The notes under the pieces were generated by a model. That model worked only from the letters and a program-made list of their open reading frames with translations, made no database searches and was not told where the DNA came from. Shown piece after piece: positions 1 to 64,000 of a DNA stretch of 64,000 nucleotides. The translations under genes were made by a program, and so were the position numbers. Within the stretch, counting starts at the first letter, position 1; every line of letters begins with the position of its first letter. The stretch is from Dehalobacter restrictus DSM 9455 (lineage in GTDB: Bacteria > Bacillota > Desulfitobacteriia > Desulfitobacteriales > Syntrophobotulaceae): assembly GCF_000512895.1 (NCBI RefSeq), contig NZ_CP007033.1, positions 1,847,001 through 1,911,000 on the forward strand, in the 5' to 3' direction.

Positions 1-633
1 CAGCATAATTGCGTCGGATTCAGCAAGTAGTGTATCCATATCGGCATATTTCATATCAGGACTTTCCAAGGACGGATCGGGATTACTGTCAACAGCCAGG
101 ATCCTCATCCCCAAAGCCTGAGCTATTCTTCCAGTTGCCTGGCCAATTCTGCCGTGACCGATGATTCCCATGGTCTTTCCCGCCAGTTCTATGAGTGGGT
201 AGTTCCAGTAACACCAGTCCGGATTGCCGGACCATTCTCCTCTCCGAACCGATTCGCTGTGCGGCCAGACATGGCAGCACATTTCAAGTAGCAGCGCAAT
301 TGCCATCTGAGCGACAAAATTCGTCCCGTAGGCCGGAATATTCGTTACGACAATTCCTCTTTCTTTGGCTGCCTCAACATCGACAATATTATAGCCCGTT
401 GCGAGAACCCCGATAAATTTTAAATCAGGTGCGTTTTCCAGCACTGTTCTGGATAAAGGTGTTTTATTGGTAAAGATAATCTCCGCCCTGTCGATCCTTT
501 CCATGATCAAATCTTCATTGCCGGCATGATAGGCGGTGCGGTCATAGACGGTAAGCTCCCCAAGCCTTTCCAGCCCGCTCCATGATATATCTCCGGGATT
601 AAGCGTATATCCATCCAAAACGACGATCTTCAT
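1..633 (-). CDS. D-2-hydroxyacid dehydrogenase (partial, C-terminus outside window)
   Basis: NAD(P)-dependent D-2-hydroxyacid dehydrogenase, probably acting on glycerate/hydroxypyruvate. The first 211 codons are visible and the gene runs off the left edge. It begins MKIVVLDGYTLNPGD; the start has a good ribosome site (GGAGGACACT just upstream). The catalytic-domain stretch NKTPLSRTVLENAP is followed near residue 155 by the dinucleotide-binding loop GIIGHGRIGQ, then an acidic residue (AVDSNPDP) at the end of the second Rossmann strand, which favours NAD. It lies 27 bp downstream of a glycerate kinase on the same strand, so the pair probably form a small operon for hydroxypyruvate/glycerate use. 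Catalytic Arg, Glu and His lie outside or near the cut, so the exact substrate cannot be read. Confidence 0.88.
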   Translation of the reverse strand, partial: MKIVVLDGYTLNPGDISWSGLERLGELTVYDRTAYHAGNEDLIMERIDRAEIIFTNKTPLSRTVLENAPDLKFIGVLATGYNIVDVEAAKERGIVVTNIPAYGTNFVAQMAIALLLEMCCHVWPHSESVRRGEWSGNPDWCYWNYPLIELAGKTMGIIGHGRIGQATGRIAQALGMRILAVDSNPDPSLESPDMKYADMDTLLAESDAIML

Positions 634-660
634 AGTGTCCTCCCTATACGATTTTGAGCG

Positions 661-1830
661 TTAATGATCTTTTGCGTATGACCCTCCATGCTGGAATGAT
701 CGTCCAGCCAGGTACAGACGCAGGATCCTTTCAGCAGCCCTCTCCAGCAGCGCTTCCGCATTCAGGATTGCGTCTGCCAGGCTAACAGGTCCTTCCGTAA
801 TGCTAAATACACCGGAATAACCATGTTTGTAAAGCTGTTGGGCATCTTCCGTCAGCCCGCCGGACAAACAGACGACTGGGACTTGATGTTTTACAGCTTT
901 TTCAGCTACGGCCAGCGGCACTTTGCCGAAGAGCGTCTGGTAATCGGTCAAACCCTCACCTGTTATGACTAAATCCGCATCGGTCAGAACTTTGTCCATA
1001 TCTGCCGCCCTCATTATGAGCTGCGCACCGGGTTGCAGATCCGCCTTCAAAAAAGCAATCAGAGCCGCTCCAACGCCTCCTGCAGCTCCGGCACCGGGTA
1101 TATCCCGCACCTGAAGGCCGGTGCTTTTCTGAATGATTTCAGCATAATGCCGGAGATTCTTGTCCAATAGGGCAACCATCTTCGGTGTTGCTCCTTTTTG
1201 CGGGCCATAGACTGCCGAGGCCCCCTGCGGTCCGCATAGCGGATTGGTCACGTCACATGCAGCCATTATTTCCATATCGTTCAGTCTGGGGTCAAAGCCA
1301 GAAAAATCTATATCCGTTATTTCAGTCAGATAGCCGCCTCCAAAACGGATTTCCTGACCATGCCGGTCCAGGAGTCTTACCCCTAAGGCCGTGGCCATTC
1401 CGGCTCCTCCGTCATTCGTGCCGCTCCCGCCGATACCCAGAATTAACTTTTTAGCTCCAGTGTCCAAGGCATGCTTTATTAGCTCTCCAACACCATAGGA
1501 TGTCGTCAGCAGAGGGTTTCTAAGCTTTGCAGGAATTAAATTTAAGCCTGCCGCCGCTGCCAGTTCAATCACAGCTGTTGTTCGGTCTTCTAACAAGCCA
1601 AAAAAAGCATCCGTCGTTTCACCCAGAGGCCCTTTTACCCTGGCAGGTATGATCTCACCACCCAAAGCCGCAATTATCGCCTCTACGGTGCCTTCGCCGC
1701 CATCAGCCATCGGGATCAATTTTACAGCAATATCCCGTTCAACGTTCCGAATGCCTCTTTCGATTGCCCTGGCAGCGCTTAGCGCGTTCATACTGCCTTT
1801 ATAAGAGTCAGGTGCGACAACAATTTTCAT
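661..1830 (-). CDS. Glycerate kinase (GlxK/GarK family)
   Basis: Cytoplasmic kinase that phosphorylates D-glycerate, feeding it into glycolysis. The 389-residue length suits the family (about 375-390). The N-terminus MKIVVAPDSYKGSMNA is the family signature; the middle carries LILGIGGSGTNDGGAGMATALG (glycine-rich binding loop) and the C-terminal part VITGEGLTDYQTLFGKVP. The start at 1830 is preceded by GGGAGGGTATC. Genes of this family often sit beside a 2-hydroxy-3-oxopropionate or hydroxypyruvate reductase, and here a 2-hydroxyacid dehydrogenase follows directly. Whether the product is 2- or 3-phosphoglycerate cannot be decided from sequence. Confidence 0.93.
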   Translation of the reverse strand: MKIVVAPDSYKGSMNALSAARAIERGIRNVERDIAVKLIPMADGGEGTVEAIIAALGGEIIPARVKGPLGETTDAFFGLLEDRTTAVIELAAAAGLNLIPAKLRNPLLTTSYGVGELIKHALDTGAKKLILGIGGSGTNDGGAGMATALGVRLLDRHGQEIRFGGGYLTEITDIDFSGFDPRLNDMEIMAACDVTNPLCGPQGASAVYGPQKGATPKMVALLDKNLRHYAEIIQKSTGLQVRDIPGAGAAGGVGAALIAFLKADLQPGAQLIMRAADMDKVLTDADLVITGEGLTDYQTLFGKVPLAVAEKAVKHQVPVVCLSGGLTEDAQQLYKHGYSGVFSITEGPVSLADAILNAEALLERAAERILRLYLAGRSFQHGGSYAKDH

Positions 1831-1871
1831 GATACCCTCCCAAAAAATTCAAGCAAGAAATCCGTCATTCC

Positions 1872-2447
1872 CTACTTAAAGTTTTCAGCTGCTTCCAAAG
1901 GACTGTTTGCGAGAATATCCTCCACTTCCTCGAATCCTTCGGGGAAAGCATAATTGTAACGCGCAGGAAGCGCCAGTACATATCTGGAATTTCGGCCGAG
2001 CTCGCTTGGCGGCATTGGTGCCGCACCAACACTGAATTTTTCATTCAGTAAGTCTGTCCATTGATCCAGTGTAAATATCATAATCGGAATATCCTGACGA
2101 GGCTGCTCCGAAGTCCATAGTGGATGACGAATCCGAATGAGCTGACCCATTTCAATCACTTGACCGCTTTGCGGACCATCCACAGCAATACCTTCCCATT
2201 GCTCAGTTACAATTGAGTAGCCCTTCCAACTGTCCGGCAACGTAAAATCAAAGCCATACACCGTGTTCTGATAGATCACCGGATTATTGTCTTCGTTTGC
2301 CTCGTTTGATCCGTTTGAGCCGTTCGTCTGACCTGTCTGGTTTGTTTCCTGATTCGTACCATTCATTTGATCGTTGTTTGCACAGCCAGCCGTCAAAATT
2401 CCCAGTCCTAAAGTCAAAATTATTAAATAGAAACCAAACCGTTTCAT
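1872..2447 (-). CDS. Putative lipoprotein of unknown function
   Basis: A 191-residue exported protein. Residues 1-22 form a lipoprotein signal peptide ending in the lipobox LTAGC, so Cys22 should be lipidated and the protein anchored outside the membrane. Residues 23-50 are a low-complexity Asn/Gly/Thr/Glu linker. From about residue 57 the segment VIYQNTVYGFDFTLPDSWKG resembles the start of PsbP-like domains found in many Firmicute lipoproteins; that resemblance is by eye only. Start supported by GGGGAGGGG upstream. It lies 41 bp before glycerate kinase on the same strand but nothing links the functions. Confidence 0.75.
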   Translation of the reverse strand: MKRFGFYLIILTLGLGILTAGCANNDQMNGTNQETNQTGQTNGSNGSNEANEDNNPVIYQNTVYGFDFTLPDSWKGYSIVTEQWEGIAVDGPQSGQVIEMGQLIRIRHPLWTSEQPRQDIPIMIFTLDQWTDLLNEKFSVGAAPMPPSELGRNSRYVLALPARYNYAFPEGFEEVEDILANSPLEAAENFK

Positions 2448-2648
2448 AGCTACCCCTCCCCTTCCGGAATCAGCTTTATCATAGCATTATTTTATTCCCT
2501 GATACAATATCAGACGAGGATGAAATATACGAATCACCTTTAACTCGTTAACGCTTATTGTCAATGTCTGCATTTTTTAATTTTGAATTATTCTTACGAT
2601 GACACAAGATTCCATTGTGAAAATATATATGGAGTACAAGTTCTTCAT

Positions 2649-2660
2649 GCAGACAAGCCC
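2649..2660 (+). repeat. 12-bp flank repeat of the structured element
   Basis: GCAGACAAGCCC occurs here and again at 2777-2788, where it is the right end of the structured repeat plus flank. It may be the 3' end of a lost neighbouring copy, or a duplicated flank. Confidence 0.55.
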
Positions 2661-2677
2661 CAATTAACTGTCAATTA

Positions 2678-2782
2678 GTCTGCGTGGCACAGTTCCACGA
2701 TAAGCGGAGCAAGGATTGCGTAGCGCGGCCTTTTGCGTCAAGGAGGACGCAACGGCCGAAAGTGGTATTGTGGCACGCAGAC
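2678..2782 (+). repeat. Structured intergenic repeat, copy A
   Basis: A 105-nt element in the 467-bp gap between the lipoprotein and the antiporter. Ends pair: GTCTGCGTGGCACA (2678-2691) with TGTGGCACGCAGAC (2769-2782), 13 of 14 pairs. An inner hairpin pairs CGGCC (2726-2730) with GGCCG (2754-2758) and TTGCGTC (2733-2739) with GACGCAA (2746-2752), with the loop AAGGAG. The second full copy at 33314-33427 keeps the same fold with paired base changes. No reading frame is conserved. It is either a structured RNA or a small palindromic mobile element; the orientation given is that of the shared inner sequence. The rest of the gap (2448-2648) shows nothing recognisable. Confidence 0.75.
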
Positions 2783-2841
2783 AAGCCCAAAAGGCTTTTA
2801 GCACGCCTTAAGCACTTAAGCAATTAAGCAGTATAAGCCCA

Positions 2842-2871
2842 CAAAAAATGAGGGCACATTACGTACCCTCA
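2842..2871 (-). terminator. Rho-independent terminator of the Ca2+/H+ antiporter gene
   Basis: On the minus strand a 9-bp stem, TGAGGGTAC paired with GTGCCCTCA, is followed by TTTTTTG. It begins 44 bp after the antiporter stop codon. Confidence 0.8.
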
Positions 2872-2914
2872 CAGAATCTGCAAACCTAAATCTATAGAAT
2901 CAAGAAGCTGGATT

Positions 2915-3958
2915 CTACAAAACAAAGAACGCCACAGCAATAATCAAATATACTGCTAGCAGCTGAACCCCTTCCATCCAGTTTGATTCGCCATCTGTCG
3001 CTACCCTGTTGGCAATCAAAACCGAAAAGACAAGGGCTACAAGTTCAAATTCATTAAAAACAATACTCATCGGTGTAAACAGCAAACTCAGGAAAATCAA
3101 TACAGGCGTAACAAACAAGATGATCTGCAGGCTTGACCCGATTGCAATCTCAACAGCGACATCCATTTTATTTTTCAGTGCCATGACAATCGCCGTGCTG
3201 TGTTCAGCAGCATTACCAATGATCGGAATAAGGATAATACCGACGAAAAATTCGCTTAGCCCGATCGCTTCCGACATTGGCTCAACAGCACTGACCAGGA
3301 ACTCACTCTCCAGTCCGATCAGCACAGTGGCTCCGACCAAAACGGCAATTGCTTTTTTGATGGACCACTTTGGAGAGCTTTCCTGGGAGTGGTCGACCGA
3401 ATAAATATCTTTGTGCGTGTAAAAAGAAAAGACTAAGCTCAAAATGTAGATGAGAATCATGATGACTGCGACAATGACACTGAGTCCCTCATAACGCGTA
3501 CTCAGGAGTGCCGGATCCAGCGTATGCATGAAAATAGCCGGAATCGTTAAACCAATAACTGCAAATAACAGCATGCTGGCACTGTTGTCAATAACCTTTT
3601 GGTTAAAATGCTGGGACTTGTATTTGATTCCGCCCAAGAGCATGCTGGCACCCAGCACGAGTAAAATATTACCGATGACCGATCCGGCAATGGATGCTTT
3701 GACAACCTCAAAAAGACCTGCTTTTAACGCAAAGAAAGAAATAATCAGTTCTGTTGCATTGCCAAACGTTGCATTCAGAAACCCACCTATCTTGGGCCCT
3801 GAATAGAAGGAAATTTCCTCTGTCGCTTCGCCCATCAGCGCAGCCAAAGGGATAATGGCCAGTGCTGTCAAGACAAACATCAGGGTTGGTTCCCAGTGCA
3901 GAAATTCACCTACAAAAGTGATCGGTACAAATATGAGCATGTAACGTAAAATCTTCAC
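2915..3958 (-). CDS. Calcium/proton antiporter (CaCA family, CaxA/ChaA type)
   Basis: Inner-membrane antiporter exchanging Ca2+ for H+. Ten or eleven hydrophobic segments are visible. Both alpha repeats carry the family motifs: FLNATFGNATELIISF in the first half and IPIIGNAAEHSTAIVMA in the second, with the paired Glu residues that bind calcium. I place the start at the GTG at 3958 (347 residues, normal for the family) because it follows AAAGGAACGAAAAAA; the reading frame stays open to an ATG at 4099, but that start lacks a ribosome site and the added 47 residues look non-native. An acidic loop (SVDHSQESSPK) separates the halves, as usual. Followed by a clear terminator, so probably a single-gene unit. 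Confidence 0.9.
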   Translation of the reverse strand: MKILRYMLIFVPITFVGEFLHWEPTLMFVLTALAIIPLAALMGEATEEISFYSGPKIGGFLNATFGNATELIISFFALKAGLFEVVKASIAGSVIGNILLVLGASMLLGGIKYKSQHFNQKVIDNSASMLLFAVIGLTIPAIFMHTLDPALLSTRYEGLSVIVAVIMILIYILSLVFSFYTHKDIYSVDHSQESSPKWSIKKAIAVLVGATVLIGLESEFLVSAVEPMSEAIGLSEFFVGIILIPIIGNAAEHSTAIVMALKNKMDVAVEIAIGSSLQIILFVTPVLIFLSLLFTPMSIVFNEFELVALVFSVLIANRVATDGESNWMEGVQLLAVYLIIAVAFFVL

Positions 3959-4309
3959 TTTTTTCGTTCCTTTCGAATATGCTAGAATATTATAGTCCCT
4001 CCGGGCTGCAGTTCCGCGAATATAAGTTCCAGCCGGTTTTGATTGTACAAGACCCAAAGCGCTAACTGCCATTATATACAAAATGAGATACATTTTCAAT
4101 TCTTAAACAAAAGTAGTATCAGACAAAGATTCTGAATGTCCCCGCTACCATCAGCATTATAGCTTTAGCGGGTTTCCCCCAGGTACTGATCGTCTCTAAA
4201 ATCCGCTGCAGGAAACACGACTGTTGATCTTGAATTATTCATTACAATTATATTACATAAAAAGTATCTGAATAATCAAAAAAACACCCAAAATCAGGAG
4301 GAACATGCC

Positions 4310-4888
4310 ATGTTGGTTGTTGCACTTAATGGGAGCCCAAAACCCAATGGAAATACGGCTCAAAGTCTTAAAATCGTTCTTCAGGAATTAGAAAAGGAGG
4401 GCATTCAGACCGAACTGCTGCAATTAGGCGGAAAACCGATTTTCGGCTGTAAGGTCTGCGGAAAATGCGCTCAAAGCGCAGACAGGAGCTGCCCGGGCCA
4501 TGACGACGAATTGAATCCGATTCTACAAAGAGTCTTTGAAGCTGACGGCATTCTGATCGGTTCCCCAAGCTATTTCAGCAATATGACCCCCGAAGTCAAA
4601 GCCTTTATTGACCGCTGCGGCATCGTTAACGGGGCCAATGGCCGTTTATTGACCAGAAAAGTTGGTGCCACCGTTGTGGCTGCCCGGAGAGCCGGTACAA
4701 ATTTCGTTTTTTCTTCGATCAATCTATTCTTTGGCATCACCGAAATGATCACCGTAGGTTCCAGCTACTGGAATATGACACTTGCCCATAAACCTGGGAA
4801 TGTCCAGCAGGATGAGGAAGGCATCCGGACATTTCAGACACTTGGCAAAAATATGGCCTGGCTTCTAAAGAAGATCAATCAGGAATAG
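4310..4888 (+). CDS. Iron-sulfur flavoprotein / NADPH-dependent FMN reductase family
   Basis: A flavodoxin-like FMN protein of 192 residues that probably moves electrons between ferredoxin-type donors and small acceptors. The FMN phosphate loop is GSPKPNGNTAQS near residue 9. Residues 48-58 contain CKVCGKC followed by a fourth Cys seven residues later (CX2CX2CX7C), matching the compact [4Fe-4S] motif known from iron-sulfur flavoproteins; this favours that class over plain FMN reductase. GSPSYFSNMTPEVKAFIDR is the second flavin-contact region. Start preceded by AGGAGGAACATGCC. It stands alone on the plus strand, divergent from the antiporter. Confidence 0.85.
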   Translation: MLVVALNGSPKPNGNTAQSLKIVLQELEKEGIQTELLQLGGKPIFGCKVCGKCAQSADRSCPGHDDELNPILQRVFEADGILIGSPSYFSNMTPEVKAFIDRCGIVNGANGRLLTRKVGATVVAARRAGTNFVFSSINLFFGITEMITVGSSYWNMTLAHKPGNVQQDEEGIRTFQTLGKNMAWLLKKINQE

Positions 4889-4916
4889 TCATAAACAACA
4901 ATGTTATTGCAGTTTC

Positions 4917-6034
4917 TCAGATGCTTCTATCCGATCTGCCTGAGATTCCAATACCAATGGCCGGTCTTTTAGGATTTATTCCCAAGGCCAGAAAGCGCAG
5001 ACCAGGTATCCGCGAAGCAAATTCAAACCACAGCCAAGGGAATAATATTCCGATAATAAGAAAACGCCAAGGACTAATCGTAATAAAACCACCTATCACT
5101 GAATTCACAAACAAATGAAGAAACATGATTGCCATCGAGCTTTGGCCCAGGGAACTTAATACCCTTCTGCAAAACGTCCAATTGGCGAGCATCCTGCTTA
5201 GGCCGGAGATCAACAGAATTGCAGCCATCGGCACAAGGATGTTCGTACCGAAAAAGTAATACTGACGGTGCTTAAAGTCCAGACCAAACCTCAGGTAATC
5301 CTGAAAATAGGCGTATAAGAACAGGACAAGAAAGACTGCTGATAATAAAAGAATGATTTTGTTTAGCTGGGTATTTACCAGCCATTTTTTTGTTTAAAAA
5401 GGAAACCCAGCGCATAGAAAACGATTCCAAAAAAGGCTACATCCATATTCCAGGGAACAAAGAAATCTTGGTGAAAGCGTGACTCCCAGAAGGCAAAAAC
5501 AAAACATGCTGCGATCACCAGCACGACAAGCCACCTTGGACGAATCTTCCGGATGACGAAGTCAAAGAATATCTGGACAAAGAATAAGCAGGTCACAAAC
5601 CAGAAGGCTCCGTAAGCGCCTTCCAGCTTGCTTCCGCCCAGAACCAAAGCTGTCCAGTTGATATTGGCCGATTGGCCTTTAAGCGCACTTAAAACGGCCA
5701 GGAATACCGTAATCAGAACTATATAGAATACATAAGGGACCAGGAGCTGTTTTGACCGCCGGACGAGATATTGCAATGGTGTCCCAGCCCCGGCAGATCG
5801 ATACAGATAGCCGCTGATAAAGAAAAACAAAGGCATATGAAAGAAGAACATCAAAAAAGAATACGGATGACCGGCATGTCCCCAGACGACGCTCAGTATT
5901 CCGATTCCTTTCATCACATCCAGCCAAATGATCCGGTTATCATTTTCTTCCGCGGTAATTCCCTGCACTGTCATCAAATCATCCTTCAGCTGAATATCGT
6001 CCCTTGTCACCGGATATGTAACTGGGACTAACAA
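4917..6034 (-). pseudogene. Acyltransferase-3 family membrane protein, frameshifted
   Basis: Multi-span membrane O-acyltransferase (OafA/acyltransferase-3 type) that would acylate a cell-surface sugar. The N-terminal part has the family hallmark RIIWLDVMKGIGILSVVWGH and FFFHMPLFFFISGYLYR. The frame ends at TGG-TAA near 5376, but one base over the protein continues smoothly as WLVNTQLNKIILLLSAVFLV, on to MPMAAILLISGLSRM and the final membrane segments. The break lies in a run of seven A (T at 5385-5391 on the plus strand); eight would restore the frame. The likely true start is the ATG at 5974, behind AAGGATGATTTG. It could be a real mutation, a sequencing error, or a gene rescued by slippage. 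Confidence 0.82.
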
Positions 6035-6134
6035 CAGTACTAGTCTATCACAGTCCTAAACGATGAACCAGCATTTTATTAAAGGCTACCATGTCCGCAT
6101 TTTTAAGAAAGTACATATCCGACAACAATGCTTA

Positions 6135-6770
6135 TTACAGCGGCTTTATAAACATTTGGGTCCAGTGAATATTGCCTTCACTATCCTTTGCAGCTCCAAC
6201 ACCTATTTCCAGATAGGACGGGCTTAGGATATTACTGCGATGGCCGGCAGAATTCATCCAGCTGTTCATGACTTCCTGCGGTGTTTGCTGACCATAAGCG
6301 ATATTCTCCGCCGCAGCTGAAAATCTGATGCCAAAAGACTCCATCATTTTAAAAGGAGACCCGTAGGTCGGAGACTCGTGGGCAAAGTATCCTTTGTCGA
6401 TCATATCTTGTGATTTGTATCTTGCGACCCTGCATACTTCCCAATTTTGTTTCAGCTGCTGCAATCCTTTTTTAGACCGTTCTACATTGACAAGCCGGAT
6501 TACTTCCGTCTCCAGGGCTTTAATGCTGTCAACATTCGGGATAAAAACCTTCTGTCCGGGGTAGATCAGTCTCAGATTTTGGATTTGCGGGTTGGCCTGG
6601 GCTAATTCGCTTAATCCAATTTCATACCGTACTGCAATTTTCCACATACTGTCTCCGGCCTGAACGCTATACTGGGTCGATTGAGCAAAAACTTGTCCAG
6701 GGCCACACAACAAAAATAACGACCCTAGAACAGGAATGATAACATTCCGATTGACTATATTTTTTTTCAT
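6135..6770 (-). CDS. Secreted LysM plus CAP-domain protein (YkwD/SafA-like)
   Basis: An exported 211-residue protein. The start at 6770 is chosen for its ribosome site (GGAGGTAAATTTG) and gives a signal peptide (MKKNIVNRNVIIPVLGSLFL, cleavage after VFAQS). Residues 33-78 are a LysM peptidoglycan-binding domain (YSVQAGDSMWKIAVRYEIG ... PGQKVFIP). The rest is a CAP/SCP domain: LVNVERSKKGLQQL, HESPTYGSPFKMM, AAENIAYGQQTPQEVMNSW and SAGHRSNILSPSYLEIGVG, with the conserved His and Glu residues. Related proteins in spore formers sit in the spore coat or cell wall; the role here is inferred only. It is divergent from queH. Confidence 0.9.
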   Translation of the reverse strand: MKKNIVNRNVIIPVLGSLFLLCGPGQVFAQSTQYSVQAGDSMWKIAVRYEIGLSELAQANPQIQNLRLIYPGQKVFIPNVDSIKALETEVIRLVNVERSKKGLQQLKQNWEVCRVARYKSQDMIDKGYFAHESPTYGSPFKMMESFGIRFSAAAENIAYGQQTPQEVMNSWMNSAGHRSNILSPSYLEIGVGAAKDSEGNIHWTQMFIKPL

Positions 6771-6912
6771 CAAATTTACCTCCTTCATTGTCCTACAGTT
6801 ATTTTGAACAACTTTCCCATCTTGCATTCAGGCTGCAGCAGGCCTATAATTTTGCCAGTAAGACTTATTCCCCAGAAATATGTTTTAGCATCATGATTGG
6901 GAGGTTGAAACG

Positions 6913-7449
6913 ATGTCCAAAGAAAAGATCTTGATTCATGCCTGCTGCGCCACCTGTGCAGGTTATGTCCTGGAGCAGCTTTCTGCGGATTTTACTCCGG
7001 TCATCTACTATTGCAATCCTAACATTCATCCGGAGGAAGAATACGTGCTCCGGAGTAGTGAACTGCAGAAATATGCCGCTGCCCAAAACATATCTTTTTT
7101 TGAGGATCCTTATGACCCCCGGCAGTGGCTGGCACAAATGAAAGGTTTGGAGAATGAACCGGAGAAAGGAATCCGCTGTGACCGCTGCTTTGCTCTGAGA
7201 CTTCAAAAAACGGCCGCGTATGCTTCGAGAAATAATATTAGCATCTTTACAACCACTCTGACCATCAGCCCTCATAAAAGCAGCCAACACATTCTGGAGA
7301 TAGGTCAAAAGATTGCTGATGAAAACTGCCTCAAATTCCTGGCCAGAAATTTCAAGAAACAGGATGGCTATAAAAAGACGATGGAGATCGCCCGATCCCA
7401 AAATTTCTACCGGCAAAAATATTGCGGTTGTGTTTATTCCGTTCGATGA
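6913..7449 (+). CDS. queH: Epoxyqueuosine reductase QueH
   Basis: QueH (formerly DUF208) carries out the last step of queuosine synthesis, reducing epoxyqueuosine in tRNA, as a cobalamin-independent alternative to QueG. At 178 residues it has the family cysteines: HACCATCAGYVLEQL near residue 10, RCDRCFALRL near 88 and YCGCVYS at the end, which bind a [4Fe-4S] cluster and an iron. TTTLTISPHKSSQ is another family block. The start follows GGGAGGTTGAAACG. No other queuosine genes are in the window. Confidence 0.93.
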   Translation: MSKEKILIHACCATCAGYVLEQLSADFTPVIYYCNPNIHPEEEYVLRSSELQKYAAAQNISFFEDPYDPRQWLAQMKGLENEPEKGIRCDRCFALRLQKTAAYASRNNISIFTTTLTISPHKSSQHILEIGQKIADENCLKFLARNFKKQDGYKKTMEIARSQNFYRQKYCGCVYSVR

Positions 7450-7598
7450 ATAACAAAATAACCAAAACTTAACTACTAGATTTTTGTTTATAATCGTTGA
7501 CTTTAAGGCTTTTCCATGTTAATTTTTTATTGAAGAGTCTCTAGATAATTGATGTCTAGGTATAAAATCTAGCCGCAGTTGTCTTTGGACTTTGCGCA

Positions 7599-7624
7599 AG
7601 AAGCTCCCGGACGCGGGAGCTTCT
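7599..7624 (+). terminator. Hairpin, likely terminator or leader hairpin
   Basis: An 11-bp perfect stem, AGAAGCTCCCG with CGGGAGCTTCT and a GACG loop, followed by ATTATTTTATT. It lies 150 bp after queH and 114 bp before the small spore-type genes. The intervening 7450-7598 stretch is AT-rich with CTAG-containing short repeats and nothing I can name. Confidence 0.55.
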
Positions 7625-7705
7625 ATTATTTTATTCGATTATTTTTGACTGTTAGAAAATACACCATTGCAAGTACCTTTACATATATTGCATCGAGTAC
7701 CAATT

Positions 7706-7714
7706 CATACCAAT
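7706..7714 (+). promoter_or_regulatory. Possible SigE/SigK-type -10 element
   Basis: CATACCAAT is close to the sporulation sigma -10 pattern CATACAAT, and an ATATATT stretch lies 16 bp upstream. The spacing is slightly long and the leader would be only about 17 nt, so this is tentative. It would fit a spore-expressed YjcZ-like gene. Confidence 0.25.
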
Positions 7715-7737
7715 TATACAGGGGGTGTCTTGCGATT

Positions 7738-7878
7738 ATGGCTTACGAAGGTGCAGTTGCCGGTGGTGTTGTAACAGAAGGCGCAGTTGGTGGTTGTTGC
7801 TGTACGCCTAATTTTTGCGGAATTGCTATTGTAACAGTGATTATTCTGCTCTTGATTGCGATGGGTATTTTGTTCTAA
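7738..7878 (+). CDS. YjcZ-like sporulation mini-protein 1
   Basis: A 46-residue protein, MAYEGAVAGGVVTEGAVGG then a Cys-rich knot (CCCTPNFCG), ending in a hydrophobic helix AIVTVIILLLIAMGILF. A Gly/Cys-rich head plus a single C-terminal membrane helix ending near GILF/GVIF matches the YjcZ family of small spore-coat or forespore membrane proteins in Bacilli and Clostridia; the match is by pattern. The start has GGGGGTG 10 bp upstream. A second, similar gene follows 47 bp later, so the two are probably tandem duplicates made in sporulation. Confidence 0.72.
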   Translation: MAYEGAVAGGVVTEGAVGGCCCTPNFCGIAIVTVIILLLIAMGILF

Positions 7879-7925
7879 GGATCTAAAATCTTATTATTTG
7901 ATCTGTGTAAAAGAGGTGAAAATAG

Positions 7926-8063
7926 ATGTACAATTATGGATGCTGCTGCAGAACTGCCCCGGTGGCTCCGGTTGCCCCGGTGGCTCCGATATATGGCGGT
8001 GCAGGTGTAGGTATTATCGCGATTGCGATTCTTATCCTTATTGCTCTGGGTGTAATCTTCTAA
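7926..8063 (+). CDS. YjcZ-like sporulation mini-protein 2
   Basis: A 45-residue protein, MYNYGCCCRTAPVAPVAPVA then PIYGGAGVG and a hydrophobic tail IIAIAILILIALGVIF. The tail matches that of the preceding gene almost step by step, so they are paralogues. The (APV)n stretch is encoded by an 18-bp DNA tandem repeat (7956-7991), so the length of this linker can vary by slippage. The start follows AAGAGGTGAAAATAG. A terminator lies about 20 bp downstream. Confidence 0.72.
   Translation: MYNYGCCCRTAPVAPVAPVAPIYGGAGVGIIAIAILILIALGVIF
7956..7991 (+). repeat. 18-bp in-frame tandem repeat (two units)
   Basis: GCCCCGGTGGCTCCGGTT is followed by a second unit identical over its first 15 bases. It lies inside the second YjcZ-like gene and encodes APVAPV then APVAPI. 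Confidence 0.85.
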
Positions 8064-8082
8064 AAAATTGGCAAAACTAATA

Positions 8083-8116
8083 AAAGAGGGACAAAGGAAC
8101 GTATCTTTTGTCCCCC
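8083..8116 (+). terminator. Rho-independent terminator after the YjcZ-like pair
   Basis: AAAGAGGGACAAA pairs with TTTTGTCCCCCTTTT with one mismatch and a short loop; the T-rich arm continues as TTTTTG. It lies 20 bp beyond the second mini-gene. Confidence 0.75.
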
Positions 8117-8273
8117 TTTTTGATTGAAAATAAATAATACGTCCCTTTGTTCCCCTAAGCCGCGATACTTAATCTACCGTCAAAAAGCTTTTGGAACCGG
8201 GAAGGAATTCCATAGTTTCTATTGAATAATTCAAATAAACGGTTATCATAATAAAAGTGTCAGAGGTTTTGCT

Positions 8274-8699
8274 ATGAAAAATATTGCATTTTTTCTTATC
8301 CCGAAAAAAGATGTCATCTTTCTTAAAAAAAATGCTACGATGCGTCAGGCGCTTGAACGTATGGAGTACCACGGATATGCAGCAATCCCTCTGGTGGATT
8401 CCAAAGGGCATTACGCGGGAACAGTAACGGAGGGGGACCTCCTTTGGAAGCTCAAAAACACCCCTGATCTGACGTTCGGCAACACGGAAAAAATACACCT
8501 TGATGAGATTGAACAACGCACCCAGAATGCAGCCGTTTCGATCAATGCTCAGATCAATGATCTCATTTCCAGGGCGATCCAGCAGAATTTTGTTCCCGTG
8601 ATTGACGATCAGGGAATTTTTATTGGGATCGTCCGACGCCGCGAAATTATCGAATATTGTGCCAAGCTGCTAAATGAAAATAATCTTAGAATCATATAA
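8274..8699 (+). CDS. CBS-domain protein
   Basis: A 141-residue soluble protein made of two CBS repeats (roughly residues 8-62 and 78-136), a module that binds adenine nucleotides as a sensor. The first repeat has MRQALERMEYHGYAAIPLVD and YAGTVTEGDLLW; the second has INDLISRAIQQNFVPVIDD and FIGIVRRREIIEY. No effector domain is attached, so it probably acts on a partner protein. It follows AGAGGTTTTGCT. The neighbours do not show its target. Confidence 0.85.
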   Translation: MKNIAFFLIPKKDVIFLKKNATMRQALERMEYHGYAAIPLVDSKGHYAGTVTEGDLLWKLKNTPDLTFGNTEKIHLDEIEQRTQNAAVSINAQINDLISRAIQQNFVPVIDDQGIFIGIVRRREIIEYCAKLLNENNLRII

Positions 8700-8800
8700 T
8701 TCAGGAATAATTTAAGGACGTTGCCGCTCCTTGCCAGCTATAGCAACGCGGTAACGTCCTAAACATTTCTATATGGATCATATGATGGTTAGATGGACTC

Positions 8801-9004
8801 TTATCCTTCTTTCTTCTCTTCAGACGAATCCTTGGTTCCTTTGACGCTGTCTTCCAGATCATCGGTCGCAGACTTAAACTCTTTAATGCCTTTGCCCATA
8901 GCTTTACCCAATTCAGGAAGTTTCCCCGGGCCAAAAATGATCAACACAACGACTAAAACGATGACTAATGTCATGGGAGCAATCATTCCAAAAATAGGTT
9001 GCAC
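8801..9004 (-). CDS. tatA: Twin-arginine translocase subunit TatA
   Basis: TatA forms the protein-conducting pore of the twin-arginine export system for folded, often cofactor-bearing proteins. The GTG at 9004 is chosen because AAGGAGGGTGACAGAA precedes it, giving 67 residues: a short N-terminus, a transmembrane helix ([14 protein letters not shown]), the invariant hinge [21 protein letters not shown], then an acidic/basic tail. An upstream ATG at 9025 lacks a ribosome site. A second TatA/B-type protein is next to tatC at 11105, so this is one of two such genes in the window. Confidence 0.92.
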
Positions 9005-9073
9005 TTCTGTCACCCTCCTTTTCATATTACTATATCATGAACTCTACAAAAAAACCAATTTCTTTACCCTACA

Positions 9074-9865
9074 TCATCCTATCGTAGAAAGAGAAAAATT
9101 ACAAGCATTTTCGCCAGAAAACATGGATTGATAGACAAGATATAATTCCCAGATTAATTCCCACAGTTCTCCTGTAGCCTCAGTTACGCAAATGCCCATC
9201 TCTTTGGCTTCGGCCCGGCCTATCGGATAACCGTGCGAAAAATAACCGTTTGTAAGGTTTTGCGTGACCGCTTTCACCTTTTCCTTATCATTTTTCAGCA
9301 TATATTTGGAAAGCAGGGATTCGGCATATTGTCTGGAAGCCTTTAAGGCTTTCTCATAATCCCCAATCAGCCACGGATCAAGTTTATTCAAAACCGAATT
9401 GACGATGATCTCAGAGACCTCCGTATTCGAGTTGTTTTCGATGAGTTCTTCAATATATTCGAAGCAGCAGCGCAGGGCCTGCACCGGTATCCAGAAGTCC
9501 TTATACAATGGATGCTTGACCAGTGGATCTATCGGTCCCAGCTCGGATATTGGGCCCATCACAACTTCATCCGCTCCCAGAACAATCATTGAAGCTGCTG
9601 ATTTCGCTGAAAAAGGAACGATGACTGAAAACTCTTCACAAAATTCCCTGATCAGCATGACAACCTTATAGGGTGTATCAACCGCGCCGCCATAGCTGTG
9701 CAAGAAGAGGTCAATTTTTTGGGTTTTTCCAATTTTATTCAATTCTTGATACAACGGAACCAGGATTCCATCGTCGAGAGGTGTATAAGAAAAATAGACA
9801 ATAACTTTGGAATGCCGTATCTTTTCTATTTCTTCCAATAACACTTTCCTTTTTTGGTCATTCAA
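9074..9865 (-). CDS. SppA/ClpP-superfamily serine protease-like protein (SDH_sah family)
   Basis: A 263-residue soluble member of the ClpP/crotonase-like protease group, of the kind annotated as serine dehydrogenase proteinase. Visible are VIVYFSYTPLDDG, IDLFLHSYGGAVDTPYKVVMLIR (oxyanion-hole Gly-Gly region) and FSAKSAASMIVLGADEVVMG, in which a Ser of the SAKSAAS block is the likely nucleophile. The family probably cleaves membrane or misfolded proteins. I favour the TTG start at 9865 behind AGGAG; the frame is open to an ATG at 9883. It stands between tatA and the prenyl synthase and may belong to membrane-protein quality control, which is inference only. Confidence 0.75.
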   Translation of the reverse strand: MNDQKRKVLLEEIEKIRHSKVIVYFSYTPLDDGILVPLYQELNKIGKTQKIDLFLHSYGGAVDTPYKVVMLIREFCEEFSVIVPFSAKSAASMIVLGADEVVMGPISELGPIDPLVKHPLYKDFWIPVQALRCCFEYIEELIENNSNTEVSEIIVNSVLNKLDPWLIGDYEKALKASRQYAESLLSKYMLKNDKEKVKAVTQNLTNGYFSHGYPIGRAEAKEMGICVTEATGELWELIWELYLVYQSMFSGENACNFSLSTIG

Positions 9866-10132
9866 AAATACACAGCTCCTCACTTAGTAATTCATGTATA
9901 ATATAGTATTTTTTTCCATACAAATGAGTGTTTGTATCTCTTGAAAAAATAACCAAAGCCGCTGCGGCGGCTCTTAATGTAGTTTGAAGCAAAAAAAGAG
10001 CTGCAGTAAACTTCTTCGTTTTGCAGCGTCTCTATCATTATATTATTATAATTTAATTTGATATTTTTTAAGTATCTTGTGAGTCCTAAAATTATCATCT
10101 GAAGGTGAGCAGATTTTTCACAACTTCGTACC

Positions 10133-11101
10133 TTAGTAACTTCGCTCACCCATGTAATTAGCCAACTCGATTAAAGCATCCTTGGCCGGAACATCGGGAA
10201 GTTCCTGGAGGTTTGCTTTGGCTTTGTCGATATACTGCTCGACAATTTTTCTTGATTTATCGATTCCGCCTGCCTGGATGATCAGCTGGATTGCCTCAGC
10301 TACTTCAGCATCCGTTTTCGTCTTCCGCCCCAAAAGATCCTTTAATCTTTCTTTCTGTGAAGAATCCTTCAATGCAAAAATCATCGGCAGGGTAATGATC
10401 CCCTGGCGGATATCTCCTCCGACCGGTTTTCCCAATTCTTTGGGATTTGCAGTTATATCAAGAATATCATCAACAATTTGAAACGCGAGACCAAGGTAAT
10501 TGCCGTATTTACTCATCAGCCATATCTGCCTCGGATTGGCATTGGATACCTTGGCGCCTAATTTGCAGCATAAACCGATCAGCAGTGCTGTTTTTCGCTG
10601 AATACGGTAGAGATACTGCTTCAAGGTTTGCGTTGTATCATAGGAAGACTTAATTTGCTGAATTTCCCCCTGACACATCTCAATACAGACATCAGCCAAG
10701 ATGCTGGATACCGCGGGATTATCAATCTTCACAATCAGTTCTAGGGCCTTCGCAAGCAGATAGTCCCCTGTTGCCATCGATACGGTATTTCCCCAGCCTG
10801 CGGTCAGGGTTGGACGTCCTCGGCGGGTAAGGGATGCATCAACGACATCGTCGTGAATCAATGTTGCCATATGTATAAGTTCCACGGCCATTGTAACAGG
10901 AAGAAGCTTCTCAAACCGGTAGTCAAAAAATTTTCCGGCAAGAAGCGTAAAACTCGGACGTAACCTTTTTCCGCCAGCTTGTAGAAGGTAAAGACAAGTT
11001 TGCGAAAACATAGGATCATCGACATTAAGAAATTTATCAAGTTCCTTTTCTACTTTTTTAAGATCTGCATTGATTTCTCTAAATAATTTCTGACGTTTCA
11101 A
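10133..11101 (-). CDS. Polyprenyl (hepta/octaprenyl) diphosphate synthase, catalytic
   Basis: Long-chain isoprenyl diphosphate synthase making the side chain of menaquinone. The 322 residues carry both Asp-rich motifs: LIHDDVVDASLTRRG (first, near residue 84) and FQIVDDILDITANPKELGKP (second, near 215), plus the substrate-binding GGKRLRPS. Start is TTG at 11101, three bases after the stop of the TatA/B gene, with GGGTGA upstream, so the two are translated from one message. A divergent prenyl-synthase-like protein lacking the Asp motifs (12422-13180) lies upstream in the same run and may be its regulatory partner, as in two-component heptaprenyl synthases (HepS/HepT). Confidence 0.92.
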   Translation of the reverse strand: MKRQKLFREINADLKKVEKELDKFLNVDDPMFSQTCLYLLQAGGKRLRPSFTLLAGKFFDYRFEKLLPVTMAVELIHMATLIHDDVVDASLTRRGRPTLTAGWGNTVSMATGDYLLAKALELIVKIDNPAVSSILADVCIEMCQGEIQQIKSSYDTTQTLKQYLYRIQRKTALLIGLCCKLGAKVSNANPRQIWLMSKYGNYLGLAFQIVDDILDITANPKELGKPVGGDIRQGIITLPMIFALKDSSQKERLKDLLGRKTKTDAEVAEAIQLIIQAGGIDKSRKIVEQYIDKAKANLQELPDVPAKDALIELANYMGERSY

Positions 11102-11104
11102 CTA

Positions 11105-11443
11105 TTATTCACCCGCTTGCATGTCTTTCTGATTCACTTGTTTATCGGGAGACGATTCCTCAATTTCCTGATAGGAAAGAAGCTCTTCATCTTCCGCTAT
11201 TTTTTTAGACTGAGCCGGTTTATCTTCAGGAGGATGGTCTTTAGGAGGATAGTCTTTAAGAGCATTTTCAATTAGACCGTTGGGAGCACTAAGTGTACTC
11301 TTAAATTCTCTGGTGACTTCATCGGTGAATTTCCGTACCTTAAATATCATTTTGCCCAAAGTCCTCGCCACAACGGGCAAATCATCCGGACCAAATAGAA
11401 TGACAGCGATGACCAATATCAGCGCAATTTCAGTCATACTCAT
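11105..11443 (-). CDS. Twin-arginine translocase TatA/TatB-type protein
   Basis: A 112-residue Tat pore or receptor protein: N-terminal transmembrane helix MTEIALILVIAVILFGPDDLP, amphipathic helix VVARTLGKMIFKVRKFTDEV, then a long charged tail with the repeats KDYPPKDHPPEDKP. The longer tail and the ILFGPDDLP hinge resemble TatB, but Gram-positives often use one TatA for both roles. The ATG at 11443 overlaps the tatC stop by four bases (ATGA), with GGAGGGGGACAG upstream, showing coupling to tatC. A longer open frame to 11521 is inside tatC and not used. Confidence 0.88.
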   Translation of the reverse strand: MSMTEIALILVIAVILFGPDDLPVVARTLGKMIFKVRKFTDEVTREFKSTLSAPNGLIENALKDYPPKDHPPEDKPAQSKKIAEDEELLSYQEIEESSPDKQVNQKDMQAGE

Positions 11444-12225
11444 TGGTTCTGTCCCCCTCCCTCTTCGGCTTCGGAAGGCTGAAGTTCTTTTTTCTTTCTC
11501 GTAATGAGATAGCCCAACCATATACTTAGTTCATAAAGCATGTATATTGGGCCTGCCATCAGTAGCTGAGTTAAGAGATCCGGTGTCGGGGATACAACTA
11601 CGGTAAGTATAATAATGGCAAAGAAAGCCCATTTGCGAAATTTGGCAAGCGTTTTTGGAGACAGATGTCCGGTTCTCATCAGGAAAAGCAGCACAACCGG
11701 CAGTTGGAATACTGCTCCGAAAGTCCCCATAAACGTTAAAATAAATTTCAGATAAGAGGATTTGGTCACAAAAGGCGTAGAATCTACGGCTCCTCCTCCT
11801 GCAAGCAACAGAAACTTCAAACAGACCGGCAAAACAAGATAGTAGGCAAAAGCGGCGCCGGCAATAAAAAGAATAAACGATGAAGCAACGATATAGTAAA
11901 GATACTTACGTTCATTTTTTTTGAGACCTGGAAGTATAAAGCTCCAGATCTGCCACAACACAACTGGAAGGGCAATAATGATACCGGTTACTACCGATAT
12001 TTGCAGCTTTACCATAATCGGCTCCATCGGGGTTGTGGTAATAAAACTTACTCCAGCCATCCCAGTGACAGGCTCTGCCAGAAAACCGTATACATAGTCG
12101 CTGAAAATATACCCGATGACCGTTCCGATAGCAATCGCATACAAAGAAATAAGAAGTACTTTTCTTAATTCTTTAACATGTCCCATAAGGCTCATTTCTA
12201 AGTTTCTTTTTTTCCTGCGTTGCAC
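11440..12225 (-). CDS. tatC: Twin-arginine translocase subunit TatC
   Basis: Six-span membrane receptor that recognises twin-arginine signal peptides. The 261 residues include the N-terminal contact motif MGHVKELRKVLLIS (usually HLxELRxR), the periplasmic FITTTPMEPIMVKLQISVVTG, FKFLLLAGGGAV and the family block FRKWAFFAIIILTVVVSPTPDLLTQLLMAGPIYMLYE; each visible hydrophobic segment fits a six-helix fold. GTG start at 12225 behind GGAGGAGCGAAATA. First gene of a tatC-tatA/B-prenyl synthase run. Confidence 0.95.
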   Translation of the reverse strand: MQRRKKRNLEMSLMGHVKELRKVLLISLYAIAIGTVIGYIFSDYVYGFLAEPVTGMAGVSFITTTPMEPIMVKLQISVVTGIIIALPVVLWQIWSFILPGLKKNERKYLYYIVASSFILFIAGAAFAYYLVLPVCLKFLLLAGGGAVDSTPFVTKSSYLKFILTFMGTFGAVFQLPVVLLFLMRTGHLSPKTLAKFRKWAFFAIIILTVVVSPTPDLLTQLLMAGPIYMLYELSIWLGYLITRKKKELQPSEAEEGGGQNQ

Positions 12226-12337
12226 TATTTCGCTCCTCCATCAGCTAAATAAGAGCCATTAATTATTCTATCACGATATTTAAAGAATACCAAATATACT
12301 TTCTATGTTCTAGAAAACTTTCTTATTCGTGTCAGAC

Positions 12338-12396
12338 AAAAAAAAGCTCAGGTCTGAGATTGATATGTAGAAATGTTTCTCAGTGGCTTGAGAGCT
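12338..12396 (-). terminator. Terminator after the HepS-like gene
   Basis: On the minus strand AGCTC-CA pairs with GAGCT across an inner CTGAGA/TCTCAG stem, followed by a run of eight T. It begins 26 bp beyond the stop codon of the 12422-13180 gene. Confidence 0.55.
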
Positions 12397-12421
12397 CCAA
12401 GATCTTCACGCAGGATATTTA

Positions 12422-13180
12422 TTATTGTAAGACCCCTGTACCGGCTTTTTTGTTTCGCTCGATTTCCGCGTATAGAAATTCCATTAATTCCTGCAAAGGC
12501 TTGATCGGTAAATAATCGCGGATTTGAGCCAGGTTCTCTTCTGCTCTACTGAGATTTTCCTGTAATATTGAAGCACAGGCTGGCTCTTCCGAAGCTGCCC
12601 AAGCCATCCCTATACAGTACCCAAAGTTCTCCAGTTTATCGATATAAGTTTGGGGAATCCCGGAAAGCTTTGCACTGAGTTTCACAGCCAGCGCCGTCAG
12701 AGAAGCTCTTTCATTGCCTAAGATCATGTTATATTCCTGGAAAGGGATACGCTTATTTTTATACCGCCAGCGCATCAGGATGCCTTCATTGATTGTCTTG
12801 ATTAGTTTGACAAACTGACCGGCATATGGGAATATATCTTCCTGACATACCTTCTTCAGAGTTTGTCCAAACATAAAATCCCCTGTCAGTACAGGAAACT
12901 GCCTGGAATGCTCGGACATATCCTCATCAGTAATCAGTTTATGAATATGATGCGCTAAGAAAACATATTGAAAAACGGTTGCAAGGGAAAGAATCGTTTT
13001 GCTGATTTTTCCGGTCATACAGCTTACAGACAAAACCAAGGCCGGACTCATATACCTGTCCAGATTATTCATCGGCAGATTCAACAGATCATCAAGCGTT
13101 GATGAATTAAACTGCATTTCTTTATTCATTTCTGTTTCAACTGTTTTTAGTTCCGATTCAACGCTATAAACTTCGATCAC
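12422..13180 (-). CDS. Prenyl-synthase-like protein without Asp motifs (HepS-like)
   Basis: A 252-residue helical protein with the outline of an isoprenyl diphosphate synthase: MSPALVLSVSCMTGKIS, then VFQYVFLAHHIHKLITDED where the first DDxxD should be, VLTGDFMFGQTLKKV matching the family GDYLLA block, and MRWRYKNKRIPFQEYNMIL matching the helix that follows. The catalytic Asp motifs are absent. In two-subunit heptaprenyl synthases, component I (HepS) is such an inactive partner. Its place upstream of tatC and the catalytic synthase supports this, but identity is too low for certainty. GTG start behind GGAGGGGAATCAAAG; own terminator, so a separate transcript from tatC. Confidence 0.6.
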   Translation of the reverse strand: MIEVYSVESELKTVETEMNKEMQFNSSTLDDLLNLPMNNLDRYMSPALVLSVSCMTGKISKTILSLATVFQYVFLAHHIHKLITDEDMSEHSRQFPVLTGDFMFGQTLKKVCQEDIFPYAGQFVKLIKTINEGILMRWRYKNKRIPFQEYNMILGNERASLTALAVKLSAKLSGIPQTYIDKLENFGYCIGMAWAASEEPACASILQENLSRAEENLAQIRDYLPIKPLQELMEFLYAEIERNKKAGTGVLQ

Positions 13181-13335
13181 CTTTGATTCCCCTCCAGAAA
13201 TCCTAAGTATTCCTCATTGTTCTGTGTTATTTTACATTATTCGTGATTAAAAATAAAAATCCTGCCCTGTCGTTTCTGTCTATTATTCAAGAAACGACAT
13301 AATTCTATACATAATGTATGTATTGTATCAAGTAA

Positions 13336-13380
13336 ATAGACCTTTAGCAATCCCGAGACTGCCAAAGGTCTATCTTTTTT
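13336..13380 (-). terminator. Hairpin after the membrane Fe-S oxidoreductase gene
   Basis: A 10-bp stem, ATAGACCTTT with AAAGGTCTAT, loop of 18 nt, right after the stop at 13382. The better T-run (CTTTTTT) is on the plus strand; in the minus direction the stem is followed by TTACTTG. It probably acts for the minus-strand operon. Confidence 0.5.
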
Positions 13381-13381
13381 G

Positions 13382-15454
13382 TTAGATCATTTTTGCAATG
13401 AGTTCGGCCGGATCGACAACGTGAACATTTCGCTCAGGTTTAGCCTTATCTTTGACGCCGTCTTCCAGCATCGTAATGCAGTACGGGCAGTTGGCGCCAA
13501 TGGCTTGAGGATCTTTGGAAAGTGCTTGTTCTACTCTTAGGTTGTTGATACGGTCACCCAGATTTTCTTCCATCCACATTCTGGATCCACCTGCACCGCA
13601 ACAAAAGCTCTTGTCATGGTTGCGGTCCATCTCGACGAGCTGAACCCCCGGAATCTTATTGAAGAGTGCTCTTGGTGCATCATATTCCTGCTGGTAGCGT
13701 CCGAGATAACAGGAGTCATGATATACAATTCTTTGTTCCGGCAGCCGAACGTCTTTATTCAGTTTCAGCTTACCTTCTCCGATAAGCTGGTTAATGAACT
13801 GGGTATGATGAATCACTTCATAATTGCCGCCAAGTTCCGGATACTCATTTTTCAGGGTATTGAAGCAGTGCGGACAGGTAGTGATAATCTTCTTCACGCC
13901 ATAGTTATTCAGGATGCCTACATTTTCTTTGGCCATGAACTGGAAGAGATATTCGTTGCCGGCACGGCGGGCAAAATCACCGCAGCATTTCTCTTCTCTG
14001 CCAAGGATCGCAAAGTTGACGCCGGCAGCTTTAAGAATTTTGGCAGTAGCTACGGAAACCTTCTTCGCGCGGTTGTCGAAAGAACCGGCACAGCCGACCC
14101 AGAATAAATACTCCGGATTTTCTGCCGTTTTCATAACCGGAATATCAAGGTCTTTGGCCCAGCCAGCACGCTCACTCCAGCTGACACCCCACGGATTGTA
14201 TTTGCTTTCAACATTACGGAAAGCGAGCTGCAGCTCAGGTGCATAGTTGTTCTCATTCATCACCTCATACCGCCGCATATCAATGATTTTGTTGACATGT
14301 TCATTCGATACCGGGCATAAGGTCTGGCAGGCTGAACAGGTCGTACAGGACCAGAGTTCATCGCGCGTAAAGATATCGCCGATTAAATGCTTTTGAAGTA
14401 TTTCCGCACACTCACGGTCCTCCTTGGCAATCTTCCTGAAATCTTCATCTGTTAAATGAGCTGTGGATTTAAGACCGAGCTTGGTCATCTCAGCGCCTTT
14501 TTCCAAAAGATGATCCTTCAGCTCTCTGCTTAAGAGCTTTTTCGGATTCAGCGGTTTACCGGAGATATTTGCCGGACAGTTATCCATACAACGGCCACAT
14601 TCTCCGCACGAGAAGCAGTCCAGCAGCTGTTTCCAGGTAAAGTTTTCGATTCTTCCTACACCGTACTCCGTAACCTTTTCGTCTAGCAGATCCATTGCCG
14701 GAACCTGACCGCCGGCAGGTTTCAATGTAGCAAAATAGCCATTGAACGGTGAGGCCAGCAAATGCATGTGCTTGGAGTTTGGGATATAGACCAGGAACCC
14801 GAGAATGATCAGCACATGGGTCCACCAGCAGATCTCAATAATGACACTGAGCGTTTCAGCGCTGTAGCCCTGGTACAGTCCGGCAAACAGATGATAGATG
14901 AAGGCCAGGTTATAGGCAGAGTTTGCATCTAAGACAACTTTGGCTCCACTGGTCAGCCACTCGGTGATAATAACCAGGAAGATCAGAATCACGATAATCG
15001 CGGCTTCCGGCGTTCGGTAGAGACGTTTGGGCTTAACGATCCATCTTCTGATCACACCGATAATTAAACCGACAAATACAAGTGTCGACAGAATATCTTT
15101 AATTAGATAGAAGTAGGGACTCGTTCCGAGCAAAGGAACATGGACGGAGGGGAACAGTCCTTCGACCATAAACGGGATTTCTCCTAAGGCAATGAATATG
15201 AATCCCCAGAAAATAAACAAGTGAATATAGCCGTAAAATTCCCTGAGCATTTTGCCCTGCAATAAAACGTTTACGATAAAATTCTTCAAACGTTTGCGCG
15301 GGTTATCAAACCTGTTTTCTTTCGCGCCTAAGGTCAAAATACGGATTTTTTTACTTAAGGCGTGAACAAATGCATAAACTGCAAGTCCTGTCAGTACTAA
15401 AAATATAATCAGCTTTAAAGAAAGCAATCCTAACACCTTCCTTTTCCTACTCAT
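13382..15454 (-). CDS. Membrane Fe-S oxidoreductase (EtfAB:menaquinone oxidoreductase type)
   Basis: A 690-residue membrane redox protein. Residues 1-230 hold about six transmembrane segments resembling nitrate-reductase gamma (NarI) cytochrome domains. Then come two ferredoxin motifs, CFSCGECGRCMDNCPA near 283 and CTTCSACQTLCPV near 370, and two heterodisulfide-reductase-type CCG domains, the first ending CCGDFARR and the second CCGAGGSRMW. Such fusions next to etfBA are known to carry electrons from EtfAB to menaquinone. Start: the frame opens at ATG 15454, but a TTG at 15427 with AGGAAGGTG upstream is an alternative. Third gene after etfB and etfA. Confidence 0.9.
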   Translation of the reverse strand: MSRKRKVLGLLSLKLIIFLVLTGLAVYAFVHALSKKIRILTLGAKENRFDNPRKRLKNFIVNVLLQGKMLREFYGYIHLFIFWGFIFIALGEIPFMVEGLFPSVHVPLLGTSPYFYLIKDILSTLVFVGLIIGVIRRWIVKPKRLYRTPEAAIIVILIFLVIITEWLTSGAKVVLDANSAYNLAFIYHLFAGLYQGYSAETLSVIIEICWWTHVLIILGFLVYIPNSKHMHLLASPFNGYFATLKPAGGQVPAMDLLDEKVTEYGVGRIENFTWKQLLDCFSCGECGRCMDNCPANISGKPLNPKKLLSRELKDHLLEKGAEMTKLGLKSTAHLTDEDFRKIAKEDRECAEILQKHLIGDIFTRDELWSCTTCSACQTLCPVSNEHVNKIIDMRRYEVMNENNYAPELQLAFRNVESKYNPWGVSWSERAGWAKDLDIPVMKTAENPEYLFWVGCAGSFDNRAKKVSVATAKILKAAGVNFAILGREEKCCGDFARRAGNEYLFQFMAKENVGILNNYGVKKIITTCPHCFNTLKNEYPELGGNYEVIHHTQFINQLIGEGKLKLNKDVRLPEQRIVYHDSCYLGRYQQEYDAPRALFNKIPGVQLVEMDRNHDKSFCCGAGGSRMWMEENLGDRINNLRVEQALSKDPQAIGANCPYCITMLEDGVKDKAKPERNVHVVDPAELIAKMI

Positions 15455-15487
15455 CCTATTTTATCCGTCAGCCGGATCATCATATCA

Positions 15488-15531
15488 TTAAAGATCGTTC
15501 ATTATGCCCTTAAAGATCGTTCATTACGCCA
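15488..15531. repeat. 22-bp tandem duplication spanning the etfA stop codon
   Basis: TTAAAGATCGTTCATTATGCC is repeated at once with one change before GCC (T to C). The second unit contains the etfA stop codon, so the end of etfA was duplicated into the spacer before the membrane oxidoreductase gene. Confidence 0.85.
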
Positions 15532-16720
15532 TTTTTAACGTTTTGATCTTTTGGGTCAGCATCGGCACAATTTGATGAAGATCCCCAACAAGACCATAGG
15601 TCGCGATGTTGAAAATGGGAGCTTCGGGATCATTGTTAATTGCAACAACGATTTCGGAGGTATTCATTCCGGCAAGATGCTGAATAGCGCCTGAGATACC
15701 ACAGGCAATATAAAGTTTCGGGGAAACTGTTTTTCCGGTCTGTCCTACCTGACGGTAATGCGGAACCCATCCTGCGTCAACTGCTGCACGGGATGCACCG
15801 GCTACGCCGCCAAGGGCTTCAGCCAGTTCCTCAATCAAACGGTAATTTTCCGGACCGCCTATGCCTCTGCCGCCGGAGACAATAATCTCAGCATCCTGCA
15901 GATTGACGGTATGAGATATGCTTTGGATAATATCTAAAATCTTGGTGGTCATATCCGCTTCTTTGACGGAGCTTTCACAGCGGATCACTTCACCTATCCG
16001 ACTGTAATCGGGCTCATCCATTTTCATGACCTTCGGACGGACCGTGGCCATCTGCGGACGATGATTTGGGCAAAGAATGGTCGCCATAACATTGCCGCCA
16101 AATGCAGGCCGGGTCTGTCTTAAAAGCCGCGTTTCCGGATCAATGGAAAGAGCGGTGCAGTCCGCCGTAAGGCCGGTGGTAATCCTGACTGCAATACGTG
16201 CTGCAAAATCACGTCCGTTATTGGTCGCGCCAAACAGTAGAATCTCCGGTTTATATTGATTAATAATTTCAACAATCGCTTCCGTATAGGAATCGGTACG
16301 ATAATCCTTAAATACAGGGCCGTCTACCAGATAGACTTTTTCAGCGCCGTATGCAAAACACTCTTTCGCTAAATCGGCAACATTTTCACCAAGAAGCACG
16401 CCGGCCAGCTCCACCTTCAGCTCATCGGCCAACTTGCGGCCTTCGCTAAGCAGCTCGAGTGCTACAGTGTCAATCTTGCCGGTGCGTTGTTCGATGAAGA
16501 CCCAAACACCTTTGTATTCATCGTTGTTTTTAGGAGCTTTTTTGGCTTTTTTGGTAACTTCTATGGCATTGTTCGGGCAGGCTTTGCCGCAGGCTCCGCA
16601 GCCGGTACAATTATCCTTTAATTTTGCGATGCCATCTACGATCTCTATAGCGCCGAAAGGACATCTATCAACACAAGCGCCACAGCCATTACATTGATTT
16701 TCTAGGATCTTTACACTCAT
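15524..16720 (-). CDS. etfA: Electron transfer flavoprotein alpha subunit with N-terminal ferredoxin domain
   Basis: EtfA binds FAD and takes electrons from acyl-CoA or similar dehydrogenases. The 398 residues begin with two [4Fe-4S] motifs, CNGCGACVDRCPFGAI and CTGCGACGKACPNNAI (residues 9-50), fused to a normal EtfA. The FAD-binding C-terminal domain shows VSGGRGIGGPENYRLIEELA and SPKLYIACGISGAIQHLAGM. The ferredoxin head is typical of anaerobic Etf proteins linked to membrane Fe-S oxidoreductases. Start behind AAGGAGGAGCAGGAAA, 14 bp after etfB. Same operon as etfB and the membrane protein. Confidence 0.95.
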   Translation of the reverse strand: MSVKILENQCNGCGACVDRCPFGAIEIVDGIAKLKDNCTGCGACGKACPNNAIEVTKKAKKAPKNNDEYKGVWVFIEQRTGKIDTVALELLSEGRKLADELKVELAGVLLGENVADLAKECFAYGAEKVYLVDGPVFKDYRTDSYTEAIVEIINQYKPEILLFGATNNGRDFAARIAVRITTGLTADCTALSIDPETRLLRQTRPAFGGNVMATILCPNHRPQMATVRPKVMKMDEPDYSRIGEVIRCESSVKEADMTTKILDIIQSISHTVNLQDAEIIVSGGRGIGGPENYRLIEELAEALGGVAGASRAAVDAGWVPHYRQVGQTGKTVSPKLYIACGISGAIQHLAGMNTSEIVVAINNDPEAPIFNIATYGLVGDLHQIVPMLTQKIKTLKMA

Positions 16721-16734
16721 TTTCCTGCTCCTCC

Positions 16735-17532
16735 TTATACGATTTCAGCAGCCTGCAGCTTCTTAATCAGCAAATTGCATAATTGTTCATCTGTTTCACC
16801 TTTAAGCATTTCACTCTGAATTTTAACTTCAGGCGTGAAGATCTGCATAACCTGGGTGCAGGAGCCGTTTAGTCCGGTCTTTTCGGCAGGTGCGTCAATA
16901 TCCGCAGCAGACCAGATTGATACCGGCATTCTTGAGGCTTTGATCGAACCTTTAACACTCGGATACCTTGGTTCACCGATTGCTTTATCGACTGCGATGA
17001 CCGCAGGCAATTGAACCTTGATCACTTCAAATCCGCCTTCAAAGGCGCGTTCAACCACGAGATGATCCTTATGAACTTCTCTGATTTTTTGAACATAGGT
17101 TGTTTGGGGAAGATGTAAATGCTCGGCAATACCGGGCCCTACCTGGGCGGTATCTCCGTCAATGGCCATTTTTCCGCAAAAAATGATATCCGGTTTGCCA
17201 ATCTTTTCAATGGCTCTGGCCAGCGAATAGGAAGTGGCCCAGGTGTCGGCACCTGCAAACGCCCGGTCACTGATCAGCACTGCTTCATCCGCGCCCATCG
17301 CCAGACATTTGCGCAGCGCAGATACGGCCTGTGGTGGTCCCATGGTTAGGACGGTTACTTTACCACCGTATTGTTCTTTAATTTTGATAGCAGCTTCAGC
17401 CGCATATTCGTCAAACGGATTCACGATACTCGGAACACCGTCACGGATTAACGTGTTTTTAACCGGATCAATCTTTACTTCAGTAGTATCAGGTACTTGT
17501 TTAATACAAACAACGATTTCCACTTTCTTCAT
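16735..17532 (-). CDS. etfB: Electron transfer flavoprotein beta subunit
   Basis: EtfB, 265 residues, pairs with EtfA in the cytoplasm. Recognised by IVVCIKQVPDTTEVKIDP at the N-terminus, NPFDEYAAEAAIKIKE, MGADEAVLISDRAFAGADTWATSYSLA and the nucleotide-binding block FCGKMAIDGDTAQVGPGIAEHL. AGGAAAGG precedes the ATG at 17532; a GTG three codons on is an alternative. First gene of the etfB-etfA-membrane oxidoreductase operon, with a 367-bp AT-rich upstream region carrying a Rex-like site and two further inverted repeats. No acyl-CoA dehydrogenase gene lies next to it, so its electron donor is not shown by context. Confidence 0.95.
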   Translation of the reverse strand: MKKVEIVVCIKQVPDTTEVKIDPVKNTLIRDGVPSIVNPFDEYAAEAAIKIKEQYGGKVTVLTMGPPQAVSALRKCLAMGADEAVLISDRAFAGADTWATSYSLARAIEKIGKPDIIFCGKMAIDGDTAQVGPGIAEHLHLPQTTYVQKIREVHKDHLVVERAFEGGFEVIKVQLPAVIAVDKAIGEPRYPSVKGSIKASRMPVSIWSAADIDAPAEKTGLNGSCTQVMQIFTPEVKIQSEMLKGETDEQLCNLLIKKLQAAEIV

Positions 17533-17657
17533 CCTTTCCTTGCATGGCTTTTTACCTTAATACAAAAAAGCTGTAAGTATTTATAAAAATAATGATTGAG
17601 TCCCCCTTCTGACCAAATAATGAATCTTAGTTTATTCTGTCGATAGTTGAATATCAA

Positions 17658-17675
17658 TAGTGAAATTTTTCACAA
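17658..17675. promoter_or_regulatory. Rex-like redox operator upstream of etfB
   Basis: TAGTGAAATTTTTCACAA matches the Rex pattern TTGTGAANNNNTTCACAA at 17 of 18 counted positions, the spacer being free. It lies 126 bp upstream of the etfB start. Rex senses NADH/NAD+ and commonly controls etf and fermentation genes in Firmicutes. The match is seen; the regulation is inferred. Confidence 0.5.
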
Positions 17676-17704
17676 TATTGTTTTTACAAAAATATTGTGA
17701 AAAT
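17667..17704. repeat. Inverted repeat overlapping the Rex-like site
   Basis: TTTTCACAATATT and AATATTGTGAAAA form 13-bp arms about a short centre. The right arm carries another TTGTGAA half-site, so two Rex-type sites may be arranged side by side. Confidence 0.6.
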
Positions 17705-17756
17705 TTAATTAAGGATTAACCCCTTAAAATACCTTAGAAAGAAACAAACATATTTA

Positions 17757-17784
17757 TATATACAAATATATATATTTGTATATA
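17757..17784. repeat. 28-bp perfect AT-rich palindrome
   Basis: A perfect palindrome centred on ATATATAT with outer TATATACAAAT/ATTTGTATATA arms, 225 bp upstream of etfB and 116 bp downstream of the toprim gene. It has no T-run after it, so an operator or cruciform is as likely as a terminator. The remainder of 17533-17899 is AT-rich spacer with no gene. Confidence 0.7.
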
Positions 17785-17899
17785 CTACTTTATCAAGATA
17801 ATATCAGAAAGTGAAGAATAACACAAGCGAATTTTGATATTTTTTGGGGATTATTAATATTTTTTGTTACTTTTTTGTTACAAGGCTGGATTTCTCTTA

Positions 17900-18229
17900 T
17901 TAAGGTATTTCTTTCACGTCAAAGTGAGCATTTTTCAAAATATCATATATTTCCTCAAGCGGGGTTGATGCCACCTCCCGGTATATTCTTCTGGTATACA
18001 TATGCCGGGCATTCGGAAAAATATTTTTGATGCTCCGCCTGAGCTTATTTCCCGGCTCGTCCGCATCGACCAGCACATAAATTTCATCATATTTCTCTTC
18101 GTCAATGAGCCTTTCAAGGTTCGTTTGATTAATGGTTCCGTACGTACAGATGATTTCGACAGGTTCGTCCAGTACCTTCAGCAGCTGTTCCCTGTCTGTC
18201 TTCCCTTCAACAATAATGGCTTTATTCAT
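17900..18229 (-). CDS. Toprim-domain protein (RNase M5-like, short)
   Basis: A 109-residue protein made of one toprim domain, the metal-binding fold of primases and RNase M5. It starts MNKAIIVEGKTDREQLLKVL with the conserved Glu (VEG), and has the DxD motif in EIYVLVDADEPGNKLRRSI. The usual C-terminal region of RNase M5 is missing; small toprim proteins like this are common in Firmicutes with unproven roles. The ATG at 18229 has AGAAGTGATGAA before it; the frame is open to a TTG at 18250. Monocistronic as far as can be seen. Confidence 0.82.
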   Translation of the reverse strand: MNKAIIVEGKTDREQLLKVLDEPVEIICTYGTINQTNLERLIDEEKYDEIYVLVDADEPGNKLRRSIKNIFPNARHMYTRRIYREVASTPLEEIYDILKNAHFDVKEIP

Positions 18230-18340
18230 TTCATCACTTCTTTTATCCAAGATTTGTTTGCCGCCTTCTATCCCATATCCGGTATTCCTAGTCTGTTTAT
18301 ATGTTTCTCTTATTATAAATCATTTATCAATATCATCAAT

Positions 18341-18388
18341 GAATAACAATCATTGGAAATCATAGAATAACAATCATTGGAAATCATA
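18341..18388. repeat. 24-bp perfect tandem duplication
   Basis: GAATAACAATCATTGGAAAT plus CATA occurs twice in perfect tandem, 112 bp upstream of the toprim gene. Each unit contains AATCATT-type short symmetry. It may be slippage or a doubled operator. Confidence 0.9.
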
Positions 18389-18420
18389 AAAAAATGTTCT
18401 AAATAGATCATATACATAAA

Positions 18421-18442
18421 TAATCCGGGTTTCCCCGGATTA
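18421..18442 (-). terminator. Terminator of the 43-residue protein gene
   Basis: On the minus strand TAATCCGGG-GAAA-CCCGGATTA is a 9-bp stem with a GAAA tetraloop, followed by TTTATG, 18 bp after the stop codon at 18460. Confidence 0.6.
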
Positions 18443-18459
18443 CGATCGGTATCTTCGTT

Positions 18460-18591
18460 TCAGGAATGGCTCGGTTTGTCGGCTTGTATCTGTAGGATAT
18501 TACGTTCCTTTTGAATATCATAATCTGTAAAATGCGGATCACTTACCGTCAGAGACGATTTGGCTCTTGCATTCTTTTTATGTTTTCCCAT
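18460..18591 (-). CDS. Small basic protein, 43 residues, unknown
   Basis: Begins MGKHKKNARAKSSLTVSDPH and continues FTDYDIQKERNILQIQADKP. The start is preceded by AAAGGATAGCCGGT, and a tetraloop hairpin follows the stop, which together make a real gene likely. The N-terminus is strongly basic, the rest mixed. Its size and basic head recall small spore proteins, but I do not recognise the family. Confidence 0.5.
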   Translation of the reverse strand: MGKHKKNARAKSSLTVSDPHFTDYDIQKERNILQIQADKPSHS

Positions 18592-18781
18592 ACCGGCTAT
18601 CCTTTCATCGTTTGCTGCTTGAATATAGGTGCTTCCTGAATAGCATGCCCTTTCTCTATCCGGACTATGCTTACTTCTCGCTATTGTATGTATTCCCTTC
18701 TTGTCTGCCCTAAAGCCTGTATGTTCGAGAAATAATTTTTTCTATTTTCCAAATAACCGTCAGAGTACGGCGGAAAGCCTG
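18592..18781. other. Intergenic stretch, nothing recognised
   Basis: This stretch between the 43-residue gene and the low-confidence frame at 18782 shows no RNA gene, repeat or operator that I can recognise. Confidence 0.4.
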
Positions 18782-18928
18782 ATGAAGGTCTTCAGAGAGT
18801 ACGGGTGCAAGCTGCCCGATGCTTCCGACGGCAACTCAAATTACGCACCAGTGCGCAATTTGACATACACCCAGGCGGTGATCCTCTTAGGAGTCCAGGA
18901 AGAAGGACCAGAACAATGCCGGAAATAA
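18782..18928 (+). CDS. Possible 48-residue protein or gene remnant
   Basis: MKVFREYGCKLPDASDGNSN followed by YAPVRNLTYTQAVILLGVQE is read in one frame with plausible codon use and CGGAAAG upstream. The frame stays open upstream to 18701 without a better start. I do not recognise it. It may be the end of a decayed gene next to the tRNA; an overlapping minus-strand frame is equally long, so coding is uncertain. Confidence 0.22.
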   Translation: MKVFREYGCKLPDASDGNSNYAPVRNLTYTQAVILLGVQEEGPEQCRK

Positions 18929-19064
18929 AAAAACAGGCTGCAATTAACTTAAACAGCTTGTTTAAAAGAAAAAATTTACACCCAAAAAGAATCCCATTTA
19001 AACGCATAATTTCAAATTGCACTAAAACTTACACTACACGGTCATTTTCGCCTTTCCGGGCAAC

Positions 19065-19087
19065 AAAAAAAGCCCTGATAGGCTTTA
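19065..19087 (-). terminator. Terminator after tRNA-Pro
   Basis: On the minus strand AAAGCC-TATCAG-GGCTTT is followed by TTTTT, starting 8 bp beyond the tRNA 3' end. The 18929-19064 stretch beyond it shows no gene. Confidence 0.75.
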
Positions 19088-19093
19088 TTTTAC

Positions 19094-19170
19094 TGGTCGG
19101 AGCGACACGACTTGAACGTGCGGCCTCTACCACCCCAAGGTAGCGCTCTACCAAGCTGAGCTACGCCCCG
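19094..19170 (-). tRNA. tRNA-Pro (anticodon GGG)
   Basis: A 77-nt cloverleaf with encoded CCA. Acceptor arm CGGGGCG pairs with CGCTCCG (one G-U), D-loop AGCTCAGCTTGGTAGAGC, anticodon stem CTACC/GGTAG around TTGGGGT giving GGG at positions 34-36, and T-arm GCACG-TTCAAGT-CGTGT. It reads codon CCC and CCU. It is alone, between the ACT-domain gene and a stretch without clear genes. Confidence 0.96.
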
Positions 19171-19284
19171 ACATCTGTCCCTTGCGAAACACTAATACAA
19201 TTTATCATACCGAGGTCAAAAAATCAAGCAAAATTCGGCAAAAAACAAACTACAAAAAACAAAAACAAATCACATTGGTACATT

Positions 19285-19731
19285 TCAACTTTTAGCAATC
19301 AATTCGATTTTACGTACACCATCCAGCTCACCCAGATTTGACACCAGGCTTTCCACAGTTTCTTCCATTTTTTCTGTTTCGATCGAAAGGGAGACATTGG
19401 CAATCCCCTGCAGCGGGATTCCCTGATTGATGGTAATGATATTTCCGGAGACTGAAGCGACATAGTTTAAAACATTTGACAAAATCCCTGCTTTGTCCAT
19501 TAGCAGCAAAGACAGCGTAATCATCTTCTCTTTACTTGCTTCATAAAACGGAAAAACTCCGTCTTTATATTTATAAAATGCGCTCCGGCTTATTTCGACC
19601 CTCTCACAGGCTTCATTCACAGTCAGTACATCAAATTTCGCCAAAAGTTCTTTAGCCTGAGCTGTTTTCGTAATCGCCTCAGGAAGAATCTCCTTGCTTA
19701 CCAACAGAAAATCTTTTTTCTGTTTGCTCAC
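19285..19731 (-). CDS. pheB: ACT-domain protein, PheB/UPF0735 family
   Basis: A 148-residue protein with an N-terminal helix-turn-helix-like segment (LTVNEACERVEISRSAFYKYKDGV) and a C-terminal ACT domain (ITLSLLLMDKAGILSNVLNYVASVSGNIITI ...). This matches the PheB/UPF0735 group; the ACT domain suggests amino-acid sensing, and the gene is often linked to homoserine or aromatic amino-acid metabolism, though not here. GTG start behind GGGAGCTGAATT. It lies alone between tRNA-Pro and spoIVA. Confidence 0.85.
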   Translation of the reverse strand: MSKQKKDFLLVSKEILPEAITKTAQAKELLAKFDVLTVNEACERVEISRSAFYKYKDGVFPFYEASKEKMITLSLLLMDKAGILSNVLNYVASVSGNIITINQGIPLQGIANVSLSIETEKMEETVESLVSNLGELDGVRKIELIAKS

Positions 19732-19812
19732 ACAATTCAGCTCCCAACTTTTTTAGCATGCTTTTTCATCTATTATAATCATTTTTTGACGGTTTTGACA
19801 ACCAGATTAGTT

Positions 19813-19854
19813 AAAGAAAGGGAAAGCCTAATGTGTGAGGCTTTCCCTTTCTTT
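19813..19854. terminator. Bidirectional terminator after spoIVA
   Basis: A 17-bp perfect stem (AAAGAAAGGGAAAGCCT with AGGCTTTCCCTTTCTTT) and an 8-nt loop. It separates spoIVA (stop at 19889) from pheB. Confidence 0.8.
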
Positions 19855-19888
19855 CAAAAAAACGAAGATAAAATCTGTTCATGCTCCT

Positions 19889-21370
19889 CTAAATAATGAT
19901 GCAGATCAGACCGCCGTGTCCTTCATTCACGATACGCTGCAGCGTATCCTGCAGTTTGATCTGGACATTGTCCGGCATCTTGTAAAGCTTGTTCTGAATT
20001 CCTTCCCTAACCAAGTCATGCAGGGACTTACCGAAAATATTGGACCCCCATAATTTCTTCGGATCAGATTCAAATTCTTCCAGAAGATACTTGACCAGTT
20101 CTTCGGCCTGCTTTTCTGTCCCGATCAGCGGCGTTATTTCCGTCGTGACATCCGCCCTCAGAATATGCAGGGACGGTGCGCTTGCTTTAAGCTTGATTCC
20201 GAAATGACCTCCGGATTTTACCAGTTCTGGCTCTTCCAGAAACATTTCATCCAGTTGCGGCGTGACAACACCATAGCCGTTTGTTTTGACTTCTTCAAAA
20301 GCTTTCGAGAGTTTATCCCATTCTTTTTTGGCTTTGCTATAATCCAAAATCATTCTTAAAAGGGTATGATCGCCTTCAATATTAATTCCCGTCAGCTGTT
20401 CCAGGACTTGTTTAAACAGATCTTTTTCGGTGGTGATCTCGATTTCGGCATGGCCAGTTCCGAGATCGGTCTCTTTCAGAATAATGTCTTTGGAATGCGG
20501 ACATTCAGACAATATCTCCAGGGCATGATCGATATCCCTGATCCGCTTGATATCCCCAACCGATTTTTGAATGACGTTCTCAAACTCGGCCCGGATCGGA
20601 TGGGAAAGGTCCAGTTCTTCAACCCATTTGGGGAGCTCAATATTGACTTCGGCAACAGGGAACTCATACAGAATTTCCTCAAGGATCTGAGAAATGTCAT
20701 TTAAGTTCATTTCCATGCAGTCTACCGGAATGACCGGCACCTGGTATTCCTGCTCCAGGCCGCGGCATAGCTCCATGGTGCTTTCCGCGTAGGGTTTGGT
20801 CGTATTCAGCAGCAGAATAAATGGTTTGCCTATTTCCTTCAGTTCGGAAACGACCCGCTGCTCCGCCTCAAGATAGTTTTCTCTCGGAATTTCGGATATA
20901 GATCCGTCTGTCGTGATGGCAATACCCAAGGTAGAATGGTCAGTAATCACTTTGCGGGTACCTATTTCAGCCGCTTCCTCGAAAGGAATCGGTTCGTCAT
21001 TCCAGGGGGTATGAACCATTCGTGGTTCATCTTCTTCCCCCTCATAACCAAGTGCACCACTCACAGCGTATCCGACACAATCCACCATTCTGACATTCAT
21101 GTGAATCGTATCCTTCAAAACAACTTCAACCGCCTCAGAAGGAATAAACTTGGGCTCCGTCGTTGTGATTCGGCGGCCCGCGCCGCTTTGCGGAAGCTCA
21201 TCCCGTGCTCTTTCCCGCTCAAATACATTGACTATGTTCGGCAAGACCAGGAGTTCCATAAAACGTTTAATAAATGTAGATTTTCCAGTCCTGACGGGAC
21301 CGACAACACCGAAATAAATATCCCCTCCTGTCCTTTCAGCAATATCGCTGAAAATATCATAGTTTTGCAT
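19889..21370 (-). CDS. spoIVA: Stage IV sporulation protein A
   Basis: SpoIVA is an ATPase that polymerises on the forespore and forms the basement layer of the spore coat. The 493 residues are the standard length. It starts MQNYDIFSDIAERTGGDIYFG and has the Walker A loop GPVRTGKSTF near residue 25, the Walker B-like VDCVGYAVSGALGYEGEEDEPRMV, and the C-terminal anchoring region ending LQDTLQRIVNEGHGGLICIII. Start behind AAAGGGAGGGAAAAGATCT. In sporulating cells it is made under SigE; a CATACTAA 8-mer upstream of the ribosome site could be its -10 but no good -35 is seen. Confidence 0.98.
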   Translation of the reverse strand: MQNYDIFSDIAERTGGDIYFGVVGPVRTGKSTFIKRFMELLVLPNIVNVFERERARDELPQSGAGRRITTTEPKFIPSEAVEVVLKDTIHMNVRMVDCVGYAVSGALGYEGEEDEPRMVHTPWNDEPIPFEEAAEIGTRKVITDHSTLGIAITTDGSISEIPRENYLEAEQRVVSELKEIGKPFILLLNTTKPYAESTMELCRGLEQEYQVPVIPVDCMEMNLNDISQILEEILYEFPVAEVNIELPKWVEELDLSHPIRAEFENVIQKSVGDIKRIRDIDHALEILSECPHSKDIILKETDLGTGHAEIEITTEKDLFKQVLEQLTGINIEGDHTLLRMILDYSKAKKEWDKLSKAFEEVKTNGYGVVTPQLDEMFLEEPELVKSGGHFGIKLKASAPSLHILRADVTTEITPLIGTEKQAEELVKYLLEEFESDPKKLWGSNIFGKSLHDLVREGIQNKLYKMPDNVQIKLQDTLQRIVNEGHGGLICIII

Positions 21371-21622
21371 AGATCTTTTCCCTCCCTTTTAGTATGCTGT
21401 CCTTCCAGCAAGGACCTGAAATCTACTTTTTTTGCTTGTTTTGTCTTCTCACACTTAACAACAGGACTAGCACCTCAAGCATTATATTTATATTGAAGAA
21501 ATGACGAATTTATGTCTAAATTATTTATCCATTTTTTCTGAGGACTCAAGAATATCTTCCGCTATTTGCAATACATATAGGCAAGAACACAGTATCCACA
21601 ACAAAACGGAGGTGCGCTGAAT

Positions 21623-21802
21623 ATGATCTCGTCACTGTTAATCATTATTGGAACCATCATCATGCTTATGCTCGGGATCTTTTTCCTGGTATTATGTATC
21701 AAACTCGGATTTCTTTGTCACAAGGCATTGGAAATATATATTGTGAAGAACAGCCGGGAGGATGAACCGCATCAGATCTCAGGGCGCGTCAAAGCAAACT
21801 AA
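21623..21802 (+). CDS. Small single-span membrane protein, 59 residues
   Basis: MISSLLIIIGTIIMLMLGIF and the next ten residues form one long transmembrane helix, followed by a charged tail (YIVKNSREDEPHQISGRVKAN). The start has CGGAGGTGCGCTGAAT, which is strong evidence for translation. It lies between spoIVA and gpsA on the opposite strand. No family recognised; several Clostridia carry tiny membrane proteins near spoIVA, but I cannot say this is one of them. Confidence 0.6.
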   Translation: MISSLLIIIGTIIMLMLGIFFLVLCIKLGFLCHKALEIYIVKNSREDEPHQISGRVKAN

Positions 21803-21831
21803 ATTAAACTAAAAGAAGTAAGCAAAGCAAA

Positions 21832-21859
21832 AGGCTGCTAACAAATTTGTCAGCAGCCT
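21832..21859 (-). terminator. Terminator of the plsY-gpsA operon
   Basis: On the minus strand AGGCTGCTGACAAATTTGT pairs back to AGCAGCCT, followed by TTTGCTTTG. It lies 58 bp after the gpsA stop. Confidence 0.75.
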
Positions 21860-21917
21860 AGTACCTTGTCAACTCTAAAATGCATGCTAAGCTTATCTCA
21901 GGACTATATCCCAAGAC

Positions 21918-22928
21918 TTAACGCCCTAATATCCCCATATCCTCTGTTTCATGTTTTTTACCTCGCATCATGAGGTTCTCAAGTGCTTCGCTCGGACTAA
22001 GTCCTTCAAATAGTACTTTGTAGGCCTGTTCGGTGATCGGCATAGAAATACCATATTTTTTACTCAGCTCAAAGGCGACTTTTGTCGCGCGAACGCCTTC
22101 CACGACCATGCCGACTTCCCTCAGGACTTCATCTAGCGGCTTACCGGCGCCCAGTGCCCTTCCTGCCCGCAGGTTCCGGCTGTGCAGGCTTGTGCAAGTC
22201 ACAATAAGATCCCCTATTCCGGCCAGACCGTAAAAAGTCTCAGGCTGACCGCCCATAGCCACCCCGAGTCGGGTCATCTCAGCCAGGCCCCTGGTCATTA
22301 AGGCTGCTTTGGTATTGTCTTTCGGGTTCATCCCATCCAGGATACCGGTACAGAGTGCAACAATATTTTTGAGCGACCCGCCCATCTCAACGCCGATCAT
22401 GTCAAGATTTGTGTACACTCTGAATTTCGAAGTCATGATCAGATCCTGAACGGCTTCGGCCACTTTGATATCCTTGGCGGCAACGGCGACGGCTGTAACA
22501 ACATCTCTGCCGACTTCCTCCGCATGACTCGGGCCGGATAAGACCGCAATCGGATGACCCGGCAGTTCTTCCTCAAGTACCTGGGAAAGCCTTAACCCTG
22601 TGTTCTCTTCGAGTCCTTTGGCCGTATTGATCATGATGCAGCCAGGTCTTAAGTATGGCTTGATCAGACGTGCGCTTTCTCTGACCGCGTGGGAAGGTAC
22701 GCTGACGAAAACGGCTTCAGCATCAATCTCTTTTAAGTCCGTCGTCGGGGTAATCTCGTCCGGCAGAAAGCATCCCGGAAGATACTGAATATTTTCCTTT
22801 TTTCGTTTCATCAGCTCTATCTCATCTGAAAAAATCCCGATAAGGGAGACCTTATGTCCTGCCCTGACCAGCAGAAGAGAAATTGCTGTTCCCCAGCTCC
22901 CTGAACCAAACACTGCAATTTTTTTCAC
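21918..22928 (-). CDS. gpsA: Glycerol-3-phosphate dehydrogenase [NAD(P)+]
   Basis: Makes sn-glycerol-3-phosphate for phospholipids from dihydroxyacetone phosphate. The N-terminal Rossmann motif is IAVFGSGSWGTAISLLL; other blocks are VPSHAVRE, TAKGLE, LSGPSHAEEV, and the catalytic-domain sequence GVEMGGSLKNIVALCTGILDGM. I choose the GTG at 22928 (336 residues) because GGGGAGTGAAAACAAA precedes it, 7 bp after the plsY stop; the frame is open to 22958 inside plsY. It forms an operon with plsY, the next enzyme user of its product. Confidence 0.96.
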   Translation of the reverse strand: MKKIAVFGSGSWGTAISLLLVRAGHKVSLIGIFSDEIELMKRKKENIQYLPGCFLPDEITPTTDLKEIDAEAVFVSVPSHAVRESARLIKPYLRPGCIMINTAKGLEENTGLRLSQVLEEELPGHPIAVLSGPSHAEEVGRDVVTAVAVAAKDIKVAEAVQDLIMTSKFRVYTNLDMIGVEMGGSLKNIVALCTGILDGMNPKDNTKAALMTRGLAEMTRLGVAMGGQPETFYGLAGIGDLIVTCTSLHSRNLRAGRALGAGKPLDEVLREVGMVVEGVRATKVAFELSKKYGISMPITEQAYKVLFEGLSPSEALENLMMRGKKHETEDMGILGR

Positions 22929-22935
22929 TTTGTTT

Positions 22936-23529
22936 TCACTCCCCTTTATTTTTACCAAACTTAGCTTCAGTCCCGTTAAGGATTCTTTTAATATTGGACT
23001 GATGCAGGAAAATCACTGTTGAGGCGCCTACCAAGGCCAGTACTTTATACTCGAGCGGCTCCTGAAAAACAAAAGCCATGATAATCACGGTAACTGCGGC
23101 TAGAATTGATCCCAACGAAACGTACCTGCTTACGAGCACAACCAGAATAAAAACCACCAGGGCAACAATTGTTACCTTGGGCACCAGAACAACAATGACA
23201 CCCAAACCGCAGGCAGCACCTTTACCGGTTCGTTTAAAGCCAAAATACGGATTAAAGCTATGTCCGAGCATCGCAAGCAGACCACCGGCAATGCCACCCC
23301 AGGGGCCGAAGACCAGCCAGCAAAGGTAAGCTGCAAGGACGCCTTTAAGCGCATCCGCAGCCAGTACGCCGATTCCCCACAATGGACCCAGAACACGGAA
23401 GGTGTTTGTAGCTCCCATATTGCCACTTCCATGCTTCCGAACATCTATATTTTTGATCTTGCCTGCCAGAAAAGCAGATGGTAGTGCTCCCAGAAGATAA
23501 GCAAGCAAAAAAATCAGATACGCAAACAT
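22936..23529 (-). CDS. plsY: Acyl-phosphate:glycerol-3-phosphate acyltransferase PlsY
   Basis: Membrane enzyme that puts the first acyl chain on glycerol-3-phosphate. The 197 residues include the family motifs [62 protein letters not shown] and the late [21 protein letters not shown]. Five to six membrane helices are visible. The start follows GAAGGAGAAAGTTTCATT. It lies between der and gpsA, so lipid synthesis is grouped in one run. Confidence 0.96.
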
Positions 23530-23565
23530 AATGAAACTTTCTCCTTCATTTCTCTTACTTGCAGA

Positions 23566-24897
23566 TTATTGTTTTTCTTCGTCTCTTTTTCGCATGATCA
23601 TTCTGATTGGCGAACCTTCAAAGCCAAAGTTCTTACGCAGCTGATTTTCCAGATAGCGCTTATACGAAAAGTGAACAAGCTCCGGATCATTCACAAAGAA
23701 TATAAAGGTCGGGGGCTGAACACTGCTTTGTGTTGCATATAAAATCTTTAACCGTACGCCTTTATCCGATGGCGGCGGATTCAGATGCACCCATTCCCGT
23801 AGCAGGTTGTTTAAGGTGCTGGTCGAGATACGTCTGCTGGTCTGCTCCGCAACAAATTCCACCAGATCCATAATTTTATTGATTCTTTGGCCTGTCTTGG
23901 CCGAAACGAATTGCGTGGGTGCATAAAGGACAAAAGCCAGTTCTTCCCGGATATCTTTTTCATATTTATTGATGGTTTTCTCATCTTTGATCACTAGATC
24001 CCATTTATTGATCACAAGAATGAGACCTTTTCCTGCTTCATGTGCATAGCCGACAATTTTCTTGTCCTGGTCTGTTACGCCTTCGATGGCATTAATCACC
24101 ATCAGTACGACATCCGACCTGTCCACCGCCCGGAAAGAACGCACTACACTGTAGTTTTCCGTGACTTCGGAGATTTTTTTCTTGCGCCTGATGCCGGCCG
24201 TATCGATCAATACATAATTTCTGTCTTCATACGTAAACGGGGTATCGATCGCATCCCTGGTCGTTCCGGGTATGTCACTGACAATGACCCGTTCCTCCCC
24301 GAGCAGCATATTGACAATGGATGATTTGCCGACATTCGGTCTGCCAATCACGGCGATTTTAATCACATCTGGGTCATAGTCGGCCGCGGCATCTTCCGGC
24401 AGGGCCGAAACAAGCGTATCGAGAAGATCCCCGGTATTCATGCCGTGAACGGCCGAGACCGGAATCGGATCACCGAAACCCAGCGGCAGAAATTCATGGG
24501 CCTCTGCCTCAAACCGGGTAAATTTTTCTACTTTATTCGCAACCAGCAATACCGGTTTGCTCGATTTCCGCAGGTATCTGGCGATCTGCTGATCATCCGG
24601 CGTAATCCCGGATTTGGCATCGACAAGAAACATGATGACATCAGCTTCATCGACTGCGATTTCGGCCTGCTGTTTCATCTTCGATGAAAGCGGTGTCGTT
24701 TCATCTTTAAATTCTATACCGCCGGTATCAATCAGCGTAAATTTTCTGCCAAGCCATTCAGCATCAAAATATAACCGGTCCCTTGTTACCCCGGGGGTAT
24801 TTTCAACGATGGCCACCAAGCCGCCGACGATTCTGTTAAATAGCGTCGATTTCCCGACATTCGGACGCCCGACAATTGCTACCACAGGTTTACTCAT
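23566..24897 (-). CDS. der: Ribosome assembly GTPase Der (EngA)
   Basis: Essential double GTPase acting in 50S ribosomal subunit maturation. Two G domains: the first has [22 protein letters not shown] and NKVE; the second [22 protein letters not shown] and NKWD. A KH-like C-terminal domain (from about residue 350) ends [19 protein letters not shown]. Start at 24897 is set by GGAGGTTCGGAAA and gives 443 residues; it overlaps the preceding gene's stop by 8 bp, so the two are probably translated together. Confidence 0.97.
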
Positions 24898-26227
24898 TTT
24901 CCGAACCTCCAATCGTTATCCCAAAAAGTCCTTCTATAAAAGATTGACCATCATTCTCCACAACTACCGGTATGCCATTGACCTGTTCGGTCAACCACCG
25001 GACATCATATCCATCGAGGAATACTTCTTCACCGGCTCTCAGCATCACGCGCGACAGTAAGAAATACTCTCCCTGCAGGTCACCCAGTTGCAGTGCGATG
25101 TCCTGAGCCGTGAGCAACCCTGCTACGGTCACCGCAGGTCCAAAAAAACGGTTGCCAATCTCATGAACTGTAATATGTACACCCTGAACTGCAGGCAGCT
25201 CCGCGACCCTGGACCGGAAATATGCCGCTGCCGATGAACCAGTTACGAGATGTATCTTTCTTTCCGGAATCTGCCTCGGCAGGTCACAGAGACACATCCG
25301 GATTTCTTCCTGAAACTTTCGGGCCATGCCAATGCCGTTTTCCAGTTGCGGAAAGTCATCATATTCTGGATATGACGGAATATCTCTGCCGGCAAGGATA
25401 TAAAATTCATCAGAAAAATAAACAAGGTTTAGGCCGGTCCGTTTTCGGTATTTCTGCTGCCATTCTATGCCGATATCCAGGACTTCCTTGGCCTCCTCCG
25501 GCGTTACAGTCCGAAGTTCAGGCAATCCATCCCTGTACTTTGTTAAGCCGACCGGAACAATCCCAATGGACTGAACCTGTGGGAAAAAGGCCGCAAGGTT
25601 CTCCACGGTTTCCTGCAAGATCTCCCGGTCATTGTAATCAGGAACCAGAACGATCTGCGTATGAAGAACAAGACCAGCTTCAGCAAGCCTTTTTATTTGC
25701 TCCGCCAGCTTCCCGGCCTGCCTGTTTCTCATCAGTTTCTCCCTGACGACGGGATTCCATGCATGAACGGAGATATACAAAGGACTTAGATGCATGTCGA
25801 TGATTCTCTGAAAATCCTTCTCCTTCAGGTTGGACAGAGTGATATAGCTCCCCTGGTTCACCGACAACCGGTAATCGTCATCCAGATCGTACAGCGATGA
25901 TCTCATCCCGGGAGGCATCTGCCGGACAAAGCAGAAAACACAGTTATTCCGACACTTCATTAGTCCGTCTCGGCCTACGCTGCTGACTTCGATACCAAGC
26001 AGTTCCTCCGGTTCCTTGATAATCTCCAGTTCCCAGATCTCATGATTCTTCTTCTGAATGATCAATGTAAATTCTTCTTCAGCGGTCCAATACTGCAAAT
26101 CCAAAATATCCTGAACATTGTGCTGATCCACCTGGAGAATCTCATCTCCGGGTTCGATTTCCATCTCAGCAGCAATACTGTTTTTCATGACAGCAGATAC
26201 CATCAACCCATTGGGCATCTTTTCCAT
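24890..26227 (-). CDS. DUF512 radical SAM/PDZ-domain protein
   Basis: A 445-residue protein of the clostridial DUF512 family. An N-terminal PDZ domain (residues about 8-60: [21 protein letters not shown]) is followed by the radical-SAM cluster motif CRNNCVFC (CX3CX2C) and family blocks [31 protein letters not shown] and [12 protein letters not shown]. The function is not established; its constant place just upstream of der in Clostridia suggests ribosome or tRNA work. An ATG three codons on (26218), behind AAGGATGGAAAAG, is a slightly better start. Overlaps der by 8 bp. Confidence 0.9.
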
Positions 26228-26362
26228 CCTTTTCCAACGTAAAACGTTTTAGCACTTGGTTAACCTTTTTATTATACTATAATGGCTATTATAAAGGTAC
26301 TAGTAAACCATTTTTCAAATAACTACCCAAATTGAAACATAAACAACCTTATGATTAGTCTG

Positions 26363-27481
26363 CTAGCTGCTTCGCAACAGCTTATCCTGTCGGAAGCGCG
26401 AAATATTCAACAAAATACCTATTTCAAACATGGTTACAAGCAGGGAGCTTCCTCCATAGGATACGAGAGGAAGCGTGATCCCCGTTACCGGAAAAAGACC
26501 GGTTACAACACAAAGATTAATCATGGTTTGGATGCCCAGGATCGTTGTGATCCCAAATCCGAGCATCCGTCCGAATCCATCCGGACATTGCCGGGATATG
26601 GCATAGCCGCGCCCAATGAGTACGATAAAACACAAAAGCATAAGCGAAGTCCCGAAGAAACCAAATTCTTGTCCGATCACGGCAAAAATAGTATCCGTAT
26701 AATTTTCAGGCAAAAACCCGAGCCCTTCATTGCTTCTCCCGATACCTATCCCGAGCAGTCCACCCGACCCGAAGGCTATCTGGGCATTAATCTGCTGGTA
26801 GCCGAAGGTCGTTGCATATTCCCATGGATGCAGCCAGCCTAAAATTCTGTTCCACTGATACTCTTCACCTTTGACCAGGTAGAATCCCGGGATGCCAATT
26901 AGAGGTATCGCAGCCAGAAAATAACCTGTCGGAAGCTCGGTCATCAAAAGCATAAACCCTCCTGCTGCCAGGATGACAATCGCGGTTCCAAGGTCGGGCT
27001 GTTTATAAACCAGCAAGAAAATGACCGCGAGCACACCAATAGGCAGGAAGATATCCGTAAACTTCTTTATCGGATAGCGGTTAAGAATATAGGCGAAGAA
27101 AAAAACGATGGCCAGTTTCGCAATCTCCGATGGCTGTACGGACATCCCAAAAATATCCAGCCAGCGGGCCGATCCTTTCGTAGTAATAGACATATTGCTG
27201 AATTCGACCAACAGGAGCAGGATGACACTGACGAGAATACTCAGCCCGGAAATCTTCCGGAAAAACTTCAAAGGAATAAAAACCGCCGCCCCGGCTGCCA
27301 CTATTCCAAGGCTTACCCAGCGCAGCTGCTTAAAAAATAAATAATAAGAATTATTGGTATTCTCATAGGAAAAAGAGGAGCTGGCACTTAAAACCATAAT
27401 CAGACCAACTGCCAAAATGATGACTGCAGAAAATAACAGAATAAAGTCAGGTTTTTTTGTTTTTATCTTCTGAACAGCCAT
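26363..27481 (-). CDS. FtsW/RodA/SpoVE family peptidoglycan polymerase
   Basis: SEDS-family membrane glycosyltransferase that polymerises lipid II with a partner penicillin-binding protein. Start at 27481 (372 residues) is set by AACAGGAGGTCAAAAG; the longer open frame to 27562 is not needed. About ten transmembrane helices. Signature stretches: GLIMVLSASSSFSYE, GSARWLDIFGMSVQPSEIAKLA, YKQPDLGTAIVI and PVTGITLPLVSYGGSSLLVTM. In a spore former this could be FtsW (division) or SpoVE (spore cortex); sequence alone does not decide. No PBP or mur gene is adjacent. Confidence 0.93.
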   Translation of the reverse strand: MAVQKIKTKKPDFILLFSAVIILAVGLIMVLSASSSFSYENTNNSYYLFFKQLRWVSLGIVAAGAAVFIPLKFFRKISGLSILVSVILLLLVEFSNMSITTKGSARWLDIFGMSVQPSEIAKLAIVFFFAYILNRYPIKKFTDIFLPIGVLAVIFLLVYKQPDLGTAIVILAAGGFMLLMTELPTGYFLAAIPLIGIPGFYLVKGEEYQWNRILGWLHPWEYATTFGYQQINAQIAFGSGGLLGIGIGRSNEGLGFLPENYTDTIFAVIGQEFGFFGTSLMLLCFIVLIGRGYAISRQCPDGFGRMLGFGITTILGIQTMINLCVVTGLFPVTGITLPLVSYGGSSLLVTMFEIGILLNISRFRQDKLLRSS

Positions 27482-27570
27482 CTTTTGACCTCCTGTTGCA
27501 TTAATTCCGTCTGAAGTGAAATGACTTCCTGCCAAATCAAAGCAAGAAGCCATTTGATGCATTAATTTTA

Positions 27571-29622
27571 TTAAAGTGTGTCCACGTCTGTATCCGGAAT
27601 ATTTCCGATTTTCTCGCCTATCGTAACTTCAGGTATTTCCGGTTGGTTCTCCAAATCCTGACGGGCACTGGCCTCACTGGCTTCCGTAAGCAGTTCCCGG
27701 ATACTCAAGCTTATTTTTTTATCTTCCGGTTTAAAATCGATGACTTTGGCTGTGATCTCCTGGCCAACCTGTACGATATCCTGTACTTTCATGACCCTGT
27801 GGTCGGCCAGCTGGGAAATATGCACCAGCGCATCGATCCCGTCCTCCAGTTCTACGAAAGCACCGAAAGGTGCGATTCTGACGACTTTGCCGTGTACGAT
27901 GGATCCCACGGCATATTTTTCAGCAGCAGCAGACCACGGATTCGTTTTAAGCTGTTTTAACCCGAGGGAAATCCTGCCTTTTTGGGTATCAATCGCTAAG
28001 ATCTGAACTTCAACTTCATCATCGACATTCACGATCTCCGACGGGTGTTTTACTCTGGAGAAAGCCATATCCGAGATGTGCAGCAGCCCGTCAATACCGC
28101 CAAGATCAACAAACGCACCAAAATCGGCCAGGCGGCGGACTGTTCCCTTCACGATATCGCCTTCTTTAAGCGTCTCCAGAAGCTTTTCTTTTTTACCTTC
28201 CTGCTCTTCAGCTAAAATAGCCTTTTGGGAAAGAACCAGTTTCTTCTTGTATTCATCGTACTCGATGACTCTTAAACGAAGTGTTTTCCCAATATATTTT
28301 TCAAGATTGTCTACGAAGCCGGTCTCAACCTGAGAAGCAGGCACAAAGCCTCTCATTCCGAGGTCGACCAGAAGTCCGCCTTTGACTGCTTCCGTAACGA
28401 CTGCCTGAACTTCTTCTTTTGATTCGGCCAGATGGGCCAACTGTTCCTTCGCTTCAACCTCATTGGCCCGTTTACGGGATAAAACAGGGTAGCCTTCTTG
28501 GTTTTCAACACGCATGACCATCACGGAAATCGTGTCACCAATTTTAACGAGATCATTAATATTCGAAACCTTAGTAGCGGAAAGCTCCTCAAAAGGAATC
28601 ATGCCCTCCGATTTCCACGCAATATCCACAAATACCTCATCGCCTGTTATTTTTACGACGGTCCCTTTGACAATCGCGCCCCGATAAAGTTTGGGCAGTC
28701 CCTTATCAAAATTTTCCATCATGTTCTCTTCATCACTAACTGTACTAACCGTCTTCACAACGCTTTCCTCAGCCTCTTGGATCTGTGTTTTTTCCATAAA
28801 CTCCGACATTTTCTTGTAAACCTCCTCGATAATCCAATCCGGTGTGGAAGCTCCTGCTGTCAGGCCTGTAATTTTAGCATCCGTAAACCAGATCTCCAGT
28901 AATTCTTCAGCTGTTTCGATACAGTATGTTTTCGTTTTCCCACTGCAGATCGATCCCAGTTTTCGTGTGTTGGAACTGCTCAAGCCCCCCACGACAATCA
29001 TCAGATCCACTTTTTCAGCCAATTCCCTGGCTGAGGCCTGACGTTCTTCAGTTGCCGCGCAGATCGTATTCTGGACGATCAGCTCCCCAGTATGTTTTTT
29101 CAATTCTTCAACAACCGTAAAAAAATGGCTTTTTTGCTGTGTTGTTTGGGCCAAGACTGTAATTCTCGGGTAGTACGGCAAATCTTCAGCCTCGGCCAGC
29201 GTCTCTATGGCGAGGGCATTACTTCCTGCCCATCCCAGGATCCCTTTAACTTCCGGATGGCTTTTGTCACCGACAACAATGACAAAACTGTTTGCTGATG
29301 AGCTTGCGGCCATTCTTTGCGCTTTTTGAACATAAGGACACGTTGCATCAATAATGGTAATTCCGCGTTCCTTTGCTTCCTCGTACGTTTCCGGGGGAAC
29401 GCCATGCGACCTGATTACAAGCTGTTGACCCATTTTAGCCTCATCAACAGAGTGAATGACTTCCAATCCTTTCTCAGCCAAATAATCAACAACTTGCTGG
29501 TTATGAATGAGCGGTCCCAAAGATGCAGTCAACCCGGTGCCGGCAGCTTTTTCAGCCAATTCAATCGCCCGTTTAACTCCAAAACAGAAACCTGCTTTTG
29601 CCGCTCGCTGAATCGTCAACAA
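27571..29622 (-). CDS. ispH: IspH-ribosomal protein S1 fusion
   Basis: One 683-residue protein joins two functions. Residues 1-280 are 4-hydroxy-3-methylbut-2-enyl diphosphate reductase, the last step of the non-mevalonate isoprenoid pathway, with the Fe-S cysteines in GFCFGVKRAIELAE, DATCPYVQKA and NTICAATEERQ. Then follow four S1 RNA-binding repeats, from about residues 315 (VKGTVVKITGDEVFVDI), 405, 490 (VKGTVRRLADFGAFVDLGG) and 570 (VHGKVVRIAPFGAFVELEDG). This fusion is standard in many Clostridia. Starts with TTG behind GGAGGGCAGTTT. Its isoprenoid product supplies the prenyl synthases upstream. Confidence 0.96.
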   Translation of the reverse strand: MLTIQRAAKAGFCFGVKRAIELAEKAAGTGLTASLGPLIHNQQVVDYLAEKGLEVIHSVDEAKMGQQLVIRSHGVPPETYEEAKERGITIIDATCPYVQKAQRMAASSSANSFVIVVGDKSHPEVKGILGWAGSNALAIETLAEAEDLPYYPRITVLAQTTQQKSHFFTVVEELKKHTGELIVQNTICAATEERQASARELAEKVDLMIVVGGLSSSNTRKLGSICSGKTKTYCIETAEELLEIWFTDAKITGLTAGASTPDWIIEEVYKKMSEFMEKTQIQEAEESVVKTVSTVSDEENMMENFDKGLPKLYRGAIVKGTVVKITGDEVFVDIAWKSEGMIPFEELSATKVSNINDLVKIGDTISVMVMRVENQEGYPVLSRKRANEVEAKEQLAHLAESKEEVQAVVTEAVKGGLLVDLGMRGFVPASQVETGFVDNLEKYIGKTLRLRVIEYDEYKKKLVLSQKAILAEEQEGKKEKLLETLKEGDIVKGTVRRLADFGAFVDLGGIDGLLHISDMAFSRVKHPSEIVNVDDEVEVQILAIDTQKGRISLGLKQLKTNPWSAAAEKYAVGSIVHGKVVRIAPFGAFVELEDGIDALVHISQLADHRVMKVQDIVQVGQEITAKVIDFKPEDKKISLSIRELLTEASEASARQDLENQPEIPEVTIGEKIGNIPDTDVDTL

Positions 29623-29707
29623 AACTGCCCTCCTTTTATGCCTATCACGTCTATTTCGCTGAGAAAAACAAAATTCCTTCTAATACTTTGTTAACCTTTT
29701 ATGATTT

Positions 29708-30289
29708 TTACATTTCATTCACAACATCCATGATTTTATTGGCAAGCCATTCCCTGCTATTTTCAGTCTTTTCAGGGATTTCAAGGTTATCGGCATAAAA
29801 TGGCTTACCGATAATTATCCCTATCTTGCCCCTTTTTTGGGTTAATAATCCTCTGGCTCCATATACCTTGACCGGCAGAATCGGGGCATGGCTTTTGTTT
29901 ACAATCAAAACGATCCCTGCCATGGCTTCCTGAATGTTACCGGTTTTGGAGCGGGTACCTTCCGGAAATATCCCCAGAACTTTTCCTTCTTTTAACAGCC
30001 TGACCGATTTTCGGAATGCCCCGATATCGCCCTTCCCACGTTTAACCGGGAAAGTACCAAGTCCGTGCAGAATCTGCCCTAACAATGGTATCGAGAAAAG
30101 CTCCTCTTTCGCCATGAAATATACCTGTCTTGGCATCGAACAGCCAACAATAATCGGATCCCAGAGGCTTATATGATTGCAGGCTATAATCACAGGTCCT
30201 TCTGCAGGAAAATTTTCCAGGCCTGTTATCTTACATCCTTTGACCTTCAGAACAAGGGTCATGATTCCCTTCGCCAATGAATACAGCAT
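29708..30289 (-). CDS. plsC: 1-acyl-sn-glycerol-3-phosphate acyltransferase
   Basis: Adds the second acyl chain to make phosphatidic acid at the membrane. The 193-residue product from the ATG at 30289 (AGGGAGGGTTAAAGTG upstream) has the catalytic IIACNHISLWDPIIVG (NHxxxxD), the block KEELFSIPLLGQILHGLGTFPVKRG, and the phosphate-binding FPEGTRSKTG. The frame is open further upstream into cmk but that is not used. It follows cmk by 4 bp and precedes ispH-rpsA, the usual clostridial order. Confidence 0.95.
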   Translation of the reverse strand: MLYSLAKGIMTLVLKVKGCKITGLENFPAEGPVIIACNHISLWDPIIVGCSMPRQVYFMAKEELFSIPLLGQILHGLGTFPVKRGKGDIGAFRKSVRLLKEGKVLGIFPEGTRSKTGNIQEAMAGIVLIVNKSHAPILPVKVYGARGLLTQKRGKIGIIIGKPFYADNLEIPEKTENSREWLANKIMDVVNEM

Positions 30290-30293
30290 CACT

Positions 30294-30971
30294 TTAACCC
30301 TCCCTGATAATTCTAATGATCTTGGCAACAACTTCATCAATCGTTAACCCTGTCGTATCGAGGATCACCGCATCCTTAGCTGGTTTCAGCGGTGCAAATT
30401 TTCTCTGGGAATCTACTACATCTCGTTTTTCAATATCCGAGCGTATTTCTTCCAAAGATACCATCTTACCCTCTTTGATATTCTCAAGGTATCTCCGACG
30501 TGCACGTTCAGAAGCCGAAGCCGTCAGAAAAATCTTAATTCCGGCATCCGGTAGGACGTATGTACCGATATCCCTGCCATCCATCACGATATTGCCCTTC
30601 AGTGCTTCCTGACGCTGTAGTTCAACCAGCCGGTTACGAACCCCGGGATAAGATGCAATCAGTGATACTGCCCTGCTTACCTCAACATCCCGGATTTTAG
30701 AGGTAACATCTTCCCCGTCGCAGAATACGGTTTGACGGTCATTATGGCTTAGTCTGATGTCAATGATCCGGGCTAGACCTGTTACTGCCTTTTCATCCTG
30801 AAGGGAAATTCCTGAAGCAAGGGCTTTATAAGCTACAGATCGATACATCGCACCTGTATCAAGATAATACAAGCCAAGTTTGTCGGCAACGATTCTCGCA
30901 ATGGTACTTTTTCCTGCCCCGGCAGGACCGTCAATCGCCACCTGCAAATGATTTTCACGCAAATGTTCCAA
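30294..30971 (-). CDS. cmk: Cytidylate kinase
   Basis: Phosphorylates CMP and dCMP. The 225 residues carry the P-loop VAIDGPAGAGKSTIARIVA, the NMP-binding stretch YYLDTGAMYRSVAYKA and the GRDIGTYVLPDAGIKIFLTAS region typical of bacterial Cmk, and the lid ERARRRYLEN. Start is TTG behind GGAGCATTGTT. First gene of the cmk-plsC-ispH/rpsA run. Confidence 0.96.
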   Translation of the reverse strand: MEHLRENHLQVAIDGPAGAGKSTIARIVADKLGLYYLDTGAMYRSVAYKALASGISLQDEKAVTGLARIIDIRLSHNDRQTVFCDGEDVTSKIRDVEVSRAVSLIASYPGVRNRLVELQRQEALKGNIVMDGRDIGTYVLPDAGIKIFLTASASERARRRYLENIKEGKMVSLEEIRSDIEKRDVVDSQRKFAPLKPAKDAVILDTTGLTIDEVVAKIIRIIREG

Positions 30972-31077
30972 AACAATGCTCCAATCGAAAAAATCTTAAT
31001 CTTGCGCGCTGTTTCGAAGCTCGCATCTGCCAAAATTATACCACAGCAAAATGATCGCTTACAATTCACTTTACGGT

Positions 31078-31740
31078 TTAAGATACTGAGACCCCGATAA
31101 CCGCCAGTAAGTTATTCAGCGCATGAAGCCCGATTGCCGGATAAATCGAATCATGTTTGGTATATAAAAAGCCAAGTCCGATTCCGAGAACCAGCTTCGG
31201 AATGAAGCCGGTCAAATCAAAATGCAGAGCGGAAAAAATGCAAGCACTGATTACAATCGCCGTCCATTTGCCGAAATAATTCCGCAAACAGCCGAGCAGT
31301 ACTCCCCGGAACAGCGTTTCCTCAATAAAAGGAACAATAACGGCGATCAGAAAAATGTTCGCAATGAACATGGAAATTGTCGGGTCCTGCAGGAGCTTTA
31401 CCAGTTCATTTTCTGCCGTCGTCTGGCCTGAATAATACAGAAGTACCATATAGATCATATTAATCAGCCAGACCAAAAAACAGATTTTGAATACATCAAT
31501 AAGGGCGGAAGCAAAACTGGTCCTTCTCCAGCCCAGGTCATTCAGGGAAAGCCTATTTTTGAACATAATCAGCATAATCAAAAAAACAAACAGGGTATTC
31601 GAAGTAATCATGGAAAGATAATAGGCCGTTTTGATTTCAGGAAAGAACTGATAGATAGAATAACTGATGAATGGCATCAATAAAAAAACAACTGCCACAC
31701 CGATCACAAAATAAGCTAAGGCCTTAAAATTCAACTTCAT
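31078..31740 (-). CDS. CPBP-family intramembrane glutamic protease
   Basis: Seven or eight transmembrane helices in 220 residues, with the CAAX-protease/Abi motifs EETLFRGVLLG (catalytic Glu pair) near residue 142, FSALHFDLTG (metal-like His) and IGLHALNN near the C-terminus. Substrates of these membrane proteases are mostly unknown; in Gram-positives some act on bacteriocin or signalling peptides. GCAGGGGATGAAAT precedes the start. It lies alone, divergent from the small gene at 31853. Confidence 0.88.
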   Translation of the reverse strand: MKLNFKALAYFVIGVAVVFLLMPFISYSIYQFFPEIKTAYYLSMITSNTLFVFLIMLIMFKNRLSLNDLGWRRTSFASALIDVFKICFLVWLINMIYMVLLYYSGQTTAENELVKLLQDPTISMFIANIFLIAVIVPFIEETLFRGVLLGCLRNYFGKWTAIVISACIFSALHFDLTGFIPKLVLGIGLGFLYTKHDSIYPAIGLHALNNLLAVIGVSVS

Positions 31741-31852
31741 ATTTCATCCCCTGCAATTACATAAATTATCCTAGATTATTTTTTTCAGATCTATACATAA
31801 TAAATTCAAATGAATTACACAGAAATATATACAGCGGAAGGAGGCTGTTAGG

Positions 31853-32032
31853 ATGCTTTATTCCAAAAAATCGGATCATAGCTTGCTGTTCATGGGTTCT
31901 GCCATGGTGGGGGGATTTTTGCTGGGTTGTACTTATAAAAGATATGGCAAAAAAATCGAAAAACACATTCAGAAGTTCTGGCAAAAAGATTCGAATGATG
32001 ATATGTTCGCAGCACACGAAAGCGAAATCTGA
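31853..32032 (+). CDS. Small protein with N-terminal membrane segment, 59 residues
   Basis: MLYSKKSDHSLLFMGSAMVGGFLLGCTYKRYG then a charged tail to ESEI. One hydrophobic segment (LLFMGSAMVGGFLLG) followed by basic residues suggests a membrane-anchored protein resembling YtxH-type small stress proteins, by outline only. The start has GAAGGAGGCTGTTAGG, so translation is well supported. Confidence 0.6.
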   Translation: MLYSKKSDHSLLFMGSAMVGGFLLGCTYKRYGKKIEKHIQKFWQKDSNDDMFAAHESEI

Positions 32033-32098
32033 ATCAGCGATCATCGCCTCTTATCTTTATTCACTGACACTCTGCTCCTTAACCGGAGCCTTTTTATT

Positions 32099-32129
32099 CT
32101 ATCAGAAAGAATACGTTCCTTTCTGATAG
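32099..32129. terminator. Hairpin between convergent genes
   Basis: CTATCAGAAAG pairs with CTTTCTGATAG (11 bp, 9-nt loop). It sits between the small plus-strand gene and the convergent hutP-like gene. The T-run is poor, so function as terminator is probable but not sure. Confidence 0.45.
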
Positions 32130-32189
32130 ATCTAAGTGCAACTAAGGCTGTTGCCAAAAGGATTGGCCACAGCCAAGTCTTCTATATTT

Positions 32190-32609
32190 TCAGCTTCGTG
32201 GGGCAACCCTGTGTCCAAGGCCTACGGCTACTTCATCCAAATGCAGCAGCCCTACCCCAAAAAACACGGCCACGCTGAGATGATCACCGCGGTGGGCAAT
32301 CCCAATTTTTCCTCCGATATTCAGCCCCGCTGCTTTCGGCATAATCTGGCTTAAAGCCTCACGTGTCGCGCCCGCGACGGCGCCTTCGTCGCCATGGGAA
32401 TCGTGGATTACCCCTTCACGTTTCGAAGCAACAATCGCCCTTTCGACAAGCTTTTTAATTGAAGCAAGATAATCTCCGCCGTAATCTACGGCAACTGACT
32501 TGATGTTATCCGCTAAAAATTTCTGTTTAAGCGCACTTTCCTCTTCTCTGGTTTCACTCATTGCCATTCTTAAAGCAGCCAGAGCAACCGTCTTACTATC
32601 CGGCACCAT
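32190..32609 (-). CDS. hutP: HutP-family RNA-binding antiterminator
   Basis: HutP binds histidine and Mg2+ and then leader RNA to stop transcription termination at hut operons. The 139-residue product has the family core HDSHGDEGAVAGATREAL and GLNIGGKIGIAHRGDHLSVAVFFGVGLLHLDEVAVGLGHRV, including the metal-binding His residues. Start at 32609 behind AGAAGGAGGATTGACT. No histidine-use gene is in the window, so its target is unknown; similar stand-alone copies occur in Clostridia. The frame upstream to 32657 is not used. Confidence 0.88.
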   Translation of the reverse strand: MVPDSKTVALAALRMAMSETREEESALKQKFLADNIKSVAVDYGGDYLASIKKLVERAIVASKREGVIHDSHGDEGAVAGATREALSQIMPKAAGLNIGGKIGIAHRGDHLSVAVFFGVGLLHLDEVAVGLGHRVAPRS

Positions 32610-32770
32610 AGTCAATCCTCCTTCTAGGCAAACGTTCTTCATGACGCTAACAAACAATTACACGCTAAAAAAAGAGGCGATGTCAGAAAAAAACAACACC
32701 TGCTTTCATTATCTTACATGAATTTCCGGAGATTAGCAAAGCTTATCTTGAGGGACTTACGACGAGCTTA

Positions 32771-33229
32771 TCAGCTGGCCTCCGCAGATTTTAACTTCAC
32801 ATCAAAACTTTTGACATCCCCGTTAAGTTCAATCGAATATGTTTTACTATTCAGAATCACATTGACAGTGACCGGATAAGGAATGCTGGTTGCATCCAGA
32901 ACAACGGTTCCCGGTTCAACTGTGATGCTTTTCCCATTTTCAATGGTTCCAATATCCTGGTCATTTTGTCTAACCATTACAACACTGTCAGGAGTTATCT
33001 CAAAGGAGAGACTAATCGAGCCGCTGTTTACATTTTCGCTGTATTTAAAGGCCGGGGCATCTATTTCTCCGGAAAATTTCAAATAGAACTCGACGGGGTC
33101 GGTAAATGCTTTCAGCTGATACAGCCCTAACAATACTGTACAAACTGCCATAATCCTGATGGCTGTTTTCTCAAATCCCTGAAACCTTGACACTTTTTGG
33201 CGCGGGAAAGAAAATCTCCTGGAGCGCAT
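32771..33229 (-). CDS. Membrane-anchored protein of unknown function
   Basis: 152 residues from the ATG at 33229 (GAGGTGAGTCAG upstream). A basic N-terminus (RSRRFSFPRQKVSRFQGF) precedes a single helix AIRIMAVCTVLLGLYQL, then an extracytoplasmic beta-rich region with FYLKFSGEIDAPAF, ISLSFEITPDSVVMVRQND and YPVTVNVILNSKTYSIELN. I do not recognise the family. It lies alone between hutP and the structured repeat copy B. Confidence 0.6.
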   Translation of the reverse strand: MRSRRFSFPRQKVSRFQGFEKTAIRIMAVCTVLLGLYQLKAFTDPVEFYLKFSGEIDAPAFKYSENVNSGSISLSFEITPDSVVMVRQNDQDIGTIENGKSITVEPGTVVLDATSIPYPVTVNVILNSKTYSIELNGDVKSFDVKLKSAEAS

Positions 33230-33313
33230 CTGACTCACCTCAGTAATATGTATGCGCCGTCAGGAATTTGCATACCGACATCATTCTGTAAGGCATCTAT
33301 AAAACCTTATCTG

Positions 33314-33427
33314 GGGTAGGTCTGGGGGCCACAGTTCCGCTGTGAGCGGAGCACGATGCGGAGCGCGGCTTTTTGCGCCATGGAGGGCGCAATAGCCGAA
33401 AAGTGGTATTGTGGCCCCCAGACCTAC
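33314..33427 (+). repeat. Structured intergenic repeat, copy B
   Basis: The best-preserved copy: the 19-bp ends GGTAGGTCTGGGGGCCACA and TGTGGCCCCCAGACCTACC pair perfectly. Inside, TCCGC-tgtga-GCGGA forms a small hairpin, and CGGCT/AGCCG with TTGCGCC/GGCGCAA forms the larger one with loop ATGGAG. Compared with copy A (2678-2782) many paired positions changed on both sides (GTC/GAC to GCC/GGC; CGGCC/GGCCG to CGGCT/AGCCG; CGT to GGG in the end stem), which is what selection on structure, or repeated palindrome conversion, produces. It is in the 261-bp gap between the unknown protein and the flavoprotein. Confidence 0.8.
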
Positions 33428-33490
33428 CTAAGAGTGGTATAGCCGTCCGCCATAATCTTGTCGCTCCTGGCTTCTATGGCTCATTCGCCA

Positions 33491-34738
33491 TTAGCTCATC
33501 CTGGCCGTCGCTTTTCCGGCTTTGTAGCCGGTTGAGAAAGCTGCCTGGAGGTTGTAGCCGCCTGTTACGCCGTCGATATCGATGACCTCTCCAGCAAAAT
33601 ACAACTCTTTAACCAAACGGGATTCCATCGTAGCTGGATTAATTTGCTTGGCATCAACACCCCCAGAGGTAACAATTGCTGTCGCCATACCGAGTGTCGC
33701 CGTTATATGAAGTACAAGCTCCTGAAATAACCGGCAGAGTCTTTTCCTTTCTTCTTTAGTAACTTTATTAACAACCTTCTCTGGGTCAATCTCCGATAAA
33801 GCGACCATCACAGGAATCATACTCTGCGGGAGAAGATCGTCCAGGGTGTTCTTAAACTGCTTGTTGCCATACTTCAGAAAATCCCTCTGCAGCCTTAAAT
33901 CTATCTGCTCAGAAGTAAGGGCGGGCTTTAGGTTTATTTTCAGCTCAACCTTCTGTTTTTGGTCCAAAGCCTTGGAAGCAATCCTGCTTAAGGTTAGAAT
34001 AATCGGACCGGATAAACCAAAATGCGTAAACAGCATCTCCCCAAATTCTTCTCCCTGCTTTTTCCCGTCGATCCAGATTGAGGCAGCCGTATTCTTCAGC
34101 GTCAATCCTTGAAGCTCTTTCGGCCATTTTTCAAGGGTTTTGAGCGGAACAAGCGCAGGCAGCGGCTTAATGATCCGATGTCCTGCTTTTTCAGCCAGCG
34201 TATATCCGTCCCCGGTTGATCCTGTTCCAGGGTAGGATGCTCCTCCCGTGGCAACGATCACAGCATCTGCCGGAAGCACTTCATCGGAGACAGCCAGCTG
34301 AACACCGGTTACTTTCCCGTCTTCGATCATGACTTTTTTGACAGCCTGGTTAAGCCTGATTTTTACGCATGTTCGTTCCAGATACTTCTTTAAAGCCTTA
34401 ACGATTACCTCCGAATCGTCGGCTGTCGGAAACACTCTTCCACCTCTTTCTACTTTTGTTTCGACACCATAGTCTTGAAAAAAATGAATCAACGCCTCAT
34501 TGCCGAACTCTTTTAAGGAAGCGTATAGAAATTTTCCGTTTCCGGGATAAAAACTTACAAAATTACTGATATCCCCCGCATTGGTAAGATTGCACCGACC
34601 TTTACCGGAGATCGCAATCTTACTGCCGAGTCTCGTCATTTTTTCAAGGAGTACCACCTCTGCTCCAACGAAAGCAGCCTGGCCCGCTGCCATCATGCCT
34701 GCAGCCCCACCGCCTATTACAACAACCTTTTTAACCAC
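33491..34738 (-). CDS. NAD(P)/FAD-dependent oxidoreductase, HI0933/BaiN family
   Basis: A 415-residue flavoprotein from the GTG at 34738 (GGGAGGATGGATT upstream). FAD-binding Rossmann motif VVVIGGGAAGMMAAGQA at the N-terminus; family blocks SGKGRCNLTN and VATGGASYPGTGSTGDGY; and the C-terminal ELYFAGEVIDIDGVTGGYNLQAAFSTG. Members are widespread and mostly untested; some reduce bile-acid-like enoates. No neighbour suggests a substrate. Confidence 0.88.
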   Translation of the reverse strand: MVKKVVVIGGGAAGMMAAGQAAFVGAEVVLLEKMTRLGSKIAISGKGRCNLTNAGDISNFVSFYPGNGKFLYASLKEFGNEALIHFFQDYGVETKVERGGRVFPTADDSEVIVKALKKYLERTCVKIRLNQAVKKVMIEDGKVTGVQLAVSDEVLPADAVIVATGGASYPGTGSTGDGYTLAEKAGHRIIKPLPALVPLKTLEKWPKELQGLTLKNTAASIWIDGKKQGEEFGEMLFTHFGLSGPIILTLSRIASKALDQKQKVELKINLKPALTSEQIDLRLQRDFLKYGNKQFKNTLDDLLPQSMIPVMVALSEIDPEKVVNKVTKEERKRLCRLFQELVLHITATLGMATAIVTSGGVDAKQINPATMESRLVKELYFAGEVIDIDGVTGGYNLQAAFSTGYKAGKATARMS

Positions 34739-34864
34739 AATCCATCCTCCCTGCTTTCCAATATGTTGATCGCAAACCAACAACACTTTCTAAAATAACT
34801 TTAGAGATCAGTCTCCGTAATATCTAGACAACTTCAAATGGAGTAGGATGCATAGCGTGGCTGT

Positions 34865-35899
34865 TTACCTACCTTCAATATTCGTGGAATGCGCTGCACA
34901 AGCAGCACATAGGCCTGAATCCGTATCGATGAAGATCTGTTTGCCGCACTCCCGGCAATAATAGGAATTTGCTTCTCCGACAATAACCTTACCGGCCAGA
35001 AACTTGAACGGAAACATCAGATATGCAAAGCTCAGAGCCCGGAAACCGCAGATGTCCACACAGCGACCGCATTGAACGCACTGGAGCGGTTCATAAATCA
35101 AAAGCATTTTATTCTCTTTCTGTTTCAGTGTGAGCGCCTGCTGCGGACATATTTTGGTACAAACGCCGCAACCGTTGCACTGGTCGGTATATCTGATTGC
35201 CTGAAAAGGCACCTTCTTATTTGGTTTCTGTTTCAGTGTCTCTGCCAGCCATTGACGGGTCCTCGGAATGGTATAGGATTCTTCTGCTTCGATAGCCGGA
35301 AACGCTGCCTTGATTCTATCTTTGCCAAATTCACGCAACCTGTTTTTCAACCCTTTTTTCGATCGGCCACGAGCAAAACGTCCGGGACCGTAATCCGATT
35401 TTGCTGCGCCTTCTTCAGCAGGGAGAATCTCCAGCTTTAACCCGGGATGATCCGTCCATTGCTGGCTAACCTCCAGATAGAAGCGCTGGCTGACCGCTGC
35501 AGCCTGTTTATCCTGGCAATTGGAACAGTCCCCTGTAAGGATTCTGACCTGTTTGGATTCAGCCAAAAGCATTAAAACTGTCCAGGCATCCCTGTCCAGC
35601 ATCCCGAGGCAGGCAATTTCATAACCGGCAGGCGCAGCCATTGGACAATTTAATACGCAATTTCCGTTTTCCAAAAGGAACTCTCCGAGGTTTTTCATGT
35701 CTCTGTCCACAAAACCGTCAGAGGGGCAAACAGCCATACAGACACCGCATTCCGTACAGCTTTCTATCGAAATCTCTTTCTTATCACCGATGGACTTATG
35801 CGGACAGGCTTCAATACAAAGCCTGCATTCCCGGGGATAGGGCTTCTTCTTGTTCAGACAGTTGTCGGGATGATACAGCATTTGATTGTATTTCTTCAT
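34865..35899 (-). CDS. Polyferredoxin-like iron-sulfur protein with C-terminal zinc-ribbon-like motif
   Basis: A 344-residue soluble protein with four ferredoxin cysteine clusters: an N-terminal pair (ECRLCIEACPHKSI and CTECGVCMAVCPSDGF) and a second pair near residue 245 onward (CNGCGVCTKICPQQAL and CVQCGRCVDICGFRAL), separated by a 160-residue domain containing CSNCQ. The end adds CRECG and CAAC, a Zn-ribbon-like pair. It looks like an electron carrier of anaerobic respiration or formate metabolism, but I cannot name it. Its gene starts 3 bp after the FadR-type regulator's stop, so the two are one operon and the regulator probably controls it. Confidence 0.75.
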   Translation of the reverse strand: MKKYNQMLYHPDNCLNKKKPYPRECRLCIEACPHKSIGDKKEISIESCTECGVCMAVCPSDGFVDRDMKNLGEFLLENGNCVLNCPMAAPAGYEIACLGMLDRDAWTVLMLLAESKQVRILTGDCSNCQDKQAAAVSQRFYLEVSQQWTDHPGLKLEILPAEEGAAKSDYGPGRFARGRSKKGLKNRLREFGKDRIKAAFPAIEAEESYTIPRTRQWLAETLKQKPNKKVPFQAIRYTDQCNGCGVCTKICPQQALTLKQKENKMLLIYEPLQCVQCGRCVDICGFRALSFAYLMFPFKFLAGKVIVGEANSYYCRECGKQIFIDTDSGLCAACAAHSTNIEGR

Positions 35900-35901
35900 G
35901 A

Positions 35902-36609
35902 TTATTCATATCCTTTGCGAAATTCATTTTCAATTCTTTCGAGATGACGAAGCATTCCGGCATGCGCTTCTTCAGGTAATTCTGCTTCGATCGCCTGATA
36001 TATTTCCTCATGTTCCTGATAAAGAAGTTCCGACATGCCCTCTTTTTCAAAAGTATCTGCCCAATTCGTCTTCAATGTCTGGTGCATGATATCTGAAATC
36101 ATATGGAGCATGTGAATCAGCATCTTATTCTTCGTTCCTTTAGCTATAGCATCGTGAAAATCCCGGTCACAGGGATAGCCCTGCCGGCCCGTATTCTGAC
36201 CCTTTCTGATCTCAATAAGAGAACCCCTCATTGCGGAAAGATCCTGATATTCAGCCCTTTCTGCTGCCAGTGCGGCAGCCTGGGTCTCCAGGATTTTTCT
36301 TATCTCCATCATTTCAAAAATGGTATCTTTCTCCAGAGAAAGCACCCATGGCAAAGGAGCAATAACAGACGCGATATTAACATGTTTGATATAGGTTCCT
36401 TCTCCGCTTCGGATTTCCAGCAAACCCATAATTTCCAAAGCACTGAGCGCTTCCCGGACAGACGCCCTGCTGACCTGCAGCCTCTCCGCAAGATCCCGTT
36501 CGGAAGGAAGCTTATCACCTGCTTTGATTTGTCCTTCAGCAACCAGCGTACTGATTTGATCAACTATTTCTTCGTAGATTCTTTTCGTTTTTGCTGGTTT
36601 CAGATTCAT
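35902..36609 (-). CDS. FadR/GntR-family transcription regulator with FCD domain
   Basis: A 235-residue repressor/activator. N-terminal winged helix (YEEIVDQISTLVAEGQIKAGDKLPSERDLAERLQVSRASVREALSALE) and C-terminal FCD ligand domain with metal-binding residues in DRDFHDAIAKGTKN and HEEIYQAIEA plus a late HLERIEN. FCD regulators sense carboxylates such as lactate, pyruvate or gluconate. Start at 36609 behind GGGGAGAAAGC. Followed at once by the polyferredoxin gene. Confidence 0.9.
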   Translation of the reverse strand: MNLKPAKTKRIYEEIVDQISTLVAEGQIKAGDKLPSERDLAERLQVSRASVREALSALEIMGLLEIRSGEGTYIKHVNIASVIAPLPWVLSLEKDTIFEMMEIRKILETQAAALAAERAEYQDLSAMRGSLIEIRKGQNTGRQGYPCDRDFHDAIAKGTKNKMLIHMLHMISDIMHQTLKTNWADTFEKEGMSELLYQEHEEIYQAIEAELPEEAHAGMLRHLERIENEFRKGYE

Positions 36610-36679
36610 GCTTTCTCCCCGCAATTATCAATATTTATTTCGCATTGATTACCTATTCCTTACAAATGATATAAAATAA

Positions 36680-37438
36680 TCACCGTATACTTACTGCTTC
36701 CTTCAAAGCATTGACTTCAGAAGTCGTTAACAGTCGGTATTCTCCTGCCGTCATTTTTGGATCCAGCTGGAGCGGGCCAAAACAGATTCTGCGCAAGCGA
36801 AAAACGGGGTATCCGACCTGCTCAAGCATTCTCCTGACCTGCCTGTTCTTTCCTTCGTGAATGGCAAGCTCAATTTCGGTCTGGTTGCCGCTTTTATAAC
36901 GGGAAAGCTTCTTAATTTTCGCAGGAGAAGTCATACCATCCTCGAGGTGTACACCCGACTCAAGCGTCCTGATTGCCTGATCAGAAATATTACCGGCGAC
37001 TGAGGCCCGGTATACTTTTTCCACGCCAAAACTTGGATGCGTCAGCCGAAATGTAAGTTCCCCGTCATTGGTCAGAAGCAGAAGTCCTGAAGTGTCATAA
37101 TCCAGTCTGCCGACCGGATAGACTCTTTCTTTAATATTTTGGCCAAGTAAATCAATGACCGTTTTCCTTTGATGGGGGTCCGTAACACTTGTAATAACAC
37201 CCGCAGGTTTATAAAGCATGACGTAGACCAGGTCTTCGCTTGGTCCTGAAGAATACGTCTTAGCGTTGACTTCGATGACATCCTCAGGCGTTACCTTAAA
37301 ACCCGGCTGCGTTACGGTCTGTCCATTCACTTTTACAAGTCCCTGACTGATCAGAATTTCGGCATGACGCCGAGAAGCGACGCCCAAACGAGCCATCGCT
37401 TTTTGCAAACGTTCAGATTGATCTCCGGAACAATCCAT
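36680..37438 (-). CDS. rluB: 23S rRNA pseudouridine synthase (RluB/RsuA family)
   Basis: A 252-residue enzyme isomerising uridine in ribosomal RNA. The N-terminal S4 RNA-binding domain (LQKAMARLGVASRRHAEILI) is followed by the catalytic domain with LGQNIKERVYPVGRLDYDTSGLLLLTNDGEL, whose Asp is catalytic, and KNRQVRRMLEQVGYPVFRLRRICFGP. Start at 37438 behind GGTGGTTTTTTG. The frame is open farther upstream into spmB but that is not used. spmAB-rluB is a common clostridial order. Confidence 0.93.
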   Translation of the reverse strand: MDCSGDQSERLQKAMARLGVASRRHAEILISQGLVKVNGQTVTQPGFKVTPEDVIEVNAKTYSSGPSEDLVYVMLYKPAGVITSVTDPHQRKTVIDLLGQNIKERVYPVGRLDYDTSGLLLLTNDGELTFRLTHPSFGVEKVYRASVAGNISDQAIRTLESGVHLEDGMTSPAKIKKLSRYKSGNQTEIELAIHEGKNRQVRRMLEQVGYPVFRLRRICFGPLQLDPKMTAGEYRLLTTSEVNALKEAVSIR

Positions 37439-37505
37439 CAAAAAACCACCATTAACGAAACATCTCTCAATTGATTTTAGCAAAAAAACTGCAGAAAGCA
37501 AACCC

Positions 37506-38045
37506 TTAGCCAAAGACCCTGCTGACGATCCAGATTGAAGCAATCAGTCCGACTGCATCAGCGAGCAGTCCGACTTTTAAAGCATATTTGTGTTTTTTGA
37601 TGCCGACTGAGCCAAAATAGACGGCAAGCACAAAAAAGGTGGTATCTGTGCTTCCTTGGAGCGTGGAAGCAAGCCGGCCGATAAACGAATCAGGTCCGTA
37701 TTGATGGATCAGTTCAGTTGCAACCCCAAGGGCCCCTGAACCGCTCAGTGGCCGCATAACGGCCAAAGGAATAATGCCTAACAGGTCTGGATTCCAGTCC
37801 ATAGCTAAAAAAAGAGGTCGAAGAAGGTTGATTAACAGATCCAGGGCGCCAGAATCCACAAACACTTTAATGGACACCAGCATTCCAATTAAAAACGGAA
37901 TAATTTTTACGGCGGTTTTAAAGCCATTCTCCGCCCCCTCAACAAATGTCTCATAGACTGGAACTTTATGAAGGTAACCATAAAGCGGCACAAAAAATAA
38001 AATAAACGGAATAGCCCATCTGGCAAGCTCAGAGATGATGGTCAT
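37506..38045 (-). CDS. spmB: Spore maturation protein B
   Basis: Membrane protein of 179 residues that helps dehydrate the spore core together with SpmA. It holds a gate/nucleoside-recognition domain: ENGFKTAVKIIPFLIGMLVSIKVF, DLLGIIPLAVMRPLSGSGALGVATELIH and STDTTFFVLAVYFGSVGI. Start overlaps the spmA stop by four bases (ATGA), with AAAGAGGAACGG upstream. Confidence 0.95.
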   Translation of the reverse strand: MTIISELARWAIPFILFFVPLYGYLHKVPVYETFVEGAENGFKTAVKIIPFLIGMLVSIKVFVDSGALDLLINLLRPLFLAMDWNPDLLGIIPLAVMRPLSGSGALGVATELIHQYGPDSFIGRLASTLQGSTDTTFFVLAVYFGSVGIKKHKYALKVGLLADAVGLIASIWIVSRVFG

Positions 38046-38623
38046 AATCCGTTCCTCTTTCTAAAAAGAACATCTGCAATGATGGCTGAGGCCATGGCAC
38101 ACCCTGTGGCAAAAACTGTCGTCCCAATGATCTCGACTGGATTGGCCGATCCGGCTTTCATTCTGACAGCAATGATTGTAGCCGGAATAATCGTAATACA
38201 GGACGTATTCAGCGCCAGAAACGTAATCATCGCCGGACTGGCTGTTTCCTGATCCGGGTTTTCTTTCTGTAACTCCTGCATGGCCTTCAGGCCAAACGGC
38301 GTAGCGGCATTACCCAGACCGAGGATATTCGCACAGAGATTCATGACAATTGGGCCGAAGGCAGGACTATCCGCCCTGAGCGACGGAAAAAGTTTTCTGA
38401 CCAACGGGGCGCTTATTCTGGCCAGGTGCCGGATGAGTCCTGCTTTTTCGGCAATATGCATGATACCCAGCCACAGGCTCATGACACCCATTAACTGGAT
38501 TGCCACTTCTATCCCGAGTTCAGAAGCCTGAAGGGCCGACGCAGTGACCTGATCAATATTTCCATTCAGGGCAGCGACAATAATGCCGCAGATCAGCATA
38601 ACCAGCCAGATCAAATTGACCAT
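38042..38623 (-). CDS. spmA: Spore maturation protein A
   Basis: 193-residue partner of SpmB, with the same gate domain in a different permutation: GIEVAIQLMGVMSLWLGIMHIAEKAGL, FGPIVMNLCANILGLGNAATPFGLKAMQEL and MITFLALNTSCITIIPATIIAVR. GGGGGTTTCTGTT precedes the start. spmA-spmB form one operon. Confidence 0.95.
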   Translation of the reverse strand: MVNLIWLVMLICGIIVAALNGNIDQVTASALQASELGIEVAIQLMGVMSLWLGIMHIAEKAGLIRHLARISAPLVRKLFPSLRADSPAFGPIVMNLCANILGLGNAATPFGLKAMQELQKENPDQETASPAMITFLALNTSCITIIPATIIAVRMKAGSANPVEIIGTTVFATGCAMASAIIADVLFRKRNGL

Positions 38624-38739
38624 AACAGAAACCCCCTGCTTAAAATGTATGTTTTCAGCAGGGGGAATAGAAGAATAGACAATTTCAAAAATATCTCGAC
38701 GATATCAGGGACATGCTGTTTGCCGGCATATATACTTTA

Positions 38740-39174
38740 TTAGCATCTTTCTTCATACCCGTCTTCACGGTGGAATCTCTTTCTATTGACCATATGGGAC
38801 AATTTATCCATTAGATTAGGCATTTCGTCAATGATACGTTCTGCAATCATATTCCCTTCGACCGGAAGCAGTCGGACCTGATTTTGGTTTACAACCAGAA
38901 AACCTACAGGTTTTACCGATACCCCACCGCCGCTTCCTCCACCAAAAGGCATCTTGGAAGCGTTTTCATTTTTTTTCTCCTCCTCTTTTTCTCCCTCAGC
39001 GGAAGAGAATTCGCTGCCGCCGGCTGCAAAACCGCAGGATACCCTGGAAACAGGTATAATGACAGAGCCACTTGGTGTTTCGACCGGGTCTCCAATCACT
39101 GTGTTTACATTTATCATTTTTTGGATACTATCCATCGCTGTCTGCATCAGATTTTCAATTGGATGTTCATCCAT
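38740..39174 (-). CDS. ytfJ: Sporulation protein YtfJ (GerW family)
   Basis: 144 residues; in Bacillus the homologue is a spore protein needed for germination of the outer-coat-damaged spore. Family sequence: HPIENLMQTAMDSIQKMINVNTVIGDPVETPSGSVIIPVSRVSCGF, and the Gly-rich FGGGSGGGVSVKPVGFLVV. Start behind GGAGGACTAGGAATT and overlapping the end of the DUF2953 gene by 8 bp, the usual arrangement. Confidence 0.95.
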   Translation of the reverse strand: MDEHPIENLMQTAMDSIQKMINVNTVIGDPVETPSGSVIIPVSRVSCGFAAGGSEFSSAEGEKEEEKKNENASKMPFGGGSGGGVSVKPVGFLVVNQNQVRLLPVEGNMIAERIIDEMPNLMDKLSHMVNRKRFHREDGYEERC

Positions 39175-39862
39175 AATTCCTAGTCCTCCTGTTTTTTAAG
39201 ATCATTAATAGGAATTTATAGCCTGTAAAAATAATATGGCTGCTTTTTAGATTTAATATGCAGCAAAGTCTAAATAAAAATATATTTTCGGTAAAATTCG
39301 GAATTACCCGGTATCTAAAGTCATCTTGCTTTAGTGGGTTATACCTGTGCAGTCTTGCCGAGATAAACCCGAAGGCTGTCCAGCAGGCTCCCGTCAAGTA
39401 ACCCGTCTCAGCAGCATCCCTGCCGCCAAGCTCAAGCTCGGCCTGGAGGGAATGAACTGTCATTTTGCGATAAAAAGAGCGGATGATTTTGGAAAAACCT
39501 TGTTGCAGCCGTCTGATACTTGCGGAGGAATAGCCATAATGACGAACAACCTCCCGCAGAAAATGCATTATCAACCGGTAACGTTTTCTGGTCGAGTCAG
39601 CATTATTTTTTGATTTTCTGTCCTGGCAGTCATTTTGCTGTATATTTTCTATGCTGTTCAACAGAAAATAAAGAAAGCCGGTCGAGACCATCTCTGCCGG
39701 AATGTTTATCTCCAGATTGGACCGGAACAATGCAGCTTGATAATGTATCTTCAGCATACTGCTAAAATTTTTGAAAGTATAATCGATGACCAGATTGATT
39801 TTGAACAGCGCTAAAACCAGCAGCCAAATCAAGCAAGCTGTGAGCAGTGCAAGAATCGTCAT
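39167..39862 (-). CDS. DUF2953-family protein
   Basis: A 231-residue protein with an N-terminal membrane helix (LLTACLIWLLVLALF) and a DUF2953-type body, including FKNFSSMLKIHYQAALFRSNLEIN and TGYLTGACWTAFGFISARLHR. It is found next to ytfJ in many Clostridia, so a spore-related role is likely. GGAGGCAAGCC precedes the start. Confidence 0.82.
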   Translation of the reverse strand: MTILALLTACLIWLLVLALFKINLVIDYTFKNFSSMLKIHYQAALFRSNLEINIPAEMVSTGFLYFLLNSIENIQQNDCQDRKSKNNADSTRKRYRLIMHFLREVVRHYGYSSASIRRLQQGFSKIIRSFYRKMTVHSLQAELELGGRDAAETGYLTGACWTAFGFISARLHRYNPLKQDDFRYRVIPNFTENIFLFRLCCILNLKSSHIIFTGYKFLLMILKNRRTRNYG

Positions 39863-39959
39863 GGCTTGCCTCCAATTAGGAATATTTTATCCTCTCCATG
39901 TTATTCCCAGTATTGTGCCGTTCTATGAAAATTTGCCATTTTACAAAATAATTGCCAGC

Positions 39960-39988
39960 TTGACATCTTTCTGATATAAAAGAATAAA
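39960..39988 (+). promoter_or_regulatory. Candidate SigA promoter of cardiolipin synthase
   Basis: TTGACA at 39960-39965, a 17-bp spacer, then AATAAA. The first hexamer is perfect, the second fair. It lies 27 bp before the cls start codon. Confidence 0.45.
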
Positions 39989-40014
39989 CAGATGTTTTTG
40001 AGAGGAACGATATA

Positions 40015-41472
40015 ATGACACTATCCTTTACAGAACTCAGTTCCCACGTTGTTACCGTTTTATATATTATCAATATTTTACTGGCCTGTACCGTTATCTT
40101 TTTAGAAAGAAGAAATCCAACCTCCACCTTGGCCTGGATTCTTGTTTTATTTTTGTTCCCCGCCGGTGGAGCGATTCTATATTTTATGTTTTCTCAGAAT
40201 CTGACGCGCAAAAAAATGTTCCAACTCGGAGCGGAGGAACATTTGAAATATGCTGCGCTTTTAAACAAAGAAATTGAAGATCTTCAGTCTGGAAGATTGA
40301 CCTTTAATGACCCAGCGATGGAAAACTACAAAGATATGATTCTGCTACATCAGATTCAGAGCCAGGCACTCTTTTCCCAGGACAATAGCGTAGAAATATT
40401 TACAAACGGCAGAAAGAAATTCGAAGACCTTTTTCGCACGATCCTCGAAGCCAAAGACCATATTCACGTTCTGTATTTTATTATTAAAAGAGATTCGTTG
40501 GGGCTGCAATTAATCAAAATTCTGACCGAAAAAGCCAAAGAAGGCCTTGAAGTCAGGCTATTGGTTGATTCCTTCGGTAACAAACTGCGGAAGGATGATT
40601 TTCAGCCTCTGATTGATGCCGGTGGAAGTGTCGAAAAATTTTTCCCTTCATTTCTGAGTTATATTAACCTAAGGCTCAATTACAGAAACCACCGTAAACT
40701 AGTGATCATTGACGGTCAGATAGGTTATATCGGCGGCTTCAATGTCGGCAACGAATACATCAACCTGAAGAAAAAGATGGGGTATTGGCGTGATACTCAC
40801 CTCAAAATAACAGGCACCGCCGTTCTCAGTATGCAGACGAGATTCCTGCTGGACTGGAAAGTTGCTTCAGGTGAAAAAATCAAGCATTCGGCGAAGTATT
40901 ATCCGGAACCAGCAGTTGTCGGAACGAGCGGTATTCAGATCGTCTCCTCCGGCCCGGATTCTCCCCACGAAGAAATCAAGCAGGGTTATATCAAAATGAT
41001 CAACTCCGCCAAGAAATCTATCTATATTCACACGCCTTATTTTGTACCTGACTCCAGTATCCTCGAAGTTCTGAAAATTGCCGCGCTGTCCGGTGTCGAC
41101 GTAAAAATAATGATCCCGAACAAACCGGATCATATTTTTGTCTACTGGGCAACGTATTCCTTTGTCGGGGAACTGATCAAAGCCGGGGCCAAGATCTATA
41201 TCTACAATAACGGTTTTCTGCACTCGAAAACCATCGTGGTCGATAAAAAAATAGCTTCTGTCGGTACGGCGAATTTTGACATCAGAAGCTTTCGACTGAA
41301 TTTTGAAGTCAATGCATTTATTTATGATGTCGGCATTTCGGAAAATCTCTGTAAAATTTATAATGAAGATCTGCTTTTATGTACCGAACTGACGCCCGAA
41401 AAATATGCGAAGCGTTCCGGTCTGATCAAGTTTAAAGAGTCCATTTCGCGACTTCTGGCACCGGTACTATAG
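40015..41472 (+). CDS. cls: Cardiolipin synthase (PLD family)
   Basis: 485-residue membrane phospholipase-D-type enzyme joining two phosphatidylglycerols. Two N-terminal transmembrane helices (to about residue 63) are followed by two HKD active sites: HRKLVIIDGQIGYIGGFN and HSKTIVVDKKIASVGTANFD. RNPTSTLAWILVLFLFPAGGAILYF is the family N-terminal block. GAGAGGAACGATATA precedes the start. Confidence 0.95.
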   Translation: MTLSFTELSSHVVTVLYIINILLACTVIFLERRNPTSTLAWILVLFLFPAGGAILYFMFSQNLTRKKMFQLGAEEHLKYAALLNKEIEDLQSGRLTFNDPAMENYKDMILLHQIQSQALFSQDNSVEIFTNGRKKFEDLFRTILEAKDHIHVLYFIIKRDSLGLQLIKILTEKAKEGLEVRLLVDSFGNKLRKDDFQPLIDAGGSVEKFFPSFLSYINLRLNYRNHRKLVIIDGQIGYIGGFNVGNEYINLKKKMGYWRDTHLKITGTAVLSMQTRFLLDWKVASGEKIKHSAKYYPEPAVVGTSGIQIVSSGPDSPHEEIKQGYIKMINSAKKSIYIHTPYFVPDSSILEVLKIAALSGVDVKIMIPNKPDHIFVYWATYSFVGELIKAGAKIYIYNNGFLHSKTIVVDKKIASVGTANFDIRSFRLNFEVNAFIYDVGISENLCKIYNEDLLLCTELTPEKYAKRSGLIKFKESISRLLAPVL

Positions 41473-41566
41473 CGAAGTATAAAGATTTGTTCTTACTAGG
41501 ATGCTCTTACGGATAATTCTCAATTGAGAAGTTCTAACCGGTTCTAGAAAGTACAAAGCCGATGAA

Positions 41567-42043
41567 CTATACAAGGTCAGCCAGTTTGGCATCCGTCAGT
41601 TTGACGAGTTCCGCCGTATCAAGTTTCACTTGCATCCCGATTTTTCCCGCGCTGATAATGATGTAATCATATTCCGAGGCCATCTCCTCAAGATAGGTCG
41701 GAAAATCCTTCTTCATCCCGATAGGGGAACAGCCGCCGTGAATATAGCCAGTGAGCGGCAAAAGTTCTTTAGATTTAAGCATCTCAATATTTTTGTCCCC
41801 GGCTGCCTCGGCAGCTTTTTTTAAATTCAGCTCGCAATTTCCAGGGATAATGAAAACATTGGTACCTGTTGTTTTTCCGGTTGTAACAAGCGTTTTAAAT
41901 ACCCGTTCCGGGTCAAATCCCATCTTCCGGGCTACGGATACAGCGTCTATCAGTCCGTCTTCCACTTCATATTCATAGACTTCATGCCAGATCTCTTTTG
42001 ATTCAAGGATCCTTACGACGTTCGTTTTTTGATTTACTGCCAT
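41567..42043 (-). CDS. ybaK: Cys-tRNA(Pro) deacylase YbaK/EbsC
   Basis: A 158-residue trans-editing enzyme that removes Cys mischarged on tRNA-Pro. Family stretches: ARKMGFDPERVFKTLVTTG, NVFIIPGNCELNLKKAAEAAGDKNIEML and GYIHGGCSPIGMKKDFPTYLEE. GAGGAATA precedes the start. It lies beside a Fur-family gene; no functional link seen. Confidence 0.93.
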   Translation of the reverse strand: MAVNQKTNVVRILESKEIWHEVYEYEVEDGLIDAVSVARKMGFDPERVFKTLVTTGKTTGTNVFIIPGNCELNLKKAAEAAGDKNIEMLKSKELLPLTGYIHGGCSPIGMKKDFPTYLEEMASEYDYIIISAGKIGMQVKLDTAELVKLTDAKLADLV

Positions 42044-42079
42044 TATTCCTCATCCATGCCTTATGACATCATAATTTTT

Positions 42080-42541
42080 TTACGTTAATGATCTTTGATC
42101 ACGTTCGATCTTTGCCAGACATTTTTCGCAATAACCATAAAACTTAACACGATGGTTAATCACTTTGAATTTATTCTTCTTCATAATGTTTTCTTCAATT
42201 GTTCCGAGCAAATCTTCCTCGACTTCTTTAATGGCTCCGCACTCCAGACAAATCAAATGGTGGTGCCGGTGTTCCTCGTCATCTTTCACGATATCGTACC
42301 TGCGGAATCCATCTTCAAAATCAACACCGTAAATCAGCCCCATCGCTTCCAACAGTGATAGCGTCCTGTAGACGGTAGCAACACCAATTTCGGGAAATCT
42401 ATTACGGACAAGCTCGAAAATCTCCTGACTGTTCAGGTGCTTTCCCTGGTTTTCCGTTACTACCTCAAAAACATACTGTCTTTGGCTGGTAAATTTATAG
42501 CCCTTTTCCTTTAAGAGCTGATTTAACTCTTTGACTGTCAT
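42080..42541 (-). CDS. Fur-family metal/peroxide regulator
   Basis: 153 residues: winged helix with YKFTSQRQYVFEVV and ATVYRTLSLLEAMGLI, then the metal-binding HHHHLICLECGAIKEV and a second CxxC in CEKC, which form the structural zinc site. Fur, PerR and Zur cannot be separated with certainty; the CxxC pairs and HRHHHLICLECG fit any of them. Start behind GGGTGTTTTCTT. Confidence 0.9.
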   Translation of the reverse strand: MTVKELNQLLKEKGYKFTSQRQYVFEVVTENQGKHLNSQEIFELVRNRFPEIGVATVYRTLSLLEAMGLIYGVDFEDGFRRYDIVKDDEEHRHHHLICLECGAIKEVEEDLLGTIEENIMKKNKFKVINHRVKFYGYCEKCLAKIERDQRSLT

Positions 42542-42649
42542 AAGAAAACACCCCGTTCTCTTTGTTCTATTCAGATTTTACCATATCTTTCATCAAAAAC
42601 AACCGTACCGTCGGGCTTTTGTTCAGCATGGCTTATTTCTGTCCCAAAA

Positions 42650-42673
42650 ACAGAAAAACCGGTCAAACCGGTT
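42650..42673 (-). terminator. Terminator downstream of the HD-domain gene
   Basis: Minus-strand stem AACCGGT-TTG-ACCGGTT followed by TTTCTGTTTTT. It is about 150 bp downstream of the HD gene. The rest of 42542-42820 holds AT-rich repeats of ATTCTATT and no gene. Confidence 0.6.
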
Positions 42674-42820
42674 AACATTCTGTATCTGGTGGGTGTCATT
42701 CTTCGTCGATCATGGTGATTATTATTAGATTCTTATATATTTTAATTAATTCGATTCTATTTAATTCTATTCTATTGAATACTTTAAAGTTATCAGTATA
42801 AATTTTTTAATGTATTCGCG

Positions 42821-43330
42821 TTAAGCAGATTTTTGAACCAGATGCAGATACAGTTTCAGATAGGCAAAGCAGTATACTCTCGTGGTGTATTCGGTCAGCG
42901 CCAGGCTTTTATCTGCGATTGTGGTTACCCAGGCTTCATAACTTCTTGGCAGTCCGACCGGGAACATATGATTGGAAATGATATCCCGTTCTTTTTTGTT
43001 CAGTTCAAAGTATTTCTGCGCATTTTTCACCGCGATCTTCGGATGATTGCGTGAATGCCGGTAGCTTTCTGCGAGCAGGTTCTTGTCTTCTCTTTTCTTA
43101 AACTTGTATAAGTAGAAGTCGTGAAGAAGTGCCCCTCTGATCGTCGAAATGACATCAAGTCTGAACTTCATAGCAATCTTATAAGACAGGTAAGCAACGT
43201 CCAGAGAATGCTCAAAGACTGAGCCATGGTGATGCGGGATCACTTTCATTTTCTGGTATTCATCGTGCTCGATAATAGGTCTGGCTACTGCAAGAAAATA
43301 ATCATCATACTTTAATAATAATTTTTCCAT
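42821..43330 (-). CDS. HD-domain hydrolase
   Basis: 169 residues with the HD signature in HHHGSVFEHSLDVAYLSYKIA and, downstream, RGALLHDFYLYKF, plus a later helix NVMFPVGLPRS-like region. HD proteins are metal-dependent phosphohydrolases acting on nucleotides or on c-di-GMP. Substrate cannot be read. Monocistronic, between the Fur and DegV genes. Confidence 0.82.
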   Translation of the reverse strand: MEKLLLKYDDYFLAVARPIIEHDEYQKMKVIPHHHGSVFEHSLDVAYLSYKIAMKFRLDVISTIRGALLHDFYLYKFKKREDKNLLAESYRHSRNHPKIAVKNAQKYFELNKKERDIISNHMFPVGLPRSYEAWVTTIADKSLALTEYTTRVYCFAYLKLYLHLVQKSA

Positions 43331-43539
43331 GATTGCTCCTAACTTTATTAACTAAAACTTATTATATTAGAAACAAACCATGATTTCAATGGTCTTTGTT
43401 ACAATTTAATAGTACTTTCGTTACATTTTCGTAAACGTTTTGTCAAAATTATAATTTCTTTATTAATATTTGGCATAAGCAATACTATTTTTAAGTAATT
43501 ACGATTAAACAGCTAAATAGCACCATAATTTTGAATGTT

Positions 43540-44385
43540 TTATTTTCTGATATAAATCACACCGATTGTCTTCTGGCCGCAGTGACTGGAAATCACGCAG
43601 CCTGCATTGGTAATCAGAATTTCTTTATACGGATAAATATCCTGCAACGCGCACTTCAAGTAGATGGCTTCCTCTTCACTTCCCAGGGAGTGGGTGATGA
43701 AGATTTGTTTTGAGTCTACAGAATCCCGCCTGGCATTCTCAATCAATTTATCCAAGGCCTTTTTCTTTTCTCCGCGCACTTTATCAACGACAAGCATTTT
43801 CCCATTTTCTACACCGATGGTCGGCCGGATTTTCAGGACGCTACCCATTAGGTTCTGCAGAACATTGCACCTGCCACCTTTATAAAGATATTCCAGCGTA
43901 TCGATCACAAAGCTCACATGGACCTTGGCAACCGAATCCCGGATCTTTGCCGAAATTTCTTCCGCCTTGAGCCCCTGTCGGGCATATTCGGCAGCTGTAA
44001 TCACCAAAGCTCCTATGCCTGTAGACAGGTTTTGGGAATCGATTACCCAGATTCTTCCCTGTGGGAATTCCGAGGCAGCAAGGGCGGCATTTTGGTAAGA
44101 TGAGGACATCTGAGCAGAAATGGTGATCACAATAATGTCCTGCCCCTGATCAAAATATTCCCGAAAACATTCTGCATACGCATACGGTGAAGGAGCTGCC
44201 GTCTTCGGAAGCAACTTTTTTTCTTCCACAAGCTGAAAAAGCCTTGCAGGAATTAAGTCTATGCCATCCCGGTAGGTTTCTTCTCCAAAATCAACATGCA
44301 GCGGAACAACATCAATATCATATTCTTGAAGCAATTCTGCTGAAAGGTCATTGGTACTGTCGGTTATAATCTTAACCTTCCGCAT
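43540..44385 (-). CDS. DegV-family fatty-acid-binding protein
   Basis: A 281-residue protein; DegV/FakB-type proteins bind a fatty acid for phosphorylation. Start block KIITDSTNDLSAELL, then VITISAQMSSSYQNAALAASEFPQGRIWVIDSQNLSTGIGALV and DTLEYLYKGGRCNV. Three family members can occur per genome; the ligand is not known. Start behind GGAGTGGTGTGA. Confidence 0.9.
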   Translation of the reverse strand: MRKVKIITDSTNDLSAELLQEYDIDVVPLHVDFGEETYRDGIDLIPARLFQLVEEKKLLPKTAAPSPYAYAECFREYFDQGQDIIVITISAQMSSSYQNAALAASEFPQGRIWVIDSQNLSTGIGALVITAAEYARQGLKAEEISAKIRDSVAKVHVSFVIDTLEYLYKGGRCNVLQNLMGSVLKIRPTIGVENGKMLVVDKVRGEKKKALDKLIENARRDSVDSKQIFITHSLGSEEEAIYLKCALQDIYPYKEILITNAGCVISSHCGQKTIGVIYIRK

Positions 44386-44403
44386 TCACACCACTCCTAA
44401 ACA

Positions 44404-44625
44404 TTAATAACCCGGCTTTTTATACAACAGACTTTCTTTGGCCAGGATGTCAGTATTATAAACCTCTTCGGTCCACTTTTCCTTGGCTACTTCTTCAAAA
44501 GAAACCGAAATATTCTTATCGGGAATTCCCATTATTTCCGTCATCGCCTCGGCCATTTTGTCGGCTAAGGCTATTTTTTGTTCGTCACTTCGGCCGGGCC
44601 ATAATTTAACGATGATATGCGGCAT
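44404..44625 (-). CDS. 4-oxalocrotonate tautomerase-family protein
   Basis: 73 residues; after Met removal Pro1 is the catalytic base in this fold. MPHIIVKLWPGRSDEQKIALADKMAEAM is the tautomerase N-terminus, and the chain ends KKPGY. Substrate unknown. AAGGGGGAGTTTATC precedes the start, and the gene follows DegV by only a short gap on the same strand. Confidence 0.88.
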   Translation of the reverse strand: MPHIIVKLWPGRSDEQKIALADKMAEAMTEIMGIPDKNISVSFEEVAKEKWTEEVYNTDILAKESLLYKKPGY

Positions 44626-44716
44626 GATAAACTCCCCCTTTGAAATAAATTGAATGATGATTATCTATCACACTTTAAGTTATAACACAAATCTTAAAAC
44701 TCGCATAGAATATTTG

Positions 44717-44992
44717 TTATTCCTGGTCATCTTGCGTACTCATTGAATTCAGAAGGCCTTCCGCCTTTTCCTTCAGATTTCCCGGGATATAGATTCCCAC
44801 ACCAAAATTGGTCATCCCCATATAGATCCGAAGATAATCCCCGGCTTCATTGTACCTTTTATAGCAGGGAATCTCTTCAGAATCAAGGATCGATTCAATA
44901 ATATCCGCCTCAATTTCATTCGCGGCTTCAGTGATTAATATCCATTCTTCAAGTTCAGCTTTATGATCTTGTTCAGCGGGTTCCTTCATTTG
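44717..44992 (-). CDS. DUF2007-family signal-transduction protein
   Basis: 91 residues from the ATG at 44992 (GGGAGGGTGCAA upstream). The DUF2007 fold is seen in WILITEAANEIEADIIESILDSEEIPCYKR and YIPGNLKEKAEGLLNS. The family is small and of unknown function. Confidence 0.8.
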   Translation of the reverse strand, partial: QMKEPAEQDHKAELEEWILITEAANEIEADIIESILDSEEIPCYKRYNEAGDYLRIYMGMTNFGVGIYIPGNLKEKAEGLLNSMSTQDDQE

Positions 44993-45085
44993 CACCCTCC
45001 CTTTCCGCGCCAAATTCCATATTGGTATATCTTCCGTTATGATTTTATCTATAACATAATCGAATTGAATTATCGGATTTTGTAA

Positions 45086-45823
45086 TCAGATCTTAGTATC
45101 TATCTTATCTTTTAATAATCTCAGACGGTAGCCATTCATAGCCGTATCGCCTAGTTCCCCAAGCAGCCGGTAATTCGCTACTGCACCGACAAAGGCTCCG
45201 ATGACAGGTACCAGCTGCAAAAGCTTGGCGAGATCAATATAATCTCTGTATTCCTGCTGAAAAGTGCGCCAATCAACTGTTTCCATTGAAATCGGATGCC
45301 TGTAAATGTATTCATCCCAGTCCAAAATCCTTTGAAAGACCTGCATCCGTTTCTCTCTGCTGGAAAAAGCCAGCTGAAACAGATGAAGGATATATAGTCT
45401 TTCCCTTAAATCTTTGACATCAAATCCATAAATGCTTGCCATCTCAAATAAGAACTTAATCTTGATGCTTAAGAGCAGAGGAAAATCTGCAAATCCAAGC
45501 AAGATGCCGCCTGCTCCTGTGCCCGCCCCTTCCAGACTGGCCGTTTTTTTGTAGACGCTGATTTTAGCCAAAGCAAGTCTGTCCCGTTCCTTCAGGTCAA
45601 TATTTTTAAGCGGTTCTCTTGTCGTAAATTCGGATCCTGTCAAAACAGCCCCCACCATATTTTTGATCGCAGCTGTAATGATTTCATGACCTTTATCCGG
45701 AATCAGCCTGTTCGTTCTGTTCTGAATATTTTTTGCTACCCTGTCCGTCAGCGATGCGTTCCTGGTCATTTTTCTCTGCCATTTTTTCAGTTCTGCGAGC
45801 ACCTTCACATCATATGCTTCCAC
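45086..45823 (-). CDS. EcsC-family protein
   Basis: A 245-residue protein from the GTG at 45823 (GGAGATACATCG upstream). EcsC family marks: AAIKNMVGAVLTGSEFT, GGILLGFADFPLLLSIKIKFLFEMASIYGFDV and the late LAKLLQLVPVIGAFVGAVANYRLLGELG. In Bacillus EcsC accompanies an ABC transporter that controls secretion and competence, but no such genes are adjacent. Confidence 0.85.
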   Translation of the reverse strand: MEAYDVKVLAELKKWQRKMTRNASLTDRVAKNIQNRTNRLIPDKGHEIITAAIKNMVGAVLTGSEFTTREPLKNIDLKERDRLALAKISVYKKTASLEGAGTGAGGILLGFADFPLLLSIKIKFLFEMASIYGFDVKDLRERLYILHLFQLAFSSREKRMQVFQRILDWDEYIYRHPISMETVDWRTFQQEYRDYIDLAKLLQLVPVIGAFVGAVANYRLLGELGDTAMNGYRLRLLKDKIDTKI

Positions 45824-45954
45824 CGATGTATCTCCTTCGTCGCTTATCATAAGACTATTTTACACGATTGCCGGGTCATTGGATATTTTTATTTCATCTG
45901 CTAAAGATAATACCGTAAGATTCAAAGATTATTCACTTTCAGGAGGATAAACCG

Positions 45955-47481
45955 ATGGAAAATTATCCGACAGATTTCCGAAGAGTGCCCCAGTCTTACT
46001 GGATGGCTTCGACACCCCGGACCGAGTATCCGGCTCTGAATGAGGATGTTGAAGCCGATATTGCAGTCATTGGCGGCGGAATCGCAGGGATTACTTCTGC
46101 TTTTCTTTTAAAAAAGGAAGGCTATAAGGTGGTTGTCCTTGAGGCCGACCGCATTCTTCAGGGGACTACAGGTCATACGACCGCCAAGATTACTTCACAG
46201 CATTCCTTAATCTATGCAAAGCTGCAGAAAAAGTTTGGGGAAGAAAAAACCCGGCAGTATGCGCAAGCCAATGAAATTGCCCTACAGTTGATTGCCGGAC
46301 TGATTCAGGATAACAACATAGACTGCGATTTTATGCGGCAAAGCGCCTATGTTTTTACGCAGCAGGATCGATATGTTCCGGAAATTATGGAAGAAGCGAA
46401 AATTGCTGACCTTTTCGGCATCAGGGCTTCTTTCCTGTCAGAAATCCCTCTTCCGTTCCCGATTAAAGGCGCTGTATGTTTTGATGACCAGGCTCAGTTT
46501 CATCCGCGAAAATATTTGCTCGCACTCGCTAAGGAAATACCCGGAAACGGCAGTCATATTTTCGAACAAACCAAAGCTGTTGACATTCAGCAAGGCACAC
46601 CTTGTTTGGTGCTCACCGATAACGGGGCAAGAATTGCTGCATCAAAGGTGATTATTGCGTCTCATTACCCTTTTTATGAGGCTATGGGCTTATTTTTCAC
46701 GAGACTCTATCCCGAACGTTCTTATGCTTTAGGTGTCAGAATCAAAGGAGATTATCCCGGAGGCATGTATATTTCTGCTGAAGACCCGACCCGTTCCCTA
46801 CGTTCTCAACACGACAAGGAAAACAATTTGGTAATTGTTGGCGGCGAACATCACAAGACGGGGCAGGGAGAAGATACCCACAATCATTACCTAAAACTCA
46901 GAGATTTTGCCAGGCAGCTTTTTGAGGTTGAGGATATCCCTTACCGGTGGTCTACACAGGATTATACGACGATGGATGAAGTCCCTTATATCGGTAATCT
47001 CACGACCGATACGCCTGATGTCTACGTCGCTACAGGGTTCGGCAAATGGGGAATGACCACAGGTACGGCCGCCGCTCTTATTTTCCGGGACCTGATCCTA
47101 AACGGCTACAGCCCCTGGATGAATGTGTATTCCCCTTCCCGCTTTACGCCGGTCGCCTCAGCCAAAAACTTTGTCCAGGAAAACCTGAACGTTGCCAAAC
47201 ACCTGATTTCCGGCAAACTGTCATCCGTCCCGGGCATAGCGGAAATTCCCAGAGGCGAAGGCAAAATCATCGAACATGACGGCCAACGAGCAGGTGCTTA
47301 TCGCGACCAGCAAGGGGCCCTGCATATTGTCGACACGACCTGCACCCATCTGGGATGTGAATTGCAGTGGAATTCAGCTGAAGCATCCTGGGACTGCCCC
47401 TGCCATGGATCCCGTTTTACCTACGAAGGTGAGATCATTGACAGTCCTGCGCAAAATAAATTAGAACACATTCAGGAGTGA
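45955..47481 (+). CDS. FAD-dependent oxidoreductase with C-terminal Rieske domain
   Basis: 508 residues. N-terminal FAD site IAVIGGGIAGITSAFLL and the DAO-type block GHTTAKITSQHSLIY; C-terminal Rieske [2Fe-2S] domain with CTHLGCELQW and CPCHGSRF ligands (Cys-His pairs). Such flavo-Rieske proteins occur widely in spore formers and are thought to act in oxidative or one-carbon chemistry; the substrate is unknown. AGGAGGATAAACCG precedes the start. Alone on the plus strand. Confidence 0.9.
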   Translation: MENYPTDFRRVPQSYWMASTPRTEYPALNEDVEADIAVIGGGIAGITSAFLLKKEGYKVVVLEADRILQGTTGHTTAKITSQHSLIYAKLQKKFGEEKTRQYAQANEIALQLIAGLIQDNNIDCDFMRQSAYVFTQQDRYVPEIMEEAKIADLFGIRASFLSEIPLPFPIKGAVCFDDQAQFHPRKYLLALAKEIPGNGSHIFEQTKAVDIQQGTPCLVLTDNGARIAASKVIIASHYPFYEAMGLFFTRLYPERSYALGVRIKGDYPGGMYISAEDPTRSLRSQHDKENNLVIVGGEHHKTGQGEDTHNHYLKLRDFARQLFEVEDIPYRWSTQDYTTMDEVPYIGNLTTDTPDVYVATGFGKWGMTTGTAAALIFRDLILNGYSPWMNVYSPSRFTPVASAKNFVQENLNVAKHLISGKLSSVPGIAEIPRGEGKIIEHDGQRAGAYRDQQGALHIVDTTCTHLGCELQWNSAEASWDCPCHGSRFTYEGEIIDSPAQNKLEHIQE

Positions 47482-47525
47482 GGGCAGCAATCCTCTGCTC
47501 AAGGGTTTTGAATGGTTCAAAGTCA

Positions 47526-48323
47526 TCAACTGATACCTTGCTGGTCAACCGAAGACATTCCTTGAAAGATCTGGCCAACAATATTTTCATTCCCTGCAAT
47601 CAGGGATATCCCTCTCTTTTTCTCAAGAAGCGCGACTTTCCCGCCTGCTTCCTCAACAAGCAGAATGCCCGCGGCAACATCCCAGGGACTTAGATTCAGT
47701 TCCCAATAGCCGTCAATGATTCCTGCGGCCACATTGGCAAGGTCATAGGCTGCGGAGCCGATTCTGCGCATCCCCCTCGATCTGGGCACAAAGAATGCAA
47801 AATAGTTCGTATTGTTGTCCGGATTTTCAGACTGGTCATATGGGAAACCGGTAGACAGCAGGCATTCCTTTAACCTGGATTTAGCAGCAACGTTTATTCT
47901 TTTGCCGTTCAGGCTGGCTCCCTGACCGACCACCGCTTCAAAAAGCAGATCCAGCATCGGCAAATAAACAACGCCCAGAACCGTTTTTTTCTTATATTGA
48001 AGTGCCACCGATACCGCAAAGACCGGCAGGCCCTGCGCGTAATTCGTCGTTCCATCCAGCGGATCAATAATCCATAGATAATTCGAATCCTTGTTCTGAT
48101 GCACCCCGGATTCCTCAGACAGAATGCTGTGGCTGGGGTATTTATCCTGAATCGCTTTCAGAAAATAATCTTCCGAAAGCTTGTCGACCTCCGTTACCAA
48201 ATCTACTTCTGTCGACTTCGTTTCGATATAAAGATTCTCCTTGCGGAAGTTTTTTTTCTGAAGATTACCGACTTCTCTTACCCAGGTTTTAACATTACCC
48301 AAAATATTTTCAAAGTCCGACAT
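47526..48323 (-). CDS. Inositol-monophosphatase family protein
   Basis: 265 residues with the three Mg2+ motifs of the family: SHSILSEES, WIIDPLDGTTNYAQGLP and LSPWDVAAGILLVEEAGG. SuhB-type proteins dephosphorylate inositol phosphate or act in rRNA maturation; the role cannot be settled here. TAGGAGGAAAGAT precedes the start. Confidence 0.9.
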   Translation of the reverse strand: MSDFENILGNVKTWVREVGNLQKKNFRKENLYIETKSTEVDLVTEVDKLSEDYFLKAIQDKYPSHSILSEESGVHQNKDSNYLWIIDPLDGTTNYAQGLPVFAVSVALQYKKKTVLGVVYLPMLDLLFEAVVGQGASLNGKRINVAAKSRLKECLLSTGFPYDQSENPDNNTNYFAFFVPRSRGMRRIGSAAYDLANVAAGIIDGYWELNLSPWDVAAGILLVEEAGGKVALLEKKRGISLIAGNENIVGQIFQGMSSVDQQGIS

Positions 48324-48356
48324 ATCTTTCCTCCTATAATGGTCGAATGACCGTGT

Positions 48357-49496
48357 TCATTCAGTGAGCAATGTTGGCTTTTTTAAATGGACATCGTCAC
48401 TTTGTACATTGTTTTTACCCATCTCCTTGGCATTCAACAATAGCGTGTCAACACGCTGCACAAAACTGTCCCGTTCTTCTTCCTTGCGCCAAGAATCTAC
48501 TCCGAAACTGCAGGTTAGATGGCCGGAAGTGAAATCATAGCCTGATATCCTCTTTCTTATTCTTTCTGTTATTTCCACAGCCTCACTCTTATGGGTATTC
48601 GGTAGCAGAATAACGAATTCCTCGCCTCCCCAGCGGGCAAAGATATCTGTTTCTCTTATCATTCCTCTGACCAGATCCGTGACCTCCGTCAGAACCTTAT
48701 CCCCAGTTAAATGTCCAAAGCAATCGTTAATTTTCTTAAAATAGTCAATGTCGAAAATCATAAGTGAAAGATCACAAGGATATCTTTTCGCATAGGATAT
48801 CCATTTATCAAGCTCATCATCAAATTTCAACCTGTTATAGATCCCGGTTAACGGATCTCTAATAGACAGTTGGATCAGATCTCTGCCGTTAAGGAAATGA
48901 ATTCTTTTAAAAAGGTGGGTCCTAAATGAAGCGCTACTGCTCAGGGCCGCCACTAATAAGATATAAAAAATTACCGCGGAAAAATCCGAAGCATCCATTT
49001 GCTCCAAGAAATAGATCGAAGCAGCAAAAAAAGTGACCGCAGTAAATACGGAGACCATGATCATATTGATCCAACGGTTCGGGACTAAACAAACCGCTAA
49101 AATAATCGCGATAATACCAAAAGCTTGAATAAAAAAATCCGGAGATTCATATTGGTAAAAGACAAAAATAAATACAACAGACGCCATTACTTCATAAAGC
49201 GTAACCCAGAAACACAGCGTTGAATACTTTTTTATGGATTTCATTCTGAAAAAAAATATACCTATCAAGATCAAATAGACGGCTCTTACCAGAAATATCA
49301 ATTGAAATGCTTTCGGGTTCTTCACAAAATAGAAGTCCGGAATAACAAAAAGGAAATATAGGATTCCCAGAAGAAGTACGATTGGCCGGAGATATTTAAA
49401 TAAAACAATTAACTCAGACTCTTCGTACTCCTTCTCTAATTTTTTATCTTTAAATTCACCGAAACGGTTTATCATGTTCGTTTGGTCTACCTTCAT
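48357..49496 (-). CDS. Membrane diguanylate cyclase (GGDEF)
   Basis: 379 residues from 49496 (AGAGGGAAAACA upstream). About six N-terminal transmembrane helices, then a GGDEF domain: DPLTGIYNRLKFDDEL and the catalytic ARWGGEEFVILLP. An RETD five residues before GGEEF matches the product-inhibition I-site RxxD, so feedback control by c-di-GMP is likely. No EAL or PilZ partner is nearby. Confidence 0.92.
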   Translation of the reverse strand: MKVDQTNMINRFGEFKDKKLEKEYEESELIVLFKYLRPIVLLLGILYFLFVIPDFYFVKNPKAFQLIFLVRAVYLILIGIFFFRMKSIKKYSTLCFWVTLYEVMASVVFIFVFYQYESPDFFIQAFGIIAIILAVCLVPNRWINMIMVSVFTAVTFFAASIYFLEQMDASDFSAVIFYILLVAALSSSASFRTHLFKRIHFLNGRDLIQLSIRDPLTGIYNRLKFDDELDKWISYAKRYPCDLSLMIFDIDYFKKINDCFGHLTGDKVLTEVTDLVRGMIRETDIFARWGGEEFVILLPNTHKSEAVEITERIRKRISGYDFTSGHLTCSFGVDSWRKEEERDSFVQRVDTLLLNAKEMGKNNVQSDDVHLKKPTLLTE

Positions 49497-49516
49497 TGTT
49501 TTCCCTCTTTTGTTCT

Positions 49517-50161
49517 CTACTGTCCGTAATTTTCCGAGATCCACTGCTGAAGCAAATTGGCCTGCCCGGGAGAAATCGCTTTTGGTTTTCCAATACTGAC
49601 TGCATAGCAGGCAATCTTGGCAGCCTCTTCGACAAGCTGCGCATTGGCCAGGGCTTTGTCGAGCGTCGGGCCTACCGTCAACTGGCCATGATTGCTCATC
49701 AGTACAGCATTTTGTATGCCAAGGGTCTGGATCGTAGCCTCAGCCAGCTCCTCGGAACCCATCGGGAAAAAAGGGGCCGTTTCAAGTTTTTCACCCAGCA
49801 CAGCAGCCATTTCGGCCAAGACAAGCGGAAAGGGTTCCTCCACACAGGCCCAGGCTGTCGCAAAGCAGGAATGGGTATGACAAACACCGAGCACATCCGG
49901 TCTTTCCTGGTAGGCAAGACAATGCATCCCGCTTTCAATCGAAGGTTTTCGGCTGCCATCGATCACAATCTGCTGCGTATCCATCACAACTATATCTTCC
50001 GGTCTGACCACAGAGTAATCCATCCCGCTCGGGGTTATACATACATAGCCTGTTTTCGAGTCCCGCATGCTGAAATTCCCCATGGTCCGCATAATTAACC
50101 CGGACTGAAGGGCCTGTCTGGCAATATCAATGACCTGTTTTCTTTGTTCTTCCAAAAGCAT
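49517..50161 (-). CDS. Class II aldolase/adducin-family protein
   Basis: 214 residues. Zn-dependent aldolase signature: GNFSMRDSKTGYVCITPSG, LGVCHTHSCFATAW (metal-binding His residues) and VLMSNHGQLTVGPTL. Fuculose- or ribulose-phosphate aldolase-like. It starts 20 bp after the frameshifted DAHP synthase on the same strand, so may share its transcript. GGGGGTTTAAGAACC precedes the start. Confidence 0.88.
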   Translation of the reverse strand: MLLEEQRKQVIDIARQALQSGLIMRTMGNFSMRDSKTGYVCITPSGMDYSVVRPEDIVVMDTQQIVIDGSRKPSIESGMHCLAYQERPDVLGVCHTHSCFATAWACVEEPFPLVLAEMAAVLGEKLETAPFFPMGSEELAEATIQTLGIQNAVLMSNHGQLTVGPTLDKALANAQLVEEAAKIACYAVSIGKPKAISPGQANLLQQWISENYGQ

Positions 50162-50180
50162 GGTTCTTAAACCCCCAAGC

Positions 50181-51208
50181 TCAAACGTTTTCAGCTATTT
50201 TATAAATCAATTCTTCCGTTTTCTCCCATCCCAGACAAGCATCGGTAATGGACTTTCCATAGATATTCGCTCCGATCTCCTGCCTGCCTTCCACCAGATA
50301 GCTCTCAATCATCAGCCCTTTAATCATTTTATTCAACAGCGGATCATACGTTCTGCTTGTCAGAACTTCCCGCGCGATCCGAGGCTGTTCATAGAAGCGC
50401 TTCATCGAATTGGCATGGTTGGTATCCACAATGATTGTTGGATTGACCAGTTCGAGCCTTTCATATTCGTAGGCGGCATAGATTAAATCTTCATAATGAT
50501 AATTCGGGATATTTCTGCCGGAGGAATCCACAGCCCCTCTTAGGATCGCATGGGCAAGCGGATTACCAGATGTCTCTATTTCCCAGCCGTTATAGATAAA
50601 ATGATGCCCTTGCTGGGCGGCATAAATCGAATTCAGCATAACCGTTATGTCCCCGCTCGTTGGGTTTTTCATGCCGACCGGTGTACATACGCCGCTGACG
50701 GTTAAGCGGTGCTGCTGATTCTCCACAGAGCGGGCACCAACTGCAATGTAACCCAGCACATCGAGAAGATACGTGTAGTTCTCCGGATAAAGCATTTCAT
50801 CAGCTGCCGGCATATGGAATTCCGACAGGGCCCGGATATGGAGCTTACGAATGGCTATAATCCCCTCGCATAAATCAGGTTCTTTGCTCGGGTCAGGCTG
50901 ATGGACCATCCCCTTATAGCCTTCCCCCGTAGTACGGGGCTTGTTGGTATAGATCCGCGGGATTATCAATATCTTATCCTTGACTTTTTCCTGCATGACA
51001 GCGAGCTTTCCAATATATTCACATACCGAGTCCTCATTATCTGCCGAACAGGGTCCGATGATCAGAATAAAGCGGTTATCCTTGTTTTCTAAAATATTGC
51101 TGATCTGCTCGTCCCTGTCCTGTTTTATTTTTTTATATGTTCAGGTAAAGGTATCTGTTCAATAATCTCCTCAGCCGTCGGTATTTTCTTAATAAATTTC
51201 ATGTTCAT
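50181..51208 (-). pseudogene. aroF: Type I DAHP synthase, frameshifted
   Basis: Phospho-2-dehydro-3-deoxyheptonate aldolase, the entry step of aromatic amino-acid synthesis. From ATG 51208 (GGAGAATGCATTA upstream) the frame reads MNMKFIKKIPTAEEIIEQIP and then hits TAA inside AAAAAAATAA. Adding one A restores IKQDRDEQISNILENKDNRF and the family motif ILIIGPCSADN, then joins the long downstream frame with NKPRTTGEGYKG, IPNYHYEDLIYAAYEYER and FYEQPRIAREVL. So one A is missing in a seven-base run (T at 51128-51134). The remaining length equals 343 codons minus one base. May be mutation, sequencing error or slippage-rescued gene. Confidence 0.85.
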
Positions 51209-51314
51209 TAATGCATTCTCCTTTTATATCATCATTCACTAAGAAGGTCGGTAAATCGGATAAGTCTGAACCGAGCCGATCCTGCAGCATGATAATATTA
51301 ACTATATATTAGGA

Positions 51315-51343
51315 ATTATAGTACATTCTGGTTCTTTTTAACA
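51315..51343 (-). promoter_or_regulatory. Candidate promoter of the DAHP synthase gene
   Basis: Perfect minus-strand TATAAT (51315-51320) preceded by a poor -35 (TGTTAA) at 17 bp, 107 bp upstream of the start codon. Confidence 0.35.
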
Positions 51344-51397
51344 TCTATTAATTTGCATGAAAATCTTTAAGGCCATTTTGAATACGTTGAAATGTTC

Positions 51398-52576
51398 CTA
51401 GTCCTTCAGATCAAAGGATTGCGATAAGGTCCCTTCCGCTACAATCTTTGCTTGAACTTCTACTTCGATTTCCGCTTCCCGGAAGGCCTTCCGCCAGTCA
51501 GTCCCAACTTCTTTCCAAGCTGACGGCTTATGACGGTGCAGATACTGCATTAAACCCAAAAAATCCGAATCATATTCACGGGCTTTTGAGATGGTCTTTA
51601 ACGCTTTCGCTCGGACACTTTCTGCGGCTGCTGTTTCCATTTGGCTGGCACTTTTCGTAGAGATCTGGAAATTGGAATTATCAGGAATTGCTCCAACAGT
51701 TTGGATTGATATTCGAAAGACTGGTTTTCCATTCACCAATTCTGCTTTGATTTTATGCTTAGAGGCCCCTACTTGGTAAGAGATCATCTGGGAGCCATAT
51801 CCAAACTTAAATGTCATTAGCCCGTCTTTTAAATCTTGCGTGAGAAACAAGTATCCTGTAGACTCATCCCTGTCCAGCCAGCCAATAAGTTTGTCGCTTC
51901 GAAATACGCCAAAGCCTTCAATATGCAGACTATCGCTTTGATTTTCGTCATTCCATTTAATCTGCGGCACTACCGGATCCCGGTCCGGGCTAAGGAGCCA
52001 TTGACAAAATTCCAGAAAGGTAACCCCTCTTGAAACTCCCGTACGAAGTGCAATCTCCTGCTGTTTTTTTATCTGCTTAAAAAGATTCGATACAAGCGTC
52101 GGCTTGGCCTGAATAAAAAGCCCAGCATTTCCTTTGGTCACAAATAACCATTCATTGGGTCTGCTTTCAGGATAACGCAGGAAGTTTTCCGTCACCTTGG
52201 CCGTCACTTCCTTAGCCATATTCTCCCCGTAAATGATAAATATTGCATGGCTGCTGGTCTGCAAACGCGGCAGCTGTTTATTCAGACCCGTTGTGCTTTC
52301 CAAAAATGTTTCACCTTCCCCTTTAAACACCATATCCGTAGATTTGCTGGAAGACGCACCACCGTCTGAATTACTGGAGCTGGGCGGACTAATGATTAGC
52401 CATTGACCCTCATACTTTTCCTGAGCTTTTTCGGACGAGTAATCGATCGCCCCGCCAGTCAGCATAGCCAAATCCTCAACCTCATTTCTACTCCAACAGC
52501 CTGAAAGGAAAAGCAAACTAAGCATCAAAAGAATCATCCGGGCATATCCTTTTGCTTTTGATGTCACTGCATACAA
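51398..52576 (-). CDS. Spore germination lipoprotein, GerC family
   Basis: Germinant-receptor lipoprotein of 392 residues. Signal peptide with lipobox LFLSGCW (Cys27 lipidated), then the Ger(x)C domain: VEDLAMLTGGAIDYS, TGLNKQLPRLQTSSHAIFIIY and the later GVSRGVTFLEFCQWLLSP. GGAGGTTGT precedes the start, which overlaps the gerB stop by 13 bp. Third gene of the gerA-gerB-gerC operon. Confidence 0.93.
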   Translation of the reverse strand: MYAVTSKAKGYARMILLMLSLLFLSGCWSRNEVEDLAMLTGGAIDYSSEKAQEKYEGQWLIISPPSSSNSDGGASSSKSTDMVFKGEGETFLESTTGLNKQLPRLQTSSHAIFIIYGENMAKEVTAKVTENFLRYPESRPNEWLFVTKGNAGLFIQAKPTLVSNLFKQIKKQQEIALRTGVSRGVTFLEFCQWLLSPDRDPVVPQIKWNDENQSDSLHIEGFGVFRSDKLIGWLDRDESTGYLFLTQDLKDGLMTFKFGYGSQMISYQVGASKHKIKAELVNGKPVFRISIQTVGAIPDNSNFQISTKSASQMETAAAESVRAKALKTISKAREYDSDFLGLMQYLHRHKPSAWKEVGTDWRKAFREAEIEVEVQAKIVAEGTLSQSFDLKD

Positions 52577-53661
52577 CCTCCTTTTTTCTTTCTGATTAAT
52601 GTAATGGCAAGCAGTAGCAACGGCAGTATAACTTCAAATAACAAAGATACGGACGGCCAGTATGTTGTCAGAAATTCCAGCAGCGCCATGGTGTTGGGTA
52701 CAAGGAACGTTGCCCCTGAGAATACGATGACCATCACTGAAGCGGCAATAAGTTTGGGGTACTTTCTGCTGACTGACTGTTTGACTGCGAGTATCGTTAC
52801 ATAAAAAAGCAGAGAGGATTTGACCATGATCCCGGTCAGCCATAACGGCAACGCCAATAATTCTACACGTTGAATGTAATTCCCGTATTCAATTGTTTTC
52901 GCAGTAAACCATATTGGGAAGATCATTTGACCGGCGACATCCGCCCCTAAGACAGTCAGTACAACCAGCGATCCAAAAGTCAACAAAAGCATTGCGCTAA
53001 TAACTGCGTAGGATGCCTTTCTCAGCACTTCCTGAGGTTTATTCATCAGAGGGATTAACATCAGTAACACGGCAATCTCGCCATACCATTGAACCGGTAT
53101 CCATATATTCTGTATCACCGGACTTATCCCGTCTTCCAAAATAGGGAGCAAACTGCTTGGATCTGCTTTCGGAATCGCCAAGATACAGGCCATTAGATAA
53201 GCAAATAAAAATAGAGGCAGGATGAATTGGTTCATCCGTGCGATCACTTCAATCCCTTTTTGCGCAGAATACCAGCAAATAAGTACAAATACCAAATTGA
53301 TAGGAATGCCCGGTGTTCCAATTAAAGCGGATACGGTTAAAAATTCCGAAGTTTCCCTGACAACGAGGATATTTAGGACAGTAAAAAATAGGATATAGGA
53401 AACAGCCAGCACCCTGCCTCCGATTTTCCCTACAATGAGCGGCAGATATTCTGCTATTGTGAGCCCCGGAAACCGCTGTGCCAGCTTGGCCGAAATGATC
53501 AATATGCCAAAAGAAGATATCCCTGCCCCCAGGCTTACTAGCCAGGCATTTTGTTTGGCTGTCACCGCAGTTAATCCCGGAATAAACAAGATTGCGGTTG
53601 AGGTCATTACAATAAACAGCAGCATCGCGGTCTGCGTACCAGATATTCGTTCCTTGCCTAT
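52564..53661 (-). CDS. Spore germination permease, GerB family
   Basis: Ten-span amino-acid-permease-like subunit of a germinant receptor. From the first ATG (53625) it has 353 residues, starting MLLFIVMTSTAILFIPGL, but the family's N-terminal ISGTQTA lies upstream of that ATG. In frame 36 bp upstream, ATA at 53659-53661 has a perfect ribosome site (GAGGGGG, 8-nt spacer) and overlaps the gerA stop TAG as ATAG. I take this as the start, so AUA may be the initiator, or an ATG was mutated. Middle gene of gerA-gerB-gerC. Confidence 0.85.
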   Translation of the reverse strand: MGKERISGTQTAMLLFIVMTSTAILFIPGLTAVTAKQNAWLVSLGAGISSFGILIISAKLAQRFPGLTIAEYLPLIVGKIGGRVLAVSYILFFTVLNILVVRETSEFLTVSALIGTPGIPINLVFVLICWYSAQKGIEVIARMNQFILPLFLFAYLMACILAIPKADPSSLLPILEDGISPVIQNIWIPVQWYGEIAVLLMLIPLMNKPQEVLRKASYAVISAMLLLTFGSLVVLTVLGADVAGQMIFPIWFTAKTIEYGNYIQRVELLALPLWLTGIMVKSSLLFYVTILAVKQSVSRKYPKLIAASVMVIVFSGATFLVPNTMALLEFLTTYWPSVSLLFEVILPLLLLAITLIRKKKGGCMQ

Positions 53662-55337
53662 TTTCTATTCCCCCTCTTTTTAAGTTTCTGCTTCAACTGA
53701 TTAGCATCGCTGCGCAGAGGTTCCTTGTCTCCGAAGAACCTGGGCCGGGTAATCATTGCCCACCAAGGTACCCGGATAACGGTATCTTTCAGATCCTGCG
53801 GTGTCAGCGGCGCGATGGGCGACAAATACGGTACCCCAAAAGAACGCAGACTGCAAAGATGGGTAAGCAGAATCATCAGTCCAAAGATAATTCCCACAAT
53901 TCCAAAAACACTGGCCATGATAATTAAACTAAAACGGATGATCCGGATGCTGGTCCCGACATTGTAATCCGGAAACGTAAACGAAGCAATCGCTGTCAGA
54001 CCAACAACTACCACTGAAGTCGGACTGACAATCCCGGCATCGACTGCGGCCTGCCCGATCACCAAACCCCCTACCGTACTGACTGCCTGGCCAACAGTCC
54101 TAGGCAACCGTACACCAGCTTCCCGCAGAAGTTCAAAAACCAGTTCCATTAAAAATATTTCCATAGAAATGGGCAGTGGAAGACTTTCCCTGGCTCCGGC
54201 CACCGTATTTAGAAGGGATATCGGAATAAGCGCCTGATTGATAGAAAACGCTGCAACTGTAATTGCAGGAACCAGTAAAGCGATATTAATTGCGATGAAG
54301 CGGCCTATTCGTGCAAAAGAACCAAACAACGCACTGTAATAATAATCCTCAGAGGCCTGTATCAATGCTATAAAAGTACATGGAACGATTAATACTGAGG
54401 GTGAATTGTCGACGATAATGGCAATTCTGCCTTCAAACAGCGAAGCTGCCGCCTTGTCCGGACGTTCTGTATACTGTACAAGTGGAAACAGACTAATTGG
54501 CTCATCGGAAATAAATTCTTCAATATAACTGCTGTCCAGAACATTGTCGATCGTGATCCTTTCAATACGCGATTTGACTTCAGCTACAACCTTTTCGTTC
54601 GCTACACCCTGGATATAGCAAATATTAACCTTCGTTTTGGACAACGTTCCGACTGTCATGTTCTCGGCCTTCAGACGGCTGGTCCGGATCCTGCGTCTCA
54701 AAAGACTTAAGTTTGTTCCCAGATTTTCCACGAAACCATCCCTAGGCCCGCGAATGTTCGGTTCGGTCGTCGGCTCATTGATCTGTCTGATGTTATACCC
54801 CTGGACAGAAGCTTTAATGCCAATCGGATACCCGTCAACAATCAAAACGAGATTGTCCTCCAGCACAGCGTTTGCTGCCTCGGAGACCAGAGACAACGTA
54901 TCGGCTTTGTAATTAGTTAGCAGATGTTGAAGGATGATACCGGGCATATCACCGGCGTTTGTTTCGAGATTCGTGTCCGTATATAGGGCTGTGTTCGTAA
55001 TAAGATCTGCTTTTGTTTGAAGATTTTCTGTCCTTGCAGAAACCTCCAGCATGATCGGTTTTAAAATTGCGTCATTAATAATTTCAGGCTTACACAGGCT
55101 GTCTGAGTAGACAATAAACGCTTTGATTTTTTTGGTAGAGTGCAGCTGAAATTCTCTGAAAGAAATATCCGAACATTTTTCAAAAATCTGCTGCAGGGCT
55201 TGCTGGTTATGCTCAATTGCGCTTGACAGAGGCTTCCCGGCTTGGGATTGTTCATCAAGTAAAGGTTTTTCTTTTCCTGTGTTCTTACTGCGTATTTTTG
55301 TGATAAGCTGGTCAAACATCCCGCCATTACCGTCCAA
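53658..55337 (-). CDS. Spore germination protein, GerA family
   Basis: Large germinant-receptor subunit, 559 residues (or 553 from the ATG at 55319). A hydrophilic N-terminal region contains IVDGYPIGIKASVQGYNIRQINEPTTEPNIRGPRDGFVENLGTNLSLLRRRI, the GerA hallmark; the C-terminal half has five membrane helices with RLPRTVGQAVSTVGGLVIGQAAVDAGIVSPTSVVVVG. First gene of the gerABC operon; it begins 100 bp from the strong terminator of the haem operon. Confidence 0.95.
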   Translation of the reverse strand: MDGNGGMFDQLITKIRSKNTGKEKPLLDEQSQAGKPLSSAIEHNQQALQQIFEKCSDISFREFQLHSTKKIKAFIVYSDSLCKPEIINDAILKPIMLEVSARTENLQTKADLITNTALYTDTNLETNAGDMPGIILQHLLTNYKADTLSLVSEAANAVLEDNLVLIVDGYPIGIKASVQGYNIRQINEPTTEPNIRGPRDGFVENLGTNLSLLRRRIRTSRLKAENMTVGTLSKTKVNICYIQGVANEKVVAEVKSRIERITIDNVLDSSYIEEFISDEPISLFPLVQYTERPDKAAASLFEGRIAIIVDNSPSVLIVPCTFIALIQASEDYYYSALFGSFARIGRFIAINIALLVPAITVAAFSINQALIPISLLNTVAGARESLPLPISMEIFLMELVFELLREAGVRLPRTVGQAVSTVGGLVIGQAAVDAGIVSPTSVVVVGLTAIASFTFPDYNVGTSIRIIRFSLIIMASVFGIVGIIFGLMILLTHLCSLRSFGVPYLSPIAPLTPQDLKDTVIRVPWWAMITRPRFFGDKEPLRSDANQLKQKLKKRGNRK

Positions 55338-55436
55338 ATTTATTCTATCCGTTTATTTTGTGTATTAATTCAGTTTTTACTCTAATCTGAAGAAAGATAC
55401 CGACAGATAATCACCGGACAACAGACACAGATCAAT

Positions 55437-55508
55437 AAAAAAGCATAAAGAATGAGGGGCGCAACAGAACTTAAGTCCCGTTGCGCCCCTCATTCTTTAT
55501 GCTTTTTT
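55437..55508. terminator. Strong 29-bp terminator of the haem operon
   Basis: AAAAAAGCATAAAGAATGAG continues GGGCGCAAC and pairs with GTTGCGCCCCTCATTCTTTATGCTTTTTT around a 14-nt loop: a 29-bp perfect stem with T-runs on both strands. The stop codon of the siroheme decarboxylase gene lies at its right edge. Confidence 0.92.
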
Positions 55509-56499
55509 ACTCTTCTTCCCTGAAATATTCCATGCTTGTCTTTTTCAATTCAGCATGACTGAACAGCATCTCATATCGTCGTATGCCTGTAACCTTAGAA
55601 ATTCTCTCCATCGTTTTTCTGCACTCCGACGGCGAATGCCCATGGATCATGGTAAATAGATTATATGGCCAATCCGGAAGATCAGGGCGTTGGTAGCAAT
55701 GGCTTACTTCCTTAAAGGCGGCCATGATGTGGCCGGTTTCTTCAATCTGCGCTTCTGGAACAACCCATACCCCCATCGCATTTGAAGTAAATCCAGCTTT
55801 CCGGTGATACAGGATGGCACCAAAACGTCGCAGCACCCCGTCATGCTTATAGTCCTGGATTCTTGCCCGGACACTTTCTTCTGACCATCCCAGTCTGGAA
55901 GCTGCCTCAGAGAAAGGACAAAGCGACGGATTCAAATCACCCTGCAAAATGCGGATTAAGGCCTTATCCCCTTCCCCTGCCTGAAAAGCCGGCTGCCCTT
56001 CCGGAGACGAATACCCGGTATTCGCAATGGGCAGCTTATTATTTGTACGCTTTTCCAGGTCAAACAGCACGCCAATCTTGAACAGCCTGGTAGCGGGAAG
56101 GCTGTAAACTTCGGGACTTCCCAAAATGTTCTTTGCCTGTTCTAAAATCTGCATCAGCCCGGCCTGCGACCGGGAGATGACCGTAAACCACATATTGTAA
56201 CGATGATCCCGCAAATAATTATGCGTAACTCCCGGGATTTCCATTAAAAAATCCGCAAGAACGGATATTTTTTCTTCCGGGACCTTAGCCGCGCAAAGCG
56301 TGCTGAAATACCCAAGACGACGAGAATCAAAGACTCCGCCTATCCGCCGGATCATTCCTTTCTGCCGAAACTGGTTAACCCGCTGCCATGTTTCTTCTTC
56401 ATTTAGCCCCAGCATTTCTCCCAAAACCTGATAAGGACGTTCCTCAACCGGGAAGGCCGCCTGGATTCTGGTCAGCAAAATCCGGTCCTTTGTCTCCAT
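55507..56499 (-). CDS. Fused siroheme decarboxylase (AhbA-AhbB)
   Basis: 330 residues made of two Lrp/AsnC-like halves. The first (residues 1-150) has LTRIQAAFPVEERPYQVLGEMLGL, RRIGGVFDSRRLGYFSTLCAAKV and VTHNYLRDHRYNMWFTVIS; the second (from about 175) repeats this as LIRILQGDLNPSLCPFSEAASRLGWS, RRFGAILYHRKAGFTSNAMGVWVV and VSHCYQRPDLPDWPYNLFTMIHG. They match the AhbA and AhbB subunits that decarboxylate siroheme to 12,18-didecarboxysiroheme; here both are one chain. Start behind GGGGGTCAG, right after the upstream stop (TAAATG). Last gene of a three-gene haem operon. Confidence 0.9.
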   Translation of the reverse strand: METKDRILLTRIQAAFPVEERPYQVLGEMLGLNEEETWQRVNQFRQKGMIRRIGGVFDSRRLGYFSTLCAAKVPEEKISVLADFLMEIPGVTHNYLRDHRYNMWFTVISRSQAGLMQILEQAKNILGSPEVYSLPATRLFKIGVLFDLEKRTNNKLPIANTGYSSPEGQPAFQAGEGDKALIRILQGDLNPSLCPFSEAASRLGWSEESVRARIQDYKHDGVLRRFGAILYHRKAGFTSNAMGVWVVPEAQIEETGHIMAAFKEVSHCYQRPDLPDWPYNLFTMIHGHSPSECRKTMERISKVTGIRRYEMLFSHAELKKTSMEYFREEE

Positions 56500-57501
56500 T
56501 TAGCAACTGACCCCCTTGCGTCCGTGGTATAAACACCAGGGCTCTTCAGCCATGTAGTCTCCATTTTCATAAAAAGCAGCACGAGCCCGGCAGCCTCCGC
56601 AGGCTTTTTTATACCCGCAGCTGCCACACCCACCTTTATACGCCAGCGTGCGCAGTTCTTGCAAAACCGGATTGCTGCGCCATATTTCATCAAAAGGTGT
56701 GTCCCGGACATCACCGAGAGGCAGATTCAAATACGCACAGGGTTGCACCTGACCCTTCGGACTGATAATGCAATATGCTGTTCCGGCCAGACAGCCGCGG
56801 CTGAACCGAGTGTTTACCCCCATCTGTTTGGCAATTCGCATAAACTGCGGTGCACAGGTTGGTTTCAGTTCAATATCAACGGTTTGCTGCTTCTTCATGA
56901 TCCTGGTCAGCACTTCTTCGTAAGCTTCCGCCCTTAAGGACTCTTCTTCTATAGACACTGCCCGACCTGTCGGCACCAGAAAGAAAAAATGATGCGCCAC
57001 TGCTCCTTCCCGGACCGCAAAATCCGTAAGTGTTTCAAGTTCATGTGCATTCCAGTCCATCACTGTTGTATGCACCTGGAAAGGAAGCCCCACTGCCTTG
57101 CAATTGCGCATACCTTGCACAGCCTGATTCCAGGCTCCGTCATAGCGACGGAAATCATCCTGCTTTTTTCGATCCATTGAATCAAGGGAAATTCCCATCC
57201 CCATGGCGCCGGCTTTTTTAAGCTTCGCGGCAAGATCTTCCGTCAACAAAGAACCATTGGTTCCGAAGACAGGCCGTAAACCAAGTTCTTTGGCATAGGC
57301 GACTAGTTCAACAATATCTGGGCGCATGAGCGGTTCACCGCCGCTAAAAATCATTATCTTAAACCCTGCTTTGGTGATTTGTTCCAGCAGTGTCCTGGCC
57401 TCAGCCGTGTTGAGTTCCTCCTCGGCCCTGCATCCGGCATCGCGGTAACAGTGATCACAATACATGTTGCAGGCATTTGTCGTATTCCAAGAGACAATCA
57501 T
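56500..57501 (-). CDS. Radical SAM haem-synthesis protein (NirJ2/AhbD type)
   Basis: 333 residues with the radical-SAM motif CNMYCDHC (CX3CX2C), then FKIMIFSGGEPLMRPD, and a SPASM-like cysteine-rich C-terminus (CAYLNLPLGDVRDTPF, GGCGSCGYKKACGGCRARAA). It matches the NirJ2 group that works in the siroheme-dependent haem route; assignment to the Fe-coproporphyrin decarboxylase AhbD is likely but not certain. TTAGGAGAGGAAGAAGAAT precedes the start. Middle of the haem operon. Confidence 0.85.
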   Translation of the reverse strand: MIVSWNTTNACNMYCDHCYRDAGCRAEEELNTAEARTLLEQITKAGFKIMIFSGGEPLMRPDIVELVAYAKELGLRPVFGTNGSLLTEDLAAKLKKAGAMGMGISLDSMDRKKQDDFRRYDGAWNQAVQGMRNCKAVGLPFQVHTTVMDWNAHELETLTDFAVREGAVAHHFFFLVPTGRAVSIEEESLRAEAYEEVLTRIMKKQQTVDIELKPTCAPQFMRIAKQMGVNTRFSRGCLAGTAYCIISPKGQVQPCAYLNLPLGDVRDTPFDEIWRSNPVLQELRTLAYKGGCGSCGYKKACGGCRARAAFYENGDYMAEEPWCLYHGRKGVSC

Positions 57502-57522
57502 ATTCTTCTTCCTCTCCTAACG

Positions 57523-58713
57523 TCAATCATTAATTGCAGTTTTTTTCCCGATCTCTTCATCCGTTAAGTAACAGGCCGGATCAGATTCCCAAAAATCGCC
57601 TGTCACAGCCTCTGCCCTGGTGCGGAAATTGCCGTTGCAGAAATCTAAATACCGGCACTCGGCACATCGCCCTTTGAGAAGTGGTTTACGGTCTTTCAAA
57701 CCTGCCAGCACTGGTTGGCTCAAGTCAGTCCAGATATCTCCGAACTTTCTCTCTCGGACATTGCCAAACGAGATATGCTGCGTAAACTGATCCGGATGTA
57801 CATTCCCTGAAGGATCAACCTCTCCAAACGCAATCCCAGAACGATTTCCGCCATTGCAGCCGATGAGTGTCTTTATTTTCTCCGCTCTGGCCGGATCTTC
57901 ACATAAAGCCCGCAAATAGAGATAAACACCGTCGGCGTGATTATCAACTGTCAGGATTTCCTTGTGCAATCCGCGTTTTTCAAAGTCTCTTGTTCTGCGG
58001 ATAATGGTATCGAGCGCCTGTCTCGACTCTTCGGGTGTAATATCATCAGCGACCATTTGCTTGCCCCGTCCGGAGTATACCAAATGATAAAAACAAACAC
58101 GGTCAATTTTTTCTGCTTCAATAAAATCAAAGATACGATCCAGTTCCTCATAATTATGACGGTTAATCGTAAAGCGCAGACCAACGCGCTGACCCGCCTC
58201 CACACAGTTCCGGATTCCTCCCATAGCAGCCGCAAAAGCTCCTTCTCTGCCCCTAAACTTGTCATTCACCGCTCTCAGACCGTCAAGCGATACCCCAACA
58301 TAACCTACACCGATTTCTTTGATGCGCCGGGCAGCTTCCGGTGTTATCAACGTACCGTTCGTAGATAAAGTTGGTCTGATTCCTTTCTGAGCAGTATAGG
58401 CGGCAAGTTCAAAAAAGTCGGGCCGCATCAAAGGCTCCCCGCCTGAAAAAAGCAGGACAGGAACGTGAAACTCCGCTAAATCATCAATGAAACTCCTCGC
58501 TTCTTCCGTCGTCAGTTCTCCGTTATATTTCTGCGAATCTGAGTCCATATAACAATGGACGCACTGCAAATTGCAGGTTCGCGTCGAATTCCAAACAACC
58601 ACCGGTCCTGAACTACCTGTTGCTCCGTTTTTAGCCCCATGAGCATGCCTGCTATAACGCAGGGAATCCCCGAAATATTCCGTATCAAATAGCAGCCTCG
58701 TAACACTAATCAT
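57523..58713 (-). CDS. Radical SAM haem-synthesis protein (NirJ1/AhbC type)
   Basis: 396 residues from the ATG at 58713 (GGGGGCATA upstream; two ATGs are adjacent). The N-terminus MISVTRLLFDTEYFGDSLRYS is characteristic of NirJ1 proteins; the radical-SAM motif is CNLQCVHC, then VPVLLFSGGEPLMRPD. C-terminal cysteines lie in CAECRYLDFCNGNF. In the Ahb route one such enzyme removes the acetate side chains from didecarboxysiroheme and another makes haem. First gene of the operon. Confidence 0.87.
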   Translation of the reverse strand: MISVTRLLFDTEYFGDSLRYSRHAHGAKNGATGSSGPVVVWNSTRTCNLQCVHCYMDSDSQKYNGELTTEEARSFIDDLAEFHVPVLLFSGGEPLMRPDFFELAAYTAQKGIRPTLSTNGTLITPEAARRIKEIGVGYVGVSLDGLRAVNDKFRGREGAFAAAMGGIRNCVEAGQRVGLRFTINRHNYEELDRIFDFIEAEKIDRVCFYHLVYSGRGKQMVADDITPEESRQALDTIIRRTRDFEKRGLHKEILTVDNHADGVYLYLRALCEDPARAEKIKTLIGCNGGNRSGIAFGEVDPSGNVHPDQFTQHISFGNVRERKFGDIWTDLSQPVLAGLKDRKPLLKGRCAECRYLDFCNGNFRTRAEAVTGDFWESDPACYLTDEEIGKKTAIND

Positions 58714-58994
58714 CATTATGCCCCCAATTATCTTCAATTAAATTTACCTTTACGTATAAATGCTGCCTGAATCTCCCCAATTGGAAATCCCCTCATAGTC
58801 AATGTTTTGGAACAATGAGGATGCTTGGCTCTTCGTACAATTATACAGTATAAAATCAAAAATGAATAATGTAAGCTCTACATTAATATAATTCTAAGAA
58901 TTAATGTCTATATTACCAGTAGGAACCTTTTTAAAATAAATAAAGGTCTGCAAAACAATTAACGCCGTGGTAGGCAAAAGGAGAAATATCTTTT

Positions 58995-59495
58995 ATGAAA
59001 CAACAAAAGAAATCCCAGTCAAGAAAAAAACTCCCCGGAAGTTCGATTTTCATGTATATCGCATCTGCTTTTATTGCTCTTATCGCTGTTGCACTTTTAG
59101 TCAATAATATTTTGTATTTCAACAACACCATTTCGCAGTATACCACGCAAGGCTATCCATATGAAATGGTCGCCAAGGAATTGATTCCCGGTCAACTGCT
59201 CCCTGGAATCTTCCAGCCGCTTAGCATCCTTGGCATTGCCGTAGTCCTGTACGCTGCAGCTCTCATCAATCAAAAAATCACCGGATACTTCTGTTCATGT
59301 TCCAACAGTGAAACCGTGGTCCATGCTGAACCCGCAGTGGTAAATACAAACACCGTTAATACCGCAGCTGAAGATACCGTATCTGAGGACCAGGCTGAAT
59401 CCCCTGCTGCAGTGCCCGAGCAAATTGAATCTCAAACTGTAGAAGTACAAGACGCCCAAGACAGCACTAACAACAAGGACAGCACGGATAAATAG
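58995..59495 (+). CDS. Membrane protein of unknown function
   Basis: 166 residues: two transmembrane helices (residues 16-42 and 75-98) with a short external loop YFNNTISQYTTQGYPYEMV, then a cytoplasmic or external tail rich in Glu, Thr and Val (from CSCSNSETVVHAEP). I do not recognise the family. AAAGGAGAAATATC precedes the start, and a terminator follows at 59535. Confidence 0.65.
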   Translation: MKQQKKSQSRKKLPGSSIFMYIASAFIALIAVALLVNNILYFNNTISQYTTQGYPYEMVAKELIPGQLLPGIFQPLSILGIAVVLYAAALINQKITGYFCSCSNSETVVHAEPAVVNTNTVNTAAEDTVSEDQAESPAAVPEQIESQTVEVQDAQDSTNNKDSTDK

Positions 59496-59534
59496 AATCT
59501 CATACAAATAAAGAATCGTAATAGAACAAGTCTT

Positions 59535-59561
59535 AAGCCTATGGCGTTGTGCCATAGGCTT
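59535..59561 (+). terminator. Terminator after the 58995-59495 gene
   Basis: AAGCCTATGGC-gttgt-GCCATAGGCTT, an 11-bp stem, then TATGC. It lies 40 bp after the stop. The T-run is weak. Confidence 0.55.
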
Positions 59562-59796
59562 TATGCGTATATTTTTCAGTAAAATACGTACCCTTCTGAT
59601 CATCAGTATAACTAAGATCATCAAGACAAAGGTCAGCACTGCAAACAGAAAAAATTTCTGGGACGTGGTTAAAATAAAAAACTCCAGACTCCAGTTAGAT
59701 AATAATGCAGATTTTTTTGACCAAATTTCAACGGTAAAAAATACCATTCTAAAATTTCAAAAATAAGTGCACTCTATATAAAAAAGGAGTACTTTA
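59562..59796 (+). other. Intergenic spacer before the 59797 gene
   Basis: AT-rich. A 67-codon plus-strand frame (59563-59766) opens here but has no ribosome site and low-complexity composition, so I do not call it. Nothing else is recognised. Confidence 0.3.
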
Positions 59797-60333
59797 ATGC
59801 TGAAAATTGGCAGGAGCGAAGATACAATCATCATTGGCCTTCTAGGAGGTTTAATTGGGACGATTGCTATGGATGTATCTAATTTATTAATTTTTAAGGC
59901 AGGGAAAACTGAAACACTATATGGTCATATAGCAGGTGGATTATTTGTAGCTCCATATAGAACAAAACGACGCGAGAATTTCATATTAGGTCAATTGGCA
60001 CATTTAGGTATAGGCTCATTGTGGGGAATTCCCTTAGTTTATACGCTTAAGAAAACGGGTAAAGATCATTACTTGATAAAAGGAGCAGCCATTTCTATGC
60101 TTTCTCTAGGCACGCTTATAGGTGGACAGAAAGTTGGTTTCTTAAAAAAATTTCGCTTAACGAAAACGTATTATTCAGCAATCTGGAATCATCTTCTTCA
60201 TGGTTTAGTTTCTTCTCAGGCCATTGTAATGTTAGCCAACCCAACTATGATTAAAAAAACTAATGCCCGTGAGAGGGATACATCCTTCTCACGGGTCAAA
60301 GATTCCAATATACATCATTCCTTGGATACCTAA
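59797..60333 (+). CDS. Membrane protein of unknown function, AT-rich
   Basis: 178 residues with two to three hydrophobic helices (TIIIGLLGGLIGTIAMDVSNLLIF near the N-terminus, and others near AISMLSLGTLIGG). The composition is more AT-rich than the neighbours (many TTA, ATA, AAA codons), which may point to transfer from another lineage. AAAAAGGAGTACTTTA precedes the start. No family recognised; it resembles outline proteins seen in related spore formers only by general shape. Confidence 0.6.
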   Translation: MLKIGRSEDTIIIGLLGGLIGTIAMDVSNLLIFKAGKTETLYGHIAGGLFVAPYRTKRRENFILGQLAHLGIGSLWGIPLVYTLKKTGKDHYLIKGAAISMLSLGTLIGGQKVGFLKKFRLTKTYYSAIWNHLLHGLVSSQAIVMLANPTMIKKTNARERDTSFSRVKDSNIHHSLDT

Positions 60334-60352
60334 GAAAACCGCATTGGATACC

Positions 60353-60706
60353 TTAGAAAATCCTTAGTTCCGGATCCAACTTTTCCGCCCATATCTCTTC
60401 AAGAAGCTGAAGGTCTTCTTCAAATTCCTTCATGGTCTGGGTATCTTTCATTTCGATTTCTTCCAGAATTTCAAACTTAAAAGCCTTGGCCCCATATTCA
60501 TCCCATTCCTGTTGAAGTTTTGTCAGCACACAGGAGCCGGTATCTTTAGAAAAATCAAAACGGTTCTGGAACCGCCTGACATTAACAGCGCCCTGCAGAA
60601 CATACCTGCCGTTTTCTTTATTGGTAATCATAAAAACTCCACCGGAAGTTTTCCGTTCCTTATATTCATTGCGAAGCTCCCTTTTCCGGTCGGATGTACC
60701 CGTCAT
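60353..60706 (-). CDS. GIY-YIG-like nuclease-family protein, degenerate
   Basis: 117 residues; the GIY motif is changed to GVFMI and YIG to YVLQG, as in a small family annotated GIY-YIG nuclease-like in Clostridia. SGGVFMITNKENGRYVLQGAV and KTVT-like helix DTQTMKEFEEDLQLLEEIWAEKLDP form the core. With the catalytic residues altered it may not cut DNA. Starts with ATG behind GGGGTATTAGACG, overlapping the stop of the 60710 gene region by a few bases, so the two are co-translated. Confidence 0.72.
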   Translation of the reverse strand: MTGTSDRKRELRNEYKERKTSGGVFMITNKENGRYVLQGAVNVRRFQNRFDFSKDTGSCVLTKLQQEWDEYGAKAFKFEILEEIEMKDTQTMKEFEEDLQLLEEIWAEKLDPELRIF

Positions 60707-60709
60707 CGT

Positions 60710-61189
60710 CTAATACCCCATTTCCTTCAGCAGTTTGGAAAGCGTACTCAAACGTTCTCCGATTAATTCATCGTCATTGCTGAGTACTTGCCTGAATAGT
60801 TTGATGTCTCCTTCAATCATTGGATTATCAGTACATACGGCTACGGTCATTGCATCTCCCTGCAGCCCGATCCTGTCAATGACGGGTTTCTCAGGATCAT
60901 ACATTTTTTCATATCGGTAGGCCTCACGAAAATGAAGTGTCGATCTGCAAATCAGGATCGCAAGATCGATCACCCGGTGAAGCGGAAGCTCCTCGGACTG
61001 TCTCGACCATTTTTCTCCGGTGAACCGCCAGACCTTCGCAGATATCTCCAGCTTCCCCCTGTCATTCCACTGGGCCAGCCCCAGGGATAATCCTTTGGCG
61101 TCGGAATCATAGGCATTTCTGCCGTCAATCCTTTCATAGTCTTCCGATACAATCACAGGTTTATGTTTCAGCGTCGTTGGAATCTTCAT
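60710..61189 (-). CDS. DUF6530-like protein
   Basis: 159 residues, MKIPTTLKHKPVIVSEDYERIDGRNAYDSDAKGLSLGLAQWNDRGKLEISAKVWRFTGEKWSRQSEELPLHRVIDLAILICRS and ending LSTLSKLLKEMGY. I recall this as the DUF6530 type, present in Clostridia with no assigned function; the call is from memory and may be wrong. TTAGGAGAGGTAACTT precedes the start. Its upstream region carries an eight-unit 8-bp tandem array. Confidence 0.6.
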   Translation of the reverse strand: MKIPTTLKHKPVIVSEDYERIDGRNAYDSDAKGLSLGLAQWNDRGKLEISAKVWRFTGEKWSRQSEELPLHRVIDLAILICRSTLHFREAYRYEKMYDPEKPVIDRIGLQGDAMTVAVCTDNPMIEGDIKLFRQVLSNDDELIGERLSTLSKLLKEMGY

Positions 61190-61257
61190 AAGTTACCTCT
61201 CCTAATTTAGCAAAATTTTATTTTGTCATTTCTTTTATATCAACTAATTTATTATTC

Positions 61258-61321
61258 ACTAAATTACTAAATTACTAAATTACTAAATTACTAAATTAAT
61301 AAATTAATAAATTAGTAGATT
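61258..61321. repeat. 8-bp tandem repeat array (8 units)
   Basis: Five perfect units of ACTAAATT (61258-61297), then AATAAATT twice and AGTAGATT. It lies 69 bp upstream of the DUF6530-like gene, where slippage could change promoter spacing. Confidence 0.9.
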
Positions 61322-61400
61322 GTAGTAAGAAGATTATCACATTACACCATCTTTGTCAAAAAATACGCCATTACAGGCACAGTGGTACAAATATTTTGAC

Positions 61401-61446
61401 GTCCACAGCTGGACCAGTGTGGTATTATGGCACACAGACCTACCTC
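61401..61446 (+). repeat. Structured intergenic repeat, copy C (decayed)
   Basis: GTGTGGTATTATGGCACACA followed by GACCTACC matches the right end of copies A and B (GTGGTATTGTGG...CAGACCTACC), and the upstream GTCCACAGCTGGACC is close to their left end; the middle is missing. It is in the 294-bp gap before the thioesterase gene. The rest of that gap (61322-61400) shows no other element. Confidence 0.55.
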
Positions 61447-61457
61447 CATAATATTTT

Positions 61458-61485
61458 AAAAAAAAAGGCTTTAACAGCCTTTTTT
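61458..61485 (-). terminator. Terminator after the hotdog thioesterase gene
   Basis: Minus-strand AAAAAGGCTGTTAAAGCCTTTTT followed by a nine-T run, starting right at the stop of the thioesterase gene. Confidence 0.85.
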
Positions 61486-61873
61486 ACACTCTATTGTAAT
61501 TTATAACCGCATTTGTCACAGTAACCACGGAAATCAGCTCATCCTTTTCATCAAGCATTTCAATCAACCAGACATGGGATGTTTTTCCCTGATGCAGCAG
61601 TCTGCCTTTCGCGAGGATATAGCCTTCTATGTTTTTTGTTTTCATATGATTTGCCGTAATATTCTGGCCCACAGCAACCTGGCTATTATCCAGCAGTTGG
61701 TTGGAGGCATATCCTGCAGCCGATTCCCCCAAAGCAATGGTTGCCCCGCCATGCAATATACCATAAGGCTGGCTATGAAAAGTCGTTAAATTCATCTTGG
61801 CTTCAAACGTATTGTCCTTATACTGTATATATTCAATATTCAGGTAATCTATCAGGTATTTCTGGTTTTCCAT
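61484..61873 (-). CDS. Hotdog-fold thioesterase, probably DHNA-CoA hydrolase
   Basis: 129 residues of PaaI/YbgC-type hotdog fold: YGILHGGATIALGESAAGYASNQ, the block VAVGQNITANHMKTKNIEGYILAKG and HVWLIEMLDEKDELISVVTVTNAVI. It follows menC in the menaquinone cluster, so it most likely releases CoA from 1,4-dihydroxy-2-naphthoyl-CoA (MenI). GGAGGGCCACTTG precedes the start at 61873. Confidence 0.83.
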   Translation of the reverse strand: MENQKYLIDYLNIEYIQYKDNTFEAKMNLTTFHSQPYGILHGGATIALGESAAGYASNQLLDNSQVAVGQNITANHMKTKNIEGYILAKGRLLHQGKTSHVWLIEMLDEKDELISVVTVTNAVINYNRV

Positions 61874-61902
61874 CAAGTGGCCCTCCTTTCCCGCGCACGC
61901 TG

Positions 61903-63006
61903 CTAAGCGAATATGTGATGCTCAACGGTATAATCAGCCAGGACATTTTCATCGACAGCAATTCCCAATCCCGGACCCCGGGGTACTTCAATCCTGCCGT
62001 TTTGAACCGTGACCTCAGGCCGGATGATATCCTGTGAAAAATAACGCTGGGATGGCGACAAATCTCCGGGAATATAGGTATCCTTCAGACTTGCCAAATG
62101 AACGTGCAGTATTTTCGAAATTCCGCTTTCCACCATACTCCCGATCCAATAGTAGATATGATGTTTCCGGCAAAGCTCAATCATCTGCCTGACATAAAAC
62201 AAGCCGCCAACCCGGCCGGTCTTGATGTTCAAGGCGCGACAGGCTTTTAATTCGATCGCCTTCTCCAGGTCAGCTACACTTAAAATGCTTTCATCCAGAC
62301 AGACAGGCGTCTGCATTTCTGCCTGAAGTTTCTGATAGTCCGTCAGTTCCGCTTCAGCCAAAGGTTCCTCCAAACACAGCAAACCAAGACCGTCTATTTT
62401 CATCAATTCGGGAATGTGCTCGGAGCGAAAGCTTCTGTTGGCATCCGCGAGCAGCTTGAGATAGGGATAGGCAGTTCTGATCATGTTGAGTTTGGCAAAA
62501 CCGTCCTGCGGTTTGATCTTTATTTTAAAACGGACGTAACCTTCCTGCAGGTACTGTTCAATCTGTTTTAACAGGCCGGCGTTATCCAGATCTCCCAGAA
62601 CCATACCCGCCTCAATCTGCGTATTGGTCTCCTCCAGAAACACAGCCGCCATGACAGGGATATGCTGACGCCTTGCGTACACGTCCAGCAACGCATTTTC
62701 AACCCCTGCGCCTGTCATCGGATAAGCTCTGTCCAGCCAGGCATGAATGTCGAAAGGATGCACAGTCTCTTCCTGCAGCAGCCGCGGAAGATAAGTTTCC
62801 AGCAGAAGATGTTTGGCATCAGCAAGCGTTTCCGAAGTATAAAAAGGATCAGAGAAAGCGACAACTTCCCCATAGCCGGTATTCCCAAATTCGTCTGTGA
62901 TTTTAAGAATGATCGTTTCCCGACAGTTCAGCCTGGTCTGAGATGTTTTAAAGGTAAATTTCAAAGGCATGTCTAAAAGGAATAGCTCTGCTTTTTTTAT
63001 GATCAT
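61903..63006 (-). CDS. menC: o-Succinylbenzoate synthase MenC
   Basis: Enolase-superfamily enzyme of menaquinone synthesis, dehydrating SHCHC to o-succinylbenzoate. 367 residues; catalytic acid and metal ligands in VRFKIKIKPQDGFAKLNMI (Lys), LKLLADANRSF (Asp), LCLEEPLAEAELTDYQKL (Glu) and CLDESILSVADLEKAIELKACRALNIKTGRVGG (Asp, Lys). Start overlaps the menE stop by four bases, with GGAGGAGGAGACCC upstream. Confidence 0.94.
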   Translation of the reverse strand: MIIKKAELFLLDMPLKFTFKTSQTRLNCRETIILKITDEFGNTGYGEVVAFSDPFYTSETLADAKHLLLETYLPRLLQEETVHPFDIHAWLDRAYPMTGAGVENALLDVYARRQHIPVMAAVFLEETNTQIEAGMVLGDLDNAGLLKQIEQYLQEGYVRFKIKIKPQDGFAKLNMIRTAYPYLKLLADANRSFRSEHIPELMKIDGLGLLCLEEPLAEAELTDYQKLQAEMQTPVCLDESILSVADLEKAIELKACRALNIKTGRVGGLFYVRQMIELCRKHHIYYWIGSMVESGISKILHVHLASLKDTYIPGDLSPSQRYFSQDIIRPEVTVQNGRIEVPRGPGLGIAVDENVLADYTVEHHIFA

Positions 63007-64000
63007 GGGTCTCCTCCTCCAGCCAGCATATCTTCCAGCGCCTTGTGACGGATCTTTCCTGTGGTATTCCGGGGAAGTTCAGCCAAAAAAATGATCTCGC
63101 TGGGAAGTTTATAGCGGGCAAGTCTCGGAGACAGATAGTCCCTGATCTCTTCTTCGTTTAACGAAGATACTGCAAATAAGACAGGTACCTGTCCCCACTT
63201 AGGATCTTTTCTTCCGATGACAGTGCATTCTTTGATCCCAGGGTGTGCGTAGAGTATATTTTCGATTTCCCGCGGATAAATATTTTCCCCGCCTGAAATG
63301 ATCATATTTTTGCGACGATCGAGAATATACAGGAAACCGTCCGGATCCAAATAACCGATATCTTCCGTAGGGAAAAATCCGAAGATCGTTTCCCGGCCAA
63401 GATATCCGTCCATAACCATGGGACTCTGAATCAGGACTTCGCCGCTGCCGTCAGACCCTGGATTTTTGATCAGAATTTCCACTGAATCCAGTGGAAGTCC
63501 AACTGAATCAAGCTTATCCGGGTATTGGAGAACGGAAAAGGTTGCCGATTGGCTGGTGGTTTCCGTCATACCGTACGTTTTATAGATAGGGATCTGCCTA
63601 ACCATACATTTTTCAACCAAGGGTCGGGGTATGAACTCCCCCCCTATAAGCACCACTCTCAAGCAATGCCTGTCAATCCGGTCAATGATTCTGTTCAGCA
63701 TGGTCGGAACAACCGACAGCATATTGACTTTTCCTTCCTGAACCAGGCTTAACGTTTCCTCTTCCCGAAAGCTTTCCAGCAAGGTTACCGCAGTCCCGTT
63801 GTATAAACTGCGCAGTAGAATCGTTAAGGCGCTGATATGATACAACGGCAGAATCATCAGCCAGTTATCTTCTTCTGTAACTCCGAGGCTTTTTTGAGAA
63901 GCCTTAACATGGGCAGCAAACTGTTTCCAGCGCAGCGGAACAGATTTGAATTCCCCAGTCGTGGCGCTCGTATTCATAATGACTGCAATTTGTTCCGGGT
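63003..64000 (-). CDS. menE: o-Succinylbenzoate-CoA ligase MenE (partial, N-terminus outside window)
   Basis: Acyl-AMP ligase giving o-succinylbenzoyl-CoA. The frame is open to the window end (332 codons visible), where PEQIAVIMNTSATTGEFK reads as the family nucleotide loop. Further blocks: LPLYHISALTILLRSLYNG, YKTYGMTETTS, STEDIG-like FPTEDIGYLDPDGFLYILDRRKNMIISGGENIYP, and the C-terminal catalytic Lys in LPRNTTGKIRHKALE. The true start is beyond base 64000. menE-menC-thioesterase form one operon. Confidence 0.92.
   Translation of the reverse strand, partial: PEQIAVIMNTSATTGEFKSVPLRWKQFAAHVKASQKSLGVTEEDNWLMILPLYHISALTILLRSLYNGTAVTLLESFREEETLSLVQEGKVNMLSVVPTMLNRIIDRIDRHCLRVVLIGGEFIPRPLVEKCMVRQIPIYKTYGMTETTSQSATFSVLQYPDKLDSVGLPLDSVEILIKNPGSDGSGEVLIQSPMVMDGYLGRETIFGFFPTEDIGYLDPDGFLYILDRRKNMIISGGENIYPREIENILYAHPGIKECTVIGRKDPKWGQVPVLFAVSSLNEEEIRDYLSPRLARYKLPSEIIFLAELPRNTTGKIRHKALEDMLAGGGDP

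Follow-up and report, generated by a model that had tools for sequence, protein, structure and literature searches.

A dispersed family of TwoAYGGAY-like structured repeats in Dehalobacter restrictus with GGA hairpins that may bind CsrA

Background

The CsrA-sequestering small RNAs CsrB, CsrC and RsmX/Y/Z have been described in Gammaproteobacteria, where they are single genes with a promoter and a terminator and present GGA repeatedly in hairpin loops of the CsrA-site type. Bacillaceae-1 RNA, another RNA relevant here, is located in rRNA operons. Within Rfam, CsrB belongs to the same clan (CL00106) as TwoAYGGAY (RF01731), in which a closing stem surrounds two hairpins with GGA hexaloops. In 2015, CsrA binding in Clostridia was predicted for TwoAYGGAY, one stem of which contains GA motifs, and the reverse complement of Bacillaceae-1 RNA (RF01690) was predicted to carry CsrA-type hairpins (PMC4333381). 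No later test of the prediction for TwoAYGGAY was found in the literature searched by that name. SELEX yielded the CsrA site RUACARGGAUGU, mostly in hexaloops with GGA in the loop, and favoured stems of at most four pairs (PMC7652899).

Results and discussion

Two full copies in the window

The window, by which we mean the whole stretch of 64,000 nucleotides from D. restrictus analysed here, contains two full copies of an intergenic structured element, both on the plus strand and both real where a sequence-only reading had placed them. Copy A spans exactly 2678–2782 and scores 116.7 bits with the covariance model of the family (E-value 6e-26 within the window). Its end stem, P1, pairs 2678–2698 with 2762–2782, and across the family each of the 20 P1 pairs varies on both sides somewhere. 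P1 encloses a small hairpin, P2 (2704–2724), with a conserved 5'-GNA/5'-GNA internal loop and a loop GGA at 2713–2715, and a large hairpin, P3 (2726–2758), with the loop C-AAGGAG-G at 2740–2745 (GGA at 2742–2744). Sequence and leader/trailer tallies show that the upstream leader (2640–2677) holds a remnant of the 3' end of another copy (CATGCAGACAAGCCCCAA), with ATTA immediately 5' of the stem. The 3' trailer at 2783–2792 reads AAGCCCAAAA, and the family consensus, tallied over 46 D. restrictus copies, is NNRCCCNAAA.

Copy B (104.7 bits) has its core at 33320–33423, and its stem is prolonged beyond the core by GGTAG/CTACC to about 33314–33428, the outer ends being approximate. Its P3 loop is ATGGAG (GGA at 33382–33384), while the loop of its small hairpin is CGA without GGA, so that copy B presents one GGA loop rather than two. 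A proposed third copy, C, proved to be merely a 3'-end remnant (GTGGTATTATGGCACACAGACCTACCT, 61419–61445, plus strand) at which the full model has no match, and the family covariance model detects only two full copies in the window, A and B. Both lie antisense to their flanking genes on either side, and their folds are far more stable than those of shuffled sequences (z −7.1 for A and −7.4 for B).

The paired changes reported between A and B are present in the sequences, namely CGT to GGG in the end stem with the matching change opposite, and GCGTC/GACGC to GCGCC/GGCGC and CGGCC/GGCCG to CGGCT/AGCCG in the large hairpin. At 55440–55507 the window also holds a long perfect inverted repeat with a T-run at its end (AAAGCATAAAGAATGAGGGGCGCAAC...GTTGCGCCCCTCATTCTTTATGCTTTTTT), which is unrelated to the A/B family and is probably a bidirectional terminator.

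Copies across the genome and in relatives

A first DNA search returned 50 matches in the D. restrictus genome. A covariance-model search of the genome and its relatives, as the sequence-only reading had proposed, was then possible with a family model built from 28 copies, and placed the element at about 67 distinct places in the genome of Dehalobacter restrictus PER-K23, of which 46 scored at least 70 bits. The family makes up 0.25% of this genome. All five Dehalobacter genomes searched with the model carry it, with at least 55–64 copies each, and at least one copy was present in 10 of 56 other relatives, with dozens of copies in G015, G018 and G041; the distribution in Peptococcaceae relatives is patchy. 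Hosts in a pattern scan were Peptococcaceae bacteria, Candidatus Dichloromethanomonas elyunquensis and Gracilibacter, and a Phycisphaerae assembly gave one more candidate match.

Orthologous copies hold their position between species in the related genomes compared. In a 19.5-kb stretch, all five elements have same-place counterparts in the Dehalobacter genomes checked, and recent movement was therefore not seen there. Orthologous copies diverge by 3.4%, compared to about 8% in their flanks, only once copies apparently replaced by another copy are excluded, and this slower evolution is for that reason not counted as evidence.

Structure, covariation and loop conservation

The family is a real, strongly supported structured repeat related to TwoAYGGAY. 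Some 20 pairs make up the P1 helix, which closes a three-way junction with the two hairpins, and the changes seen among copies keep the pairing well above shuffled controls in two alignments. In the first, a MAFFT alignment of 23 D. restrictus copies that was not fitted to the structure, 22 of the 37 pairs vary on both sides, and 95.4% of the cells are paired, compared to 85.4 ± 0.6% after shuffling. In the second, 102 distinct copies from several genera were fitted to the covariance model; 30 of the 37 pairs vary two-sidedly, 96.6% of the cells are paired (80.1% when shuffled), and two-sided cells number 550 against 124.5. The end stems differ wholly between copies and genera (GTCTGCGTGCC.., GTCTCCGTAATGG.., AGCTACACC.., GATGCAATG..) and all of them pair, while the loops remain unchanged, making the outer ends the most variable part of the element and the loops the least. 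In P1, G-U pairs fill 54 cells and A-C mismatches 8, an excess that shrinks to 9 versus 3 in 26 P1-distinct copies and is hence supporting only. P3 shows few G-U intermediates.

Unpaired parts had been read as nearly fixed, which holds for the GGA loops, for the GNA/GNA internal loop and for the GAAA at the three-way junction; the stretch GTGGTATTGTGG, in contrast, belongs to the 3' strand of P1 (2762–2782 in copy A) and is paired in the fold. P3 is capped by a hexaloop C-ANGGAN-G, and GGA occurs in 113 of 116 P3 loops, the hairpins having been chosen without requiring GGA, as well as in 100 of 114 P2 loops. The likeness of the loop to a Shine-Dalgarno sequence had tentatively been put down to chance, an explanation that does not fit: nothing in the family is more conserved than the loop GGA. 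In the P2 internal loop, G29, A31, G43 and A45 are invariant in 23 copies, and the base between G and A is variable on either side, a pattern as would be expected for sheared G-A pairs. The pattern GCCANGGANGGC occurs 84 times, compared to 7 occurrences of the reversed pattern.

Several copies contain an insert of 51–52 nt in P3 that bears further hairpins of the same GGA kind (for example GGCC-ACGGAT-GGCC, and GTCGC..TGCC-ATGGAT-GGCA-AGGA-GCGAC). Orthologous copies in different Dehalobacter genomes vary in having or lacking this insert at the identical point.

Relation to known RNAs

No Rfam model matched the window at its gathering score. The TwoAYGGAY model, which was constructed independently of this family, gave copy B 29.3 bits (E-value 0.02 for the genome, gathering threshold 43), and copy A was absent from the TwoAYGGAY matches at E-values up to 10; since the gathering score is not reached, the window copies are not to be called members of RF01731. 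The best D. restrictus copy scored 32.9 bits, copies in the Dehalobacter genomes G001 and G004 reached 37 bits, and in a relaxed search 27 of 32 weak D. restrictus matches fell inside the family. One copy in the relative G015 (L264) passes both models, with 45.2 bits for TwoAYGGAY and 83 bits for the family. Across the relatives, TwoAYGGAY exceeds its gathering threshold in 18 of 61.

The family resembles TwoAYGGAY in its closing stem around two GGA-hexaloop hairpins and in the GA motif in a stem. Unlike in strict TwoAYGGAY, its loops follow ANGGAN, with ATGGAT, ACGGAT and ACGGAC together accounting for 37 of 116 P3 loops, and it further differs by its approximately 67 dispersed copies and its modular GGA-hairpin insert. 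True TwoAYGGAY matches were also observed in relatives, mostly of a single genus (g12), as several copies per genome inside long outer inverted repeats, and multi-copy dispersal may accordingly be common in TwoAYGGAY.

D. restrictus also has standalone GGA hairpins. Three are found at 223284–223357, in the spacer of 16S rRNA, tRNA and 23S rRNA, on the strand opposite the rRNA. Another (488294) lies within the L10 leader region, directly before the ribosome site of the gene, and one more (584408) lies between apparent tandem T-box elements. The hairpins in the rRNA operon recall Bacillaceae-1 RNA, also in being antisense, and the sequences examined here gave no Rfam match to Bacillaceae-1.

A different element of approximately 121–155 nt was observed in G001 and G004 opposite D. 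restrictus position ~1105174, and in G001 at a second site opposite ~1112046; it is absent from both places in D. restrictus, and G004 has it at the first site only. In it, a terminator-like CTTGGC..GCCAAGTTTTCTTT comes after a GGA hairpin module, and the element seems to represent a second family, one that is sRNA-like and bears hairpins of the CsrA type.

A hammerhead-like ribozyme, considered for the GAAA at the three-way junction, was rejected in the absence of a CUGANGA-type strand, and other weak Rfam matches (plant microRNA models and similar) were taken as chance.

CsrA and a possible decoy function

D. restrictus encodes one CsrA, the gene of which lies just downstream of a gene identified by position and sequence as fliW. 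CsrA residues 1–52 align to RsmE of RNA-complex structures (2jpp and others), with conservation of L4 and R44, two residues known to contact RNA. Since csrA is present in 50 of 61 relatives, its co-occurrence with the copies is uninformative. It was not detected in the assemblies of G018 and G041, both of which are incomplete and carry many copies.

In RNA of the strand read, the P1 helix would enclose the three-way junction with its two hairpins, and P3 nearly always and P2 usually would offer a loop GGA, with the C-G closed P3 hexaloop ANGGAN presenting the core of a CsrA/RsmE site. Upon transcription, the GGA hairpins could bind the CsrA dimer, and the copies might then jointly serve as decoys that sequester free CsrA, or tag their host transcripts as CsrA targets. 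The family shares with CsrB, CsrC and RsmX/Y/Z the recurrence of hairpins whose GGA loops are of the CsrA-site type, and csrA is in the same genome. Unlike these single genes, the family is made up of numerous short copies for which no promoter was detected, and its P3 stems are longer than those that SELEX favours for CsrA sites. We consider it roughly as likely as not that this lineage-specific, dispersed and TwoAYGGAY-like element binds CsrA through its GGA hairpins.

An RNA is favoured by the covariation, by GGA and GNA/GNA loops that stay fixed despite the replacement of the end stems, and by the homology to TwoAYGGAY via the G015 copy. Against an RNA decoy stand the missing promoter signal, the missing orientation bias, the intact antisense copies and the hairpins antisense to rRNA. 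A sigma-70 signal upstream of the copies did not rise above shuffles (8.53 vs 8.47 shuffled, p 0.63), and no conserved terminator was seen in the trailers of the 46 D. restrictus copies. Relative to co-directional neighbours, 19 copies are sense and 21 antisense, and antisense solo copies score no worse than sense ones and show no decay. The occurrence of both orientations without a promoter implies that the copies use unrecognised or antisense promoters, or that many do not work as RNA.

Genomic context and alternative explanations

The sequence-only reading had left the choice between a structured RNA and a palindromic element of the REP or MITE type. The evidence leans towards RNA without closing that choice, and each side has support. 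Many copies with target duplications had been expected of a mobile element and few, expressed copies of an RNA, and on these terms the result is split, as the copies are many and lack target duplications.

The main rival is a palindromic repeat at the DNA level, in which the hairpins would act as DNA or in replication or transposition, the dispersal would be selfish or recombinational, and the GGA loops would be recognised by some DNA-binding or transposition protein. We hold this to be a genuine contender, though short of probable. Like REP/BIME elements and MITEs (compared with bcr1 of Bacillus cereus by description only), the copies are short, intergenic, palindromic and numerous, with pairs in opposite orientation; 10 of the 12 close pairs in D. 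restrictus are divergent, none convergent and 2 tandem, a BIME-like pattern that recurs in relatives. The spacers of these pairs measure 135–330 bases in D. restrictus and are unrelated in sequence. The dispersal over some 67 places, the absence of gene-orientation bias, the antisense hairpins of the rRNA spacer, the few G-U intermediates in P3, the palindromic half-copies L037 and L044 and one copy that travels with an IS1182-like element in two places likewise speak for a DNA repeat. However, conservation is lowest at the outer ends, which a transposase would be expected to target, and highest in the loops; conserved terminal inverted repeats of the MITE type are thus lacking, as the ends pair and their sequence varies between copies and genera. 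Copy-specific target duplications were not found either, leader/trailer similarity within copies equalling that between copies, and the five elements of the 19.5-kb stretch keep their places in the Dehalobacter genomes checked. The GTAG tag of REP elements, in the form of CTAC, occurs in only 5 of 46 trailers, on which ground a GTAG-tagged REP was rejected, and there is no other fixed terminal tag, and no association with RAYT was found. That an IS200-type transposase might bear the element at its ends was rejected for want of similarity there. The check for a related autonomous transposon covered the Y1 transposases, and the two genes of this kind have no copy at their ends.

The copy that travels with the IS1182-like element, at 656008–656113 and 1843292–1843397, has an unrelated end stem (GATGCAATGTCTA), adjoins the transposase gene and is duplicated together with it over at least 1.7 kb. 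The palindromic copies (L037, L044 and L033) are built from two 3' halves, which suggests hairpin-primed or template-switch rearrangement.

Alternatively, the copies could be cis-acting mRNA elements, with intra-operon hairpins that act without CsrA in transcript stabilisation, processing or attenuation. The very stable folds and the intergenic location, with 40 of 46 copies between co-directional genes, agree with this explanation, which we nevertheless consider unlikely, as half of the copies are antisense to their neighbours and the fixed GGA loops of both hairpins would be left unexplained. Chance inverted repeats of separate origin are rejected on account of the covariation, from which slid and shuffled controls are all far removed, the fold z-scores, and E-values down to 1e-25 in several genomes.

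Conclusions

To return to the CsrA-binding element, TwoAYGGAY was proposed a decade ago as the Clostridia counterpart of the gammaproteobacterial CsrA-sequestering RNAs. Dehalobacter, a cultured dechlorinating bacterium, offers a dense natural set of such elements, which makes this prediction directly testable. It is a tentative and on balance doubtful idea that CsrA control in Clostridia-related bacteria is set by about 67 RNA repeats per genome acting as a distributed decoy, in which species gain and lose GGA-hairpin modules; this would make it the first such system to lie outside Gammaproteobacteria and also the first to be built of interspersed repeats. If true, a repeat family would be spreading the binding sites of a regulatory protein through the genome, which may carry dozens of built-in CsrA decoys or landing sites.
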